Source: Bacteroidota bacterium
GTDB taxonomy: Bacteria > Bacteroidota > Ignavibacteria > Kryptoniales > JAKASW01
Length of the DNA stretch: 54,489 nucleotides
Direction of reading: 5' to 3'
Assembly (NCBI GenBank): GCA_021845665.1
Contig: JAJZVO010000027.1
Location: 1 to 54,489, forward strand
The position numbers and the translations under genes are program-made. The notes below the pieces were generated by a model. It was not told the DNA's origin. It saw only the letters and a list, made by a program, of their open reading frames with translations, and did no database searches. Below are positions 1-54,489 of the stretch, in pieces. Position 1 is the stretch's first letter. Each line of letters starts with the position of its first letter.

Positions 1-2028
1 CGATCTAACTGGATCATGAAAAAGGTTCCGAAGGATGATCTCCGTAAAGATGTACCAGAATTCATGAAATACGTCAAGACTTTTTACGATCAAATCGGCC
101 TACAGGTCGAAGGGCTTTTGTGGAAAAATGGTGGGCCGATCATCGGGATTCAACTGGACAACGAATATTCTATGCGCGGTCCTCACGCGGGCGACGGATA
201 TATACTGGCGCTCAAGAAGTTGGCTATCCAGGCGGGACTCGACGTGCCGTTGTATGTCGTCACGGGATGGGATGGTGCAGTGGTTCCCAAAGGAGCAGTA
301 CTGCCTGTCTATGGCGGTTACATGGACGCGCCGTGGGACGGATCCAGGAAGCAATTGCCGCCTAATGAAGTTTATGCATTCCGTTTTGGCAGCCGTGTCT
401 CGGGGAACATTGAAATGCCTGAGCAAAGTAAATCGGGAAGCTCGATCGATGCTCTCACAAGTAATGCCGCCACTCCTTTCCTTACCGCTGAAATGGGAGG
501 CGGCATCGAAGATACCTATCACCGCAGACCGATAATAAGACCAAACGATGTTGCAGCAATGTATCCTGTGATGCTTGGTTCGGGCGTCAACATGTACGGT
601 ACATACATGTTTCAGGGCGGCGAGAACCCGCAGGGGAAGCTTACGACTCTTCAGGAGTCGCAGGTTACGGGATACCCTAACGATTTACCGGTCAAATCGT
701 ACGATTTCCAGGCCCCGCTGGGTGAGTTCGGCCAGGAGAGGGAATCTCTCCGGAAAATTAAAATCTTCAACTATTTCATGAATGAATTCGGAAGTCAGTT
801 GGCTCCCTTGGTGGTACGCCCGCCTGAAATCAGGCCGAAGGGTCCCGCTGATTTGTCCGTTCCTCGCCTCTCCGTGCGAACCAACGGACGGGAAGGATTC
901 CTGTTCTGGAACAACTATGTACGTTATTATCCGCTTCCCGACTGGGACAGTGTCCAGGTTGCAGTCAAGCTTCCTCATGAAGAATTGCAAATCCCTGAGA
1001 GGCCCATCACAGTACCATCAGGTGATTATTTCATTTGGCCCTTCAATTTCGATATGTCCGGCGTTCAGCTGAAGTATAGCACCGCACAACTGTTCACCAG
1101 GATAAAAGCCGGTCTGGAAACGATCTACTTTTTCGTTGCGATCCCCGGAATTGCGCCGCAGTTCGCTTTCGACTCCGGTACATTCTCGTCGATAACGTTA
1201 ATGAGCGGGCGGGCCAGCAATGGTGGAGCGACGCGATTTGTAACCGGCATGGAGACGGGATTGCGCCCGGCAATCATCTTACATTCGCAATCAGGATCTG
1301 AAGTGAAATTAGTGCTCCTTTCAGAGAAGGAGGCCGAGTCCGCGTGGAGAGTGAAGATCGGCGGGAGCGTTCATCTTCTTTTCACACAGTCGGCGTTTTA
1401 CTCCGACAGGTCACATTTCTACTTACAGTCGGTAGGTAGCCCGGAGTTTAAATTTCGTCTTTATCCGGAAGTGCCCGGCATTCTACACGGGAGTTCCGCA
1501 ATCCGAACCGAAATGCAGAGCGATAGCATCAAGCTGTTTGTGTCAAAACTTCCGGCAGCCCGACTGAGATTCCAGTATACGAAACTTCAGAATGCGGGCC
1601 ATGTGCCCCCGGTGAAGCTTGGACCCTGGGTCGCCTGGCGTAAGAATCATAGAGTGGCGGAAGCTCCGCCGGACAGCGAGTACAATCTGGCCGCTAAATG
1701 GAGTGTGAGCCTGCCGCGCGAGTTTCCTCCGGATCTGAGTGAGCTGTTCCTTGACACAAGATACTATGGTGATGTGGCCCGCCTGTATTCCCACGGCAAA
1801 TTGCTCGAGGACAATTTCTACAACGGGACGACATGGAAAGTCGGCGTCAAGCGCTTCGAGAACGATTTGCGGGCCGGACCGCTGCAATTAGAGATTCTTC
1901 CACTTCGAAAAGACGCTCCGATATTTCTGGAGAAGGGATGCTGGCCGGAGTTCCCGGCGAGTGGACAAGTGGCCGAACTGGAATCACTAACATTAACTCC
2001 GGAGTACCGGCTAATTGTCGATAAGTAA
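1..2028 (+). CDS. GH35 beta-galactosidase, 5'-truncated by window edge
   Basis: Glycoside hydrolase family 35, expected to remove terminal beta-galactosyl residues. The frame is open to base 1, so the true start, signal peptide and part of the TIM barrel lie outside the window. Visible active-site blocks are GGPIIGIQLDNEY, whose Glu (codon at 163) is the likely acid/base, and TAEMGGG, whose Glu (codon at 490) is the likely nucleophile. About 500 residues of beta-rich C-terminal domains follow, as in large bacterial GH35 enzymes. It lies 101 bp upstream of a GH53 galactanase and heads a galactoside locus, so galactan-derived oligosaccharides are the likely substrate. Family assignment is firm; exact specificity is inferred. 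Confidence 0.88.
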   Translation, partial: RSNWIMKKVPKDDLRKDVPEFMKYVKTFYDQIGLQVEGLLWKNGGPIIGIQLDNEYSMRGPHAGDGYILALKKLAIQAGLDVPLYVVTGWDGAVVPKGAVLPVYGGYMDAPWDGSRKQLPPNEVYAFRFGSRVSGNIEMPEQSKSGSSIDALTSNAATPFLTAEMGGGIEDTYHRRPIIRPNDVAAMYPVMLGSGVNMYGTYMFQGGENPQGKLTTLQESQVTGYPNDLPVKSYDFQAPLGEFGQERESLRKIKIFNYFMNEFGSQLAPLVVRPPEIRPKGPADLSVPRLSVRTNGREGFLFWNNYVRYYPLPDWDSVQVAVKLPHEELQIPERPITVPSGDYFIWPFNFDMSGVQLKYSTAQLFTRIKAGLETIYFFVAIPGIAPQFAFDSGTFSSITLMSGRASNGGATRFVTGMETGLRPAIILHSQSGSEVKLVLLSEKEAESAWRVKIGGSVHLLFTQSAFYSDRSHFYLQSVGSPEFKFRLYPEVPGILHGSSAIRTEMQSDSIKLFVSKLPAARLRFQYTKLQNAGHVPPVKLGPWVAWRKNHRVAEAPPDSEYNLAAKWSVSLPREFPPDLSELFLDTRYYGDVARLYSHGKLLEDNFYNGTTWKVGVKRFENDLRAGPLQLEILPLRKDAPIFLEKGCWPEFPASGQVAELESLTLTPEYRLIVDK

Positions 2029-2129
2029 CGCGATTACCTGTGTGCTATGGCCAGGATTACACTGGCTCATGTGCAAGAGCGCCAAGCGCCAAAATGCATG
2101 TCGACGAGTTAAAACTTGTGGAGATTGAT

Positions 2130-3299
2130 ATGAAGACATATACTGCTCTTTGGAGCCGCATGTCCCGGTATGTGTTCCGGAAATCTGGATTCGCTTTTCG
2201 AGGTCGCGCAATTACTCTCGCTCTAGTCGTTCTTTGGCTGATCCCATTTTCAGGAGTTACACTCGCGCAAGGGTCGAAGTTTGTTCTCGGTGCGGACATA
2301 AGCGCGCTGGATGCGCCTTCGTTTGGTCCGAAGATCACATACATGTATGACGGCAAACCGAGCAGCGAGCTGGCTATCCTCGCGAAAAACGGCTGGAATG
2401 CTTTTCGGCTGAGGGTCTTTGTCTCGCCTGTCAGAGAAGCTCCTGACAATACCGTTGGTGCGGCGATTCCACTGGCAAAAAAGATCAAGGAGCTTGGAGC
2501 CGTCTTCCTTCTCGATATGCATTTTTCGGACACTTGGGCTGATCCCCAACATCAGGAGATACCCATCGCCTGGCGAGGACTTAATTACGACAGTCTGAAG
2601 ATTGAATGGGAAACCTACGCGTACGACACCATAAAAAGACTTAAGGACGCAGGAGCGATGCCTGATTGGGTACAGATCGGAAACGAGATAACTCGCGGCG
2701 TCGCGTGGCCAATAGCTCAGTTGAAGGAGCCGGGATCAACGATCTTTAATCCACCAAAACCGTACGACGCGGCGAAACAGTGGAGACGTTTGGCAGGTTT
2801 ACTTAAGGCGGGGATTCGGGGTGTCATGAAAGCTGCGGGGAAGACACCGCCGCTTATCGCGATCCATATCGACCAGGGAGGAAATTGGAAGATTACAAAA
2901 TGGTTCTTCGATCATCTGAACGAAGAGGGCGTCCATTACGACATAATAGCGGAGAGCTTCTATCCACCGTGGCGCCATGGTACGCTGGCTCAGTTGCGTG
3001 AAAACATGGACAGCTGTGCTGCCATATTCCACAAGCCGTTTCTTGTTGCGGAAACAGGGTATGGACCGAGCCATTTCAAGAATAACCCCGACATGCTCTG
3101 GCCGGTCACACCGGAGGGAAGACTGCAGTTTCTCGTGGCTTTGGTCAGAACGGTGAGAGAAGCTCCTAATGGATTGGGGGTAATGTATTGGGCTCCCGAG
3201 TACGATCTGTGGAACGTCTATGCGACACCCGCGCCGGCTCTGTTCACACCGGACAGTTTGAAAGCAACTGCGAATGACCGGGAAGGTTACGTTAAATGA
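2130..3299 (+). CDS. GH53 arabinogalactan endo-beta-1,4-galactanase (no T9SS tail)
   Basis: Family 53 endo-beta-1,4-galactanase that cuts internal bonds of beta-1,4-galactan. With the chosen ATG it has 389 residues. The acid/base lies in VQIGNEIT (Glu186) and the nucleophile in VAETGY (Glu308); DMHFSDTWADP is another family block. The frame is open from 2040, but the ATG at 2130 has GGAG six bases upstream and gives a basic N-terminus followed by a hydrophobic segment ending near SGVTLAQG, i.e. a signal peptide. The protein ends soon after the barrel, without a sorting domain. It is therefore predicted periplasmic, unlike the second GH53 at 12283. Confidence 0.9.
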   Translation: MKTYTALWSRMSRYVFRKSGFAFRGRAITLALVVLWLIPFSGVTLAQGSKFVLGADISALDAPSFGPKITYMYDGKPSSELAILAKNGWNAFRLRVFVSPVREAPDNTVGAAIPLAKKIKELGAVFLLDMHFSDTWADPQHQEIPIAWRGLNYDSLKIEWETYAYDTIKRLKDAGAMPDWVQIGNEITRGVAWPIAQLKEPGSTIFNPPKPYDAAKQWRRLAGLLKAGIRGVMKAAGKTPPLIAIHIDQGGNWKITKWFFDHLNEEGVHYDIIAESFYPPWRHGTLAQLRENMDSCAAIFHKPFLVAETGYGPSHFKNNPDMLWPVTPEGRLQFLVALVRTVREAPNGLGVMYWAPEYDLWNVYATPAPALFTPDSLKATANDREGYVK

Positions 3300-3395
3300 T
3301 GCCGTTCGTCAGAAAACATGAATCCGGCTTGAAATGGCCGATAGGGCGGCGGAGTATGAAGGAAGAACCCGCGGGCGTGAAACTCGTGGTTCATT

Positions 3396-3410
3396 CACGA
3401 ATTATTCGTG
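3396..3410. promoter_or_regulatory. 15-bp inverted repeat, possible activator or repressor site
   Basis: CACGAAT-T-ATTCGTG is a perfect repeat with 7-bp arms and a one-base centre. It sits 10 bp upstream of the TTGACA at 3421, where an upstream-binding regulator could act. A related repeat with arms TACGAAT/ATTCGTA and a 3-bp spacer occurs at 42209. The binding protein is unknown. Confidence 0.35.
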
Positions 3411-3420
3411 CTCAATTTGC

Positions 3421-3449
3421 TTGACATTGCATTCGCCGGCGATTATCTT
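3421..3449 (+). promoter_or_regulatory. Promoter-like element P1
   Basis: A perfect TTGACA (3421-3426) is separated by 17 bp from TATCTT (3444-3449), close to a housekeeping-sigma promoter. Extended, TATCTTAC also partly fits the Bacteroidota -7 motif TAnnTTTG. The downstream palindrome at 3459 would overlap the transcription start, as expected for a repressor operator. Confidence 0.5.
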
Positions 3450-3458
3450 ACGGCTGCA

Positions 3459-3472
3459 TGTTAGCGCTAACA
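3459..3472. promoter_or_regulatory. LacI-type operator, copy 1 (TGTTAGCGCTAACA)
   Basis: A perfect 14-bp palindrome with a central CpG, the usual form of LacI/GalR-family operators. The same 14 bases recur at 4255 with unrelated flanks, so the sequence itself appears conserved. It lies 32 bp after the TTGACA of P1, near the predicted start of transcription. No LacI-family gene is present in the window. Confidence 0.7.
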
Positions 3473-4214
3473 GAGATTAGCGATGACATAAGGATCGTCT
3501 ACTTTTAGGGAGGAGCATTTGACGGTTGTTATACGCGGTCCGGTAGTGCAAGTGCCGGCACAATCTCGGCCTACTGTCTCTGTTGCGAACGGTTGCTGCG
3601 CAGCGGGAAATAGACCGCATGCGTGTAATGAGAATGCAACCGCTTCGACCCTCTGCCCATTTAAACCTTTCCAATTCAGTAAAAAAGTAATCCCATTTCA
3701 AACGGTAGGTCTAAGAAATAACTCTGTCCGAATCGACCGGCCCTTTTTATCGTCAGCAGGACCGGTGTTGGAGTCAAGTTGATCGTTTTTTCGATGATGG
3801 GAATCAGTTTCGTGTGCCACAAGGAGTTACACGCCGCGATTGTCCGATTGAAGCAGCGATAGAGTTTGTAGGTTTGGTTTTATTTGACGAGTAGCATGAT
3901 TTGATGTTGCGGCTGGGACTGAACCATTGATGATGGATCTTAGGTATGTGACCGAGATGGCGAAGCTGTGCCGGGGTGTTTGCGGTGAGAGGCGATCTGC
4001 CAACTTATCGGCCACATTGTTTGAAGGACCTCTATCGGGTGCCGGTACGGGACCGTGGCGATTCAATTGGAGCATGTAATAACCCGGCCGCCGGTTTCAG
4101 GAGCCTTGATCGATTGCACCTGCAGACGCCGGCGCGAATGATTAGAACGGCAGCTGTTCGCTTGCCTGTTTAGTTGAGGCTCTTTGTTCTCACGTGCAAA
4201 CGCGCAGAAGCCGC

Positions 4215-4245
4215 TTGACATTAACGTACCGGGGTGCTGTCTTTG
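4215..4245 (+). promoter_or_regulatory. Promoter-like element P2
   Basis: TTGACA (4215-4220) is followed after 17 bp by TGTCTTTG (4238-4245), which differs from the Bacteroidota -7 consensus TAnnTTTG at one position. It lies about 410 bp upstream of the TonB receptor and repeats the P1 layout, with the same palindrome just downstream. Confidence 0.5.
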
Positions 4246-4254
4246 GCGGCAGCC

Positions 4255-4268
4255 TGTTAGCGCTAACA
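4255..4268. promoter_or_regulatory. LacI-type operator, copy 2 (TGTTAGCGCTAACA)
   Basis: Second identical copy of the 14-bp palindrome, 34 bp after the TTGACA of P2. The two copies are 796 bp apart, compatible with repression by looping between two dimers of a tetrameric LacI-type regulator, though that is inference. Galactose or a galacto-oligosaccharide would be the obvious inducer. Confidence 0.7.
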
Positions 4269-4653
4269 CCACCGCTCCACCGGTTTGGAGGAGACGCAAA
4301 AGAGACGCTGGCATCAATTTGCTTCGGCACCTTCTCATCATGCGTGTGTTTCCTCCGTTATCATTTCCAGTTTCCACACACATAGCATTCACCGCCAATT
4401 GACAAGGACGAAACCGTTTTACTCCCGCTTTTTGAGGCCTGTGGAAAGTAGAAATTCTTGTCGGACAATCTTCCCTTAGATGAACCGATACCTGGAAGAA
4501 TGTCGATAATCTTTGATCGTTTCAGAATTGACCAACCTTTACTCGCCAATCTCAAAACAAAAGAAAGTGCGATGACTCTTCTGTCACTTTCGAAATCAGG
4601 CCGGAACATAACAGCAGGTATATCTCAACTAAAGGATGGAGGTTAGTATAAAA

Positions 4654-7600
4654 ATGTTGAAAACAAATAGTGTTCTCTGTGCCATCTTCTTCGTTTTGCT
4701 GACGTCGGGATTATCCTGGAGCGCCACGGGGAGGGTCGAAGGTAGAGCGACAGACGCTGGCACTGGAGACCCGCTTCCCGGCGTCACCGTTCAACTCGTT
4801 GGGACCTCCATGGGCGCTGCGACAGGCCTGGATGGACATTACATTATTTCCAACGTTCCTGCCGGCTCATACACCCTGAAGGCGTCCTACATCGGTTACA
4901 GATCGTTGTCGGAGAAGATCGAAGTCAAGGACAACGGACATCTTACGAAAGACCTGAAGCTGGAAGCTGTAGGCGTGAGCACCAGGGAAGTTGTGGTAAC
5001 CGCGCAGGCGAGCGGACAGAACGCGGCCATAAACCAACAGCTTACATCCAACAACGAAGTAAATGTGGTATCATCCGCAAGGATACAGGCCCTTCCAGAT
5101 GCGAACGCAGCTGAATCAGTCGGGCGTCTGCCGGGTATTTCGTTGATCAGGAACGGTGGGGAGGCCACGCAGATCGTGATACGCGGGCTTCAGCCGCAGT
5201 ACAATCAAATCACCATCGACGGCGTGCAGATGCCTGCTAATTTTGGCGGTACTATCACTGCGAGCGGCGCTTATTCCACCCCTTCCAACACGCCCGGTGG
5301 TCGGGCAGTTGACGTGAGCATGATCTCATCGAATTCACTTCAGGGCATCGAAGTGTACAAGACGGTCACTCCAGATATGGATGCCGCGGTTCTCGGTGGT
5401 ACGGTAAATTTCAATCTCAGGGAAGCGCAGGCTACACCCACCGGTGCCCCCAGGGTCTCCATTCTTGCTCAGGGGGCCTACAACAATCTCATGAGCTCCT
5501 ACAACGATTATAAGTTCGTCGCGAGCGTTGAGAAACGTTTCTTCAATAACCGCTTCGGAGTGTTTGTCCAGGGCATTGCACAACGACAAACTCTGACGTC
5601 CGACCAGCTTGGCGGATCCTATTACCAGCCGAATAAACAAGACGTGCCGGACTCGATAGTGCTCGGGAGCCTGAATCTCTCGTTTGCCCCTTCAGTGGAA
5701 CAAAGATATGACGGTACATTGACACTCGACTACAGGTTGCCGAACGGGAAGATCGATTTAGTGAATTTGGTCAGCCACGGTAACCAAACTACCGATACAC
5801 ACAGTCAGACTTACGACCTTGCTAACTACGGCAACGACATACTTTTCGGCACACAATTCTCCTCTAATTCCATCAATCTGGTAACGGATATCCTCCAATA
5901 CAAGCAGATGCTTGGTTCCATAAATGTGGACGTAAAGCTTTCCAACTCGTATTCTGACAATCTTACTCCAAATGCCTGGAACGTCGCGTTTCAGCAGCTA
6001 TCGGCCGGCACTAGCAACATCCCTGATAATGAGAATCCCATGCAGATTGCGAGTGCATCCCAGAAGCTTATAGACCTGAACAATATGTATTGGGCGGGCA
6101 ATTCCACCTGGCGGAGCTATAACAAACAAAACGACACTCAGGGATCCATCGACCTCGAAAGGCATTTCAATCTATCGGGCGAAATTTCTGTCGCTTTGAA
6201 AGCGGGAGCGATGTACAGGTATACTACCCGTTACTACAACTTCCAAGATGGATATGGCAGCCTGTACGGCGGCTACGCATCGGGACGTCGGAATCAATTA
6301 GTTCGGGCGCTTCCGTGGCTGGCGCAGCCTCCTTACAACATCGACACAAACGCTACCGCTTCTACAAGCTTTCCGATCTTTGGGTTCTACAATCCCAACA
6401 TGAATTATGGCCAGTTTCTTAACGGTAACTATAGCATGTTTTCCGGTGTGGGCACGGGTCCTCTTAGTACAATCATAGCTGAATTGAAAGTGCTCGGCGC
6501 ACAGACGGCGACTCCGGAAACCGTTCCCGATTATATCCCGGATGTATACGGCAGTCTGGCGAGCGATTATTATGGTAATGAATTCAGGAGCGCCGAATAT
6601 CTAATGGCAACAATCAACCTGGGGCCGCAGGTTACTGTTGTCGGTGGTGCGCGGTACCAGGGTCTCAAGACTTCGTATACCGCGCCACAATTCATCGGTA
6701 ATGCTGACGCCACCAATCCTTATCCGCGTACCCTCCCTCACACATGGGTTACCAAAGATGAATACCATGGATATCTCCTTCCCGACATCAATGTGAAATA
6801 CGATCCGTTCGTCTGGTTGAGTATCCGGGGCTCGTACACCAGTACGCTCGCGTATCCGAACTACTACCAAATCACGCCGAGGATGGATGTTTCCAGCAAC
6901 AGTGGACATTATGTCGTCTGGAACAACTATGCTTTGAGTCCTGCTTTCTCCCATAACTACGATCTCCAGGTCGCGGCTTACGACAATACTATAGGTTTGC
7001 TGGCTGTCGATCCGTTCCTGAAGAGGATCGATGACCTTATGTTCAGTCAGCAGACTTACATCTCCGATCCTTCGCTCTATCCTGGCGTGCCCGCCAATAC
7101 CAAGACGTTCTCTCTAACGACTTACATCAACAATCCGTACCCGGTCAATCTCTGGGGCGTTGAGGCGGAGTGGCAGACCCATTTCTGGTATCTGCCCGGA
7201 CCTTTCAGCGGCCTGGTGTTGAATGTCAACTTCACGCATATATTCTCAAGCGCCAAGTATCCCTACAGCGTCACCGAACATTCGCCCGTCTATCCATTCC
7301 CTGTCATTCATGTCGATACGACCTACACGGACAGACTGATACAACAGCCCAACGATATTGCCAACCTTTCAATTGGGTATGACTACGGCCAGTTCTCGAT
7401 ACTGGCTTCGATGATATACCAGTCGGAAGTATACAATCAAACGGATTTCTATAACTCGCTTCGTGTGGACAAGACGAAATACTTACGCTGGGACATTTCG
7501 GTCAAACAGGGATTGCCATGGACCGACGCCCAAGTTTATCTAGATCTCTACAATCTCAACAGTGCTAACGATGTTTATGTGGTAAGGGGGTCGGGATTTC

Positions 7601-7662
7601 CGCAGTCGGAATCCGACTATGGCCTTACCGCGGACTTAGGCATTCGCTGGGTACTGGAATGA
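4654..7662 (+). CDS. TonB-dependent receptor, carbohydrate-uptake type
   Basis: Outer-membrane receptor of 1002 residues, predicted to import galactan oligosaccharides. After a signal peptide there is a carboxypeptidase-regulatory-like domain (about residues 24-104; block DGHYIISNVPAGSYTLKASY). The plug follows, with ALPDANAAESVGRLPGIS and VIRGLQPQYNQITIDG, which resembles the TIGR01782-type (Xanthomonas/Caulobacter) carbohydrate receptors more than classic SusC. The remainder is a beta barrel ending GIRWVLE. ATG 4654 was preferred over 4636 because GGAGG at 4638-4642 lies upstream of it and the N-terminus then reads as a clean signal peptide. No SusD partner follows. Substrate is inferred from the GH35/GH53/GH2 neighbours. 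Confidence 0.92.
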   Translation: MLKTNSVLCAIFFVLLTSGLSWSATGRVEGRATDAGTGDPLPGVTVQLVGTSMGAATGLDGHYIISNVPAGSYTLKASYIGYRSLSEKIEVKDNGHLTKDLKLEAVGVSTREVVVTAQASGQNAAINQQLTSNNEVNVVSSARIQALPDANAAESVGRLPGISLIRNGGEATQIVIRGLQPQYNQITIDGVQMPANFGGTITASGAYSTPSNTPGGRAVDVSMISSNSLQGIEVYKTVTPDMDAAVLGGTVNFNLREAQATPTGAPRVSILAQGAYNNLMSSYNDYKFVASVEKRFFNNRFGVFVQGIAQRQTLTSDQLGGSYYQPNKQDVPDSIVLGSLNLSFAPSVEQRYDGTLTLDYRLPNGKIDLVNLVSHGNQTTDTHSQTYDLANYGNDILFGTQFSSNSINLVTDILQYKQMLGSINVDVKLSNSYSDNLTPNAWNVAFQQLSAGTSNIPDNENPMQIASASQKLIDLNNMYWAGNSTWRSYNKQNDTQGSIDLERHFNLSGEISVALKAGAMYRYTTRYYNFQDGYGSLYGGYASGRRNQLVRALPWLAQPPYNIDTNATASTSFPIFGFYNPNMNYGQFLNGNYSMFSGVGTGPLSTIIAELKVLGAQTATPETVPDYIPDVYGSLASDYYGNEFRSAEYLMATINLGPQVTVVGGARYQGLKTSYTAPQFIGNADATNPYPRTLPHTWVTKDEYHGYLLPDINVKYDPFVWLSIRGSYTSTLAYPNYYQITPRMDVSSNSGHYVVWNNYALSPAFSHNYDLQVAAYDNTIGLLAVDPFLKRIDDLMFSQQTYISDPSLYPGVPANTKTFSLTTYINNPYPVNLWGVEAEWQTHFWYLPGPFSGLVLNVNFTHIFSSAKYPYSVTEHSPVYPFPVIHVDTTYTDRLIQQPNDIANLSIGYDYGQFSILASMIYQSEVYNQTDFYNSLRVDKTKYLRWDISVKQGLPWTDAQVYLDLYNLNSANDVYVVRGSGFPQSESDYGLTADLGIRWVLE

Positions 7663-7834
7663 TCAAATGAAGGAAAACTCAGAGAGGAGGAAAGATCCCT
7701 ATGAGATCGGGTTTGATATAGGTCCTGCTCGCCGGCTGCCCTGGACTCAGAGTATGGCGCCGGCTTTCGTTTCGTCTCACAACATCGGAAGGTTTCTTCT
7801 CAAATTAAAACAATCAAAGAAAGGATGCTTGATC

Positions 7835-9583
7835 ATGAAATCAGCTATCATGTCGCTGCTCCTGGTCGCTGTCGCGTCACTTGTAGCGGCGCCATCGGCA
7901 TCGTTTGCCGCGCAAAGTGCTGATACTGTTGTCGTATCGGCATTACCTCCCGGGAATATCAACAACGTCATCAACGCTGATACAACCTCGGCAGGTTTTG
8001 TTAAGCCCAACACGGTATTCTTACTTAAGCCGACAGGCGGACTGGACACCGTCTACTACATGACGGCCCCTGTCAGCGCAAAGGGAAACGTAACCATCGT
8101 GGGTTATATCAATCCCACAACCGGACATCCTCCCGTCGTGGCTCCCTCGATTGCACAGGACAACAGCTCCATCGGCTATTTCTTCAATCCACAGGGAAAC
8201 GACACGTTGATGTTGAAGGGGATATACTTCCTGGGTACGCGTACCGATAGCGTTTCGTTTACCGGACGATTCGCCGAGCCGGTCGGTGACAGCGATGTTT
8301 ATATTTTCGACCACTGCATTTTTGAAAACATTTCTGGTGCCGGAACGCCGAATATCGTCGACACGTACAATCATGACTACGAAAGTTTCTTCATCACTAA
8401 CTGCGAGTTCAGGAATAACCAGGACGACAATCCGCAGAATCCCGGATTCGCGTGGGTTGATCCCGGAACATACCCGTGCGACACCGCGAAATTTGTCAAC
8501 AACACCTTCTTCCTCACCGGCGGATACGTCCTCGGTTCTTCAGGCTTCGGTTGCAAGTACTTGGATTTCGAACACAACACCATTTTCCTCTCCGGTCAGG
8601 GAGGAGTATTCGATATGGGACAGATGACCAACGCGACGATAAAGAACAACATATTTTACGGCGTCTCTGCGGCGGCCTATCCTGTAGCGTGGAATCCAAC
8701 CGCCGGTGGATGGGGATCGGGTTTGATTCTCTTGGACTCATTGACGACTCTGAATTCGTCTCCCTATAACCTGACCGAGGCCGACAGGCACATTACCATC
8801 ACAAACAACGCGTACTTCTGGCCGAGTCAGATCACGGACAATTGGAATAATCTGAATTCTGCCAAGATAGATACGCCATATGTTCCGTTGCGTCCGCCTG
8901 ATTTCATAAGTGCATACCCGGCCAGCATGCTGACCAACAAGACAATCTGGCCATACGTCGACGTGGCAAACAATGACAGCGTGGATCCGGGCTTCAACTC
9001 TGCTCTCGTACAGCTGGCGGCAGGGAATATGGCAGCTTTCGTCGACACCGTTTGGGCTCACGGCGGATCTGCCAACGGTTTCCGCCCATACGTGTATCCG
9101 CTTTCCGATCCTCCTTCATTGACAGCATCGTGGCCGAATGTGCCTCAAGACTGGGCATCCAAGCAGGGATACCCGGTTGCGGAGAATCTCGCCTATACTG
9201 CCAACCTGGTCGGTTCCGACGGCTTTTCTTTGGGGGATCTCAACTGGTTCCCGGCGCAGCTCAAGCTTTGGCAGGAAGGCAAGGTAAATGCGGTGAAAAC
9301 GGTCGGGCCGCAAGTTCCCGCTAAGTTCTCGCTCAGCCAAAACTATCCGAACCCGTTCAACCCGACTACGGATATAAAGGTTAGCCTGGCACACGCAGGC
9401 GTGATGAACCTGACAGTCTACAACGTCCTCGGCCAGATCGTCCAGGTAGTCGACCAGGGATATAAACCCGCCGGCGAATATATTTACAACGTCAACATGG
9501 ATAGATTTGCCAGCGGCGTCTATTTCTATACCCTCCGCCAGGGAACGAACGAAATTACAAAAAAGATGCTTCTCCTTAAGTAA
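7835..9583 (+). CDS. T9SS-secreted right-handed beta-helix protein
   Basis: A 582-residue secreted protein with a clear signal peptide (ends near SASFAA), a long body resembling parallel beta-helix turns (patterns such as FDHCIFENISG, FVNNTFFLTGG, ATIKNNIFYG), and a C-terminal T9SS type A sorting domain that starts FSLSQNYPNPFNPTT and ends KKMLLLK. It should be exported by type IX secretion and displayed on or released from the surface. ATG 7835, with AAAGGA nine bases upstream, is preferred over the longer frame from 7667. No catalytic residues were recognised; a pectin/galactan lyase-like or glycan-binding role is possible. Its position right after the receptor, where SusD usually sits, is notable. 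Confidence 0.8.
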   Translation: MKSAIMSLLLVAVASLVAAPSASFAAQSADTVVVSALPPGNINNVINADTTSAGFVKPNTVFLLKPTGGLDTVYYMTAPVSAKGNVTIVGYINPTTGHPPVVAPSIAQDNSSIGYFFNPQGNDTLMLKGIYFLGTRTDSVSFTGRFAEPVGDSDVYIFDHCIFENISGAGTPNIVDTYNHDYESFFITNCEFRNNQDDNPQNPGFAWVDPGTYPCDTAKFVNNTFFLTGGYVLGSSGFGCKYLDFEHNTIFLSGQGGVFDMGQMTNATIKNNIFYGVSAAAYPVAWNPTAGGWGSGLILLDSLTTLNSSPYNLTEADRHITITNNAYFWPSQITDNWNNLNSAKIDTPYVPLRPPDFISAYPASMLTNKTIWPYVDVANNDSVDPGFNSALVQLAAGNMAAFVDTVWAHGGSANGFRPYVYPLSDPPSLTASWPNVPQDWASKQGYPVAENLAYTANLVGSDGFSLGDLNWFPAQLKLWQEGKVNAVKTVGPQVPAKFSLSQNYPNPFNPTTDIKVSLAHAGVMNLTVYNVLGQIVQVVDQGYKPAGEYIYNVNMDRFASGVYFYTLRQGTNEITKKMLLLK

Positions 9584-9590
9584 CACCTCT

Positions 9591-9632
9591 GGATGCGCCT
9601 GCGGCCCTCAACGGCTGCACGCGCATCCTTTT
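9591..9632 (+). terminator. Rho-independent terminator after the beta-helix gene
   Basis: GGATGCGC pairs with GCGCATCC, continued by an inner TGCGGCC/GGCTGCA stem with one G-T pair and a five-base loop (TCAAC). TTTT follows at 9629. It begins eight bases after the stop codon, so the receptor and beta-helix genes may form one transcript with partial read-through into GH2. Confidence 0.75.
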
Positions 9633-9748
9633 CAAAGCGTGATAGCTTTTTTCCTCGCGTTTCAATACATAAAGGAATTCGTCGCACCTTTCGTTTTGAA
9701 GGACATTTTTTCTCACATAGGCATCAGGCGGGCGGAAGTGAAACATTT

Positions 9749-12247
9749 ATGAAAAAGCAGCTGCCAATCTTGACTCTAATACTGGTCCAAATCCTGGCGG
9801 TGAACGGAATCTGCGGTGTCTTTCCGGTCCGCCAACACCTGTTGATGGACTACGACTGGAAATTTATTCATGCAGATGTCAAGGGTGCCGAGAAGACGAG
9901 TTTTGATGACAGCGAGTGGAAAACGGTCGACATTCCATACGACTGGAGCATCGAAGGAATGTTCAACAAGAACGCGGCCACAGGGGGAGCCGGCGGCTAT
10001 CTTCCGACGGGCATCGGCTGGTATCGTAATCACTTTATCTTACCGACATTTCATAAAGGCGACGATTGCTGGATAGAGTTTGAAGGAGTCTATATGAACA
10101 GCGACGTCTGGATTAACGGCCATTTCCTCGGTAATCATCCGTACGGCTACACGAGTTTCAATTATGATCTGACGCCGTATGTCAAGCGGGGGGAAAACGT
10201 GATTGCGGTACGGGTCGACAATTCGCTTCAACCTAACAGCCGGTGGTACTCGGGTTCCGGAATCTACCGCAACGTGTGGCTTAATATTACCGGCCCGGTT
10301 CACATTGCGCAGTGGGGGACATACATTACGACCCCCGATGTCGATTCTTCCTCCGCTACTGTTCAAGTCCGCACTACCGTCGACAATCGATTGACATCAA
10401 CTGAGAATATCGAGCTGCATTCGTCAATCGTGAGCAGTTCAGGCGAAGTGGTTGCATCCGTCGAGACTCCGGTCTCATTAGTTCAGTCAGGACGAACGAA
10501 AGTCGAACAGACTTTGAAAGTATCTTCTCCTTCACTCTGGTCGATAGAGACTCCGTTGATGTACAGGATGAGATCGATATTGCTCGATGGGACAAAGGTC
10601 GTGGACAGTCTCATGACTCCTTTTGGAATCCGAAGTATACGTTACGATGTCAACAAAGGATTTTTCCTGAATGGGAAGCATGTGAAGATGCATGGGGTTT
10701 GCCTCCACCCCGATGCTGGCTGTCTCGGTGTAGCGGTTCCGGTCCAGGCATGGGTGAGGCGTTTGAAACTCCTAAAGGCAATGGGCTGCAATGCGATCCG
10801 TACGGCGCATAATCCCCCTACACCTGAGTTCCTCAGGCTTTGCGACAAGATGGGATTCCTGGTGATGGACGAAGCTTTCGATGAATGGTCAATCGCGAAG
10901 AGCCAGGTTAAATATGGCTATCACCTCTATTTCAAAGAGAACTGGAAATCCGATCTGCTTTCCATGATCCGGCGCGACCGGAATCATCCGAGCATCGTCA
11001 TATGGAGTGCAGGCAACGAAGTCCTCGAACAGGGCTCGGATTCGGGTACTGCCGTACTGAAGGAGCTAATCGAAACTTTTCACAAGGAAGACCCGACCAG
11101 GCCGGTTACCGTTGCCAGCGACCATATCGCCGATCCCACATATCCCGCTAAGCTTTCTTTTCTTAATACAGAGGAGATAGTCGGATACAATTACGTGGAC
11201 CGCTGGGGAAAGCGCAGGGAACTCTATTACAGCATAGACAGGCACAACCATCCGAATTGGAAAATGATCGGCACGGAATGCACGTCGATCCCGAGCATCC
11301 GAGGATATTATGCGATGCCGTGGGACACAACGTCGAACCCGTTCATGAACTACCTGAACTACACGACAAACATGATCGAGGCCGAGCAGCTATGGGAATT
11401 CGAAGCGATCCATGATTATGTCATTGGCGATTTCATGTGGACCGGTATCGACTACCTTGGCGAGGCGGAGTGGCCTGCCAAGAGCTCCAGCTTCGGCGTG
11501 ATCGATCTCTGCGGCTTCCCAAAGGACAGCTATTATTTTTATCAGAGCCAGTGGTCCGATAAGCCGGTGCTTCATCTGCTTCCTCATTGGAACTGGAAAG
11601 GACATGACGGTCAAGTCATTCCGGTAATCGCATATACAAACTGCGACAGCGTGCAGCTTTACGTTAATGGCAAACCGTTCGGAATGGAATCCTATGTCTT
11701 TCCGCAGCAAGGCCATGCCGGTGCTTGGGACAAATACGCACATCCGTATGTATACCCAACAACTTCGGATCTTCACCTCTCATGGAGCGTACCTTACGAG
11801 CCCGGTACACTCGAGGCCGTCGGCAAATGGCATGGGAAAACAATCACTGACATCGTACATACTACATCCGTACCTTATGCGATCAGGCTGTCGGCTGACA
11901 GGACCAAAGTCAAGGCCGATGCCGAAGACATTGCGGATGTTAAAGTGGAAATTGTGGACAAACATGGATGGGTTGTACCAACGGCGGACAATCTCATCGA
12001 TTTCAAAGTTGAAGGCGAAGGGACGTTGGACGGAACCGATAATGGAAATCCTGTCGACACCACCCCGATGAAGAGCCATGAGCGAAAGGCATTCAATGGC
12101 CTCGCGCTTGCAGTGATCAAATCGATTCGTAAGCCTGGCCCGATTAGACTAATCGTCACTTCCAAAGGCTTGAAGAGTGCGGAGATTGAGATCGTATCGG
12201 AGACGCCTGCCCACGGCCCGGCAACGGTCGAGAGTATGGCCCGATAG
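9749..12247 (+). CDS. GH2 beta-galactosidase (first copy)
   Basis: Family 2 beta-galactosidase, 832 residues from ATG 9749; the frame is open upstream, but this start gives a good signal peptide (KKQLPILTLILVQILAVNG) after a purine-rich GGCGGAAG. The order is sugar-binding jelly roll (WKFIH...GIGWYRNHF), Ig-like domain, TIM barrel, then C-terminal DUF4982-like and Ig-like domains. The acid/base is in WSAGNEV (Glu424) and the nucleophile in IGTECTS (Glu510). It probably releases galactose from oligosaccharides in the periplasm. It is paralogous in layout to the gene at 13757, and a GH53 gene separates the two copies. Confidence 0.88.
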   Translation: MKKQLPILTLILVQILAVNGICGVFPVRQHLLMDYDWKFIHADVKGAEKTSFDDSEWKTVDIPYDWSIEGMFNKNAATGGAGGYLPTGIGWYRNHFILPTFHKGDDCWIEFEGVYMNSDVWINGHFLGNHPYGYTSFNYDLTPYVKRGENVIAVRVDNSLQPNSRWYSGSGIYRNVWLNITGPVHIAQWGTYITTPDVDSSSATVQVRTTVDNRLTSTENIELHSSIVSSSGEVVASVETPVSLVQSGRTKVEQTLKVSSPSLWSIETPLMYRMRSILLDGTKVVDSLMTPFGIRSIRYDVNKGFFLNGKHVKMHGVCLHPDAGCLGVAVPVQAWVRRLKLLKAMGCNAIRTAHNPPTPEFLRLCDKMGFLVMDEAFDEWSIAKSQVKYGYHLYFKENWKSDLLSMIRRDRNHPSIVIWSAGNEVLEQGSDSGTAVLKELIETFHKEDPTRPVTVASDHIADPTYPAKLSFLNTEEIVGYNYVDRWGKRRELYYSIDRHNHPNWKMIGTECTSIPSIRGYYAMPWDTTSNPFMNYLNYTTNMIEAEQLWEFEAIHDYVIGDFMWTGIDYLGEAEWPAKSSSFGVIDLCGFPKDSYYFYQSQWSDKPVLHLLPHWNWKGHDGQVIPVIAYTNCDSVQLYVNGKPFGMESYVFPQQGHAGAWDKYAHPYVYPTTSDLHLSWSVPYEPGTLEAVGKWHGKTITDIVHTTSVPYAIRLSADRTKVKADAEDIADVKVEIVDKHGWVVPTADNLIDFKVEGEGTLDGTDNGNPVDTTPMKSHERKAFNGLALAVIKSIRKPGPIRLIVTSKGLKSAEIEIVSETPAHGPATVESMAR

Positions 12248-12282
12248 CGAGTCGGGCAACCGATAAGAGATAGGAACAGATC

Positions 12283-13644
12283 ATGCGAAAGACAATTCAA
12301 TTGGAACAGGCGGAGTCGGCTGGCTCCGCCAAAATACTGAACGCGTTTTCAACGGCGAAGCGGATTGCCGGCGGGCTCTTCTTACTTCTTCTGACGATTG
12401 TAGTGCTTGCTCCCGATGCCGCTGCCCAGTTTGCTAATGGTGCCGACGTGAGCTGGCTGCCGCAAATGGAGGCGGCGGGGTATGTCTTCAAGAACCAGTC
12501 CGGAGTTGAGATGAATTGCCTGGATATTCTGAAAGAAGAAGGCATAAATGCGATCCGGATCAGGGCCTGGGTCAATCCGAAGGGAGGATACTGCGACACC
12601 AAGTATGTCACCTCATTGGCCCACCAAGCGGACAGCATGGGGTTCGATATTCTCATAGACTTTCATTGCAGCGACACATGGGCCGATCCGTCTCACCAAT
12701 ATACGCCGGCCGCATGGGCCAGCGATTCGCTCCCACAGCTCCTTACTAATCTCTATGACTATGTCTACGGTGTAATGGACACGCTGAAAATGGCGGGCGT
12801 TGTTCCGAAGTGGGTACAGATTGGAAATGAGACCAACAATGGGATGATGTGGCCGTTGGGGATGGCTACCACGCATATGGCCAACTTCGCTCAAATGATC
12901 GACACCGGCTATGCTGCCGTCAAAGCGATCGACAGCACAACACAGGTGATCGTTCACTTGTCGAATTCATACGACGATACGATGTACAGGTGGATGTTCG
13001 ACGGCCTTGAGAAATATGGTGCAAGGTGGGACATCATTGGAATGTCCGCATACCCGTACTGGGCGAACCTCCCCTGGCAGACCGACGACAGCCTGACACT
13101 CGTGACCATGAAGGATATGATCGCGAGATACCATAAGAAAGTGATGGTGGTCGAAGCGGGATACGCATATAGTCAGCCTGTAACAGCGAATCACTATCTC
13201 ATGGATCTTATCGCGAAGACTAAATCTGTAGGAGGGCTGGGCGTGTTCTACTGGGAACCGGAGTGTTATAACTGGCAGGGATACCAAATGGGTGCCTGGA
13301 ATCCCGCCAATGAAGAACCCACTGTCGCTCTCGACGCCTTCCTGGGGAAGTACGCAACTGCTGTCGTAGGACCGACACGTCCCGAAGGATTCAACCTGCA
13401 TGTCTATCCTAACCCGTTCAACCCAACCACGACCATTCAATACAATCTTCCGGTTCGGTCGAACGTCTCGATCAATATCTACAATGTCCTGGGACAGGAA
13501 GTCAGACAACTCGTCAGCGGATACCAGAATCAGGGCACACACACTTTGAGCTGGTCAGCGAACGGACTGGCAAGCGGTGTTTACTTCTGCCGGCTCAGCG
13601 CATCGGACTATCTCGCGATGCGGAAACTTGTGTTATTGAAGTAG
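12283..13644 (+). CDS. GH53 endo-beta-1,4-galactanase with T9SS sorting tail
   Basis: Second family 53 endo-galactanase, 453 residues. The N-terminus has a membrane-type signal (GGLFLLLLTIVVLAPDAAAQ), then the barrel with VQIGNETNNG (acid/base Glu183) and VVEAGYAYS (nucleophile Glu291). The last 80 or so residues form a T9SS type A domain starting HVYPNPFNPTTTIQY and ending MRKLVLLK. It should therefore act outside the cell on polymeric galactan, complementing the tail-less copy at 2130. ATG 12283 is 35 bp after the GH2 stop, consistent with co-transcription. Confidence 0.92.
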   Translation: MRKTIQLEQAESAGSAKILNAFSTAKRIAGGLFLLLLTIVVLAPDAAAQFANGADVSWLPQMEAAGYVFKNQSGVEMNCLDILKEEGINAIRIRAWVNPKGGYCDTKYVTSLAHQADSMGFDILIDFHCSDTWADPSHQYTPAAWASDSLPQLLTNLYDYVYGVMDTLKMAGVVPKWVQIGNETNNGMMWPLGMATTHMANFAQMIDTGYAAVKAIDSTTQVIVHLSNSYDDTMYRWMFDGLEKYGARWDIIGMSAYPYWANLPWQTDDSLTLVTMKDMIARYHKKVMVVEAGYAYSQPVTANHYLMDLIAKTKSVGGLGVFYWEPECYNWQGYQMGAWNPANEEPTVALDAFLGKYATAVVGPTRPEGFNLHVYPNPFNPTTTIQYNLPVRSNVSINIYNVLGQEVRQLVSGYQNQGTHTLSWSANGLASGVYFCRLSASDYLAMRKLVLLK

Positions 13645-13678
13645 AATCGTCCGGTCCTATCCTGCATAAAAACTCGGC

Positions 13679-13702
13679 TGACTTGCCGTCGCAGCCAAGT
13701 CA
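13679..13702 (+). terminator. Weak stem-loop between GH53 and second GH2
   Basis: TGACTTG pairs with CAAGTCA across a 10-base loop, 35 bp after the GH53 stop. There is no T-run, so it may be an attenuating or RNA-stabilising hairpin rather than a full terminator. Confidence 0.3.
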
Positions 13703-13756
13703 ACCTTCTATATCTTTCGAATGTACTATCACAATCTTAAACCTGGGAGCTATGTA

Positions 13757-16243
13757 ATGTTAAGGCGGATTTGTACAATGGTGGCCGTTCTCTTACTCGG
13801 CTCGCTTCCTGCCTTCGGGGCACAGAACGGTGCTTCGGCAGCCAAGGATCTGAATTCACCAATCCCCCGGCAGAAGCTTCTGATGGACTACGGCTGGAAA
13901 TTCCACTTCGGAAATTCTGCCGACCCGAAGCTTGATTTCGGATACGGGTCCGGTGAGATTTACGCGAAAGAGGGAATCGGCCCTGAAGCCACGATGCCGA
14001 AGTTTAACGACAGCTCCTGGCAGTCGATCAACCTTCCCGATGACTGGGCGGTTTACCTTCCGTTTGTGCATGTCAAGGATTTTGCGATCATGGGGCACGG
14101 ATACAAACCGATCGGCGGAGAATTCCCGGCTACTTCTATAGGGTGGTACAGGAAGGAATTTACCGTCCCGGCGAAAGACTCCACGAAGAGAATATCAATA
14201 CAGTTCGACGGGGTTTATAGAGATTGCATTGTCTGGCTGAACGGTAACTTCGTAGGGAAAAACATGAGCGGATATGCTCCGTTCTCGTTCGACGTCACGA
14301 ACTTCGTCAATTACGGCGGACAAAATGTCCTGGTCGTGAGGGTCGATGCTGAGAACTACGAAGGCTGGTTTTACGAGGGGGCGGGCATATACAGGCATGT
14401 TTGGCTCATAGAAACTCCACCGCTCCACATCCCGATATACGGCACATATGTCAGGACGGCTTCCATCGAGGGAGGCCGGGCGACTTTAGCAGTTCAAACG
14501 AAGGTCAGCAACAGGGAGGACGAAGCAGCACGATTCGATGTGGAATCAATTATCATAGACAATCATGGGAACATAGTAGCGAGAGCCTCGACCGCAGGAA
14601 CCAGAATGCTTCCGTATGAGAAGAGAAAATTCGAACAGAGCATGACTGTTGACCGCCCGGCATTGTGGTCTCCTGACCATCCAAGTCTTTACAAGCTCGT
14701 TTCTGTCATAAAATCTGGCGGCAAAGTAATAGACCGCGTGAATACAACCTTCGGCATCCGTACGCTCAGGTGGACCAGCAACGACGGTTTCTTCCTGAAC
14801 GGGAAGCGAGTGGAGATAAAGGGCACCTGCAATCACCAGGACTTTGCAGGCGTGGGGACCGCGCTCCCGGACGGGCTGCAATATTTCCGTGTTAAGAAGC
14901 TGAAGGAGATGGGTTGCAATGCATGGCGAACGAGCCACAACCCTCCGACACCCGCACTTCTCGATGCGTGCGATAAGCTGGGGATGCTCGTCATGGACGA
15001 AAACAGGCTTCTGAATAGCTCGCCGGAATACGTGTCGCAGTTTAAGAGGATGATACGCCGGGACAGAAACCACCCGTCAGTGGTCATCTGGTCGATCGGC
15101 AACGAGGAATGGGGAGTACAGGACACGCCTGTCGGTGTAAGAATAGCGAAGACGCTGATACGTATTCAAAAGGAGCTCGACCCTTCGAGGACGTGCACTT
15201 TCGCGGCGAACGACGGCGATGCGTTCAATGACGCCGTCAACAGCGTCATCCCAGTTAGAGGCTTCAATTATCACGTTTATGATATTCAGAAGTATCACGA
15301 GCAGCATCCCGGCCAGCCGCTTATCGGGACGGAGACAGCAAGCACGGTTTCCACACGCGGAGAATACGCGAGCGATACCGCGAAGGGGTATGTCAGTGAT
15401 TACGACGTCAACGCACCACCTTGGGGCGAAACGGCGGAGCAATGGTGGAAGTTCTACGATGAGCACAGGTACCTTGCCGGCGGGTTTGTCTGGACAGGAT
15501 TCGATTACCGCGGTGAGCCGACGCCTTACGAATGGCCCGACATAAATTCCAACTTCGGCATAATGGACGTATGCGGATTTCCCAAGAACAATTTCTATTA
15601 TTACCAGTCATGGTGGAGTCATAAGAACGTGTTGCATATTTTCCCGCACTGGAACTGGCCCGGTAAGATCGGCCAGCCCATCGATGTCTGGTGCTTCAGT
15701 AATTGCGACAGCGTCGAATTGCTGTTGAACGGCAAGAGCCTCGGTACGAAAGTGATGGAGCGTGATTCTCATTTAGAGTGGACGGTGAATTATGAACCAG
15801 GTACGCTCGAAGCACGGGGATGGAGGGACGGGAAGACCATCGTCGATAAAGAGGAGACAACGGGGCGTCCGGTCGCCATCCGCCTAAAGCCAGACCGCGA
15901 CACCATTCGCGCCAATGGCGAAGACGTATCCGTTGTCGAAGTTACGGTTGTCGATTCTCTTGGAAGGGAGGTACCGACTGCCGATGATCTGATTCACTTC
16001 CAGGCCGAAGGACAGGGCTCTATCATAGGCGTCGGAAACGGCGATCCGAGCAGCCACGAGCCAGACAAATATCCTGACGGCGGTTATCAACGAAAACTTT
16101 TCAACGGCAAATGCGAAGTCATAATCCTGTCGGATCGCGAGCCGGGTGAAATAAGACTCCAGGCGACGGGCTACGGCCTGAGGGATGCAACGTTGAGAAT
16201 CGGAACAAGGCAATCCAAGCTTGTCCCTCTAGTGGGCGAGTAG
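13757..16243 (+). CDS. GH2 beta-galactosidase (second copy)
   Basis: Family 2 glycosidase, 828 residues from ATG 13757. This start has GGGAG eight bases upstream and begins a compact signal peptide (LRRICTMVAVLLLGSLPAFG); the frame itself is open from 13721. The domain order matches the copy at 9749: jelly roll, Ig, TIM barrel, DUF4982-like, Ig-like. The acid/base is in WSIGNEEWG (Glu450) and the nucleophile in IGTETAS (Glu526). Compared with the first copy it has an insert near residues 40-75 and a shorter catalytic loop, so the two may prefer different linkages or chain lengths. Likely periplasmic. Confidence 0.87.
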   Translation: MLRRICTMVAVLLLGSLPAFGAQNGASAAKDLNSPIPRQKLLMDYGWKFHFGNSADPKLDFGYGSGEIYAKEGIGPEATMPKFNDSSWQSINLPDDWAVYLPFVHVKDFAIMGHGYKPIGGEFPATSIGWYRKEFTVPAKDSTKRISIQFDGVYRDCIVWLNGNFVGKNMSGYAPFSFDVTNFVNYGGQNVLVVRVDAENYEGWFYEGAGIYRHVWLIETPPLHIPIYGTYVRTASIEGGRATLAVQTKVSNREDEAARFDVESIIIDNHGNIVARASTAGTRMLPYEKRKFEQSMTVDRPALWSPDHPSLYKLVSVIKSGGKVIDRVNTTFGIRTLRWTSNDGFFLNGKRVEIKGTCNHQDFAGVGTALPDGLQYFRVKKLKEMGCNAWRTSHNPPTPALLDACDKLGMLVMDENRLLNSSPEYVSQFKRMIRRDRNHPSVVIWSIGNEEWGVQDTPVGVRIAKTLIRIQKELDPSRTCTFAANDGDAFNDAVNSVIPVRGFNYHVYDIQKYHEQHPGQPLIGTETASTVSTRGEYASDTAKGYVSDYDVNAPPWGETAEQWWKFYDEHRYLAGGFVWTGFDYRGEPTPYEWPDINSNFGIMDVCGFPKNNFYYYQSWWSHKNVLHIFPHWNWPGKIGQPIDVWCFSNCDSVELLLNGKSLGTKVMERDSHLEWTVNYEPGTLEARGWRDGKTIVDKEETTGRPVAIRLKPDRDTIRANGEDVSVVEVTVVDSLGREVPTADDLIHFQAEGQGSIIGVGNGDPSSHEPDKYPDGGYQRKLFNGKCEVIILSDREPGEIRLQATGYGLRDATLRIGTRQSKLVPLVGE

Positions 16244-16422
16244 CCCTGTGCCTTTTCCTGGCGGAGCTCTAATGCTGTCGTGGATAATTGTGTCACAGAA
16301 ATGCCCGCGGGTCGTCTATACTGCAAGATGCTGCCATACGGAGCCGTCATCGATCGGAGCTGTACAGAAAATCAAATAGAGCCTTTACTGAAATCTCTTA
16401 GTTCAAACCGGAGCGTGGAATA

Positions 16423-17598
16423 TTGGAATCAAGTTCAGATGTAGTCGGCTTAATAAGAGAAAAATACTTAGGAATATACGACCGCAACGACAGTATGGTG
16501 ATAGTCAGGTCGCCGGGCCGCATCAACCTGATTGGGGAACATACCGACTACAACGAAGGGTTTGTGCTCCCTTCGGCGATAGACCGAGCGATTTACCTTG
16601 CGGTCGGGCCGTGTCGCGGCTTCGACGTTTCCCTGACTTCCCTGGATCTTAACGATCAACTGCGCTTTGACGTCCGGGAAGCAGCGAAATCTCAAAAGGC
16701 ATGGGCAAATTACCTGATCGGGATAGTTCACGAACTCAATAGAGCAGGGCACCATATCGGCGGCTTCAACTGTGTCTTTTCGGGAGACATCCCGATCGGT
16801 GCAGGGATGTCGTCGTCGGCAGGAATCGAAGCGGGACTGGCATTTGCTCTCAACAGTATGTTCGACCTCGGTATTGGAAGAAGGGATCTTGCGAGAATCG
16901 CGCAGCGTTCGGAAAATGAGTTCGTCGGTGTCCGTTGCGGAATCATGGACCAGTTTGCCAACTTGCTCAGTAAAGGCGAGTCTGCGCTGCACCTCGACTG
17001 CCGAAGCCTTCAATATGAGTATATCCCTTTTATAAGGAGGGACCTGGAGTTTGTCCTCTGTGACACGGGAGTGAAACACAGCCTGGCTTTCTCGGAGTAC
17101 AATCTCAGAAGGGAACAATGTGAAACAGGCGCAGGCATAATCAGAAAATATTTCTCCGGTGTCCGGAGCCTTCGCGATGTCGAACCGGAAATGCTGAGGG
17201 AACATAAAGATGAATTGGGCGACACGATATACGGACGATGCAAATATGTAGTGGAAGAAAATGCGCGCGTGAATTTAGCCGGCAAATATCTGAGACAGAA
17301 CGATTACGACAAATTCGGGGAACTCCTCTACGCTTCCCACGAAGGCTTGAGAGATGAATACCAGGTCAGCTGCAGGGAACTGGATGTACTGGTCGATGCG
17401 GCAACGAACATCGATGGAGTCCTCGGCGCAAGGATGATGGGTGGTGGTTTCGGTGGATGCACCCTGAACCTTGTGGACCGCGAATCGGCCGAAGAGTTTA
17501 AGTCGAAAATAAGCGAGTCCTACCGGAGAGAGACCGGCAAGGTGCCGCAGCTTTATGAATGCAGCCTTATGCCGGGAACCGATTTGGTTCCCGATTGA
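16423..17598 (+). CDS. galK: Galactokinase
   Basis: Phosphorylates galactose to galactose-1-phosphate with ATP, the entry to the Leloir pathway; cytoplasmic GHMP kinase of 391 residues. The galactokinase signature PGRINLIGEHTDYNEGFVLP is at residues 31-50, the ATP-binding loop is GAGMSSSAGIEAG, the catalytic Asp is in GIMDQFA, and the third GHMP motif is MMGGGFGGC. The start is a TTG at 16423 with GGAG nine bases upstream; the first in-frame ATG falls inside the conserved N-terminus. It follows the GH2 gene by 180 bp and precedes galT by 67 bp. Confidence 0.97.
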   Translation: MESSSDVVGLIREKYLGIYDRNDSMVIVRSPGRINLIGEHTDYNEGFVLPSAIDRAIYLAVGPCRGFDVSLTSLDLNDQLRFDVREAAKSQKAWANYLIGIVHELNRAGHHIGGFNCVFSGDIPIGAGMSSSAGIEAGLAFALNSMFDLGIGRRDLARIAQRSENEFVGVRCGIMDQFANLLSKGESALHLDCRSLQYEYIPFIRRDLEFVLCDTGVKHSLAFSEYNLRREQCETGAGIIRKYFSGVRSLRDVEPEMLREHKDELGDTIYGRCKYVVEENARVNLAGKYLRQNDYDKFGELLYASHEGLRDEYQVSCRELDVLVDAATNIDGVLGARMMGGGFGGCTLNLVDRESAEEFKSKISESYRRETGKVPQLYECSLMPGTDLVPD

Positions 17599-17665
17599 TG
17601 AGACTCTCAGCCGCTCTAGCCCCGGCTGTGATTCCTGATGATATTTTTTCATATTTGGACTAACA

Positions 17666-18706
<1,041 letters not shown>

Positions 18707-18845
18707 GCACCGATGGTGCCTTCTCCGTCGGCCAGAATGTCTTCCTTCTGCTTCTAAGTTCAAACCCCATTCTCTCAGTGAATCGGGCCGTCACACTCGT
18801 TATCGTGCTTCATTTCAATCTCGAAATAGGAATCGGTGTCTTCCG

Positions 18846-19901
18846 ATGATCGTTAAGAATGTATTCGGGGAACTTCCCGACGGACGCGAAGCACATCTCT
18901 ATTCGCTCAGAAATGGGAACGGGATGCTTGTCGACATAACGGATTTTGGCGCCAGTGTCGTCTCGATATTCGTCCCCGACAGGGACGGGAAGTTTGACGA
19001 TGTGACTTTCGGCTACGACTCTGTCGACGGCTACCTGCACGGCTCCAGCTTCCTCGGAGCGACAATCGGAAGATTTGCGAATCGAATCGATAAAGGCCGA
19101 TTCAAACTTGACGGAGTGGTGTATCGTTTGCCTGTGAATGACGGGGGAAATACTCTTCACGGAGGGCCGTCAGGTTTCCACAAAAGGCTCTGGTCCGCCG
19201 AGCCTCTAAACGCAAATGAAGGAGAGTCTTTGAAGCTGTCTTACGTGAGCGAGGACGGCGAGGAAGGCTTTCCCGGTACCTTAACGGCAAATGTGATCTT
19301 CACTTTGACAATTGACAATGCCCTTGAGATTCGGTTATCGGCCAGCTCGGACAAGCTTACCGTAGTTAATATGACTTTCCACGGCTACTTCAACCTGACC
19401 GGCAACCCTGAGAGATCGATACTCGGTGAAGAGCTGATGATCGACTCGGATCATTATACTCCCTTAGACGACACCCAAATCCCGACAGGTGTCATCGAGG
19501 AGGTTGCAGGTACTCCGATGGATTTCAGGATACCCACTCAGATCGGACTACGCATCGACGAGGCGCACGAACAGCTGAGGATCTGCAGGGGCTACGACAT
19601 GAATTGGGTCCTGAACAGCCAGAACAACCACGTCCGTAAGGTGGCTGAGCTTTACGATCGGCCAAGCGGAAGGTCGATGAGCGTTTTCACCAACGAGCCG
19701 GGGATGCAGTTTTATACCGGCAACTTCCTCACAGGCAAGGAAAAAGGGAAAGGCGGCGTCGCTTACGGGTATAGAAGTGCCGTCGCTCTCGAGACGCAGC
19801 ATTATCCCGACTCCCCGAACAAACCAGATTTTCCATCTACATCCCTCCTCCCGGGGCATACCTACCATTCCACTACGATATACAAGTTCTCCGTACGCTG
19901 A
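18846..19901 (+). CDS. galM: Aldose 1-epimerase (galactose mutarotase)
   Basis: Interconverts beta- and alpha-D-galactose so that galactosidase products can be used by galactokinase; 351 residues. Family blocks are NTLHGGPSGFHKRLW, TFHGYFNLTG with the active-site His, and ALETQHYPDSPN with the catalytic Glu near the C-terminus. No signal peptide is evident, so it is placed in the cytoplasm with GalK and GalT. It ends the galactoside locus. Confidence 0.95.
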   Translation: MIVKNVFGELPDGREAHLYSLRNGNGMLVDITDFGASVVSIFVPDRDGKFDDVTFGYDSVDGYLHGSSFLGATIGRFANRIDKGRFKLDGVVYRLPVNDGGNTLHGGPSGFHKRLWSAEPLNANEGESLKLSYVSEDGEEGFPGTLTANVIFTLTIDNALEIRLSASSDKLTVVNMTFHGYFNLTGNPERSILGEELMIDSDHYTPLDDTQIPTGVIEEVAGTPMDFRIPTQIGLRIDEAHEQLRICRGYDMNWVLNSQNNHVRKVAELYDRPSGRSMSVFTNEPGMQFYTGNFLTGKEKGKGGVAYGYRSAVALETQHYPDSPNKPDFPSTSLLPGHTYHSTTIYKFSVR

Positions 19902-20291
19902 TCGGCGTACAACCCGCCTTTCATCTCACCCCAACGACAGCAACCGATTATTTGACTTATCCATCGAGATTTGATTCTCCGATTTCCTCTTTCAATTCCC
20001 ACCTGATCGTAACCAACCTTCTCCTAATCCATCGTACCGCGAAATGTACAAAGCCAGGCATCCTCACAATGCTCCTTTTGCCGTCGATAGAAATTTCTTT
20101 CCAGCGCGGCAAAACTCCGGTGTTCAATAGTAACTATTGGTAGAAGGGGACGCCCCGGCGGCTCAGCGCCCTCCCGGCATAGCTGCCCGAATTGCGTACG
20201 CGAATTTGTTCTGGCAGTACGTGCCAATTCGTATCATACGTCGGCCCGTAAGATTAGTGCTGACATAATCTGACATCCTCCAAACATTATT
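19902..20291. other. Intergenic region after galM
   Basis: 390 bp without a convincing gene. It contains a 15-bp inverted repeat at 20125 and a GC-rich stretch around 20150-20190, but no clear terminator. It separates the galactoside locus from an unrelated pair of genes. Confidence 0.6.
20125..20139. promoter_or_regulatory. 15-bp inverted repeat
   Basis: CAATAGT-A-ACTATTG is a perfect repeat with 7-bp arms and a one-base centre, about 185-240 bp before the next gene. It has the same 7-1-7 layout as the repeat at 3396 but a different sequence. A regulator site is possible; no partner is known. Confidence 0.25.
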
Positions 20292-20917
20292 GTGACATCC
20301 AGGGACTCTGTTTCTGCCAACTTCATGCGAAGTGATGGACAAGTGAAGACCTATTTAAAGATCGATGTGAGGAAAAGAATACTTCCGGCTTTCGCGGTTA
20401 TCATCCTGACGGGCTCTTCGGCTAGCGCTCAGCAGTGCGGCGGATTCGTCTCCTTTCAGCCGCGCGAGATCGCGCCAGGTGCTTATATGGAATTCCCGCC
20501 GGGAAGATTGGTTTATCGGCGGTCATTGGGAGTGCCAGTAATGCTTGACGATATACACGACGGCGGAAAACCGAATCTTTCAGCCTGGTCCGCGCATATG
20601 GAAGGAATAATCGGCATTGAGTATCTGACAGCAGGAGACTTCGATATCCAGGATAAGACCGTCTCAGATGAGTTCGAAGTTCGATTCGCTCCCTTTATGG
20701 GGTGGTATACCGCACTGTTTGAGATGAGGGGTCTTCAATGGCTCAGGTTTGCGCCTTACGCCGGCGTCTCATGTCTCAAGATATTCGGTCCGCGGGAAAA
20801 AGGAAAGAAGCGCTGGGGGCCGATCCCAGCCTCGGTGTAAGGGAAGGTTATGACCTTGTCTGTAATACAGAAAAACGGTTCACCGCGTTTGTTATGTTCG
20901 AAGCTACAATCCGCTAA
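20292..20917 (+). pseudogene. Outer-membrane beta-barrel-like protein, apparently frameshifted
   Basis: The first frame (to a stop at 20838-20840) carries a signal peptide (KRILPAFAVIILTGSSASAQ) and a short barrel-like body, then ends in an atypical basic tail. In frame +2 the reading continues smoothly from about 20800 as LGADPSLGVREGYDLV and ends FTAFVMFEATIR at 20917, which looks like a final beta strand. A one-base indel at the A-rich run near 20797-20806 would join the two parts. The real start may be the GTG at 20367, just before the signal peptide. Whether the break is an assembly error or real decay cannot be told from sequence alone. Function unknown. Confidence 0.55.
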
Positions 20918-20994
20918 CCGGCCTTGTCTTTTGTCGCCTTTGTCATCATGGAACAAACAGATTAATATGCATCTTAATTCAAAATGGGGGCAGG

Positions 20995-22200
20995 ATGTTT
21001 CCAGGCTCGGTAAAACAGGCCGGCAGATTCTTCTCTGAGGCGAGGATACTCGAACTCTATTCGGAAATTCGCGACTACCTTCCGAAACAGCGGAGGAAGG
21101 AGTTTGAGAAATCATGGGTTGTCAACAACCTTCTGGTTGGCTCCAGGAAGAGACGTCGTCTTGAGAAGAAGCTTCGTTGCACGCTTCCGGCGCTTATCGA
21201 TATCACGCCGACGGAGAAGTGCAATTTAAATTGTCTCGGCTGTTGCGCGTTGAGCTACAGCCGGAGCGTTGAGATGACGGCCGATCAGATCAGGTCCATA
21301 ATTGGGCAGGCGCGGGAGCTGGGCATTTATCTTGTCGGGTTTCTCGGCGGGGAGCCGTTCGCAAGGAAGGACCTGTTCCGCGTCGTCGAGGAAAACAACG
21401 ATATGGCCTTCAGGATATCCACGAACGGTACGATGCTCGAGGGGGAAACAATCGAGGCGCTGAAAAGATGCGGAAACCTGGTGACCTTCTTCAGCCTTGA
21501 GGGATTTGAGGAGGAGACCGACGGCTGGAGGGGGAACGGTGTTTACACGCACATAATGGAATCCATGTCTAAGCTTAAGCAGGAACGGCTGCTGTTTGGA
21601 TTCTCAGTTTTGTTACATAAGAACAACGTAAGAGCTGTCGTATCGACTCCCTTCCTCGCTGCGATGCGCGACGCAGGCTGTAAATTCGGCCTGTTCTTTC
21701 CTTACGGTCCTGCCGGAGACAGTGCCCGTTATGAGCTGAGGCTCGATGAAAATGAGATCTCGGAAAGTCTCTCTATCCTTGGCGTACTTTCGAAGAATTA
21801 TACGATGCTTCTAATAAAGGAAGGCTTCACTGCACCGGGCGATTCCGGCGACTACATCGCCGAGAAAGGATGCCGCGCCGGAGTAACCGTCAATATCACG
21901 CCGGAGGGGAATGTGGAGCCATGCAACTGCATTCAGTTCTTCAAGGACAATATACTCACGTCGCGATTGGAGGATATATATGCATCGCCCTATTTCGAAG
22001 AAATCAGGGAGCTGCATCCGGAAGACCGCCGCGAATGTCTCGTCGTTGCCAGGCCACGTGAAGTGATGGAAGTGGTAAAAAGACACCAAGTGAGCGAGAC
22101 CCACAAAGATGCTATGAGCCATCTCGAGAAATACGTTTGGAACATCGAAAGAAAAGAACAACGCATCCCCTCTCGTCAGACAAGACCTATTGATATTTAA
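20995..22200 (+). CDS. Radical SAM protein with C-terminal cysteine region
   Basis: A 401-residue radical SAM enzyme. The 4Fe-4S-binding motif CxxxCxxC is at Cys76, Cys80 and Cys83 (TEKCNLNCLGC), followed by the GGEP-type motif FLGGEPFARKD. The C-terminal part has GCRAG, NITPEGNVEPCNC and RRECLVV, a SPASM-like set that may hold an auxiliary cluster. A basic N-terminal stretch of about 70 residues precedes the barrel. There is no adjacent peptide precursor or obvious pathway partner, so the substrate is unknown. The ATG at 20995 follows a G-rich stretch but no strong ribosome site. Confidence 0.8.
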   Translation: MFPGSVKQAGRFFSEARILELYSEIRDYLPKQRRKEFEKSWVVNNLLVGSRKRRRLEKKLRCTLPALIDITPTEKCNLNCLGCCALSYSRSVEMTADQIRSIIGQARELGIYLVGFLGGEPFARKDLFRVVEENNDMAFRISTNGTMLEGETIEALKRCGNLVTFFSLEGFEEETDGWRGNGVYTHIMESMSKLKQERLLFGFSVLLHKNNVRAVVSTPFLAAMRDAGCKFGLFFPYGPAGDSARYELRLDENEISESLSILGVLSKNYTMLLIKEGFTAPGDSGDYIAEKGCRAGVTVNITPEGNVEPCNCIQFFKDNILTSRLEDIYASPYFEEIRELHPEDRRECLVVARPREVMEVVKRHQVSETHKDAMSHLEKYVWNIERKEQRIPSRQTRPIDI

Positions 22201-22409
22201 TAACTGCACCACGAAGATACTCCTATTAACGCGATAAAGAGCCGCGAGATTCTGTCCGAGCTTGAACCCTTGTCTTGGCCTTAGTGAACTCGTTCAGGCA
22301 CAACGGTGTTGATATGGATGAGACTATGAAAACCGGGAGGGACTTCTTGTCGTCCACATAACTGGTAGTCTGCATCCCGGTTCAGATCGTCGATAAAGGA
22401 GGAGTGATC

Positions 22410-24677
22410 GTGCCGAACAAGAGGAGGGGCGACGCACATGGAAAGGCGGGGCGGCCTTTGCGGGAGATCGATCAATTCCGTCAGCTTATTCATATGTCGC
22501 CGGATATGATAGCGATTCACACGAGGGGTATAATAGCCTATATGAATCCGGCTGGAATAAGAATGCTCGGCTACAGGAGAGCTATAGATGTAATAGGCCG
22601 GCCGATAAGCCAATTCCTTCACCCTGATGACAGACCCATGGTGGCCGAGATGGTTAAGGATCTGTATTCTGAAAAGCAAAAAAGGCAGGGTTTCAGGTTC
22701 AGATTTATGCGTCCCAACCGCACTGCCATTTATCTCGAAATATCCTCCGCCCCCATTTCAAGGAACGATCCGGAGTCGCGTCTGGTGCTGGCACGCGATA
22801 TCACCGAAAAAGTCAAGTCTGAGGAGACTCTGCGTGCGAGCGAAGAGCTCTTCCGCCTTTTCGTCCAGGGTGTCAAAGGGTACGCTATGTACACGATGGA
22901 TACGCATGGGAATATCACAAGCTGGAACGTCGGCTCACAACGCATGAAGGGATACCGTAAGAATGAGATACTCGGTAAGCACTTCTCCATCTTTTTCCTT
23001 CCGTATGACATTGCAAACGGGATTCCACATGCTCTCCTGAGAAAAGCCGAAAAGGAGGGGCAGGTAGAAAACGAAGGATGGCGGGTCCGCAAAGACGGAA
23101 CTTGTTTCTGGGCGGGGACTCTTCTGACTGCAATGCGAGATGGCAGCGGGAGGCTCGTTGGCTTCTCCAAAATTACCAGAGACCTTACCGATGAAAAAGG
23201 CACGACAGACCGGCTTATAAAGGAGGTCCGTCAACTCCAGGCTGTATTTGACCGGAGCCACGCAGTAATGTTTCTCAAAGATACTTCGGGAAGGTATATT
23301 CGTGTCAACGGGCAATTCGAAAAATCCTTCGGTGTGAAGGCTGACGACATACTCGGGAAAACCGACAGAGAAATATTCCCTCCAATCCAGGCAAAAGAGT
23401 TTGAAGAAAACGACAGGAAGGTGATCGAGTCGAGGGTTCCATTGGTCTTCGAGGAAACTGCCTGGTACAGGGACGGACAGCATACAAATCTTGTTGTGAA
23501 GTACCCGCTCACCGACGAAAGAAGGGCGATCTATGCAATCGGAGGAGTGGTTACAGATATCACGCATTTGAAAGCAAATGAAGAGCTCCTGCGTTCAACA
23601 AACATGAAGCTGGAAGCCGTCCTGAATGCGGCCCCTCTCGCTATTCTTACAGTCGACGACCGTGGGAGGATAATGAGCTGGAACAGGGGAGCCGAAGAAA
23701 TGTTCGGTTGGAAGAAGGAGGAGGCGGTAGGGAAAATCTTCCCAGCAGTTCCTCCCTCTGGACTCAAGCATTTCCTCGACGGAATCAAGAGTGGGTTCAA
23801 AGGTGGATCGCTTGCGGGGTGTCGCGCTGAGAGGCGGAAGAAGGATGGTACGACTCTGGAAGCAAGTATCGCTTATGCGCCGGTAATCGATTCCGATGGC
23901 CGCATAGGAAGCGTGATAGTAGTCATCGAAGACGTAACAGACAGAATGCGGGCGGAAAGGGAGGTAGAACAGTCGCGCGAGAAACTACGGAATATGACTC
24001 GGAAGCTCGAGTCGGTACGCGAGCAGGAAAAGAAAAGGATTGCGCTCGAGATCCACGATGAGCTCGGTCAAATGCTCACAGCCTTGAAGATGGATTTGAG
24101 CATTTTGCAGGAAGGAGTCTCAACCGGCAGACTGAAGTCACAAATCGAAATGACAGGTCAGTTGGACTCTTCGATCCGGCTCATTGACAACGCCATAGAC
24201 ACCGTCCGGAAGATTGCTACAGACTTGAGACCCGGGATCCTGGACCATCTCGGATTTGAAGCCGCCATATTGGATCTCGGTAAGTCTTTCGAGAAAAGGT
24301 CTGGGATTCAGTGTACCGTCGATGCGAAACTGGGCAACATAAAACTCGGGCAGGAACAAGCCATCGCGCTTTACCGGATAATGCAGGAGTCCCTCACGAA
24401 CGTGGCAAGGCATTCTAAAGCAACACGTGTGCTTATATGCGCAGCCCGCAGGAACGGGTTTCTTTCGCTCGAGGTTCATGACAACGGTGAAGGAATCGAC
24501 GGAACTCATTTGTCGGGTCATGAGTCGGTCGGGATTTTCGGGATGCGCGAGCGTGCAGAAGCGATCGGCGGCTCTTTCTCTATCGCTCCCCGCGATAAAG
24601 GTGGAACCACCGTTAGAATCCTCCTCCCTTTCAGCAGCCCGATGGGCGGCACTTCCCACGGGACAAACGGAAACTGA
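22410..24677 (+). CDS. Four-PAS sensor histidine kinase (HisKA_3/NarX-like)
   Basis: A 755-residue kinase with no predicted membrane segments. It has four PAS domains at about 20-130, 145-260, 270-380 and 395-515, then a short coiled coil, a HisKA_3 dimerisation domain with IALEIHDELGQ (phospho-acceptor His549), and a HATPase domain with HDNGEG and GIFGMRERA. GTG 22410 is chosen because AAAGGAGG at 22395-22402 lies seven bases before it; the in-frame GTG at 22404 would be too close. It is followed 12 bp later by a NarL-type regulator, its probable partner. The several PAS domains suggest redox, oxygen or small-ligand sensing, but no cofactor residues were identified. Confidence 0.93.
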   Translation: MPNKRRGDAHGKAGRPLREIDQFRQLIHMSPDMIAIHTRGIIAYMNPAGIRMLGYRRAIDVIGRPISQFLHPDDRPMVAEMVKDLYSEKQKRQGFRFRFMRPNRTAIYLEISSAPISRNDPESRLVLARDITEKVKSEETLRASEELFRLFVQGVKGYAMYTMDTHGNITSWNVGSQRMKGYRKNEILGKHFSIFFLPYDIANGIPHALLRKAEKEGQVENEGWRVRKDGTCFWAGTLLTAMRDGSGRLVGFSKITRDLTDEKGTTDRLIKEVRQLQAVFDRSHAVMFLKDTSGRYIRVNGQFEKSFGVKADDILGKTDREIFPPIQAKEFEENDRKVIESRVPLVFEETAWYRDGQHTNLVVKYPLTDERRAIYAIGGVVTDITHLKANEELLRSTNMKLEAVLNAAPLAILTVDDRGRIMSWNRGAEEMFGWKKEEAVGKIFPAVPPSGLKHFLDGIKSGFKGGSLAGCRAERRKKDGTTLEASIAYAPVIDSDGRIGSVIVVIEDVTDRMRAEREVEQSREKLRNMTRKLESVREQEKKRIALEIHDELGQMLTALKMDLSILQEGVSTGRLKSQIEMTGQLDSSIRLIDNAIDTVRKIATDLRPGILDHLGFEAAILDLGKSFEKRSGIQCTVDAKLGNIKLGQEQAIALYRIMQESLTNVARHSKATRVLICAARRNGFLSLEVHDNGEGIDGTHLSGHESVGIFGMRERAEAIGGSFSIAPRDKGGTTVRILLPFSSPMGGTSHGTNGN

Positions 24678-24689
24678 GAGTATGTATTC

Positions 24690-25328
24690 ATGAAACAAAT
24701 AAATGTGTTCATGGTCGACGATCATGAATTGATCCTGGAGGGAATTCGAAAGACATTGAGCCTGGTTCAGGAAATGTCGATTGTCGGGGAAGCCAGATCG
24801 GCGGAACAGCTGCTCGGAGGCTCGGTGGCGAAGAATGCCGACATCATCCTTCTCGATATCGACCTACCCGGAAGAAGCGGTCTCGAGGCGCTGGTCGAAG
24901 TGAAGGCTGTTTTCCCGCAGGCCCGCATTCTCTTCCTGAGCATGTTTCCGGAGGATCAATTTGCAGTCAGGGCTCTGAAGGCGGGAGCACACGGGTACGT
25001 TACGAAGAAAGCCGTCGCACAGGAGCTCGTCGACGCGATCAGAACTATTGCGGCGGGGGGAAAATATGTAAGCCCGGGCGTTGAACAGCAGCTTCTGCGG
25101 GAAATCGGCTACAACGAAGGAAGAGGCCCGCTCGAAACTCTTTCCGACAGGGAGTTGTCGGTACTCAGGCTTATTGCAAGAGGTAAATCGGCGGGAGCCA
25201 TCGCCGCACAATTATCGTTGAGCGTAAGCACCGTTACTACCTATCGAAGCCGGCTCCTGAAGAAACTGGATATGAAGACCAATGCCGAGCTGGTTCGCTT
25301 TGCACTGGAGAACAGAATCATCATGTGA
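24690..25328 (+). CDS. NarL/LuxR-family response regulator
   Basis: A 212-residue regulator. The receiver domain has acidic residues in VDDH, the phospho-acceptor Asp56 in LLDIDLPG and Lys in VTKKA. It is followed by a LuxR-type helix-turn-helix (LSDRELSVLRLIARG, SLSVSTVTTYRSRLLKKL). It should bind DNA when phosphorylated by the kinase encoded 12 bp upstream; HisKA_3 kinases and NarL-type regulators are a standard pairing. Target genes are not evident. Confidence 0.95.
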   Translation: MKQINVFMVDDHELILEGIRKTLSLVQEMSIVGEARSAEQLLGGSVAKNADIILLDIDLPGRSGLEALVEVKAVFPQARILFLSMFPEDQFAVRALKAGAHGYVTKKAVAQELVDAIRTIAAGGKYVSPGVEQQLLREIGYNEGRGPLETLSDRELSVLRLIARGKSAGAIAAQLSLSVSTVTTYRSRLLKKLDMKTNAELVRFALENRIIM

Positions 25329-25534
25329 CATCCTGACCCCATCCGGTGTTCGCAACCCTGCTCCCGGTAATTCTCCAACCGAATCCTTTTTGACTTTCTC
25401 TACATTAAGTGCGTACAATGGCGCCAACGCCTGTCATCATTTTTGTGACTTCATCTTCAGGCTATCGGCGACAAGCGTCGGCTTTCATAATAGGGTAATT
25501 TGCGTGGACAAACGGCCGATCGGACAGAGTAGGA

Positions 25535-25957
25535 ATGTTGAGAATATTCGTAGCTGATAATTCACCGATAATAAGAGAACGGTTGAAGAGCATGATGGAA
25601 GCGGTGGGGGGCATCGATGTGGTCGGTGAATCCGCCAACTATAGTGAATCGATTTCTGAAATCAGGCGCACCCGGCCGGACGTCATACTCGTCGACATGA
25701 ATATCGCAGGCGGAACCGGAATCGATCTATTGTCGGAGATCCACGAACAGGATTGGACGGTAACCAAGATAGTTCTGTCTGACTATTCAACTCCGCCGTA
25801 CCGTAACGCCTGCATGATGGCGGGCGCCGACTATTTCTTCGACAAGGCCATGGATTACAAGAAGCTCAGGCAATTGATTCGCGGGCTGGCAAGCTCAAGA
25901 ATGTTGTCCGACGTCGATGATGCGTTATATGCTAGCTCGAAAAGGAAGCGCCATTGA
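25535..25957 (+). CDS. Stand-alone receiver-domain protein
   Basis: 140 residues forming one receiver domain: acidic pair in VADNSP, Asp54 in VDMNIAGG and the Lys of FDKAM. There is no output domain, so it probably acts as a phosphate relay or docks to a partner, like CheY or Spo0F. Its TGA stop overlaps the TTG start of the next kinase by three bases, which strongly suggests translational coupling and a functional pair. Confidence 0.88.
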   Translation: MLRIFVADNSPIIRERLKSMMEAVGGIDVVGESANYSESISEIRRTRPDVILVDMNIAGGTGIDLLSEIHEQDWTVTKIVLSDYSTPPYRNACMMAGADYFFDKAMDYKKLRQLIRGLASSRMLSDVDDALYASSKRKRH

Positions 25958-27360
25958 CCGTCCCCAGAGGAGAAGGAAGGAGAACCGATCGGTTTATGAA
26001 CCTCGAAAAATCGGGACAGCTTTCCGGCACTCTGGCTGCTTATGAAGAACAGTATCGAATATTGTTCGATCACAATCCAAATCCAATGTGGGTATATGAT
26101 CTGGAGACTTTGCGTTTCCTTGCGGTCAACGACGCGGCCGTTTATCACTACGGTTATTCGCGGGACGAATTTTTTGGAATGACCATTCGTGATATTCGTC
26201 CACCCGAAGATTTGGCAAGGCTGGATGAGAATCTCCGCCTCGCCGTCGTTCATTCCGATCCGCGAATGATCGGATATGCCTTCGAGCTTCAGAAACGTTA
26301 TGCCTATATGCCGGGCGCCAAATCCCGATTGACAGGCGTTCTGAAGTCAGGGCGTACCGAAATGATCAACGACATCCCGGACGAAATGCTCGTGGCGCGG
26401 GCTAAGGATGAGGACGACCTTCGAATATTCAGGATGCTCGGTCCCGGGGCAGTGATGATAGTACCGCTGCTTGCCTTCGAAAGGACGCTTGGTGCAATCA
26501 CGCTTGTCCATGCCGAATCGAAAAGGAAATTCACCGAAGAGGACAGGCTGCTCGCAGAGGATCTCGCCCGTCGCGCCGCTATGCAGATAGAACTTGCGAG
26601 GCTGTATCGTGAGACCAAAGAGCTCAACGCGTCGATCGAGAAAACAGTCGACGAACGCACTTTGGAACTCCAGGCGGCTAACAGGGAGCTGGAAGCTTTT
26701 TCATATTCTGTCTCACACGGTCTGCGGGCTCCGCTTCGCCATATACACGGGTTCTCCGACCTTCCCGCGAGGCATACTGGGATCTCTCTTGATGAGAAGG
26801 GAAAGCGCTATCTCGGATATATTTCCAATTCCGTGAAAGAGATGGGCGTTCTTATAGACGATCTGGTGATGTTTTCGCGAAGGGGGCGTGTGGAGATGAG
26901 AAAATCATCTGTCGACCTGCGCGATACGGTAGAGAGCGTTATCAACAGTATGAGCCAGGAAACCGGCGGCCGGGATATTAAATGGAAGATTTACTGGCTG
27001 CCCGTTGTGGAAGCAAATCAAAACATGCTGAGGCTGGAATTTCAGAACATTCTCGGGAACGCGGTGAAATACACTCGCCCCATGGAGAGGGCCGTTATCG
27101 AGATCGGGGGAAGGTTGAATGACGGGGAAGCGGTCATTTCCGTACGTGACAACGGTGTCGGATTCGATATGAAGTACTCGGACAATCTCTTCGGCGTATT
27201 CCAGCGGGTCCATTCCTCCGAAATATTTGAAGGAAGTGGAATCGGTTTGGCAAATGTTCGCAGGATCATACATCGTCATGGCGGGAGGACCTGGGCTGAG
27301 GGCGAGGTCGACAGGCGAGCTGCAATATACTTTTCACTTCCCGCATCGAAGAAAGGATGA
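25954..27360 (+). CDS. PAS-GAF sensor histidine kinase with altered H-box
   Basis: A 468-residue cytoplasmic kinase. PAS (about 35-90) runs directly into a GAF domain (about 90-215), followed by a coiled coil, a HisKA domain and a HATPase (ILGNAVKYTR, VRDNGVGFD, GSGIGLANV). The H-box reads VSHGLRAPL: His255 is present, but the next residue is Gly where Asp is usual (VSHDLRAPL). The following block FSDLPARHTG is also unusual. Start is TTG 25954, inside the preceding stop codon, with AAGGAAG about six bases upstream. Likely partner is the lone receiver just before it. Confidence 0.88.
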   Translation: MTVPRGEGRRTDRFMNLEKSGQLSGTLAAYEEQYRILFDHNPNPMWVYDLETLRFLAVNDAAVYHYGYSRDEFFGMTIRDIRPPEDLARLDENLRLAVVHSDPRMIGYAFELQKRYAYMPGAKSRLTGVLKSGRTEMINDIPDEMLVARAKDEDDLRIFRMLGPGAVMIVPLLAFERTLGAITLVHAESKRKFTEEDRLLAEDLARRAAMQIELARLYRETKELNASIEKTVDERTLELQAANRELEAFSYSVSHGLRAPLRHIHGFSDLPARHTGISLDEKGKRYLGYISNSVKEMGVLIDDLVMFSRRGRVEMRKSSVDLRDTVESVINSMSQETGGRDIKWKIYWLPVVEANQNMLRLEFQNILGNAVKYTRPMERAVIEIGGRLNDGEAVISVRDNGVGFDMKYSDNLFGVFQRVHSSEIFEGSGIGLANVRRIIHRHGGRTWAEGEVDRRAAIYFSLPASKKG

Positions 27361-27640
27361 AAGTGGATCCTATAAAGAGGATTCTGGGCGATTGTGAACG
27401 AGGTTTCGCCCGCTAGTGCGAGAAGCGGTTAGCGAGCCGTTGGGATCCGGCAAGGGGAATCGTTTCCCTCTGTCTGAATGCAGGCGTGATTGGTTTTTGC
27501 TGTGATGGTAGAGCGGCTTGATAGGGAAAAGATATTGACCATGAATCTTACGGTCACGAAGGGAAAATCCGCATGTCAATTTCGACTGAGGACTTCCCAG
27601 CGAGCCGGAACGTGAGTGAGAAGTTGAGAACGGAGAGCTT

Positions 27641-30376
27641 ATGTCTGAAATTGAAAACAACACAATAAAGGTCCTGCACCTGGAAGACAATGCCGGGGAT
27701 GCCCGGCTGATTCACTCGATGATGGAAGACGCGGGAATAAATTGCAAGGTGAGACTCGTCGGGTCGAGAGAAGATTATCTCGAAGCGCTGGCCAAAGGGA
27801 GGTTTGACTTGATCCTATGCGACTATTCTCTTCCCTCGTTTAACGGTCGGGATGCACTTCAGATCGCCAGGGAAAAGATACCCGACATCCCTTTCATTTT
27901 TGTCTCCGGGACGATCGGAGAAGAGCGTGCGGTGCAGGCTCTTGTGGACGGTGCCACGGACTATGTGCTCAAACCCGGCCTCGCGCGCCTTGCGCCGGCG
28001 GTCCGGCGCGCAGTCAGGGAAGCGGAAGAAGGAAAGAAGCTAAAGACCGTCGAGGGGAGGCGACAGACGGCTGTTCAGGAGCTCAGAATCCTGGAGTCGA
28101 AATACCGGGGTGTCCTCGAAAACGCACCCGACGCCGCGATTATCATCGATGAACGTGAAACGATAACGTTCGCAAATAAGGGGGCCGAAAAGATGTTCGG
28201 CTATTCCCGGGACGAACTGATCGGAAAGCCGTTGTGGATCCTCATCCCGAAGAGATTTCAAGGATCACACGCAAGAAAACTGAAGTCGTTCAATGCCCAC
28301 CCACACGCGAGGCCTATGAGCACAGGGTTAGAATTGTACGGGATGAGGAAAGACGGCGTCGAATTCCCGGCCGATATTATGCTCTCCCCCTTTGCGAAAG
28401 ACAAGGATATTACCGTGCTTGCCATAGTGCGCGACCTTAGTGAGACAAAACACTCCGAAAAGGCATTGCGGGAAAGCGAGGAGAAGTTCAGAACCATCTA
28501 TGAAGCGTCGCCGGTAGCGATAGTGGAAGTAGCGGAAGACGGCAGGTTCCTGAGCTGCAACCCTGCCGCATTGAACCTCTTCGGGTACAGCGAAGACGAG
28601 CTTCTCGAAATGAATATCGCAGATCTGAAGCACCCGGAGGATGAAGCGGCCGTGCCACTGCCGTTGGCGGAACTCGGCAAGCTAAAAATGTGCAAAGTGA
28701 AAATTGAAAAGCGTTTCATCCGTAAGAACGGGATAACCATAATTGTCCAACTGACGGTTTCTGCAGTCATGGACGAGGCGAGTAAGCTGGATCATGCGGT
28801 AATAATTATTGATGACGTCACGGATCGCCGGATGGCTGAAGAGGCACTTCGAAATTCGGAAGAGCAATACCGGAGTCTTGTAGACGGCGTACGGGATGCC
28901 ATTTTCAGGTTGTCGCCGGGGGGAGTCATACTCAGTCTGAACCTTGCATTCGAAACCATGACCGGTTGGAAGCGCGAAGAATGGATCGGACGCAGCTTCA
29001 CCGAGCTGATTCATTTCGATGAAAGAGAGAGAGCTCTCCTTGCTTTGAAGAATGTGGCCGACGGTGAGAATTCCGTGGTTACCGAGTACCGGATCGCGAC
29101 AAGATCCGGCCGTTATCTTATCGGGGAAATCAATACGGCCGCGCAGGTCAGAGACGGTAAGCTCATCGGATTTCTCGGGATCGCCAGAGATGTGACGGAT
29201 CAGAAATCGCTTGAGGAGCAGCTCAGACAATCGATGAAGCTCGAAGGGCTGGGCACGCTTGCCGGGGGGATCGCACACGACTTCAACAACATACTCGCAA
29301 TCATTACTGGCTACGCCTCGTTCTTGCGGAGGACTGTGACAAGTGACGAAAAAGGTGTACGCTCACTCGATGCGATCGAAACCGCTGCATCGCGGGCTAC
29401 CGGACTCGTGCGCCAGCTCCTGACATTCGCGAGGAGAGAAGAAACTGTCATTGGCTATCTCGATGTGAACGAAGTGGTGAACGAGATGCAAAAGCTAATC
29501 GGGGAAACATTCCCGAAGCAGATAATGATAAGCATAGAGCTATACGGAGGGCCGACGCCCGTTTACGGGGACCGTTCACAAATACACCAGCTCATTTTGA
29601 ACCTTTGCGTGAATGCGAGGGATGCCATGATGGATCGCGATGACGGCTCCCCTGTTGGCGGGATACTCGGGATCGCTACAGATATCGCCAAAGGAAGCGG
29701 AATGAAGAAACGGTATCCCGGCGCGTCGGAGGATGAATATATTGCTCTGCGAGTCAGCGACACGGGCAAAGGCATGGACGAAGAAACCAGGAGGCGGATC
29801 TTCGAGCCCTTCTTTACAACAAAGCCCCAGGGGAAAGGGACAGGCCTTGGCCTGTCGACAGTCTACGGCATCGTCCAAAATCACGCGGGGATAATCGATG
29901 TGGAGAGCGAGCCCGGCTCGGGCACGGCGTTCACTGTTTATCTCCCGGTACGTCGTCAGGCCGTCATTGAAGAAGAATCGATCGGCGATGAGTCCGACTT
30001 GCGCGGCGGAAATGAAACCATACTCGTGGTCGAAGATGAGCCGGGACTCCGCGAATATCTTGAGGACCTTCTCACCGCCGAAGGATACAGGGTGCTGACT
30101 GCCCAAGACGGCGAAAAGGCAATCTCGGTTTTCATGGGACATGATGATATTGACCTCGTCCTTTCAGACATCGGTCTTCCAAAGATCGGGGGCATTGACC
30201 TGATGGAAGCGGTCCGTACCATGAAACCTGGAACAGGCGTGATACTCGCCAGCGGGTACCTCGATGAAAGTGAACGAAGGAGGATGGCGCAGAAAGGTGT
30301 AGCCTCTTTCATACAAAAGCCATACCAGCGTGAAGAATTGCTTAAGAGGATCCGCTCTGCGCTGGATCGGGATTGA
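27641..30376 (+). CDS. Hybrid REC-PAS3-histidine kinase-REC
   Basis: 911 residues. Domains in order: receiver (9-125; Asp61 in CDYSLPSF), PAS (150-270), PAS (275-395), PAS (400-520), NtrB-like HisKA (GGIAHDFNN, His546), HATPase (LNLCVNARDAM, DTGKGMD, GLGLSTVYG) and a C-terminal receiver (Asp843 in SDIGLP). Receivers at both ends suggest an input phosphorylated by another kinase and an intramolecular output step. It has its own ATG with GGAG upstream and lies 280 bp after the previous kinase. No DNA-binding output is attached. Confidence 0.93.
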   Translation: MSEIENNTIKVLHLEDNAGDARLIHSMMEDAGINCKVRLVGSREDYLEALAKGRFDLILCDYSLPSFNGRDALQIAREKIPDIPFIFVSGTIGEERAVQALVDGATDYVLKPGLARLAPAVRRAVREAEEGKKLKTVEGRRQTAVQELRILESKYRGVLENAPDAAIIIDERETITFANKGAEKMFGYSRDELIGKPLWILIPKRFQGSHARKLKSFNAHPHARPMSTGLELYGMRKDGVEFPADIMLSPFAKDKDITVLAIVRDLSETKHSEKALRESEEKFRTIYEASPVAIVEVAEDGRFLSCNPAALNLFGYSEDELLEMNIADLKHPEDEAAVPLPLAELGKLKMCKVKIEKRFIRKNGITIIVQLTVSAVMDEASKLDHAVIIIDDVTDRRMAEEALRNSEEQYRSLVDGVRDAIFRLSPGGVILSLNLAFETMTGWKREEWIGRSFTELIHFDERERALLALKNVADGENSVVTEYRIATRSGRYLIGEINTAAQVRDGKLIGFLGIARDVTDQKSLEEQLRQSMKLEGLGTLAGGIAHDFNNILAIITGYASFLRRTVTSDEKGVRSLDAIETAASRATGLVRQLLTFARREETVIGYLDVNEVVNEMQKLIGETFPKQIMISIELYGGPTPVYGDRSQIHQLILNLCVNARDAMMDRDDGSPVGGILGIATDIAKGSGMKKRYPGASEDEYIALRVSDTGKGMDEETRRRIFEPFFTTKPQGKGTGLGLSTVYGIVQNHAGIIDVESEPGSGTAFTVYLPVRRQAVIEEESIGDESDLRGGNETILVVEDEPGLREYLEDLLTAEGYRVLTAQDGEKAISVFMGHDDIDLVLSDIGLPKIGGIDLMEAVRTMKPGTGVILASGYLDESERRRMAQKGVASFIQKPYQREELLKRIRSALDRD

Positions 30377-30391
30377 CTATAGTCCACAAAG

Positions 30392-30640
30392 AGTATTGGG
30401 CTATCTGGGCCTTAATGAGATGGCCAAAGAGATGGATACTTTAATCAGGGAGACATTTCCGAAGCAGATCGCAATTGAGACCGCGCTGCCCAAAGAAGGT
30501 GGGATTGTTTATGGGGATCGTTCGGAAATCCCCGAGCTTCTGCTCAACCTTTGTGTCAATGCGGGTGACGCCATGATGGATCGCCCGGCCGGGAATTTGA
30601 CGGGAGGAGTCCTAAGGAAAGCGACTTCGTTCACAAAGAG
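30392..30640 (+). pseudogene. Orphan histidine-kinase ATPase-domain fragment
   Basis: The open frame here encodes blocks that match part of the ATPase region of the preceding hybrid kinase: GYLGLNEMAKEMDTLI against GYLDVNEVVNEMQKLI, ETFPKQI in both, YGDRSEIPELLLNLCVNAG against YGDRSQIHQLILNLCVNAR, and DAMMDR in both. It starts about 20 bp after the kinase stop, in another frame, and lacks the H-box, the DxGxG loop and the G2 box. It cannot be a working kinase. It is either a partial tandem duplication or the remains of a paralogous kinase. Confidence 0.75.
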
Positions 30641-31218
30641 GAGTCTCCTAAAAGTGGAGCATCCATCAGCGCAATTAAAGAGGGACATATATTCAGACTC
30701 CTGACCAGGCCGTGCGCGACCAATGATATGATCAAGGCTATGCAGGGCGGGCTCAGGCAGTATGAACTGGTGGAATCCGAGGAGACACTACTGAAGGAGA
30801 CCTTGAGCGGTAGTGTGGATTTACTGATTGAGCTTCTGGCGATCGCAGCCCCAGTGAGGTGCGGACACGCCGAAAAGAGTCGAGATTACGTCAGGTTGTT
30901 TCTCGCTTCTGAAAAGAGTGGGGACGAATGGGAACTGGGTGTTGCAGCTATGCTTTCAAGAATCGGCGCCGTTACAATGCCTTATACGGTACTTGAAAAC
31001 AATTTCTTGGGGAAGGAATTGAGTCCCGTCGAGCAATCGATGTACGGAAGATTTCCACAAATCGGTCACGACCTGCTTGCCAATATTCCCCGGCTGCAGG
31101 ACGTTGCGAACATCACACTGTACCACCAGAGGCGTTTCGACGGAGGGGGATCGCCCAAACATCCCTACGCGGGCGACAAGATTCCTTACTTTCAGGGAGT
31201 GCGGTGGGCAACCCCATA
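30641..31218 (+). pseudogene. Truncated response regulator remnant (REC tail plus HD-like domain)
   Basis: In one frame the sequence reads AIKEGHIFRLLTRPC, the end of a receiver domain, then an alpha-helical linker (SEETLLKETLSGSVDLL) and an HD-type output domain (WELGVAAMLSRIGAVTMP, GHDLLANIPRLQDVA, HQRRFDGGG). The receiver start with its phospho-acceptor is missing, and the family resemblance stops after AGDKIP near 31185, just before the convergent GH2 gene. The first in-frame ATG is at 30728. Both ends are lost, so a non-functional remnant is most likely; the ATG at 30728 could still give a 194-residue protein. Confidence 0.65.
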
Positions 31219-33894
31219 TTATCTGATATGTAGATACTCTTTTTTTACATTCCACCCGCTTATTGAAACTACCGCGTCCGCGATGTCTTCGCCTGCGGTA
31301 CAGCTGATGTAGACCGTTAGTTGTTCCCCCGGCAAGACAGACACATAGTTGTCGCTGTAAAACACGGGAAGGATGCGCTTGCCTGTCAGCGAATCGACGA
31401 GCGAGATGCGGTTGAAGAAGGCCAGGGGACCGCCCGATGGATCCTTGATATTCACCGCTATTCGATTGCTGTCAATCTGAGCTGCCTGTGCGGTGATGTC
31501 CGCGGCAGGCATATGCTCGATGCCGGTGTACTGTCCGGTTGAGTCCGGGAGCCAATACAGGTTTTCGCTCATGAGTCTGTGCGACATATTTAGAAGCCGC
31601 AGATCAAGGAAGCCTCCTTCGGATGAGTAAAGCTTTGGTATGATCCTTTCCAGTTGAACGTACTTCTGGACCGACGTCGGTCTTACCTGAATGATCCATG
31701 ATGTAATGAGAGAATCCTTTCCTGCCGGAGTGATTGATCTCACCTCGAGCATCAAATCGTGATACCGTTGAAAAGTTTGGTTCACAACTTCGACTATTTT
31801 ATTGACGGGATTATACATCACGTGCAGCGACTCGCCTGCGTGACGGAGACCGTAAAGTCCGCCGTTGGGATCGAGATAGTAATCGTACATCTGTCCCCGC
31901 AGCGCGGTCCAGGGGTTTTGTGTCTTCCAGATTATCACACCGGTGTACCAGCTCCACATGTGGGATAGATGTCCTTCCATGAGTGCCCTGTACTGATCGT
32001 AATTCACGAGCTGGGCTGTCTTGGCGAACTGGCGGAGGGTCGCGGGCTTCCCGTACGCGTCTATGTGGTTCCCGTAACCGATATACTTGTGATACCTCCA
32101 GACAGAATCGAGCCCGGCCCAAGTTGAATCCGGAATGACAAGATCTTTCGGTGGAATGAACCGCTCCAGCGACTGGTAATCTCCCATGCCGACTGACCCG
32201 ACTTCCGAGTTGAAGGAGAAGGAGCGGTGCTCCCAGAAGTAATCGGTCGGCTCGATATGGTACGGTCCGTCTCCATTCCCGCCGATGAAATTGTAGGACA
32301 TGCTGTCGGTGTTCGAATACGTGAAGAAATACCGGGTGCTGTCAAGCGCGGGGAGGAGCGAGTTCTGCATTTCAGAGAGGATATCCTCAGGCGGCGGGAG
32401 CTCATTGCCGCCGCAGTAGAAAGCGAGCGAAGGATGGTTGCGCAGCATCCTGACCTGGTCTGCGACGGATTCCAGGAAGAGCTTGTGATTGTCGGGATAC
32501 TGCCGCCGTACCCACTGGTCGTCTTTTTTTGTCGGGTCGAGCCATTTGCCGTTGCAGTCTCCCGACACCCAAAAATCCTGGAAAACGAGCATCCCGTACT
32601 TATCGCACGCGTTATAGAAGTCAGGCCGCTCGGTTATTCCTCCGCCCCATACCCGGATGAGGTTCAGATTCATCTCGTGCTGGAATCGTATCTCGGCATC
32701 ATATCTCGCCCTGGAAAGCCGGAGCATTTCATCGGAGACGATCCAATCGCCGCCTTTTATGAAAATCTTCTGACCGTTGACAAACACCTCCTGGCTCTGG
32801 GTCCGCGAGTTCCACCGAGTATCGATCTGTCTGATGCCGGTAGTAACCTCGCGATTGTCAAGCAGCCGGCCGCCGTCATTGCTGAAAGTGAATTCTACTC
32901 TGTACAGATTCTGTTTCCCATAACCGTTCGGCCACCAGAGTTTCGGATCCTGTAAAGTGAAATCGGGAAGTTGGACCTTCACCATTGAAGCGGGTGGCAA
33001 GGTGACTTTGCGGCTGATGTTGTGTCCGGCTATGAGAAAGCCTACCGTTCCGCTGATTTCATTACGGGAAGGATTCTGCACGCGGACGCTTGCCACTATG
33101 ATCGCCGGAGCCTGTGGAGCACCGGGGAATCTCTTCCCTGGAACGATCGTGACGATATGAGGGTACCGCAGCCTTATGCCTTCCGTTCGGACGATCGTTA
33201 CCTTGTCCCATATGCCGGTGTTTCGGTCGTGTACAGGCTGTATCCAGTCCCATCCTGCGACGAACTGGTTAGTCACACTTCGCGCGATCGTCCCATCGCC
33301 GCCCTGGCCGCCGTTTGGATTTCCCACCGGATTTGGCGGATAGACGATGACTGCCAGCCTGTTGTTTCCGTCCTTCGAAATAAACCGCGTGATGTTATAG
33401 CTTTGGCGGAGAAACATGCCGTAGTGTGTCTTCTTGTCCAGCTTACGGCCGTTCAGGAAAACGTTGCACCCGTAATTGACTCCTCTGAAATTCAACCACA
33501 CCTGTCCGTCGCCGGAGGGAGGGAGTTCCGTGAAATGCTTCACGAACCAGTATGTGTAATAGTCCGGTCCGGTCTGATATATGTCGGGGATTTTCTTGTT
33601 GTTCATTCCGTAGAACGGATCTGGTATCAGCGAATCGTTCAACATAGTTGTGAGGACTGTGCCGGGAACGGTCGCAGGGATCCATCCGTTCAGCTCGTGA
33701 GACGGGTTAGATAAGACGTAACCGCTTGAATCCACTTTTTGAATATTCTTGCAGACCCATCCTGAATTCAGGTCGTAAGTCTGCCTTCCATTGAATCGTT
33801 CGCCTGACTGCGAAACAACATGAAAAGATGCGCAGCCGATGAATGATGAAAGAAGAATGGCGAGCAGGGCGGGGGTAAAAAATCTCTTTGGCAT
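31219..33894 (-). CDS. Lipoprotein GH2, endo-beta-mannosidase / exo-beta-glucosaminidase-like
   Basis: 891 residues with a lipoprotein signal (LAILLSSFIGC; lipidated Cys21), so membrane-anchored. The GH2 jelly roll, Ig and TIM-barrel order is clear. The acid/base is in CGGNELPPPEDI (Glu498) and the nucleophile in FNSEVGSVGM (Glu564). These two blocks resemble plant mannosylglycoprotein endo-beta-mannosidase and bacterial exo-beta-glucosaminidase more than beta-galactosidase. The only minus-strand glycosidase here, it lies 8.6 kb from the GH89/GH38/GH92 group. A role on Man-beta-1,4-GlcNAc is plausible but inferred from motif memory and context. Confidence 0.8.
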   Translation of the reverse strand: MPKRFFTPALLAILLSSFIGCASFHVVSQSGERFNGRQTYDLNSGWVCKNIQKVDSSGYVLSNPSHELNGWIPATVPGTVLTTMLNDSLIPDPFYGMNNKKIPDIYQTGPDYYTYWFVKHFTELPPSGDGQVWLNFRGVNYGCNVFLNGRKLDKKTHYGMFLRQSYNITRFISKDGNNRLAVIVYPPNPVGNPNGGQGGDGTIARSVTNQFVAGWDWIQPVHDRNTGIWDKVTIVRTEGIRLRYPHIVTIVPGKRFPGAPQAPAIIVASVRVQNPSRNEISGTVGFLIAGHNISRKVTLPPASMVKVQLPDFTLQDPKLWWPNGYGKQNLYRVEFTFSNDGGRLLDNREVTTGIRQIDTRWNSRTQSQEVFVNGQKIFIKGGDWIVSDEMLRLSRARYDAEIRFQHEMNLNLIRVWGGGITERPDFYNACDKYGMLVFQDFWVSGDCNGKWLDPTKKDDQWVRRQYPDNHKLFLESVADQVRMLRNHPSLAFYCGGNELPPPEDILSEMQNSLLPALDSTRYFFTYSNTDSMSYNFIGGNGDGPYHIEPTDYFWEHRSFSFNSEVGSVGMGDYQSLERFIPPKDLVIPDSTWAGLDSVWRYHKYIGYGNHIDAYGKPATLRQFAKTAQLVNYDQYRALMEGHLSHMWSWYTGVIIWKTQNPWTALRGQMYDYYLDPNGGLYGLRHAGESLHVMYNPVNKIVEVVNQTFQRYHDLMLEVRSITPAGKDSLITSWIIQVRPTSVQKYVQLERIIPKLYSSEGGFLDLRLLNMSHRLMSENLYWLPDSTGQYTGIEHMPAADITAQAAQIDSNRIAVNIKDPSGGPLAFFNRISLVDSLTGKRILPVFYSDNYVSVLPGEQLTVYISCTAGEDIADAVVSISGWNVKKEYLHIR

Positions 33895-34174
33895 ATTCTC
33901 GGCGGTTTATGATGGTAGAGAGAGTCTGATAATGGAACTTGGTTAAGATACTAATCAGAAGAATCAAATGCCGTAAAGGAATTTTCGTGTGTGCGACAAT
34001 TTTGTAATCCGCCGTCGGATTCGTTTTCAAGCCGGCCTTCGGTTATCAGGGCCGCCAGCCGCGGGCCACGCTTAATCTTTCAATGGGTAGTGACCTTCTT
34101 CAAATCTCCTCTGGACTTTTTGTATCCGGCCTTCGTGTATAAATTTACAATGTTCAAAAGGAGCCAATTGAATC

Positions 34175-35143
34175 ATGAAGGCAATACAGGTAACTCGCAT
34201 CGGCGGGCCGGAAGTACTTGAAGTCAGGGACCTCCCGGTTCCCGAGCCCGGAGAGGACGACATCGTAGTCAAGCTGGAAGCCGCCGGGGTCAACTACGTC
34301 GATGTATATCACCGCGATGGAAGATATGTAACAAAGCCTCCCTTCACGCTCGGCCAGGAAGGGACAGGAATCGTAAATGCCGCCGGGAAGGGCGTGAAGG
34401 AATTCGAACCCGGCGACCGCGTTGCGTGGACGGGTATCATGGGCTCGTATGCGGAATACGTGAAGGTCCCCGCGGCAAGGGCCGTGATTGTGCCCCATAA
34501 AATCAGCATACATCAGGTGGCCGCCGCCATGCTGCAGGGGATGACCGCACATTACCTGTCGCATGACACTTATCCTCTGAAGAAAGGAGACACCGCACTG
34601 ATTCACGCCGCCGCGGGAGGTGTCGGGCTCCTCCTGGTCCAAATGGCACACCGTCTAGGTGCCCGCGTAATCGGGACAGTCTCCACAGAAGAGAAGGCCG
34701 CGCTTGCCCGCAAGGCCGGGGCGGATGAAGTCATAATGTATACCCGGACAGACTTCGAGGTCGAGACTAAGAGACTCACATCGAACGCAGGATTGCAGGT
34801 GGTTTATGACTCCGTAGGAAAGACGACGTTCGAGAAGGGGCTAGACATCCTCGTTCCACGAGGCATGATGATACTTTACGGCGCCTCGAGTGGAAACGTT
34901 GCGCCTTTTGATCTTGGCATACTTTCTCAGAAGGGTTCATTGTTCGTTACCCGGCCGACGCTCGCCAGCTATATAGCGACTCGGCAGGACCTTCTCGCAC
35001 GTTCGAAAGCGGTATTCGATATGATCCTATCCGGACAACTTGATCTCAGAATCGGGCAGATATACAAGCTTGAGAATACCGCGCAGGCCCACAGGGACCT
35101 CGAAGCGAGAAAGACAACCGGCAAATTACTGCTGATGCCATAA
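34175..35143 (+). CDS. NADPH:quinone oxidoreductase, zinc-free MDR family
   Basis: 322 residues of the medium-chain dehydrogenase/reductase superfamily, quinone-oxidoreductase branch. It has the GroES-like N-terminal domain (VKLEAAGVNYVDVYHRDG, LGQEGTGIV) and a Rossmann fold with AAAGGVGLLLVQMA. The zinc ligands of alcohol dehydrogenases are absent. It would reduce quinones or enones with NADPH in the cytoplasm. It ends 21 bp before an aldo/keto reductase gene on the same strand, suggesting a small redox or carbonyl-detoxification operon. Confidence 0.92.
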   Translation: MKAIQVTRIGGPEVLEVRDLPVPEPGEDDIVVKLEAAGVNYVDVYHRDGRYVTKPPFTLGQEGTGIVNAAGKGVKEFEPGDRVAWTGIMGSYAEYVKVPAARAVIVPHKISIHQVAAAMLQGMTAHYLSHDTYPLKKGDTALIHAAAGGVGLLLVQMAHRLGARVIGTVSTEEKAALARKAGADEVIMYTRTDFEVETKRLTSNAGLQVVYDSVGKTTFEKGLDILVPRGMMILYGASSGNVAPFDLGILSQKGSLFVTRPTLASYIATRQDLLARSKAVFDMILSGQLDLRIGQIYKLENTAQAHRDLEARKTTGKLLLMP

Positions 35144-35164
35144 ACGGGAAAATGGAGCATTGAT

Positions 35165-36241
35165 ATGGAATATCGAAGACTCGGCCATTCAGGATTGATC
35201 GTGAGTTCAGTTTCGCTGGGAACGATGCAGTTCGGAAGCGGGATGAATCTCGGCAACCTGGATCAAAAAGCGACGAACGGAATGGTGAAGTACGCCGTCG
35301 ACCGCGGGATAAACTTCATAGACACGGCGGATGTGTACAGCCGTGGCGAGAGCGAAAAGCTCGTCGGAAACGCGCTGAAAGGCATCAGGCATGAGCTTGT
35401 GCTCGCCACGAAAGTTCGTCTTCCGATGAGCGACACATATTTCAATCACAGCGGTGCCACCCGCGTGAATATCCGCCGCGAGATAGTGGACAGCCTTCGC
35501 CGCCTGCAGACCGATTATGTCGACCTGTACCAGGTTCATGGCTGGGACAAAGAGACTCCGATCGAGGAAACTCTCCGGACGCTGGACGACCTTGTCAGGG
35601 AAGGGAAAGTACGTTATGTCGGATTGAGCAACTACTACGCATGGCAGGCCGCCGTCGCTCTTGGTATCCAGCACGAAGAACATCTTGAGAGGTTCGTTAC
35701 CGCACAACTTTACTACAGCCTTGTAGGACGCGGCCTAGAAAACGGCTGGCTCGACTTCGCCCGGTACGCAGATCTCGGGATTCTTGTCTGGAGCACGCTT
35801 GCCGGAGGATACCTGAGCGGGAAGTACAAGCCGGGGCAGGCTGCGCCAGACGGAACGCGGTTCGGGGAAGCGGGGAAGTTTGTTCCCTTCGATGAAGTGA
35901 AGGGGGAGAAAGTTCTTGAGGCCTTGCGCAAAGTAGCGAAGCGACACGACGCCACGCCCGCACGTGTCGCGATCGCCTGGACACTATCTCGTGCAGCGAT
36001 CAGCAGTGTCATCATCGCCGCCCGAACAATCCCTCACCTCGAGGACAATATTGCAGCCGTCGATCTGAATCTGACTAAAGAAGACATCGCGGAACTCGAT
36101 CTTGCATCCGATCCCGGCATACCTTACCCGAGGTGGATGGTTCTCCAGCTGAACGAAGGAGAGGATCCGCGCCCGAAGGTACTTCATCCCGAAGTGTACT
36201 CGAACGGTGGCTCGTGGAAGGACCTTCGAGGGAGAAAGTAG
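35165..36241 (+). CDS. Aldo/keto reductase
   Basis: 358-residue NADPH-dependent aldo/keto reductase. The catalytic tetrad is visible: Asp53 and Tyr58 in FIDTADVYSRG, Lys83 in LATKV and His in LYQVHGWD. The cofactor block VRYVGLSNYYAWQ and a C-terminal IIAARTIPHLEDN are typical of the KefB-beta/YghZ-like branch. The last 30 or so residues form a short extension rich in Pro and Lys. Probably transcribed with the quinone oxidoreductase upstream. Physiological substrate unknown. Confidence 0.92.
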   Translation: MEYRRLGHSGLIVSSVSLGTMQFGSGMNLGNLDQKATNGMVKYAVDRGINFIDTADVYSRGESEKLVGNALKGIRHELVLATKVRLPMSDTYFNHSGATRVNIRREIVDSLRRLQTDYVDLYQVHGWDKETPIEETLRTLDDLVREGKVRYVGLSNYYAWQAAVALGIQHEEHLERFVTAQLYYSLVGRGLENGWLDFARYADLGILVWSTLAGGYLSGKYKPGQAAPDGTRFGEAGKFVPFDEVKGEKVLEALRKVAKRHDATPARVAIAWTLSRAAISSVIIAARTIPHLEDNIAAVDLNLTKEDIAELDLASDPGIPYPRWMVLQLNEGEDPRPKVLHPEVYSNGGSWKDLRGRK

Positions 36242-36673
36242 AATATCTGGTACATAACAGTGTACTCCTAAATCTAATTCAGCACCTTCCTGGCAGTCAA
36301 CCGCTGCCTGGCTTTGAATATTCCATAGTCCGAAGACCTCGTGGATCTGTAACAACTCTCGAGAAAAGAACTGAGAGAAGAAGAAACACAAAGACCGCGG
36401 TGCAGATGACCTGGATTATCCGTGCGTATGTTTGTGATATCGTCTTGTAGTGACGAAACAGGTGTTACCCCCGGAAGTTTTCGTTGCTGACCCAGTAAGA
36501 GTGAGACTTTCTTAGCTCGAAATCATTAAATTAGTGTCAACTTGGAGCAAGACGCCGCCCGAGCGCGGTGACAGGGTCTCCCGGGTGGAGGCTGACAACA
36601 TTCATTTAGTATCCATTCGACAAGTTGAAAGAGGTTGTCTCGCGTATCCGGGCGGGAATAAATCAAAGGACTC
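36242..36673. other. Intergenic region before the ABC exporter
   Basis: 432 bp with no convincing gene, RNA or terminator. Short open frames overlap the previous gene's end and have no homology-like features. Confidence 0.5.
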
Positions 36674-37648
36674 ATGAGCAACTACATAATCGAAACAGAA
36701 AATCTCACGAAGCAATACGGGAGCCTTATTGCAGTAGACAACCTGAATCTGAAAATCAAGGAAGGTGAGCTCTTCGGACTCCTCGGTCCAAACGGCGCCG
36801 GCAAGTCGACCACGATACTCACTTTGACGACGATTCTGAAGCCGACATCCGGGCGCGCGACCGTCGGCGGCTTCGACATAATGAGGCAGCCTTCCCAGGT
36901 TAGAAAATCCATCGGCATCGTCTTTCAGGATCCAAGTTCAGATGATACTCTGACCGGCTATGAGAACCTGAAGCTTCACGGCATGCTCTATGGGATGCCG
37001 GCGAGTCTCAGGGAAGAGCGCATACGGGAAGTTCTTAAACTGGTCGACCTGACCGACCGCAAGGACGAGCTGGTGAAGAGATATTCCGGCGGTATGAGAA
37101 GAAGGCTCGAGATCGCGCGTGGTCTCATGCATCATCCGAAAGTGCTTTTCCTCGACGAACCTACCCTCGGCCTAGACCCGCAATCTCGTGAGAACATCTG
37201 GGCGTATATCGAAAACCTTTCACGTGAAGAACACATCAGCCTGATCCTCACCACTCATTACATGGAAGAGGTGGACCGTCTGTGTGACCGGCTCGCAATC
37301 ATAGATGAAGGTGTAATTGTCGCGCTCGGCACGCCGGCTGACCTGAAGCGGATCATCGGAGGGGAATTAATAATCATGAAAAGCAGTTCTCCCGACATCG
37401 AGGCGTTGAAGACGCTCGATTACGTGAAGCACATAGAGAGAAAAGACGGCGTCCTATCGCTTACGGTAGTTAACGCGAACGAGCACCTTCCGGAAATACT
37501 GCAGAAGACCGGCAGAGTCGATTCGGTCGAGATACATTCGCCGACGTTGAACGACGTGTTCCTGCATTATACGGGAAGGGAAATCCGCGAAGAGGCTCCG
37601 GAAGGTGGATGGGGACAGCGGGCAATGAACTACAGGCCAAACAAATGA
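36674..37648 (+). CDS. ABC-2 type exporter, ATP-binding subunit
   Basis: 324-residue ATPase of the DrrA/NodI branch. Walker A GPNGAGKST is at residues 38-46, the signature YSGGMRRR at 137-144, Walker B VLFLDEP at 157-163, followed by the D-loop GLDPQ and the H-loop TTHYMEE. About 100 residues of the C-terminal regulatory extension typical of drug/polysaccharide exporters follow. It overlaps the permease gene by four bases (ATGA), so the two are translationally coupled. Cargo is unknown; DrrAB-like pairs export antibiotics, lipids or glycans. Confidence 0.93.
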   Translation: MSNYIIETENLTKQYGSLIAVDNLNLKIKEGELFGLLGPNGAGKSTTILTLTTILKPTSGRATVGGFDIMRQPSQVRKSIGIVFQDPSSDDTLTGYENLKLHGMLYGMPASLREERIREVLKLVDLTDRKDELVKRYSGGMRRRLEIARGLMHHPKVLFLDEPTLGLDPQSRENIWAYIENLSREEHISLILTTHYMEEVDRLCDRLAIIDEGVIVALGTPADLKRIIGGELIIMKSSSPDIEALKTLDYVKHIERKDGVLSLTVVNANEHLPEILQKTGRVDSVEIHSPTLNDVFLHYTGREIREEAPEGGWGQRAMNYRPNK

Positions 37649-38415
37649 ACGAGATAAACGGAATAATCGCGATCTGGTACAGGGAATTCAAAGTCTTTCA
37701 GAGAGAGAAGTCGAGGATCGTCGCGTCGATAGTCAACCCGATTCTCTGGCTCCTTATATTCGGCGGCGGACTTGGCGCAAGCATTTCCATATCCGGTATC
37801 AACTACCAGACTTTCATCTTCCCGGGAATATTGATACAGGCAGTTCTATTCTCATCGGTGTTTTTCGGAGTGTACATTGTCTGGGACAGGAAGATAGATT
37901 TCCTCAAGGAGGTACTCGTCGCCCCCATATCGAGAACTTCGATTTTCATCGGGAAGATCATCGGCGGAGCGACCGACTCGATTATCCAGTCGATCATATT
38001 GCTGGTTCTGGGCGCAATACTAGAAAAAGTCGGGTTGATACCCGGACTTGAATTGACGGTCTTGTCTGCCGCAGCCGCGCTCGTGATCTTATTTATCACC
38101 ACTACTTCGATGGTGAGCATCGGACTCATAATCGGGTCCCGCATGGAGAGTCCCGAGGGATTCCAGCTCATCACAAGTTTTCTTCTCTTCCCGATCTTCT
38201 TTCTGTCCGGTGCCCTCTTCCCGTTGAACAAGCTTCCTGCGTGGCTTGGAATGCTGACATTGATCGATCCTCTCACATATTCCGTGGACGCCCTCAGGCG
38301 TGTCATCCTCGGCGCGTCGCAGTACGGGTTGGGGCTCGATTTCGGAGTTATGATTGGCTTTACGGTGCTTGTGATCGTTTTCGGAACATATGCCTTCGAG
38401 AAAATGAAGGTGTGA
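37645..38415 (+). CDS. ABC-2 type exporter, permease subunit
   Basis: 256-residue integral membrane protein with about six hydrophobic segments. It has the ABC-2 family pattern FPGILIQAVLFSSVFFGVY, DRKIDFLKEVLVAPISR and FFLSGALFPLNKLPAWL. ATG 37645 overlaps the ATPase stop (ATGA) and was chosen over the in-frame upstream start at 37609. It forms the exporter channel with the preceding gene product. Confidence 0.92.
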   Translation: MNEINGIIAIWYREFKVFQREKSRIVASIVNPILWLLIFGGGLGASISISGINYQTFIFPGILIQAVLFSSVFFGVYIVWDRKIDFLKEVLVAPISRTSIFIGKIIGGATDSIIQSIILLVLGAILEKVGLIPGLELTVLSAAAALVILFITTTSMVSIGLIIGSRMESPEGFQLITSFLLFPIFFLSGALFPLNKLPAWLGMLTLIDPLTYSVDALRRVILGASQYGLGLDFGVMIGFTVLVIVFGTYAFEKMKV

Positions 38416-38774
38416 AGAAACATTCCGGTTTGTCAGAACGGATTTTCATCGGGCATGCAACGTTGTTCGAGCTTCCGGTGTTAATAATTTTGTTCCAAAG
38501 TCCTTCTGTCAAAGGATTGGAGCGGGCCTTCGATTGACTTGACAATCGGGCTTAAACCTCTTAACGAACAATAGAAATGAATTAAATTTGCCGTTGAAAT
38601 CTTTTTTTTATCAGGCATCAAATTCCATAGATAGCATTGCCGGTCTGCGCAGGTCGAAGCGCACGACCCGGGGGGAGCGATTCGCGTATTGTGAATTTGC
38701 TTAGGGGCCGCTGACAGCGATAGAACCACACATCGTTAAATCTCTAAACTAGAAACCTCGGAGAGGAGTGTCTC
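38416..38774. other. Intergenic region before the flavohaem oxidoreductase
   Basis: 359 bp with no recognised gene. A TTGACA at 38539 has only a poor -10 partner (TAACGA). A purine-rich GGAGAGGAG just before 38775 is the ribosome site of the next gene. Confidence 0.5.
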
Positions 38775-40145
38775 TTGACCGGGAAGAACATCAGGAAGAT
38801 TGTATATGTAACGGCAGCATTGTTGGCCGTGGCTGCCGGGATTGCTGCCGCAGTTTATTTGAGAAAGTTCCATGGTAAGTTGTCGCCTATTGACCTGGCA
38901 GGGTCGTTGGCAGACCTGCTCGGTTTCTGCGGGCTGCTGGGTTTTGTGCTGATGGTGGCACTCGGTACGCGCTTCCACTGGATCGAGAGGTTCCTCGGGC
39001 TCGATCGTGTTTACAGGATACACAAGATACTCGGTGTCGCTGTGCTATTCACGCTGATCTGCCATGCACTGCTCAGGACGCTGGTGTTTTCCATGCTACA
39101 CGGCGGGAAGTGGGCATGGTCGTTCCTTTTTTATTTCAGCACGCGGGATAGTGCACTCCTGATCGGGCACCTGGCTCTTTACACGCTTTTGCTCGTCGTA
39201 CCGCTGGCTATCTTCGGAAGACATCGAATTTCGTACTGGCTCTGGAAGAACAGTCATTATCTTGTTTATCCGGTGGTCGCCCTTGGATTTGTTCACGCCT
39301 GGCTTGAACAGAAGAACAGGTTCGCGAGTCCTTCGAACCTCGCACTCTTCATACCTGCCGGAGGCATCCTGATCTTTCTCTCCGTTTACAGGTTAATGGC
39401 TGCATACCGCCTCAAGAGGCGTGCGACATGGATGGTGGCGGACGTCGTCCGGGAGACGAACGACACATCGACGCTCGTTCTCGAGCGACCTCAAGGGCCC
39501 GGTCCATTCGAACACAGGAAAGCGGGACAGTTCGCGATCATTCGAGTGCACGACGGCAGGAAGTGGAGTCAGCCTCATCCATTCACTATCTCTGCTCCGC
39601 CGCATTCTGACAAGCTTCACTTCACCATAAAAGCAGCGGGAAAGTTTACTTCTGCAATACCGGATCTCAAGTCCGGCACGAAAGTACTCTGTGAGGGACC
39701 ATACGGGATATTCTCGATGGACTTCGAGAAGGAAGATGAAATCGTAATGATCAGCGGCGGGGTGGGTATAACGCCGTTCCTGAGCTCCATCAAACATGCC
39801 GTAAAGGTTTCGGCAAAGAGTCGCTTTGTCCTATTCTGCTGCAATAAGACCTATGACGATATTATCGCGAGAGAGGAGCTTCATTCGGCAACCAACAAAA
39901 TAGACCTTACGATCGTCCATGTCTTGAGCAAGGTTCGGAGTGGGGATTTGCCTAAAGAAGAATCAAACATAAGATTCGAAAGCGGATACTTGACTGGGAG
40001 GATCGTCTCAAAATACCTGTCGAATCCCAATGCATCCTTCTACCTGTGCGGTCCGCCGCCGATGCAGGCAGGTGTTTTCAAAGCGCTGAAGGAGTCGCTC
40101 GGGATCCCATCGTGGAGGGTGAGGCGGGAGTTGTTTTTCTATTAG
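38775..40145 (+). CDS. Ferric-reductase-like flavohaem oxidoreductase
   Basis: 456-residue membrane oxidoreductase. The N-terminal half has about six transmembrane segments of the ferric-reductase-like type, with paired haem His residues (HKILGVAVLFTLICH). The C-terminal half is a ferredoxin-reductase-like module: FAD block QPHPFTIS, NAD(P) block GGVGITPF and terminal CGPPPM. It would move electrons from NAD(P)H through FAD and haem across the membrane, e.g. to ferric iron or oxygen. The start is TTG 38775 with a strong GGAGAGGAG upstream; the next ATG would remove the first membrane segments. Confidence 0.88.
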   Translation: MTGKNIRKIVYVTAALLAVAAGIAAAVYLRKFHGKLSPIDLAGSLADLLGFCGLLGFVLMVALGTRFHWIERFLGLDRVYRIHKILGVAVLFTLICHALLRTLVFSMLHGGKWAWSFLFYFSTRDSALLIGHLALYTLLLVVPLAIFGRHRISYWLWKNSHYLVYPVVALGFVHAWLEQKNRFASPSNLALFIPAGGILIFLSVYRLMAAYRLKRRATWMVADVVRETNDTSTLVLERPQGPGPFEHRKAGQFAIIRVHDGRKWSQPHPFTISAPPHSDKLHFTIKAAGKFTSAIPDLKSGTKVLCEGPYGIFSMDFEKEDEIVMISGGVGITPFLSSIKHAVKVSAKSRFVLFCCNKTYDDIIAREELHSATNKIDLTIVHVLSKVRSGDLPKEESNIRFESGYLTGRIVSKYLSNPNASFYLCGPPPMQAGVFKALKESLGIPSWRVRRELFFY

Positions 40146-40233
40146 GCCTGTTGGAACATGGGTGACTGAATATGGTGGGCGAAGAAGCCGAGTCCAAATG
40201 GAGAACCGTCAGGGCTCAATAGGGAATCACGAG

Positions 40234-40269
40234 GTGGCACAGAGCCAATCAAGGTCGTCCCCGTGCCAC
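40234..40269. terminator. Stem-loop between convergent genes
   Basis: GTGGCAC pairs with GTGCCAC over a 22-base loop, placed between the convergent ends of the oxidoreductase and outer-membrane genes. It lacks a T-run, so its strength as a terminator is doubtful. Confidence 0.3.
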
Positions 40270-40294
40270 GATACAGGATGGTTATAGCAGCTTA

Positions 40295-41074
40295 TTAAAT
40301 GATAGGCAACGTATATAAATAGCCGATGTCTAAAAGCAGATTGCCCGTATTGCTCGAGCCGTCCTGTGAATATCTCTGGATATCGATGAGACCGTAGAGG
40401 CCTCGAACATTCAATGAAAGGTCCGAGACGCCGCTGACAGGCAATATGAGACCGACTCCTCCGTCGATGCCGAAATTCACCTTGTTGATGCTGCTATTGA
40501 CGTTTGTGCTGGCATTGAATGATTGGGGAGGCACGGGCACGTAGACTCCGGATCCGCTCGGCTCCACGAGAGGATCTCCTTTGTCATCGAGATAGATGTA
40601 GCTGGTCCCGCTTGTCTTTTGTGTTGCGCTCAGTAGAAAGCCGACGTACGGGCCCGCATTAATCTCAAGAGAAAGTCCGCCCAATCGGAAATTAAATTCA
40701 GCTAAAACCGGGACTTCCAGATAATTGAGGATTGAGGTGTTCTTGAAGTTTGCGTAGTAATATCCTCCGCCCGGGAGGGGAGGGAGCGGAAGGGAAGCGG
40801 AAGTGATCGGCTGCATGCCGTTCCTCTGTCCGCCTTGTCCGTCAAAATTCACCTGTGGCTCAATAGAAAAATTCCCGGCGACAGGTATGTCTGCGGAGAT
40901 ACCGAAATTCGGGGCAAGCCTGGAGGTATATCCCTGGCTGATTACGTTATTCCCTCCGCTGAGCTCGGGCACGCTCAACCCGCCCTGAATCCCGAGGCGT
41001 ATTTGAGCCTGAGACGTTTGAGATAATAGGATAAAAGTCGACATAAATGCCAACATAGACATTAGCCTTTTCAT
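40295..41074 (-). CDS. PorT-like outer-membrane beta-barrel protein
   Basis: 259 residues with a signal peptide (MLAFMSTFILLSQTSQAQ) and alternating hydrophobic strands (IRLGIQGGLSVPEL, FSIEPQVNF, YLEVPVLAEF, LEINAGPYVGF, FGIDGGVGLIL), the pattern of the OMP_b-brl_2/PorT-like family. Such small barrels are common in Bacteroidota and usually uncharacterised. AAGGAG about seven bases before the ATG supports the start. It is divergent from the OmpH-like gene at 41290, sharing a 215-bp upstream region. Confidence 0.82.
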   Translation of the reverse strand: MKRLMSMLAFMSTFILLSQTSQAQIRLGIQGGLSVPELSGGNNVISQGYTSRLAPNFGISADIPVAGNFSIEPQVNFDGQGGQRNGMQPITSASLPLPPLPGGGYYYANFKNTSILNYLEVPVLAEFNFRLGGLSLEINAGPYVGFLLSATQKTSGTSYIYLDDKGDPLVEPSGSGVYVPVPPQSFNASTNVNSSINKVNFGIDGGVGLILPVSGVSDLSLNVRGLYGLIDIQRYSQDGSSNTGNLLLDIGYLYTLPII

Positions 41075-41289
41075 AATGCACTCCTTGATGGTTCTTGACT
41101 GTTTCTGGCAGAACTAAAATCAAGTATCCGCCACATGTACTTGCAATATAGACGCATCCGTTTTCGCGTGGTTCCACAGGTCGATAAGGGTATCCCGCGC
41201 CTGCGGAACCTAAATTGTTTTTCTCACGTTCCGATTTTAAAATAACTACCATCTCAATCCAATTAATGGAGTGAAAATATAGGAAGGAC

Positions 41290-41907
41290 ATGTTAGCTGA
41301 AAAGAGTAGTCGTACACTATCAGGGGGAGGCTTAAATCAAAAAGGGAACTCAGCAAAAAGAGGATTGGCAACACTTATTCCCACCGCCATCGTCATCACG
41401 ACACTCGGATTCATGTTTGCCGAGTCTCCCGCAAATAGCACGGTGAAGATCGGGTATGTCGATTCCTCCACCATACTGAGTCTGTTACCAAGTGCACAGG
41501 CCGCCCAGGCAAAACTGGATACCTTGGTCCACGACTGGAGCGATACGATAAACCAGATGTCCAAGGAATACCAAACCAAGGTGGATGACTATACAAAACA
41601 ATCTGGGATGATGACACGCCAGGCGAAACTTGCCGCACAAAACTCGATCGCGGATCTCCAACAAGAGATTACCAATTACCGCCAGGCAAAGGTCGGGACA
41701 GGAGGCGAACTTGACACTATTCGCCATCAACTCTTGAAACCGATCCGTGCCAGGATTTATGCCGCTATTTCAGAGATAGCAAAAAGGGAAGGGATGCGGT
41801 TCGTCTTCGACAAAAACAAGCAGCTGCCGGTCGTCCTTTATGCAGACCCCTATTATGACATTACCTACAAGGTCCTCGGTCTCTTGAGGCGTAGTGGCAC
41901 GGACTAA
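41290..41907 (+). CDS. OmpH/Skp-like periplasmic chaperone
   Basis: 205 residues with an N-terminal hydrophobic anchor or signal (about 26-47), then the OmpH start VKIGYVDSSTILSLLPSAQ, a long charged helical middle (Skp-like coiled coil) and the conserved end AISEIAKREGMRFVFDKN. Skp-like proteins hold unfolded outer-membrane proteins in the periplasm. Being divergent from a barrel gene fits this role. The N-terminal extension before the hydrophobic segment is longer than usual, so the start is less certain. Confidence 0.82.
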   Translation: MLAEKSSRTLSGGGLNQKGNSAKRGLATLIPTAIVITTLGFMFAESPANSTVKIGYVDSSTILSLLPSAQAAQAKLDTLVHDWSDTINQMSKEYQTKVDDYTKQSGMMTRQAKLAAQNSIADLQQEITNYRQAKVGTGGELDTIRHQLLKPIRARIYAAISEIAKREGMRFVFDKNKQLPVVLYADPYYDITYKVLGLLRRSGTD

Positions 41908-42464
41908 CGAGTACCTCCCGGTTGTGGTAGGGCGGATAGCTGCGGCTTGTAAGTGGCTTGCGAATTGTGTGAGTCTCGGAGGCATTTACCCACTTTAGGA
42001 AGAGTTTGAAGTGGACCGCGAAGATGACGAAAAAAACTGAGTTTTTCACTTCAGGAGTTTGCTTTGCGGTTCTTGGTGGATGCCGCACATTATTATGTAC
42101 TGCGGAACTTTCGGGATCCCGTCCCGCGTGACATTGCAGTTAAATAAGAGCATTCTTGCATAATGACGATTGAAATCAGGAGACTACCCTTTCGCGCTTC
42201 TTTTCTTATACGAATCGAATTCGTACATTAATGGACAATGTGAACCGCACGTAAAGCTTGAAGGATCCGGGAATATGGCACGCCTTCCCCGTGATTGGCG
42301 AACAATTCTCCCTCAAGAACCGAATTCGAAACCTCTTTTCCGACGTGAGCGCTTATCTTGCCGTACTTACATAACAGAAAGCCTTTCTACTTTTCACTAT
42401 TAGGCTCCGCGACAGACAAACGATCATCCCCCGCATGCCTGAAGCATACCAAGGAGAATCCTGA
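41908..42464. other. Intergenic region before the GH89 gene
   Basis: 557 bp with no convincing gene. It holds a GAAAAA/TTTTTC hairpin inside a larger imperfect stem (about 42010-42075) and the inverted repeat at 42209. It separates the OmpH-like gene from the second glycan locus and probably contains the promoter for GH89. Confidence 0.5.
42209..42225. promoter_or_regulatory. 17-bp inverted repeat upstream of GH89
   Basis: TACGAAT-CGA-ATTCGTA has perfect 7-bp arms. The inner arm sequence ACGAAT/ATTCGT is shared with the repeat at 3396 in the galactan control region, but the spacer differs (3 bp against 1 bp). It lies 240 bp before the GH89 start. Confidence 0.3.
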
Positions 42465-44645
42465 ATGAGAAAACTCTTCCTCTTACTCTTTTTTGCCGTC
42501 GTCTTATTATCCGGGCGGGATTCAAGGGCACAGACACTGCAGGCCTCCAGCCAGGAAGAATTTGTCTCCGCGGCATACGGTGTGATCGCCAGGGTGATTC
42601 CCGGGCATTATAGGAGTTTTCACCTGTACCTCGTTGACGGGCCTTCCTGGCGCGGGAACGATGCCTTTGAGGTGAATGCCGCCGCCGGGGTTGTCACTAT
42701 CGAAGGTAACAGCGCGATTGCCCTGACGCGAGGTTTTTACTATTACCTCCGGCACGCAGTTCACGCGCAATTCACGTGGGAAGGGGAATACATCGATTTG
42801 CCGAAAGTCCTTCCTGATTATCACTCAGGAAAGATCGTCTCGCCTTACAAGTACAGGCTTTACTATAATGTCTGTGCCTTTGGATACACCACACCGTTCT
42901 GGGGATGGAAAGAGTGGCGCAGGGAAATCGACTGGATGGCGCTCCATGGCATCAACATGCCGCTCGCGATGACCGGCCAGGAGGCGATCTGGCAGAAGGT
43001 CTGGAAGAAGCTCGGACTCACGAGGAGCGAGGCGACCGGCTATTTCACCGGCCCCGCTTTCCTGCCATGGAACAGGATGGGAAATATCGATCGCTATCAG
43101 GGTCCTCTTCCTCAGGGGTACATCGAGAAAAGCGAGGCGCTCCAAAAAAAGATACTGGACAGAATGAGATCGCTTGGAATGAATCCGATTGTTCCCGGCT
43201 TTTCGGGATATGTGCCTGAAGCCTTGAAGAGAATTTATCCGGGCATTCATCTCATCACGATGAAATCGTGGGGTGGCTTCCAGCCGGCAGACGGCACCTA
43301 TATGCTCTCGCCACTCTCGAAGCATTTCATTCAAATCGGGAAGATGTTTATCCGAGAATACCGCAAGACCTACGGGTATACTCATTTCTATCTCGCGGAT
43401 GCCTTCAACGAAATGACTGTCCCGGTTTCCGAGAAGAACAGGTATAAGGAACTCTCGGCATTCGGAAAGGCGATTTACAGCTCCGTCTCTGCCGGAGACC
43501 CGGATGGAATCTGGATAATGCAGGGATGGCTGTTTCATAATGACCGGAAGTTTTGGAATAAGCAATCGGTAAAGGCCTTTCTTCAGGATGTTCCCGACAA
43601 TCGCATGATCATCATCGATCTTGCGAACGAGTCGTTTCACGGATGGAAGGAGCTTGATGGATTTTTCGGAAAGGAATGGATCTACAGCATCATACACGAT
43701 TTCGGCGGAAGGAACCAGATGTTCGGCAATCTGCCGTTTTATGCCAGTAACCCGATCAAAATGCTCCGCGATCCGAACCACGGGAATATGGTCGGCTTCG
43801 GGATTTCTCCCGAGGGGGTCGATCAGAACGAGGTCGTATACGAGCTCCTGACCGACATGGGATGGAGCGATAAACCGGTCGATCTCGACACGTGGATCGC
43901 GAATTATTGCAGGTCGAGATATGGAGCTTATCCGGAGAACATGAAGCTTGCATGGAAATATCTCCTAGGCTCAGTCTATTCCAACCAGATGGGTGGGCCG
44001 CTCTATTTCTATCAACATCTCCCTATGTTGCAGCATTACAACAGCGGTCTGGCATATCCGGAATTCGATAAGGCTGCCGGCTTTTTTCTCTCCTGTTCGA
44101 AGGAGCTTGATGGGAGCGAACTCTATCGAGACGATGCAATCGAGATCGCGGCACAATATGCGAGCCTGACTGTCGACTCATTGCTCAACCGCGCCGTCAG
44201 TGCGCAGATGGATAAAAATTTCGGCGAGCGCGATCGTGCATTCGCGGAAGCCTTCGCACTTCTCCGGAAGATCGACTTCCTTTTGAGAGCCCATCCTCTC
44301 TTCAGGCTGAAGAGATGGGTGGATCTCGCGCGCAAATGGGGAAGTTCCCGGCAGCAAAAGGATTATTATGAGAAAGACGCCAAGCTTCAGATCACGATCT
44401 GGGGAGGAGGGCCCGGGTTATCGGAATACGCTGCTAAGGAATGGAGCGGACTCATCGACGGCTACTATCTTAAGCGATGGGAAATGTTCGCCGACAGTCT
44501 CGAGCGCGGGACGAAGTACGGTATCCTGAATTGGGAGATTAAATGGAACGATAGACCGATAAAACATTTTAACACTACCCGGCCTCGTCGGCCGGTCGAG
44601 TTTGCGCAAAGCCTGATCGCCGAGTGCAAAAGCGTTTTGAAATAG
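42465..44645 (+). CDS. GH89 alpha-N-acetylglucosaminidase (NAGLU-like)
   Basis: 726-residue secreted enzyme removing terminal alpha-linked N-acetylglucosamine. A signal peptide (KLFLLLFFAVVLLSG) is followed by the three NAGLU regions: an N-terminal alpha/beta domain, the catalytic barrel with the hallmark YYNVCAFGYTTPFWGW and WMALHGINMPLA, and an all-helical C-terminal domain. Likely catalytic residues are Glu316 in DAFNEM and Glu450 in SPEGVDQNE. Substrates of this family include heparan-type and mucin-type alpha-GlcNAc caps. It heads a run with GH38 and GH92 genes. Confidence 0.93.
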   Translation: MRKLFLLLFFAVVLLSGRDSRAQTLQASSQEEFVSAAYGVIARVIPGHYRSFHLYLVDGPSWRGNDAFEVNAAAGVVTIEGNSAIALTRGFYYYLRHAVHAQFTWEGEYIDLPKVLPDYHSGKIVSPYKYRLYYNVCAFGYTTPFWGWKEWRREIDWMALHGINMPLAMTGQEAIWQKVWKKLGLTRSEATGYFTGPAFLPWNRMGNIDRYQGPLPQGYIEKSEALQKKILDRMRSLGMNPIVPGFSGYVPEALKRIYPGIHLITMKSWGGFQPADGTYMLSPLSKHFIQIGKMFIREYRKTYGYTHFYLADAFNEMTVPVSEKNRYKELSAFGKAIYSSVSAGDPDGIWIMQGWLFHNDRKFWNKQSVKAFLQDVPDNRMIIIDLANESFHGWKELDGFFGKEWIYSIIHDFGGRNQMFGNLPFYASNPIKMLRDPNHGNMVGFGISPEGVDQNEVVYELLTDMGWSDKPVDLDTWIANYCRSRYGAYPENMKLAWKYLLGSVYSNQMGGPLYFYQHLPMLQHYNSGLAYPEFDKAAGFFLSCSKELDGSELYRDDAIEIAAQYASLTVDSLLNRAVSAQMDKNFGERDRAFAEAFALLRKIDFLLRAHPLFRLKRWVDLARKWGSSRQQKDYYEKDAKLQITIWGGGPGLSEYAAKEWSGLIDGYYLKRWEMFADSLERGTKYGILNWEIKWNDRPIKHFNTTRPRRPVEFAQSLIAECKSVLK

Positions 44646-44758
44646 AGAGGAAGGCGAGCGGAGTTATTCGGATGAATGGGATGACCGAGGTAATGGATGT
44701 CGTTCCGGCAAAATCAGTGAGAATTTCTATCTATCCGTGTTATCCGCGCGCCATCTTT

Positions 44759-44770
44759 GGAATCGATTCC
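44759..44770. promoter_or_regulatory. 12-bp palindrome GGAATCGATTCC
   Basis: A perfect palindrome with central CpG, 20 bp before the GH38-like start and just after CATCTTTG (44752-44759), which differs from TAnnTTTG at one base. The layout (-7-like element, then CpG-centred palindrome) recalls P1/P2 of the galactan locus. No -33 partner is clear. Confidence 0.3.
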
Positions 44771-44789
44771 GACAAAATAGGAGGTTAAG

Positions 44790-47700
44790 ATGAAACGTAT
44801 CTCCGCTATGCTTATTTTCCTGGCAATCATGACGAGCTCACTGCGGGCTCAAACAAACTCGCTCGACCTACCACAGGTATTCTTCAGCGGGTACGAACAA
44901 ACGCTGCATGGCGGAGGCTTTATCTATCATTCTCCCGATCCCTCTGTAACCGCTTCGATGCTTGTTCGCTCCTCGGATTCCACAAATTACGTCGAGTGGG
45001 AAACGTCCCGCGTCCCCGCGAATTTTACCGGAAAGTATGTCTACTTCGCGTGGATGTTTGGGATAAACGTGACTCCGAACGGGCACATCTTTTCTCTACT
45101 CGTCAATGGAAGGAAGGTATTGGCGTTCGGAAACCCCGAGTTAAGCAGAAAGGTTAACTGGACGGTTGAAGGAATCGACAGTACGGAATTGACTTTTGTG
45201 CCTACGGTGATCGATATGTACAACGATCTCATGGGATATGCGGTGTTAAGATTGCCGCTGCAGCTTGTCGAGCTGGGAAAGGGACAGGTACTGCGAATAC
45301 ATGGCCAGAGTGACGCGAGCCCTGTTTGGTACATGACTTTCGAGTCTCCTATCCGCGAGGAACTGCGTGCTGAGCAGGTGCCTGCCGTCGTAAGGCATGA
45401 CGGAAGGCGGTTCGATCTGGCGCAATTCATGGTGACGCATCTCGGAAATGACACCAGGACGGAAATCGAGCTGAGCAACGGTATGAAGCAGAGCGTGGAT
45501 GTCCATCTCGGGTATAATTCGTTCCTCGTAAGAATACCGATAGTCAAGCGATCGGGCACAATCGACGCCAAGCTTGAGCTTGATGGAAAGGAGTTGAGTA
45601 AGGGGTTTGCCGTGAAGCCCATACGAGACTGGACGATATACCTTGTCGAACATACACATACGGACGTAGGCTACGCGGAGCCGCAGCAGAAGATCATGCC
45701 CGAACAGCTCCGTTATATTGATTACGCACTCGACTACTGCGACAAAACAGATTCCTATCCCGCCGACGCACAGTTCCACTGGACATGCGAAACCGCCTGG
45801 GCCGTGCAGGAATATCTTAAGACGAGACCGAGGTCCCAGGTCGATAGGCTCCTTAAAAGGATACTCCAGGGACGGATCGAAGTGACCGGCATGTACCTTA
45901 ATATGTCCGACTTGGATGACGAAGCCACGCTGGCCGGGTTAATGAAAACCATTCGCGATTTCAGGAAAGCCGGAATAGACGTGACTACCGCGATGCAGGA
46001 CGACGTCAACGGGGCCGCCTGGTGCCTGGTCGACTACCTGACAAGTGCGGGGATCAAATACTTCAGCATGGGAGAAAACCCCGGACATGCACTCCGGCCT
46101 TTCAAGATACCGACCGCGTTCTGGTGGGAGTCGCCGTCAGGCAGGAAAATACTCGCCTACCGCGGCGAACACTACCAGTATGCAAATGGGCTCGGGATAC
46201 TCGGCCCGATAGGACCCTTCAGGAACGCACTGTTCAGTTATCTGAACGACTTGCAGTCGAAGGGATACCCGATGAACGAAACGATGCTTCAGTTCAGCGG
46301 CTATTTCATCGACGACTCGCCCCCATCCATAAATGCCTGCAACCTTGTCAGGGAATGGAACGAGGAATTCGAATGGCCGAGACTGAAGCTGGCGACTATT
46401 GGCGAGTTCTTCAAGTCCGTCGACAAGCATTACGCTTCGCAGCTCCCGACATACAAGCTTGCCTGGCCTGACTGGTGGACCGACGGCGCAGGCTCATGCG
46501 CACTCGAGACCGCTTACGTCCGCGACACACAGGCCGACTTTATCGCGAACCAGGGGCTCTACTCCATGGCGCATCTGCTTGGCGCAAGTATCCGGCCCGA
46601 CGCTCTCAGGGCAATGAGCTCAATAAACGATAACCTCATATTCTTCGATGAGCATACTTTCGGAGCTGCTGAGAGTGTAAGCAATCCGCTTTCGCTCAAC
46701 TCCACCGTGCAGTGGAACAATAAGGCAGCTTACGCATGGACCGCCGTGAAAGAGAACGGCGTCTTCAGGCAGGCCTCTCTCGGACTTCTCCGCCCCTATG
46801 TACCGAAGCTTGTCACGCCAACTATAGATGTGTTTAACACGATGAACTTCGAACGATCTGGAGTCGCGCGGTTCTTCGCGTATAGTAATATCCTGCCGCC
46901 GAATAAGGCGATTGAAGCCGTCGATGCCAGGGGCGATAGTGTGCCGATCCAAATCTCGAACTCAGGTCCGGGCGGAAACTACTGGGATCTTTACGCGAAG
47001 AACGTGCCGGCCTTCGGCTACAAGATGTACAGGGCGATCGTTGCAGATAAACCGGCGCGGAAGGTCGTCGAGCACGCCTTTGATGAGACACTGCAAAACA
47101 AGTACTACGCTCTCAAGATTGATACTGCGAAGGGCGGCATAGTCAGCCTTGTCGACAAATCCAGCCATCTTCAACTTGTGGACTCAAATGCTCCGTGGGA
47201 ACTGGGACAGTTCATCTATGAGCGAGTAAAGAGCACCGGTTTCATTAATTCCGCACGTTCGGTCCCCTACGATCCCGGTATTTTCAATCGTACCAGCATG
47301 ACGGATGTACACGTCGGCAAAGTGATTGAAGGTCCGATCTGGTCGAGCGTTGATATAACGGGACAGGTGAAAGGCTGTGCTACGGGCGAAGGAGTAACAT
47401 GCCAGGTCAGGCTTTACAAGGAACAAAAGAAGATCCAGCTCATATTCTCGATGATAAAGAGACAGGTGTTCAAGCCTGAAGCGGTTTATGTAGCATTCCC
47501 TTTCGAGTCGCCCGACAGCCACATTGCCTTCGAAGTGCAAGGCGGAGCCGTAGTGCCGGGGAAAGGACAGCTCCCGGGTACGGCTTCGGATTGGGATGGC
47601 GTCCAGAATTTTGCGACGGTGAGAGGAAAGGATGGCCAGATAGTTTTTGTGAGCCCCGAGGCGCCGCTCATGCAATTCGGAGGCATCAACACGGGAAAGT

Positions 47701-48182
47701 GGCAGGAAGTGGATCACGTCATTAAGCCTTACATTTACTCGTATGTGCTCAACAACTATTGGGATACAAATTTCCGTGCGGCCCAGGAAGGCGGTCTGCA
47801 TTGGAAGTACGACATCACTTCGACTACGGATACTTCAATGCAGTTCGCGACTAACTTCGGATGGAGCTCGCGGGTTCCACTCACTGCGACACTCCGGCCG
47901 GGAAGTGGCAGAGGGACGAAACTCAAAGATGGTTCGGTGCTCAACTTCGGTAAGAACGGTCTTCTGCTTGTGTTCGCGCGGCCGGCATGGGATGGAAAGG
48001 GCGTGATACTATGCCTGAGAGAAGTTGAAGGAAGGACCGAGAATCTGAACGCCACAAGCCTCGTGAAATACCGGCCCGCTACGCGCGTGTACGAAGTGAA
48101 TTCGCTCGAAGAGGATCCTCGCGAGGTCAAAGGTGAAATTGGTTTTAGCCCCTATCAGGTGAGATTCCTGATGCTGAGGTAA
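44790..48182 (+). CDS. GH38-like alpha-mannosidase with large N-terminal region
   Basis: 1130-residue secreted protein. About 280 beta-rich residues precede the catalytic domain. The zinc motif HTHTDVGY (His290, Asp292) corresponds to the HxxxDPGW-type block of GH38, and MQDDVNG (Asp404/Asp405) lies where the GH38 nucleophile Asp occurs. The C-terminal half has the beta-sandwich domains usual in GH38. It should hydrolyse alpha-mannosides or a related zinc-dependent substrate. The signal peptide is short (RISAMLIFLAIMTSSLRAQ), and GGAGG lies upstream of ATG 44790. The motifs differ enough from classic GH38 that a divergent subfamily is likely. Confidence 0.8.
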   Translation: MKRISAMLIFLAIMTSSLRAQTNSLDLPQVFFSGYEQTLHGGGFIYHSPDPSVTASMLVRSSDSTNYVEWETSRVPANFTGKYVYFAWMFGINVTPNGHIFSLLVNGRKVLAFGNPELSRKVNWTVEGIDSTELTFVPTVIDMYNDLMGYAVLRLPLQLVELGKGQVLRIHGQSDASPVWYMTFESPIREELRAEQVPAVVRHDGRRFDLAQFMVTHLGNDTRTEIELSNGMKQSVDVHLGYNSFLVRIPIVKRSGTIDAKLELDGKELSKGFAVKPIRDWTIYLVEHTHTDVGYAEPQQKIMPEQLRYIDYALDYCDKTDSYPADAQFHWTCETAWAVQEYLKTRPRSQVDRLLKRILQGRIEVTGMYLNMSDLDDEATLAGLMKTIRDFRKAGIDVTTAMQDDVNGAAWCLVDYLTSAGIKYFSMGENPGHALRPFKIPTAFWWESPSGRKILAYRGEHYQYANGLGILGPIGPFRNALFSYLNDLQSKGYPMNETMLQFSGYFIDDSPPSINACNLVREWNEEFEWPRLKLATIGEFFKSVDKHYASQLPTYKLAWPDWWTDGAGSCALETAYVRDTQADFIANQGLYSMAHLLGASIRPDALRAMSSINDNLIFFDEHTFGAAESVSNPLSLNSTVQWNNKAAYAWTAVKENGVFRQASLGLLRPYVPKLVTPTIDVFNTMNFERSGVARFFAYSNILPPNKAIEAVDARGDSVPIQISNSGPGGNYWDLYAKNVPAFGYKMYRAIVADKPARKVVEHAFDETLQNKYYALKIDTAKGGIVSLVDKSSHLQLVDSNAPWELGQFIYERVKSTGFINSARSVPYDPGIFNRTSMTDVHVGKVIEGPIWSSVDITGQVKGCATGEGVTCQVRLYKEQKKIQLIFSMIKRQVFKPEAVYVAFPFESPDSHIAFEVQGGAVVPGKGQLPGTASDWDGVQNFATVRGKDGQIVFVSPEAPLMQFGGINTGKWQEVDHVIKPYIYSYVLNNYWDTNFRAAQEGGLHWKYDITSTTDTSMQFATNFGWSSRVPLTATLRPGSGRGTKLKDGSVLNFGKNGLLLVFARPAWDGKGVILCLREVEGRTENLNATSLVKYRPATRVYEVNSLEEDPREVKGEIGFSPYQVRFLMLR

Positions 48183-48227
48183 CATGATTACCGGATCTCC
48201 GGTCAAACTATTTTGTGAGTGAAAAAT

Positions 48228-50486
48228 ATGAACAAGACAATTATCTCGATTCTCGTTTCAGCAGTCTGTCTCATTAATTCCAACGCCTTTGCAGGGACGA
48301 ATAAAGAGCCGGTCGACTACGTAAATCCGGCAATCGGCGGCGTCAGTATGCTCCTCACGACCACGCGGCCGATGGTCCAGCTGCCACACGGGTATCCGCA
48401 GGTGACGCCGGATCTCAATCCCGGCGTCAACGATTCCTACGTCGCGACAAAGATATACGGCTTTCCTGCGGGAGGCGTGTCGTTAATGCCGAGCACCGGA
48501 AGTGTCGAGACGGAGCCCGGGGAGATCGCTTCGAGCTTCGACAGGGATTTCGAAACGCGAACACCATATTATTACAAAGGACTGCTCGGAACGTACAATA
48601 TCTGGGCTTCATATACGGTTGGGCACTTCGCGATTTTCTACCGGTTCGACTTCCCGGTTGCTGCTACCCGCCACATAAACATAATGATGCCCGACAGCGG
48701 TTCGATGCACATCGTGTCGCCCACCCTCGTTGAAGGGAGTACTACTATTCATGATGTCCCTTACTACTTCTATATCGAATTCTCGAGCCCCTTCAGAGGA
48801 CAGACGTCGTGGAAATACGGCGGCGCGCCGGTGGCAGACAACGCCGTCGAGGGTGAAAGAGCAGGACTGACGTTAAACTTTCCCGGGAGGAAGAATCTGA
48901 TACAGGTGAAAGTCGGCCTTTCATTTATCAGCCTCGACCAGGCAAAGAAGAATCTGAACCACGCGATACGAGGATGGAATTTCAAGCGCCTGGAAGCACA
49001 GACAAAGGCTGCATGGAACAATCTGCTCGGCAAAATCAGCGTCGTCGGAGGGACCGAAGCACAGAAGACGATATTCTATAGTTCCCTTTACCGCGCTGAA
49101 CAGGATATGATGGACATTACTGAAGATGGCCGCTACTACAGCGGCTTCGACCACAAGGTCCACGAAACTCATGGCGTTGATTTCTATACTCACGATCAGT
49201 TGTGGGATACTTTTAGATGTGAGCATCCTCTTCAGCTCCTTCTCGATCCTAAGCAGCAAGAGGCGATGATCCAGTCCCTCGTGAGGATGTATGAGCAATG
49301 GGGATGGCTCCCGTCGTTTCCGAGAGTGTGGGGCGAGTTTGCCGCCATGATCGGAGATCATGCGGACGAGTTGATTGCCGATACATATTTCAAAGGGTAT
49401 CGCAACTTCGATGTCGAGAAAGCTTACCAGGCAATGAAGAAGGAATCTCTCCACGCGACGATGCTACCGTGGAGGAGAGGACCGATGACCGGCCTCGGGA
49501 AGATTTACCTCGAGAAAGGATTTTTCCCTGCATTGAAAGAAGGAGAAAAGGAGACGGATCCCGAGGTCCATCCGTTCGAAAGGCGGCAGGCGGTGTCCGT
49601 TACGCTTGAAGCATCGTATGATGATTGGTGTATCGCACAAATGGCGAAGGCGCTGGGCCATACTGCTGACTACGAACGATTTATGAAGATGGCGTATAAT
49701 TACCGGAACGTCTTCAACAAGTCGATCGGGTTCATGGCGCCGAAGTCTGCCGACGGGAAATGGGTGAGGGGTTTCAACCCGATACTCCCAAAAGGTCCCG
49801 GCGGGCGTGATTACTACGCAGAGTGCAATGCCTGGGTATGGACCTTTAATGTTCCTCAGGATGTTCAGGGTCTTATAAACCTGTACGGCGGAAGGAAGCC
49901 ATTCCTGACGAAGCTTGACTCACTTTTCGATGTGCAATACGGCGGCGATTCGAAATGGGTCTTCCTCTCCAAGTTTCCCGATATGACCGGCCTGATCGGC
50001 GACTATGCGCAGGGGAATGAGCCGAGTTTCGACATCGCATACATGTACGATTTCGCGGGTGAGCCGTGGAAGACGCAAAAGATGATCCGTGAAATTATGG
50101 AGGTCTGGTACAACGACGCACCTCTCGGACTTCCCGGTGACGACGACCAGGGCGCGATGGGTGCGTGGTACGTATTCTCGGCAATGGGATTTTACCCTTT
50201 CTGCCCGGGTGACCCATACTATGTCTTAGGTAGCCCGATATTCAAGGAGACGACAATTCATCTATCCAATGGGAGGAAGTTTCTCATAAAGGCCGATGGA
50301 GTATCGTTGAGACACAAGTACATCCAGTCGGCAACGCTCAACGGAAAACCGCTGAACAAGCCGTGGTTCAGTCAGAAAGACATTGAGGACGGGGGAGTAC
50401 TCGAGCTCAAGATGGGGCCGAGACCAAACAAGGAGTGGGGAAGTTCCCCGGACGAAGCGCCTCCATCAATGAGTAAGCCGGAGTGA
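48228..50486 (+). CDS. GH92 alpha-1,2-mannosidase
   Basis: 752-residue exo-alpha-mannosidase of family 92, calcium-dependent and periplasmic. A signal peptide (TIISILVSAVCLINSNAFAG) precedes the N-terminal beta-sandwich. The (alpha/alpha)6 domain follows, with family blocks THDQLWDTFR, GNEPSFDIAYMYDFAGEPWKTQ and GLPGDDDQGAMGAWYVFSAMGFYP. GH92 enzymes trim alpha-1,2/1,3 mannose from N-glycans in Bacteroidota. ATG 48228 is preferred over GTG 48219. It lies 45 bp after the GH38-like gene, suggesting an operon. Confidence 0.95.
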   Translation: MNKTIISILVSAVCLINSNAFAGTNKEPVDYVNPAIGGVSMLLTTTRPMVQLPHGYPQVTPDLNPGVNDSYVATKIYGFPAGGVSLMPSTGSVETEPGEIASSFDRDFETRTPYYYKGLLGTYNIWASYTVGHFAIFYRFDFPVAATRHINIMMPDSGSMHIVSPTLVEGSTTIHDVPYYFYIEFSSPFRGQTSWKYGGAPVADNAVEGERAGLTLNFPGRKNLIQVKVGLSFISLDQAKKNLNHAIRGWNFKRLEAQTKAAWNNLLGKISVVGGTEAQKTIFYSSLYRAEQDMMDITEDGRYYSGFDHKVHETHGVDFYTHDQLWDTFRCEHPLQLLLDPKQQEAMIQSLVRMYEQWGWLPSFPRVWGEFAAMIGDHADELIADTYFKGYRNFDVEKAYQAMKKESLHATMLPWRRGPMTGLGKIYLEKGFFPALKEGEKETDPEVHPFERRQAVSVTLEASYDDWCIAQMAKALGHTADYERFMKMAYNYRNVFNKSIGFMAPKSADGKWVRGFNPILPKGPGGRDYYAECNAWVWTFNVPQDVQGLINLYGGRKPFLTKLDSLFDVQYGGDSKWVFLSKFPDMTGLIGDYAQGNEPSFDIAYMYDFAGEPWKTQKMIREIMEVWYNDAPLGLPGDDDQGAMGAWYVFSAMGFYPFCPGDPYYVLGSPIFKETTIHLSNGRKFLIKADGVSLRHKYIQSATLNGKPLNKPWFSQKDIEDGGVLELKMGPRPNKEWGSSPDEAPPSMSKPE

Positions 50487-50492
50487 ATGCCG

Positions 50493-50518
50493 TCACCGGT
50501 AACAAAACACACCGGTGA
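50493..50518 (+). terminator. Stem-loop after GH92
   Basis: TCACCGGT pairs perfectly with ACCGGTGA around AACAAAACAC, six bases after the GH92 stop. It is followed by TCGTTATT rather than a clean T-run, so a partial terminator is likely. Confidence 0.5.
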
Positions 50519-50565
50519 TCGTTATTAAACGAATAGTTCGAACAAATTAGTTAGAGGAGTACCAA

Positions 50566-53500
50566 ATGAAACGAAAAATCCTGCTAAGCCAGATGGCCCT
50601 CGTCTGTTTCCTCTTGAGCCAGACCGCCATCGCTCGGGCTGCGGAAGTCGGAGCGAGATCGGATAACAAGATTGATCCTCCTGCCGCAAGTCTGCTGTTG
50701 CTTCAGTACCCGACCCTTTCGAAGACGAAAATCGCTTTCGAGTACGGAGGCGAGATCTGGACAGTGAACCGCAAAGGAGGAACGGCTCATCGCCTCGTTA
50801 CAGGAACTGATGTCCTGACCTATCCGATTTTTTCCCCGGACGGCTCGATGATAGCGTACACCGGCACTTACGACGACAATACTGACGTGTATGTCGTCTC
50901 AGCCAACGGCGGCGAACCGACGCGCCTAACGTACCATCCCGGCCCGGACGTCGCGGTGGGCTGGACGCCGGACGGAAAAGACGTGCTGTTCCGCTCCCAC
51001 CGGTACAGCTATTCGGATCCCGATCAACTTTTCACAGTTCCGGTTACAGGAGGTTTTCCACAGGAGCTTCCACTGGCCATGGCAGAAACAGGGGCATTCT
51101 CGCCGAGCGGCGCCAGGATAGCATATGTTCCGAATTTTCAATGGGAGCCTTTCTGGAAAGGATATCGCGGTGGACAGACAACACCGATCTGGATCGCGAA
51201 GCTTTCGAATTCCAGCGTCGTGAAAATTCCGAGAGAGGGAGCCAACTACAACGATCCCATGTGGGTTGGCGACAAAATCTATTACCTCTCCGACCAGGAC
51301 GGACCTATAACACTGTTCTCATATAATGTCGATACGAAGAAGATTACCCGCCTCATAGATAATAAAGGATTCGACATTACGTCTGCATCAGCCGGGCCGG
51401 GCGGGATTGTCTATTCCCAGTTCGGCCAGATTTTCATCTACGATTTCGCGACCAAAGAATCGCATCCGGTTCATATAACCGTGTCAGGCGATCTTCCCCA
51501 GTTGAGGCCGCATTTCGAAAAAGTGGCCGATCAGATTTCCAATTATGATATTTCTCCAAACGGCGTGCGGGCAGTATTCCAGGCACATGGCGACATTCTG
51601 ACTGTACCCGCGAAGCACGGGAGTATCGAGGATATCACCAGCAGCCCCGGCGTCGAGGACCGCAATCCGGCCTGGTCTCCAAACGGGAAGTGGATCGCCT
51701 ATTTCTCGGACAGGGACGGCGAATACGACCTGTATGTCAGGAGCCAGGACGGTATAGGGAAACCGAGGAAGATCACACTCTGGCAGAAGAGCGCATTTTA
51801 TTATCAGCCGACCTGGTCGCCCGACAGTAAGAAGATCGCGTTCAGCGACCAGAAGCTGAATCTGTGGTATGTCGATCTTTCTCAGAAAGACCCCAGGCCG
51901 ATCAAGGTAGACACCGACAACTACGCAGAGCTGAACGAGTTCGATCAGAGCTGGTCGCCGGACAGCCGCTGGATTGCCTATACAAAGGTGCTTCCAAATT
52001 ACATGCATGCGATCTTCCTCTATTCACTGGCAGATCATAAGACCTATCAGGTAACGCACGGGAGCAGTGATTGCCTGTATCCAGCATTTGACAAGAGCGG
52101 GAAATATCTCTACTTCACCGCAAGCACAAATACGGCGCTCTCTCATGGATGGCTCGACATGACGAGGCTGGAACAGCCGGTGGAGCGGAGCGTTTACGCG
52201 CTGATATTGAGAAAAGGTATCCCTTCCCCATTTGCTCCGAACGGCGGCTTTGAAAAAGAGAAGAGCAAAACTAAGAAGAAACCTGAGACGAAGAAGGGCA
52301 AAGCAAACTCCAAGGACAGTTCCAAGACTGTCAATATCGATTTCACGGATCTGCAAGCCCGGATCATACCTCTTCCGATTCCGCCGGCAAACTACCGCTG
52401 GATGGGCAGCGGTGCAGCGGGAGAGATTTATCTGCTCCGCGGTCCCCTCGTTACGATTCCCGGGACGATGTCCGGTGCCATGAGTGTGATTAAATTCAGC
52501 CTGGGCGCGAAGAAGACCAAGACGCTTGTTCGGGGAATCACACAGTTCGCGCTTTCCTCCAACGGCTCCAAAATGCTTTACAAACAGGGCGGAAGCTGGT
52601 CGATATCCTCTACTGGCGGACCGGGTGCAGGCACTCCGGAGATACTCGACATGAGCAATATGAGAGTGTACGTCATGCCGCACGAAGAATGGGATGAGAT
52701 GTACCACGATGCCTGGAGGATCGAACGCGCATTCTTCTACAATCCGAACTTCGACGGCCTCAATATAAACGCCGCCGAGAAGGAGTTTGCGGCGTATCTC
52801 CCCGGATTGGCCAGCAGGGACGAACTCTCCTTCCTCTTCCGGGAAATGCTGAGCTACATGTCGGTCGGCCATATGTTCATCTATGGCGGCACCCAGCCGA
52901 AGATGAGCGATATCAAGGTCGGTTTGCTCGGAGCGAACTACAAAATTGAGCATGGCCGGTACAGGATAACTAGAATCTTCGGATCCGGTGCGTGGAACCC
53001 GGAGCTTTACGCGCCGCTCGCGCAGCCGCACCTGAAGGTGAAGGTTGGGGATTACATACTGGCGGTTAACGGGACTCCGATCACCGGAAGCATGAACATC
53101 TATGAAGCATTCCAGGACCTCGCGAACAAAACGGTGATCCTCACCGTCGGACCTAACCCCGGCATGAAAGGCTCGCATGATATTACCGTGAAGACGATTC
53201 CGAGCGAGTACGAACTCCGCCACAAGGCGTGGGTCGAGCACAATATGAAACTTGTCGATAAGCTGAGCGACGGAAAGATCGGATATGTCTATCTGCCGAA
53301 CACGCTCAATGCAGGCTTCAACGACTTCAACAGGGAGTTTTTCTCCCAGGTCGACAAGCAAGGAGTAATAATAGACGAGCGCTTCAATCACGGCGGATAC
53401 ATCTCCGATTATATCATCAACACGCTCCTCCAGAAGCCGATGAGCATGAATGTTACGCGCTACGGCAGGACCGCGATCTGTCCCCCGATGGCCATCTTCG

Positions 53501-53919
53501 GACCGAAAGTCATGGTGATCAATCAGTTCTCCGGTTCGGGCGGCGACGCTCTACCGTGGTATTTCAAGATGGACAAGCTCGGCACGCTGGTCGGCGAAAG
53601 GACCTGGGGCGGTCTCGTCGGTATCGGCGGTTACCCGTCGCTGATGGATGGTGGTACAGTCACCGCGCCGAGGATCGCGGTGGAGGGACTCAACGGGACT
53701 TTCCCCGTCGAAGACCACGGCATCTCTCCGAACGTGAAGGTATGGCAGAACCCCGAGCTGATGAGGGAAGGCAAGGACCCCCAGCTGGATGCTGCAGTGA
53801 AGATCGCGTTGAAGGAGCTTGCCGAACATCCGCTTCCCAAATACGAGGTGCCACCATACCGGGATTACCATCCTCAGCTCCCCCCACTCCCGGGTGCGGC
53901 GGGCAGCTCGGGTAATTGA
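50566..53919 (+). CDS. Tricorn-type serine protease (S41, beta-propeller plus PDZ)
   Basis: 1117-residue secreted protease. After the signal peptide (about 1-25) there is a long beta-propeller region of PD40-like repeats (FSPDGSMIAYTG, WSPNGKWIAYFSDRDGEYDLYV, WSPDSRWIAYTK), a Lys-rich linker near 565-590, a helical C1-like domain, a PDZ domain (LKVKVGDYILAVNGTPI) and the S41 catalytic domain. The nucleophile is Ser991 in FSGSGGDALPW; DERFNHGGY is the adjacent oxyanion-side block. It would degrade peptides in the periplasm, perhaps from glycoproteins whose glycans the neighbours remove. AGAGGAG supports ATG 50566. Confidence 0.92.
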   Translation: MKRKILLSQMALVCFLLSQTAIARAAEVGARSDNKIDPPAASLLLLQYPTLSKTKIAFEYGGEIWTVNRKGGTAHRLVTGTDVLTYPIFSPDGSMIAYTGTYDDNTDVYVVSANGGEPTRLTYHPGPDVAVGWTPDGKDVLFRSHRYSYSDPDQLFTVPVTGGFPQELPLAMAETGAFSPSGARIAYVPNFQWEPFWKGYRGGQTTPIWIAKLSNSSVVKIPREGANYNDPMWVGDKIYYLSDQDGPITLFSYNVDTKKITRLIDNKGFDITSASAGPGGIVYSQFGQIFIYDFATKESHPVHITVSGDLPQLRPHFEKVADQISNYDISPNGVRAVFQAHGDILTVPAKHGSIEDITSSPGVEDRNPAWSPNGKWIAYFSDRDGEYDLYVRSQDGIGKPRKITLWQKSAFYYQPTWSPDSKKIAFSDQKLNLWYVDLSQKDPRPIKVDTDNYAELNEFDQSWSPDSRWIAYTKVLPNYMHAIFLYSLADHKTYQVTHGSSDCLYPAFDKSGKYLYFTASTNTALSHGWLDMTRLEQPVERSVYALILRKGIPSPFAPNGGFEKEKSKTKKKPETKKGKANSKDSSKTVNIDFTDLQARIIPLPIPPANYRWMGSGAAGEIYLLRGPLVTIPGTMSGAMSVIKFSLGAKKTKTLVRGITQFALSSNGSKMLYKQGGSWSISSTGGPGAGTPEILDMSNMRVYVMPHEEWDEMYHDAWRIERAFFYNPNFDGLNINAAEKEFAAYLPGLASRDELSFLFREMLSYMSVGHMFIYGGTQPKMSDIKVGLLGANYKIEHGRYRITRIFGSGAWNPELYAPLAQPHLKVKVGDYILAVNGTPITGSMNIYEAFQDLANKTVILTVGPNPGMKGSHDITVKTIPSEYELRHKAWVEHNMKLVDKLSDGKIGYVYLPNTLNAGFNDFNREFFSQVDKQGVIIDERFNHGGYISDYIINTLLQKPMSMNVTRYGRTAICPPMAIFGPKVMVINQFSGSGGDALPWYFKMDKLGTLVGERTWGGLVGIGGYPSLMDGGTVTAPRIAVEGLNGTFPVEDHGISPNVKVWQNPELMREGKDPQLDAAVKIALKELAEHPLPKYEVPPYRDYHPQLPPLPGAAGSSGN

Positions 53920-53942
53920 GCGGTAATAGCCTATCACATCCC

Positions 53943-53974
53943 TCCCCGGCAGCGGACGGTATCCCTGCCGGGGA
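53943..53974 (+). terminator. GC-rich hairpin after the tricorn gene
   Basis: TCCCCGGCAG pairs with CTGCCGGGGA over a 12-base loop, 24 bp after the stop. No T-run follows, but its strength and position make it the likely transcript end. Confidence 0.5.
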
Positions 53975-54014
53975 ACGGAGACTCATGAAGTGTGTTGAGC
54001 GGTGCCGATGAGTT

Positions 54015-54061
54015 GGGGGCCGAGACCATAAGTAAAAAAAGCTGGTGATATTTCGGCCCCC
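54015..54061. other. Long-loop inverted repeat in the 3' intergenic region
   Basis: GGGGGCCGA pairs perfectly with TCGGCCCCC across 29 bases containing an A7 run. Together with the neighbouring hairpins at 53943 and 54334, it makes this gene-free stretch (53920-54364) unusually structured. No tRNA or known RNA family was recognised. Confidence 0.35.
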
Positions 54062-54333
54062 GCCAGAGGGCCGGATGGTGTACCATTATGTGAAGTCGAG
54101 ATTTACTCACGCCGACTCCAAGGCACCGAGTCGAAGGAGTTGTGTTCGGTTCAAGTCGGGTGCCCCTTCCTGTGTCGTTGCTTCTGAATTTTCTCAACCA
54201 AGGCCCAATCCTGATTTTTAACCCGCGAATTCTCTTATTTGCATCTCACTCCTACAGGTATTAGCTGGCCTCCATGAGCTGTCGTTCTCTCCACAGCTCG
54301 TCAATTGTGCGAGAATTGAAGATTTCAGCGGAA

Positions 54334-54357
54334 AAAACCGGTGCTTGCACCGGTTTT
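54334..54357. terminator. Bidirectional Rho-independent terminator
   Basis: AAAACCGGTGC-TT-GCACCGGTTTT is a perfect hairpin with A/T tails on both sides, so it can terminate in either direction. It stands seven bases before the predicted group II intron start. Confidence 0.75.
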
Positions 54358-54364
54358 CTTATTC

Positions 54365-54489
54365 GTGCGCCCGGCAGGGCGCATCTGCTTGGAGATGCAC
54401 CTGCGAGAGCAGGTAAGATCTTTACACACCCGAGAGGGGGAAGTGTTAGTCGGACGGCAAGGGTGCCTGCCGTGAGGCAGGATCTGAAG
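54365..54489 (+). mobile_element. 5' end of a bacterial group II intron, cut by window edge
   Basis: From 54365 the sequence starts GTGCGCCCGGCAGGGCGC, matching the conserved group II intron 5' end (GTGYG) and its first stem. It continues with further short hairpins (CCTGC-GAGA-GCAGG) and a stretch GTCGGACGGCAAGGGTG followed by GTGAGGCAGGATCTGAAG. From memory, this closely resembles the domain I region of bacterial introns (GGGTGTCC..GTGAGGTGGAATCTGAAGG). The intron-encoded reverse transcriptase and 3' end would lie beyond the window. It sits just after a terminator hairpin, a site typical of group IIC introns. Confidence 0.75.

Follow-up and report, generated by a model that had tools for sequence, protein, structure and literature searches.

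Most binding motifs of the LacI family are even palindromes with a central CG, and the family members gathered in the RegPrecise collection control local sugar regulons, including the galactose and galactoside groups GalR, GanR and BgaR (PMC4052901). From the phylum Bacteroidota, that collection covered one group, Bacteroides (PMC4052901). In Xanthomonas, the xyl-box of the LacI-type repressor XylR is TGGTAGCGCTAACA (PMC7748154), and the CUT loci of that genus, of which sux is an example, bring together a LacI-type regulator, a TonB receptor, a hydrolase and an inner-membrane transporter (PMC1790865).

Here, we analyzed a stretch of 54,489 nucleotides (contig JAJZVO010000027.1 of assembly GCA_021845665.1; hereafter, the window, and G000 for its genome), from an organism whose genus was placed, by named records, among the metagenome assemblies of Candidatus Kryptoniota/Bacteroidota. 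To our knowledge, LacI regulons have not been described in Candidatus Kryptoniota. Two identical palindromes in the window probably serve as operators of a LacI-family repressor of the galactose pathway, placed at the promoters of a galactan cluster, and we give this reading a probability of about 0.86.

With the repressors of the RegPrecise collection, the system shares an even palindrome with a central CG, a promoter-proximal site, a local carbohydrate regulon and a regulator that often lies beside its own site (PMC4052901). It differs from those groups in that the regulators come from Ca. Kryptoniota and relatives and score far below the cut-offs of the GalR and RbsR models. The Xanthomonas xyl-box is letter-identical to a third operator, found ahead of a GH35 gene, and is one base away from the two operators in the window (PMC7748154). 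Unlike XylR, which acts on xylose genes, the regulator considered here would have GH35, GH53, GH2 and gal genes as its targets, and its own neighbors are gal and ara genes. Because nearly the same operator goes with xylose genes in Xanthomonas and with galactose genes in this cluster, the sugar cannot be read from the operator sequence alone. As in the CUT loci, a LacI-family regulator goes together with a TonB receptor and glycosidases, and the receptor is of the Xanthomonas/Caulobacter type; in contrast to those loci, the phylum and the substrate are others, and the regulator was not found in the assembly of the window genome. Escherichia coli GntR has a recognition helix with MTVSR and a site near TGTTACCGGTAACA. 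We take its likeness to the present system, in the recognition helix residues and the outer half-site TGTTA-CG, to be a lead only; the sugar is a different one, and the NCBIfam GntR model stays far below its cut-off.

Predicted promoter-operator modules

The perfect 14-bp palindrome TGTTAGCGCTAACA, which is even and carries a central CG, lies at 3459 to 3472 (operator 1) and again at 4255 to 4268 (operator 2), 796 bp further on. A scan of the whole 4.64-Mb assembly returned these two exact copies only, and within the window no other site with up to three mismatches was found. Each copy follows a predicted promoter on the + strand. Promoter 1 (3421 to 3449) is composed of TTGACA at 3421 to 3426, a 17-bp spacer and TATCTT at 3444 to 3449, with a predicted start at about 3456, and promoter 2 (4215 to 4243) is composed of TTGACA at 4215 to 4220, a 17-bp spacer and TGTCTT at 4238 to 4243, with a predicted start at about 4250. 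The distance from TTGACA to the operator is 32 bp for the first copy and 34 bp for the second. Assuming a start some 7 bp past the -10 element, the operators span approximately +3 to +18, and the center of operator 1 falls near +10. Both lie in a 1.35-kb intergenic gap, which extends from 3300 to the ATG of a TonB-receptor gene at 4654. The first-pass annotation of this DNA had reported the two palindromes, the promoter layout 32 to 34 bp ahead of each and the gap before the receptor, and we confirmed all of these.

That annotation had also held a chance duplication to be unlikely, and our controls agree with it, as a repeated perfect 14-bp palindrome arose in 1 of 150 order-2 Markov simulations of the window and the genome has four matches to the composite TTGAC-N24-40-KGKTANCGNTAMCR, compared with none to its reversed control. 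When up to two mismatches are allowed, the assembly contains 10 matches to TGTTAGCGCTAACA and 20 to the reversed control. This lack of enrichment contradicts the idea, raised in the same annotation as the finding that would speak against it, that the 14-mer is a common dispersed repeat.

Further modules are located elsewhere in the genome. On contig C56, ahead of the GH35 gene, TTGACA-N17-TATTTT is followed by TGGTAGCGCTAACA, which differs from operators 1 and 2 by one base, and this module is identical to module 1 at 43 of 52 positions. A degenerate fourth module with the same promoter layout precedes the gene for a BNR-repeat protein on contig C3; apart from it, the operator look-alikes with two mismatches elsewhere in the genome mostly stand without promoter context. 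The window sites belong to a set that counts at least three promoter-operator modules and probably four, and an arrangement of two sites, such as looping, is therefore neither needed nor shown.

The modules are conserved within the genus. G012 has all three modules of the galactan cluster, with 14 of 14 bases kept in each of the two window operators, and the region from 3415 to 3490 is 92% identical to its counterpart there, compared with approximately 71% for the flanking noncoding DNA of the gap. Ahead of its TonB gene, G012 likewise carries two identical sites, 766 bp apart. The orthologous TonB receptors of G005 and G010 are preceded by a single exact 14-mer each, and those of G006 and G008 by two, 114 and 105 bp apart, respectively, the promoter layout being the same throughout. 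Measured over 16 modules, with start sites as predicted, the center of the operator lies 44 to 52 bp from the first base of the -35 TTG, and in all modules listed the operator is downstream of the -10 element.

Gene content of the cluster

All genes of the cluster are on the + strand. The window opens within a GH35 beta-galactosidase-type gene (1 to 2028; PF01301), the missing 5' part of which is found, together with the third promoter-operator module, at C56:1-832, as the end of that contig overlaps the start of the window. The overlap, of about 120 bp, is between window positions 1 to 131 and C56:1-123 (C56 being read backwards). Since the two contigs overlap inside one GH35 gene, the galactan cluster continues on C56, where alpha-galactosidase-like (Melibiase_2), GH5-like and GH92 genes are encountered.

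Within the window, the GH35 gene is followed by a GH53 endo-beta-1,4-galactanase-type gene (2040 to 3299; PF07745) and, beyond the gap, by the TonB-dependent receptor gene (4654 to 7662). The receptor matches the Xanthomonas/Caulobacter-type model TIGR01782 with 307.7 bits, slightly below the cut-off of 310, and its ATG at 4654 is accompanied by a ribosome site, TGGAGGT, that is conserved in six genomes. Downstream lie genes for a beta-helix protein with a secretion-sorting C terminus (7667 to 9583), a GH2 glycosidase (9593 to 12247), a GH53 endo-galactanase-type protein with a sorting tail (12283 to 13644) and another GH2 glycosidase (13721 to 16243). These are followed by galK, encoding galactokinase (16423 to 17598; PF10509 and PF00288), galT, encoding galactose-1-phosphate uridylyltransferase (17666 to 18706; PF01087 and PF02744), and galM, encoding aldose 1-epimerase (18846 to 19901; PF01263). 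Judged by its enzyme families, the cluster would be devoted to the use of galactan or arabinogalactan. An Rfam search of the first 20.5 kb of the window matched no structured RNA. Downstream of the cluster, genes for PAS-rich histidine kinases and response regulators are densely packed between 22404 and 30376.

A LacI-family regulator group that accompanies the palindrome

In both G005 and G010, a LacI-family gene and the orthologous TonB receptor gene are arranged divergently around the exact 14-mer, and the LacI-family protein has the recognition helix VSAMTVSRAL. Orthologs of this regulator are also present in G001, G006, G008 and G012, with 72 to 77% identity among orthologs, and in the first three of these genomes the gene coincides with matches to PF00356, the LacI helix-turn-helix (HTH). 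The protein matches the CcpA, RbsR and PurR structures over its full length, combining the LacI HTH with a periplasmic-binding-protein-like domain, and reaches the cut-off of no NCBIfam LacI-type equivalog model, GalR, RbsR and CytR included, the best score being 223 bits against a cut-off of 382 (RbsR), with GalR at 169 against 557.

The exact 14-mer is located upstream of this same orthologous gene in four genomes of the genus (G005, G006, G008 and G010). It lies between the regulator gene and the divergent galK-galT pair in G006, and beside GH2 and galK in G008. G001 has a copy with two mismatches upstream of its regulator gene, whose neighbors are a divergent galK-galT pair, a sodium:solute symporter gene and galM, while the G012 gene adjoins a symporter gene, galM and araBDA and has no good operator site upstream of it. 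In G012, G006 and G008, the regulator gene lies apart from the TonB locus. In a more distant family, G068 carries the regulator, the operator, an epimerase-like gene, galK (galactokinase) and the TonB receptor in a row.

The presence of the site largely follows that of the regulator. Within the genus, five of the six other genomes with the ortholog have exact sites, G001 having only the site with two mismatches, and exact TGTTAGCGCTAACA is absent from all six genomes without the regulator. Among 391 genomes of the class, 31 have the regulator, its presence being set at 447 bits or more, where the scores show a visible break. TGTTARCGYTAACA was found in 19 of these and in 11 of the 360 others (Fisher p 6e-17), and outside the genus the counts are 14 of 25 and 10 of 353, respectively (Fisher p 6e-13); these values overstate independence, since the genomes are related. 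The other 12 of the 31 regulator-bearing genomes lack an exact site. A search for a LacI-family gene co-occurring with the 14-mer, as the first-pass annotation had recommended, thus led to a defined group. As to its proposal of a LacI/GalR-family repressor acting at two sites, the LacI-family part is upheld by the operator upstream of the orthologous gene in four genomes and by the class-wide co-occurrence, whereas the two-site part is not needed for a set of at least three modules.

No ortholog of the regulator was found in the assembly of the window genome, which is 95.6% complete and consists of 135 contigs. The assembly has five LacI-family genes, all of other groups, one of them a fragment and none on the window contig. 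The remnant of a LacI gene between operators 1 and 2 was considered as well, and tblastn of three LacI orthologs against the gap found nothing. When the G012 segment around the regulator was compared with this assembly, nothing closer than stretches of 63 to 74% identity was obtained, short near-identical repeats excepted, and an mscL-like gene of the syntenic G012 segment is also missing. The absence of the regulator would fit a segment that was left unassembled, without proving a gap, and we favor this possibility over true absence because of the perfect conservation of the sites. Separately, the LacI gene at C75:55430 is truncated and continues into an unrelated glycosidase-like frame, apparently through a deletion or an assembly fusion.

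A leader reading frame behind the operator

Each of the six TonB loci (the window, G012, G005, G006, G008 and G010) has a Shine-Dalgarno sequence followed by TTG, 41 to 72 nt past the start of an operator. In the window, GGGAGG and a TTG at 3519 open a leader frame of 87 codons (3519 to 3782, + strand) behind operator 1, and across the six loci the frame remains open for 67 to 105 codons, a length rarely reached by such positions in four of these leaders and less rarely in the remaining two. A long leader frame was absent from five other TonB leaders that we examined. The arrangement suggests that the ancestral promoter of the TonB gene may be the one marked by operator 1, with operator 2 marking an extra one. 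The leader peptides are dissimilar except between sister genomes, and there the substitutions are spread about evenly over the codon positions (16/26/18), so that the peptide is under no visible selection. Tentatively, the act of translating the leader, with the peptide itself free to change, could form a second layer of control over LacI-type repression, a proposal that we consider possible and less likely than not to hold. Such translation may keep Rho off the 0.3- to 1.1-kb leader or may couple the leader to the translation rate.

Alternative explanations

One alternative would add to the explanation given above rather than replace it. A LacI-type tetramer might loop the 796 bp between operators 1 and 2 and thereby tighten repression of the TonB operon, as the paired identical sites before the TonB genes of G000, G012, G006 and G008 could indicate. 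Yet the spacing between paired sites is not kept, G005 and G010 have a single site, and in the window both sites come with a promoter of their own and can therefore act alone; we regard such a loop as unlikely. Helical phasing of the 796- and 766-bp spacings was also considered and is uninformative at such a distance.

The acting protein might instead be a LacI-family paralog encoded at C75:21969, in a fucose locus, the galactose regulator having been lost. This paralog is encoded in the assembly and shares the MTVSR recognition helix, and its G006 ortholog lies upstream of a TonB gene with a near-identical TGTTACCGCTAACA. Nevertheless, no matching operator was found near the C75 gene, the orthologs of the paralog in G003 and G011 occur in genomes without an exact site, and it is the group of the galactose regulator that the 14-mer follows, which makes this substitution improbable. 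G006 also has a sister motif, TGTTAGCGGTAACA, at C2:214414, C2:226503 and C6:11946, before other TonB and fucosidase-like genes, with one of these sites near a paralogous LacI gene of a fucose locus. The two putative regulons are paralogous, and their operators differ by a single base.

That the regulator activates, or has a dual role like that of Cra, seems very improbable; LacI-family proteins can work both ways (PMC4052901) and we found nothing else in its favor, whereas in all of the modules listed the operator follows the -10 element, a position suited to repression. That the sites have no part in regulation and are chance palindromes or a dispersed repeat can be dismissed almost entirely, for even if the motif with up to two mismatches is no commoner than its control, exact copies are confined to two places in the window, the promoter context is seen four times compared with none in the control, and the sites are conserved in relatives and co-occur with one regulator group.

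Proposed model of regulation

Classic repression by the galactose regulator is the reading that we favor, because of the location of the operators, the target genes and the neighbors of the regulator. From the sequences, we infer binding, repression, the inducer, the extents of the operons and the presence of the regulator in this organism, and we propose the following model. A repressor dimer would occupy a predicted primary-sigma promoter from about +3 to +18 and there block initiation or early elongation. With no substrate at hand, the GH35-GH53 unit would be shut through the C56 operator, and the unit of TonB receptor, GH2, GH53 and galK-galT-galM would be shut through the operators at 3459 and 4255. 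An inducer derived from galactan or arabinogalactan, which may be galactose, arabinose or a short galacto-oligosaccharide, would then release the repressor.

We found no published use of the exact 14-mer in the open literature that we searched. For galactan use in Candidatus Kryptoniota, the analysis predicts an operator with its promoter layout, a regulator group and a set of target genes, by which the putative regulon becomes recognizable in uncultured genomes.
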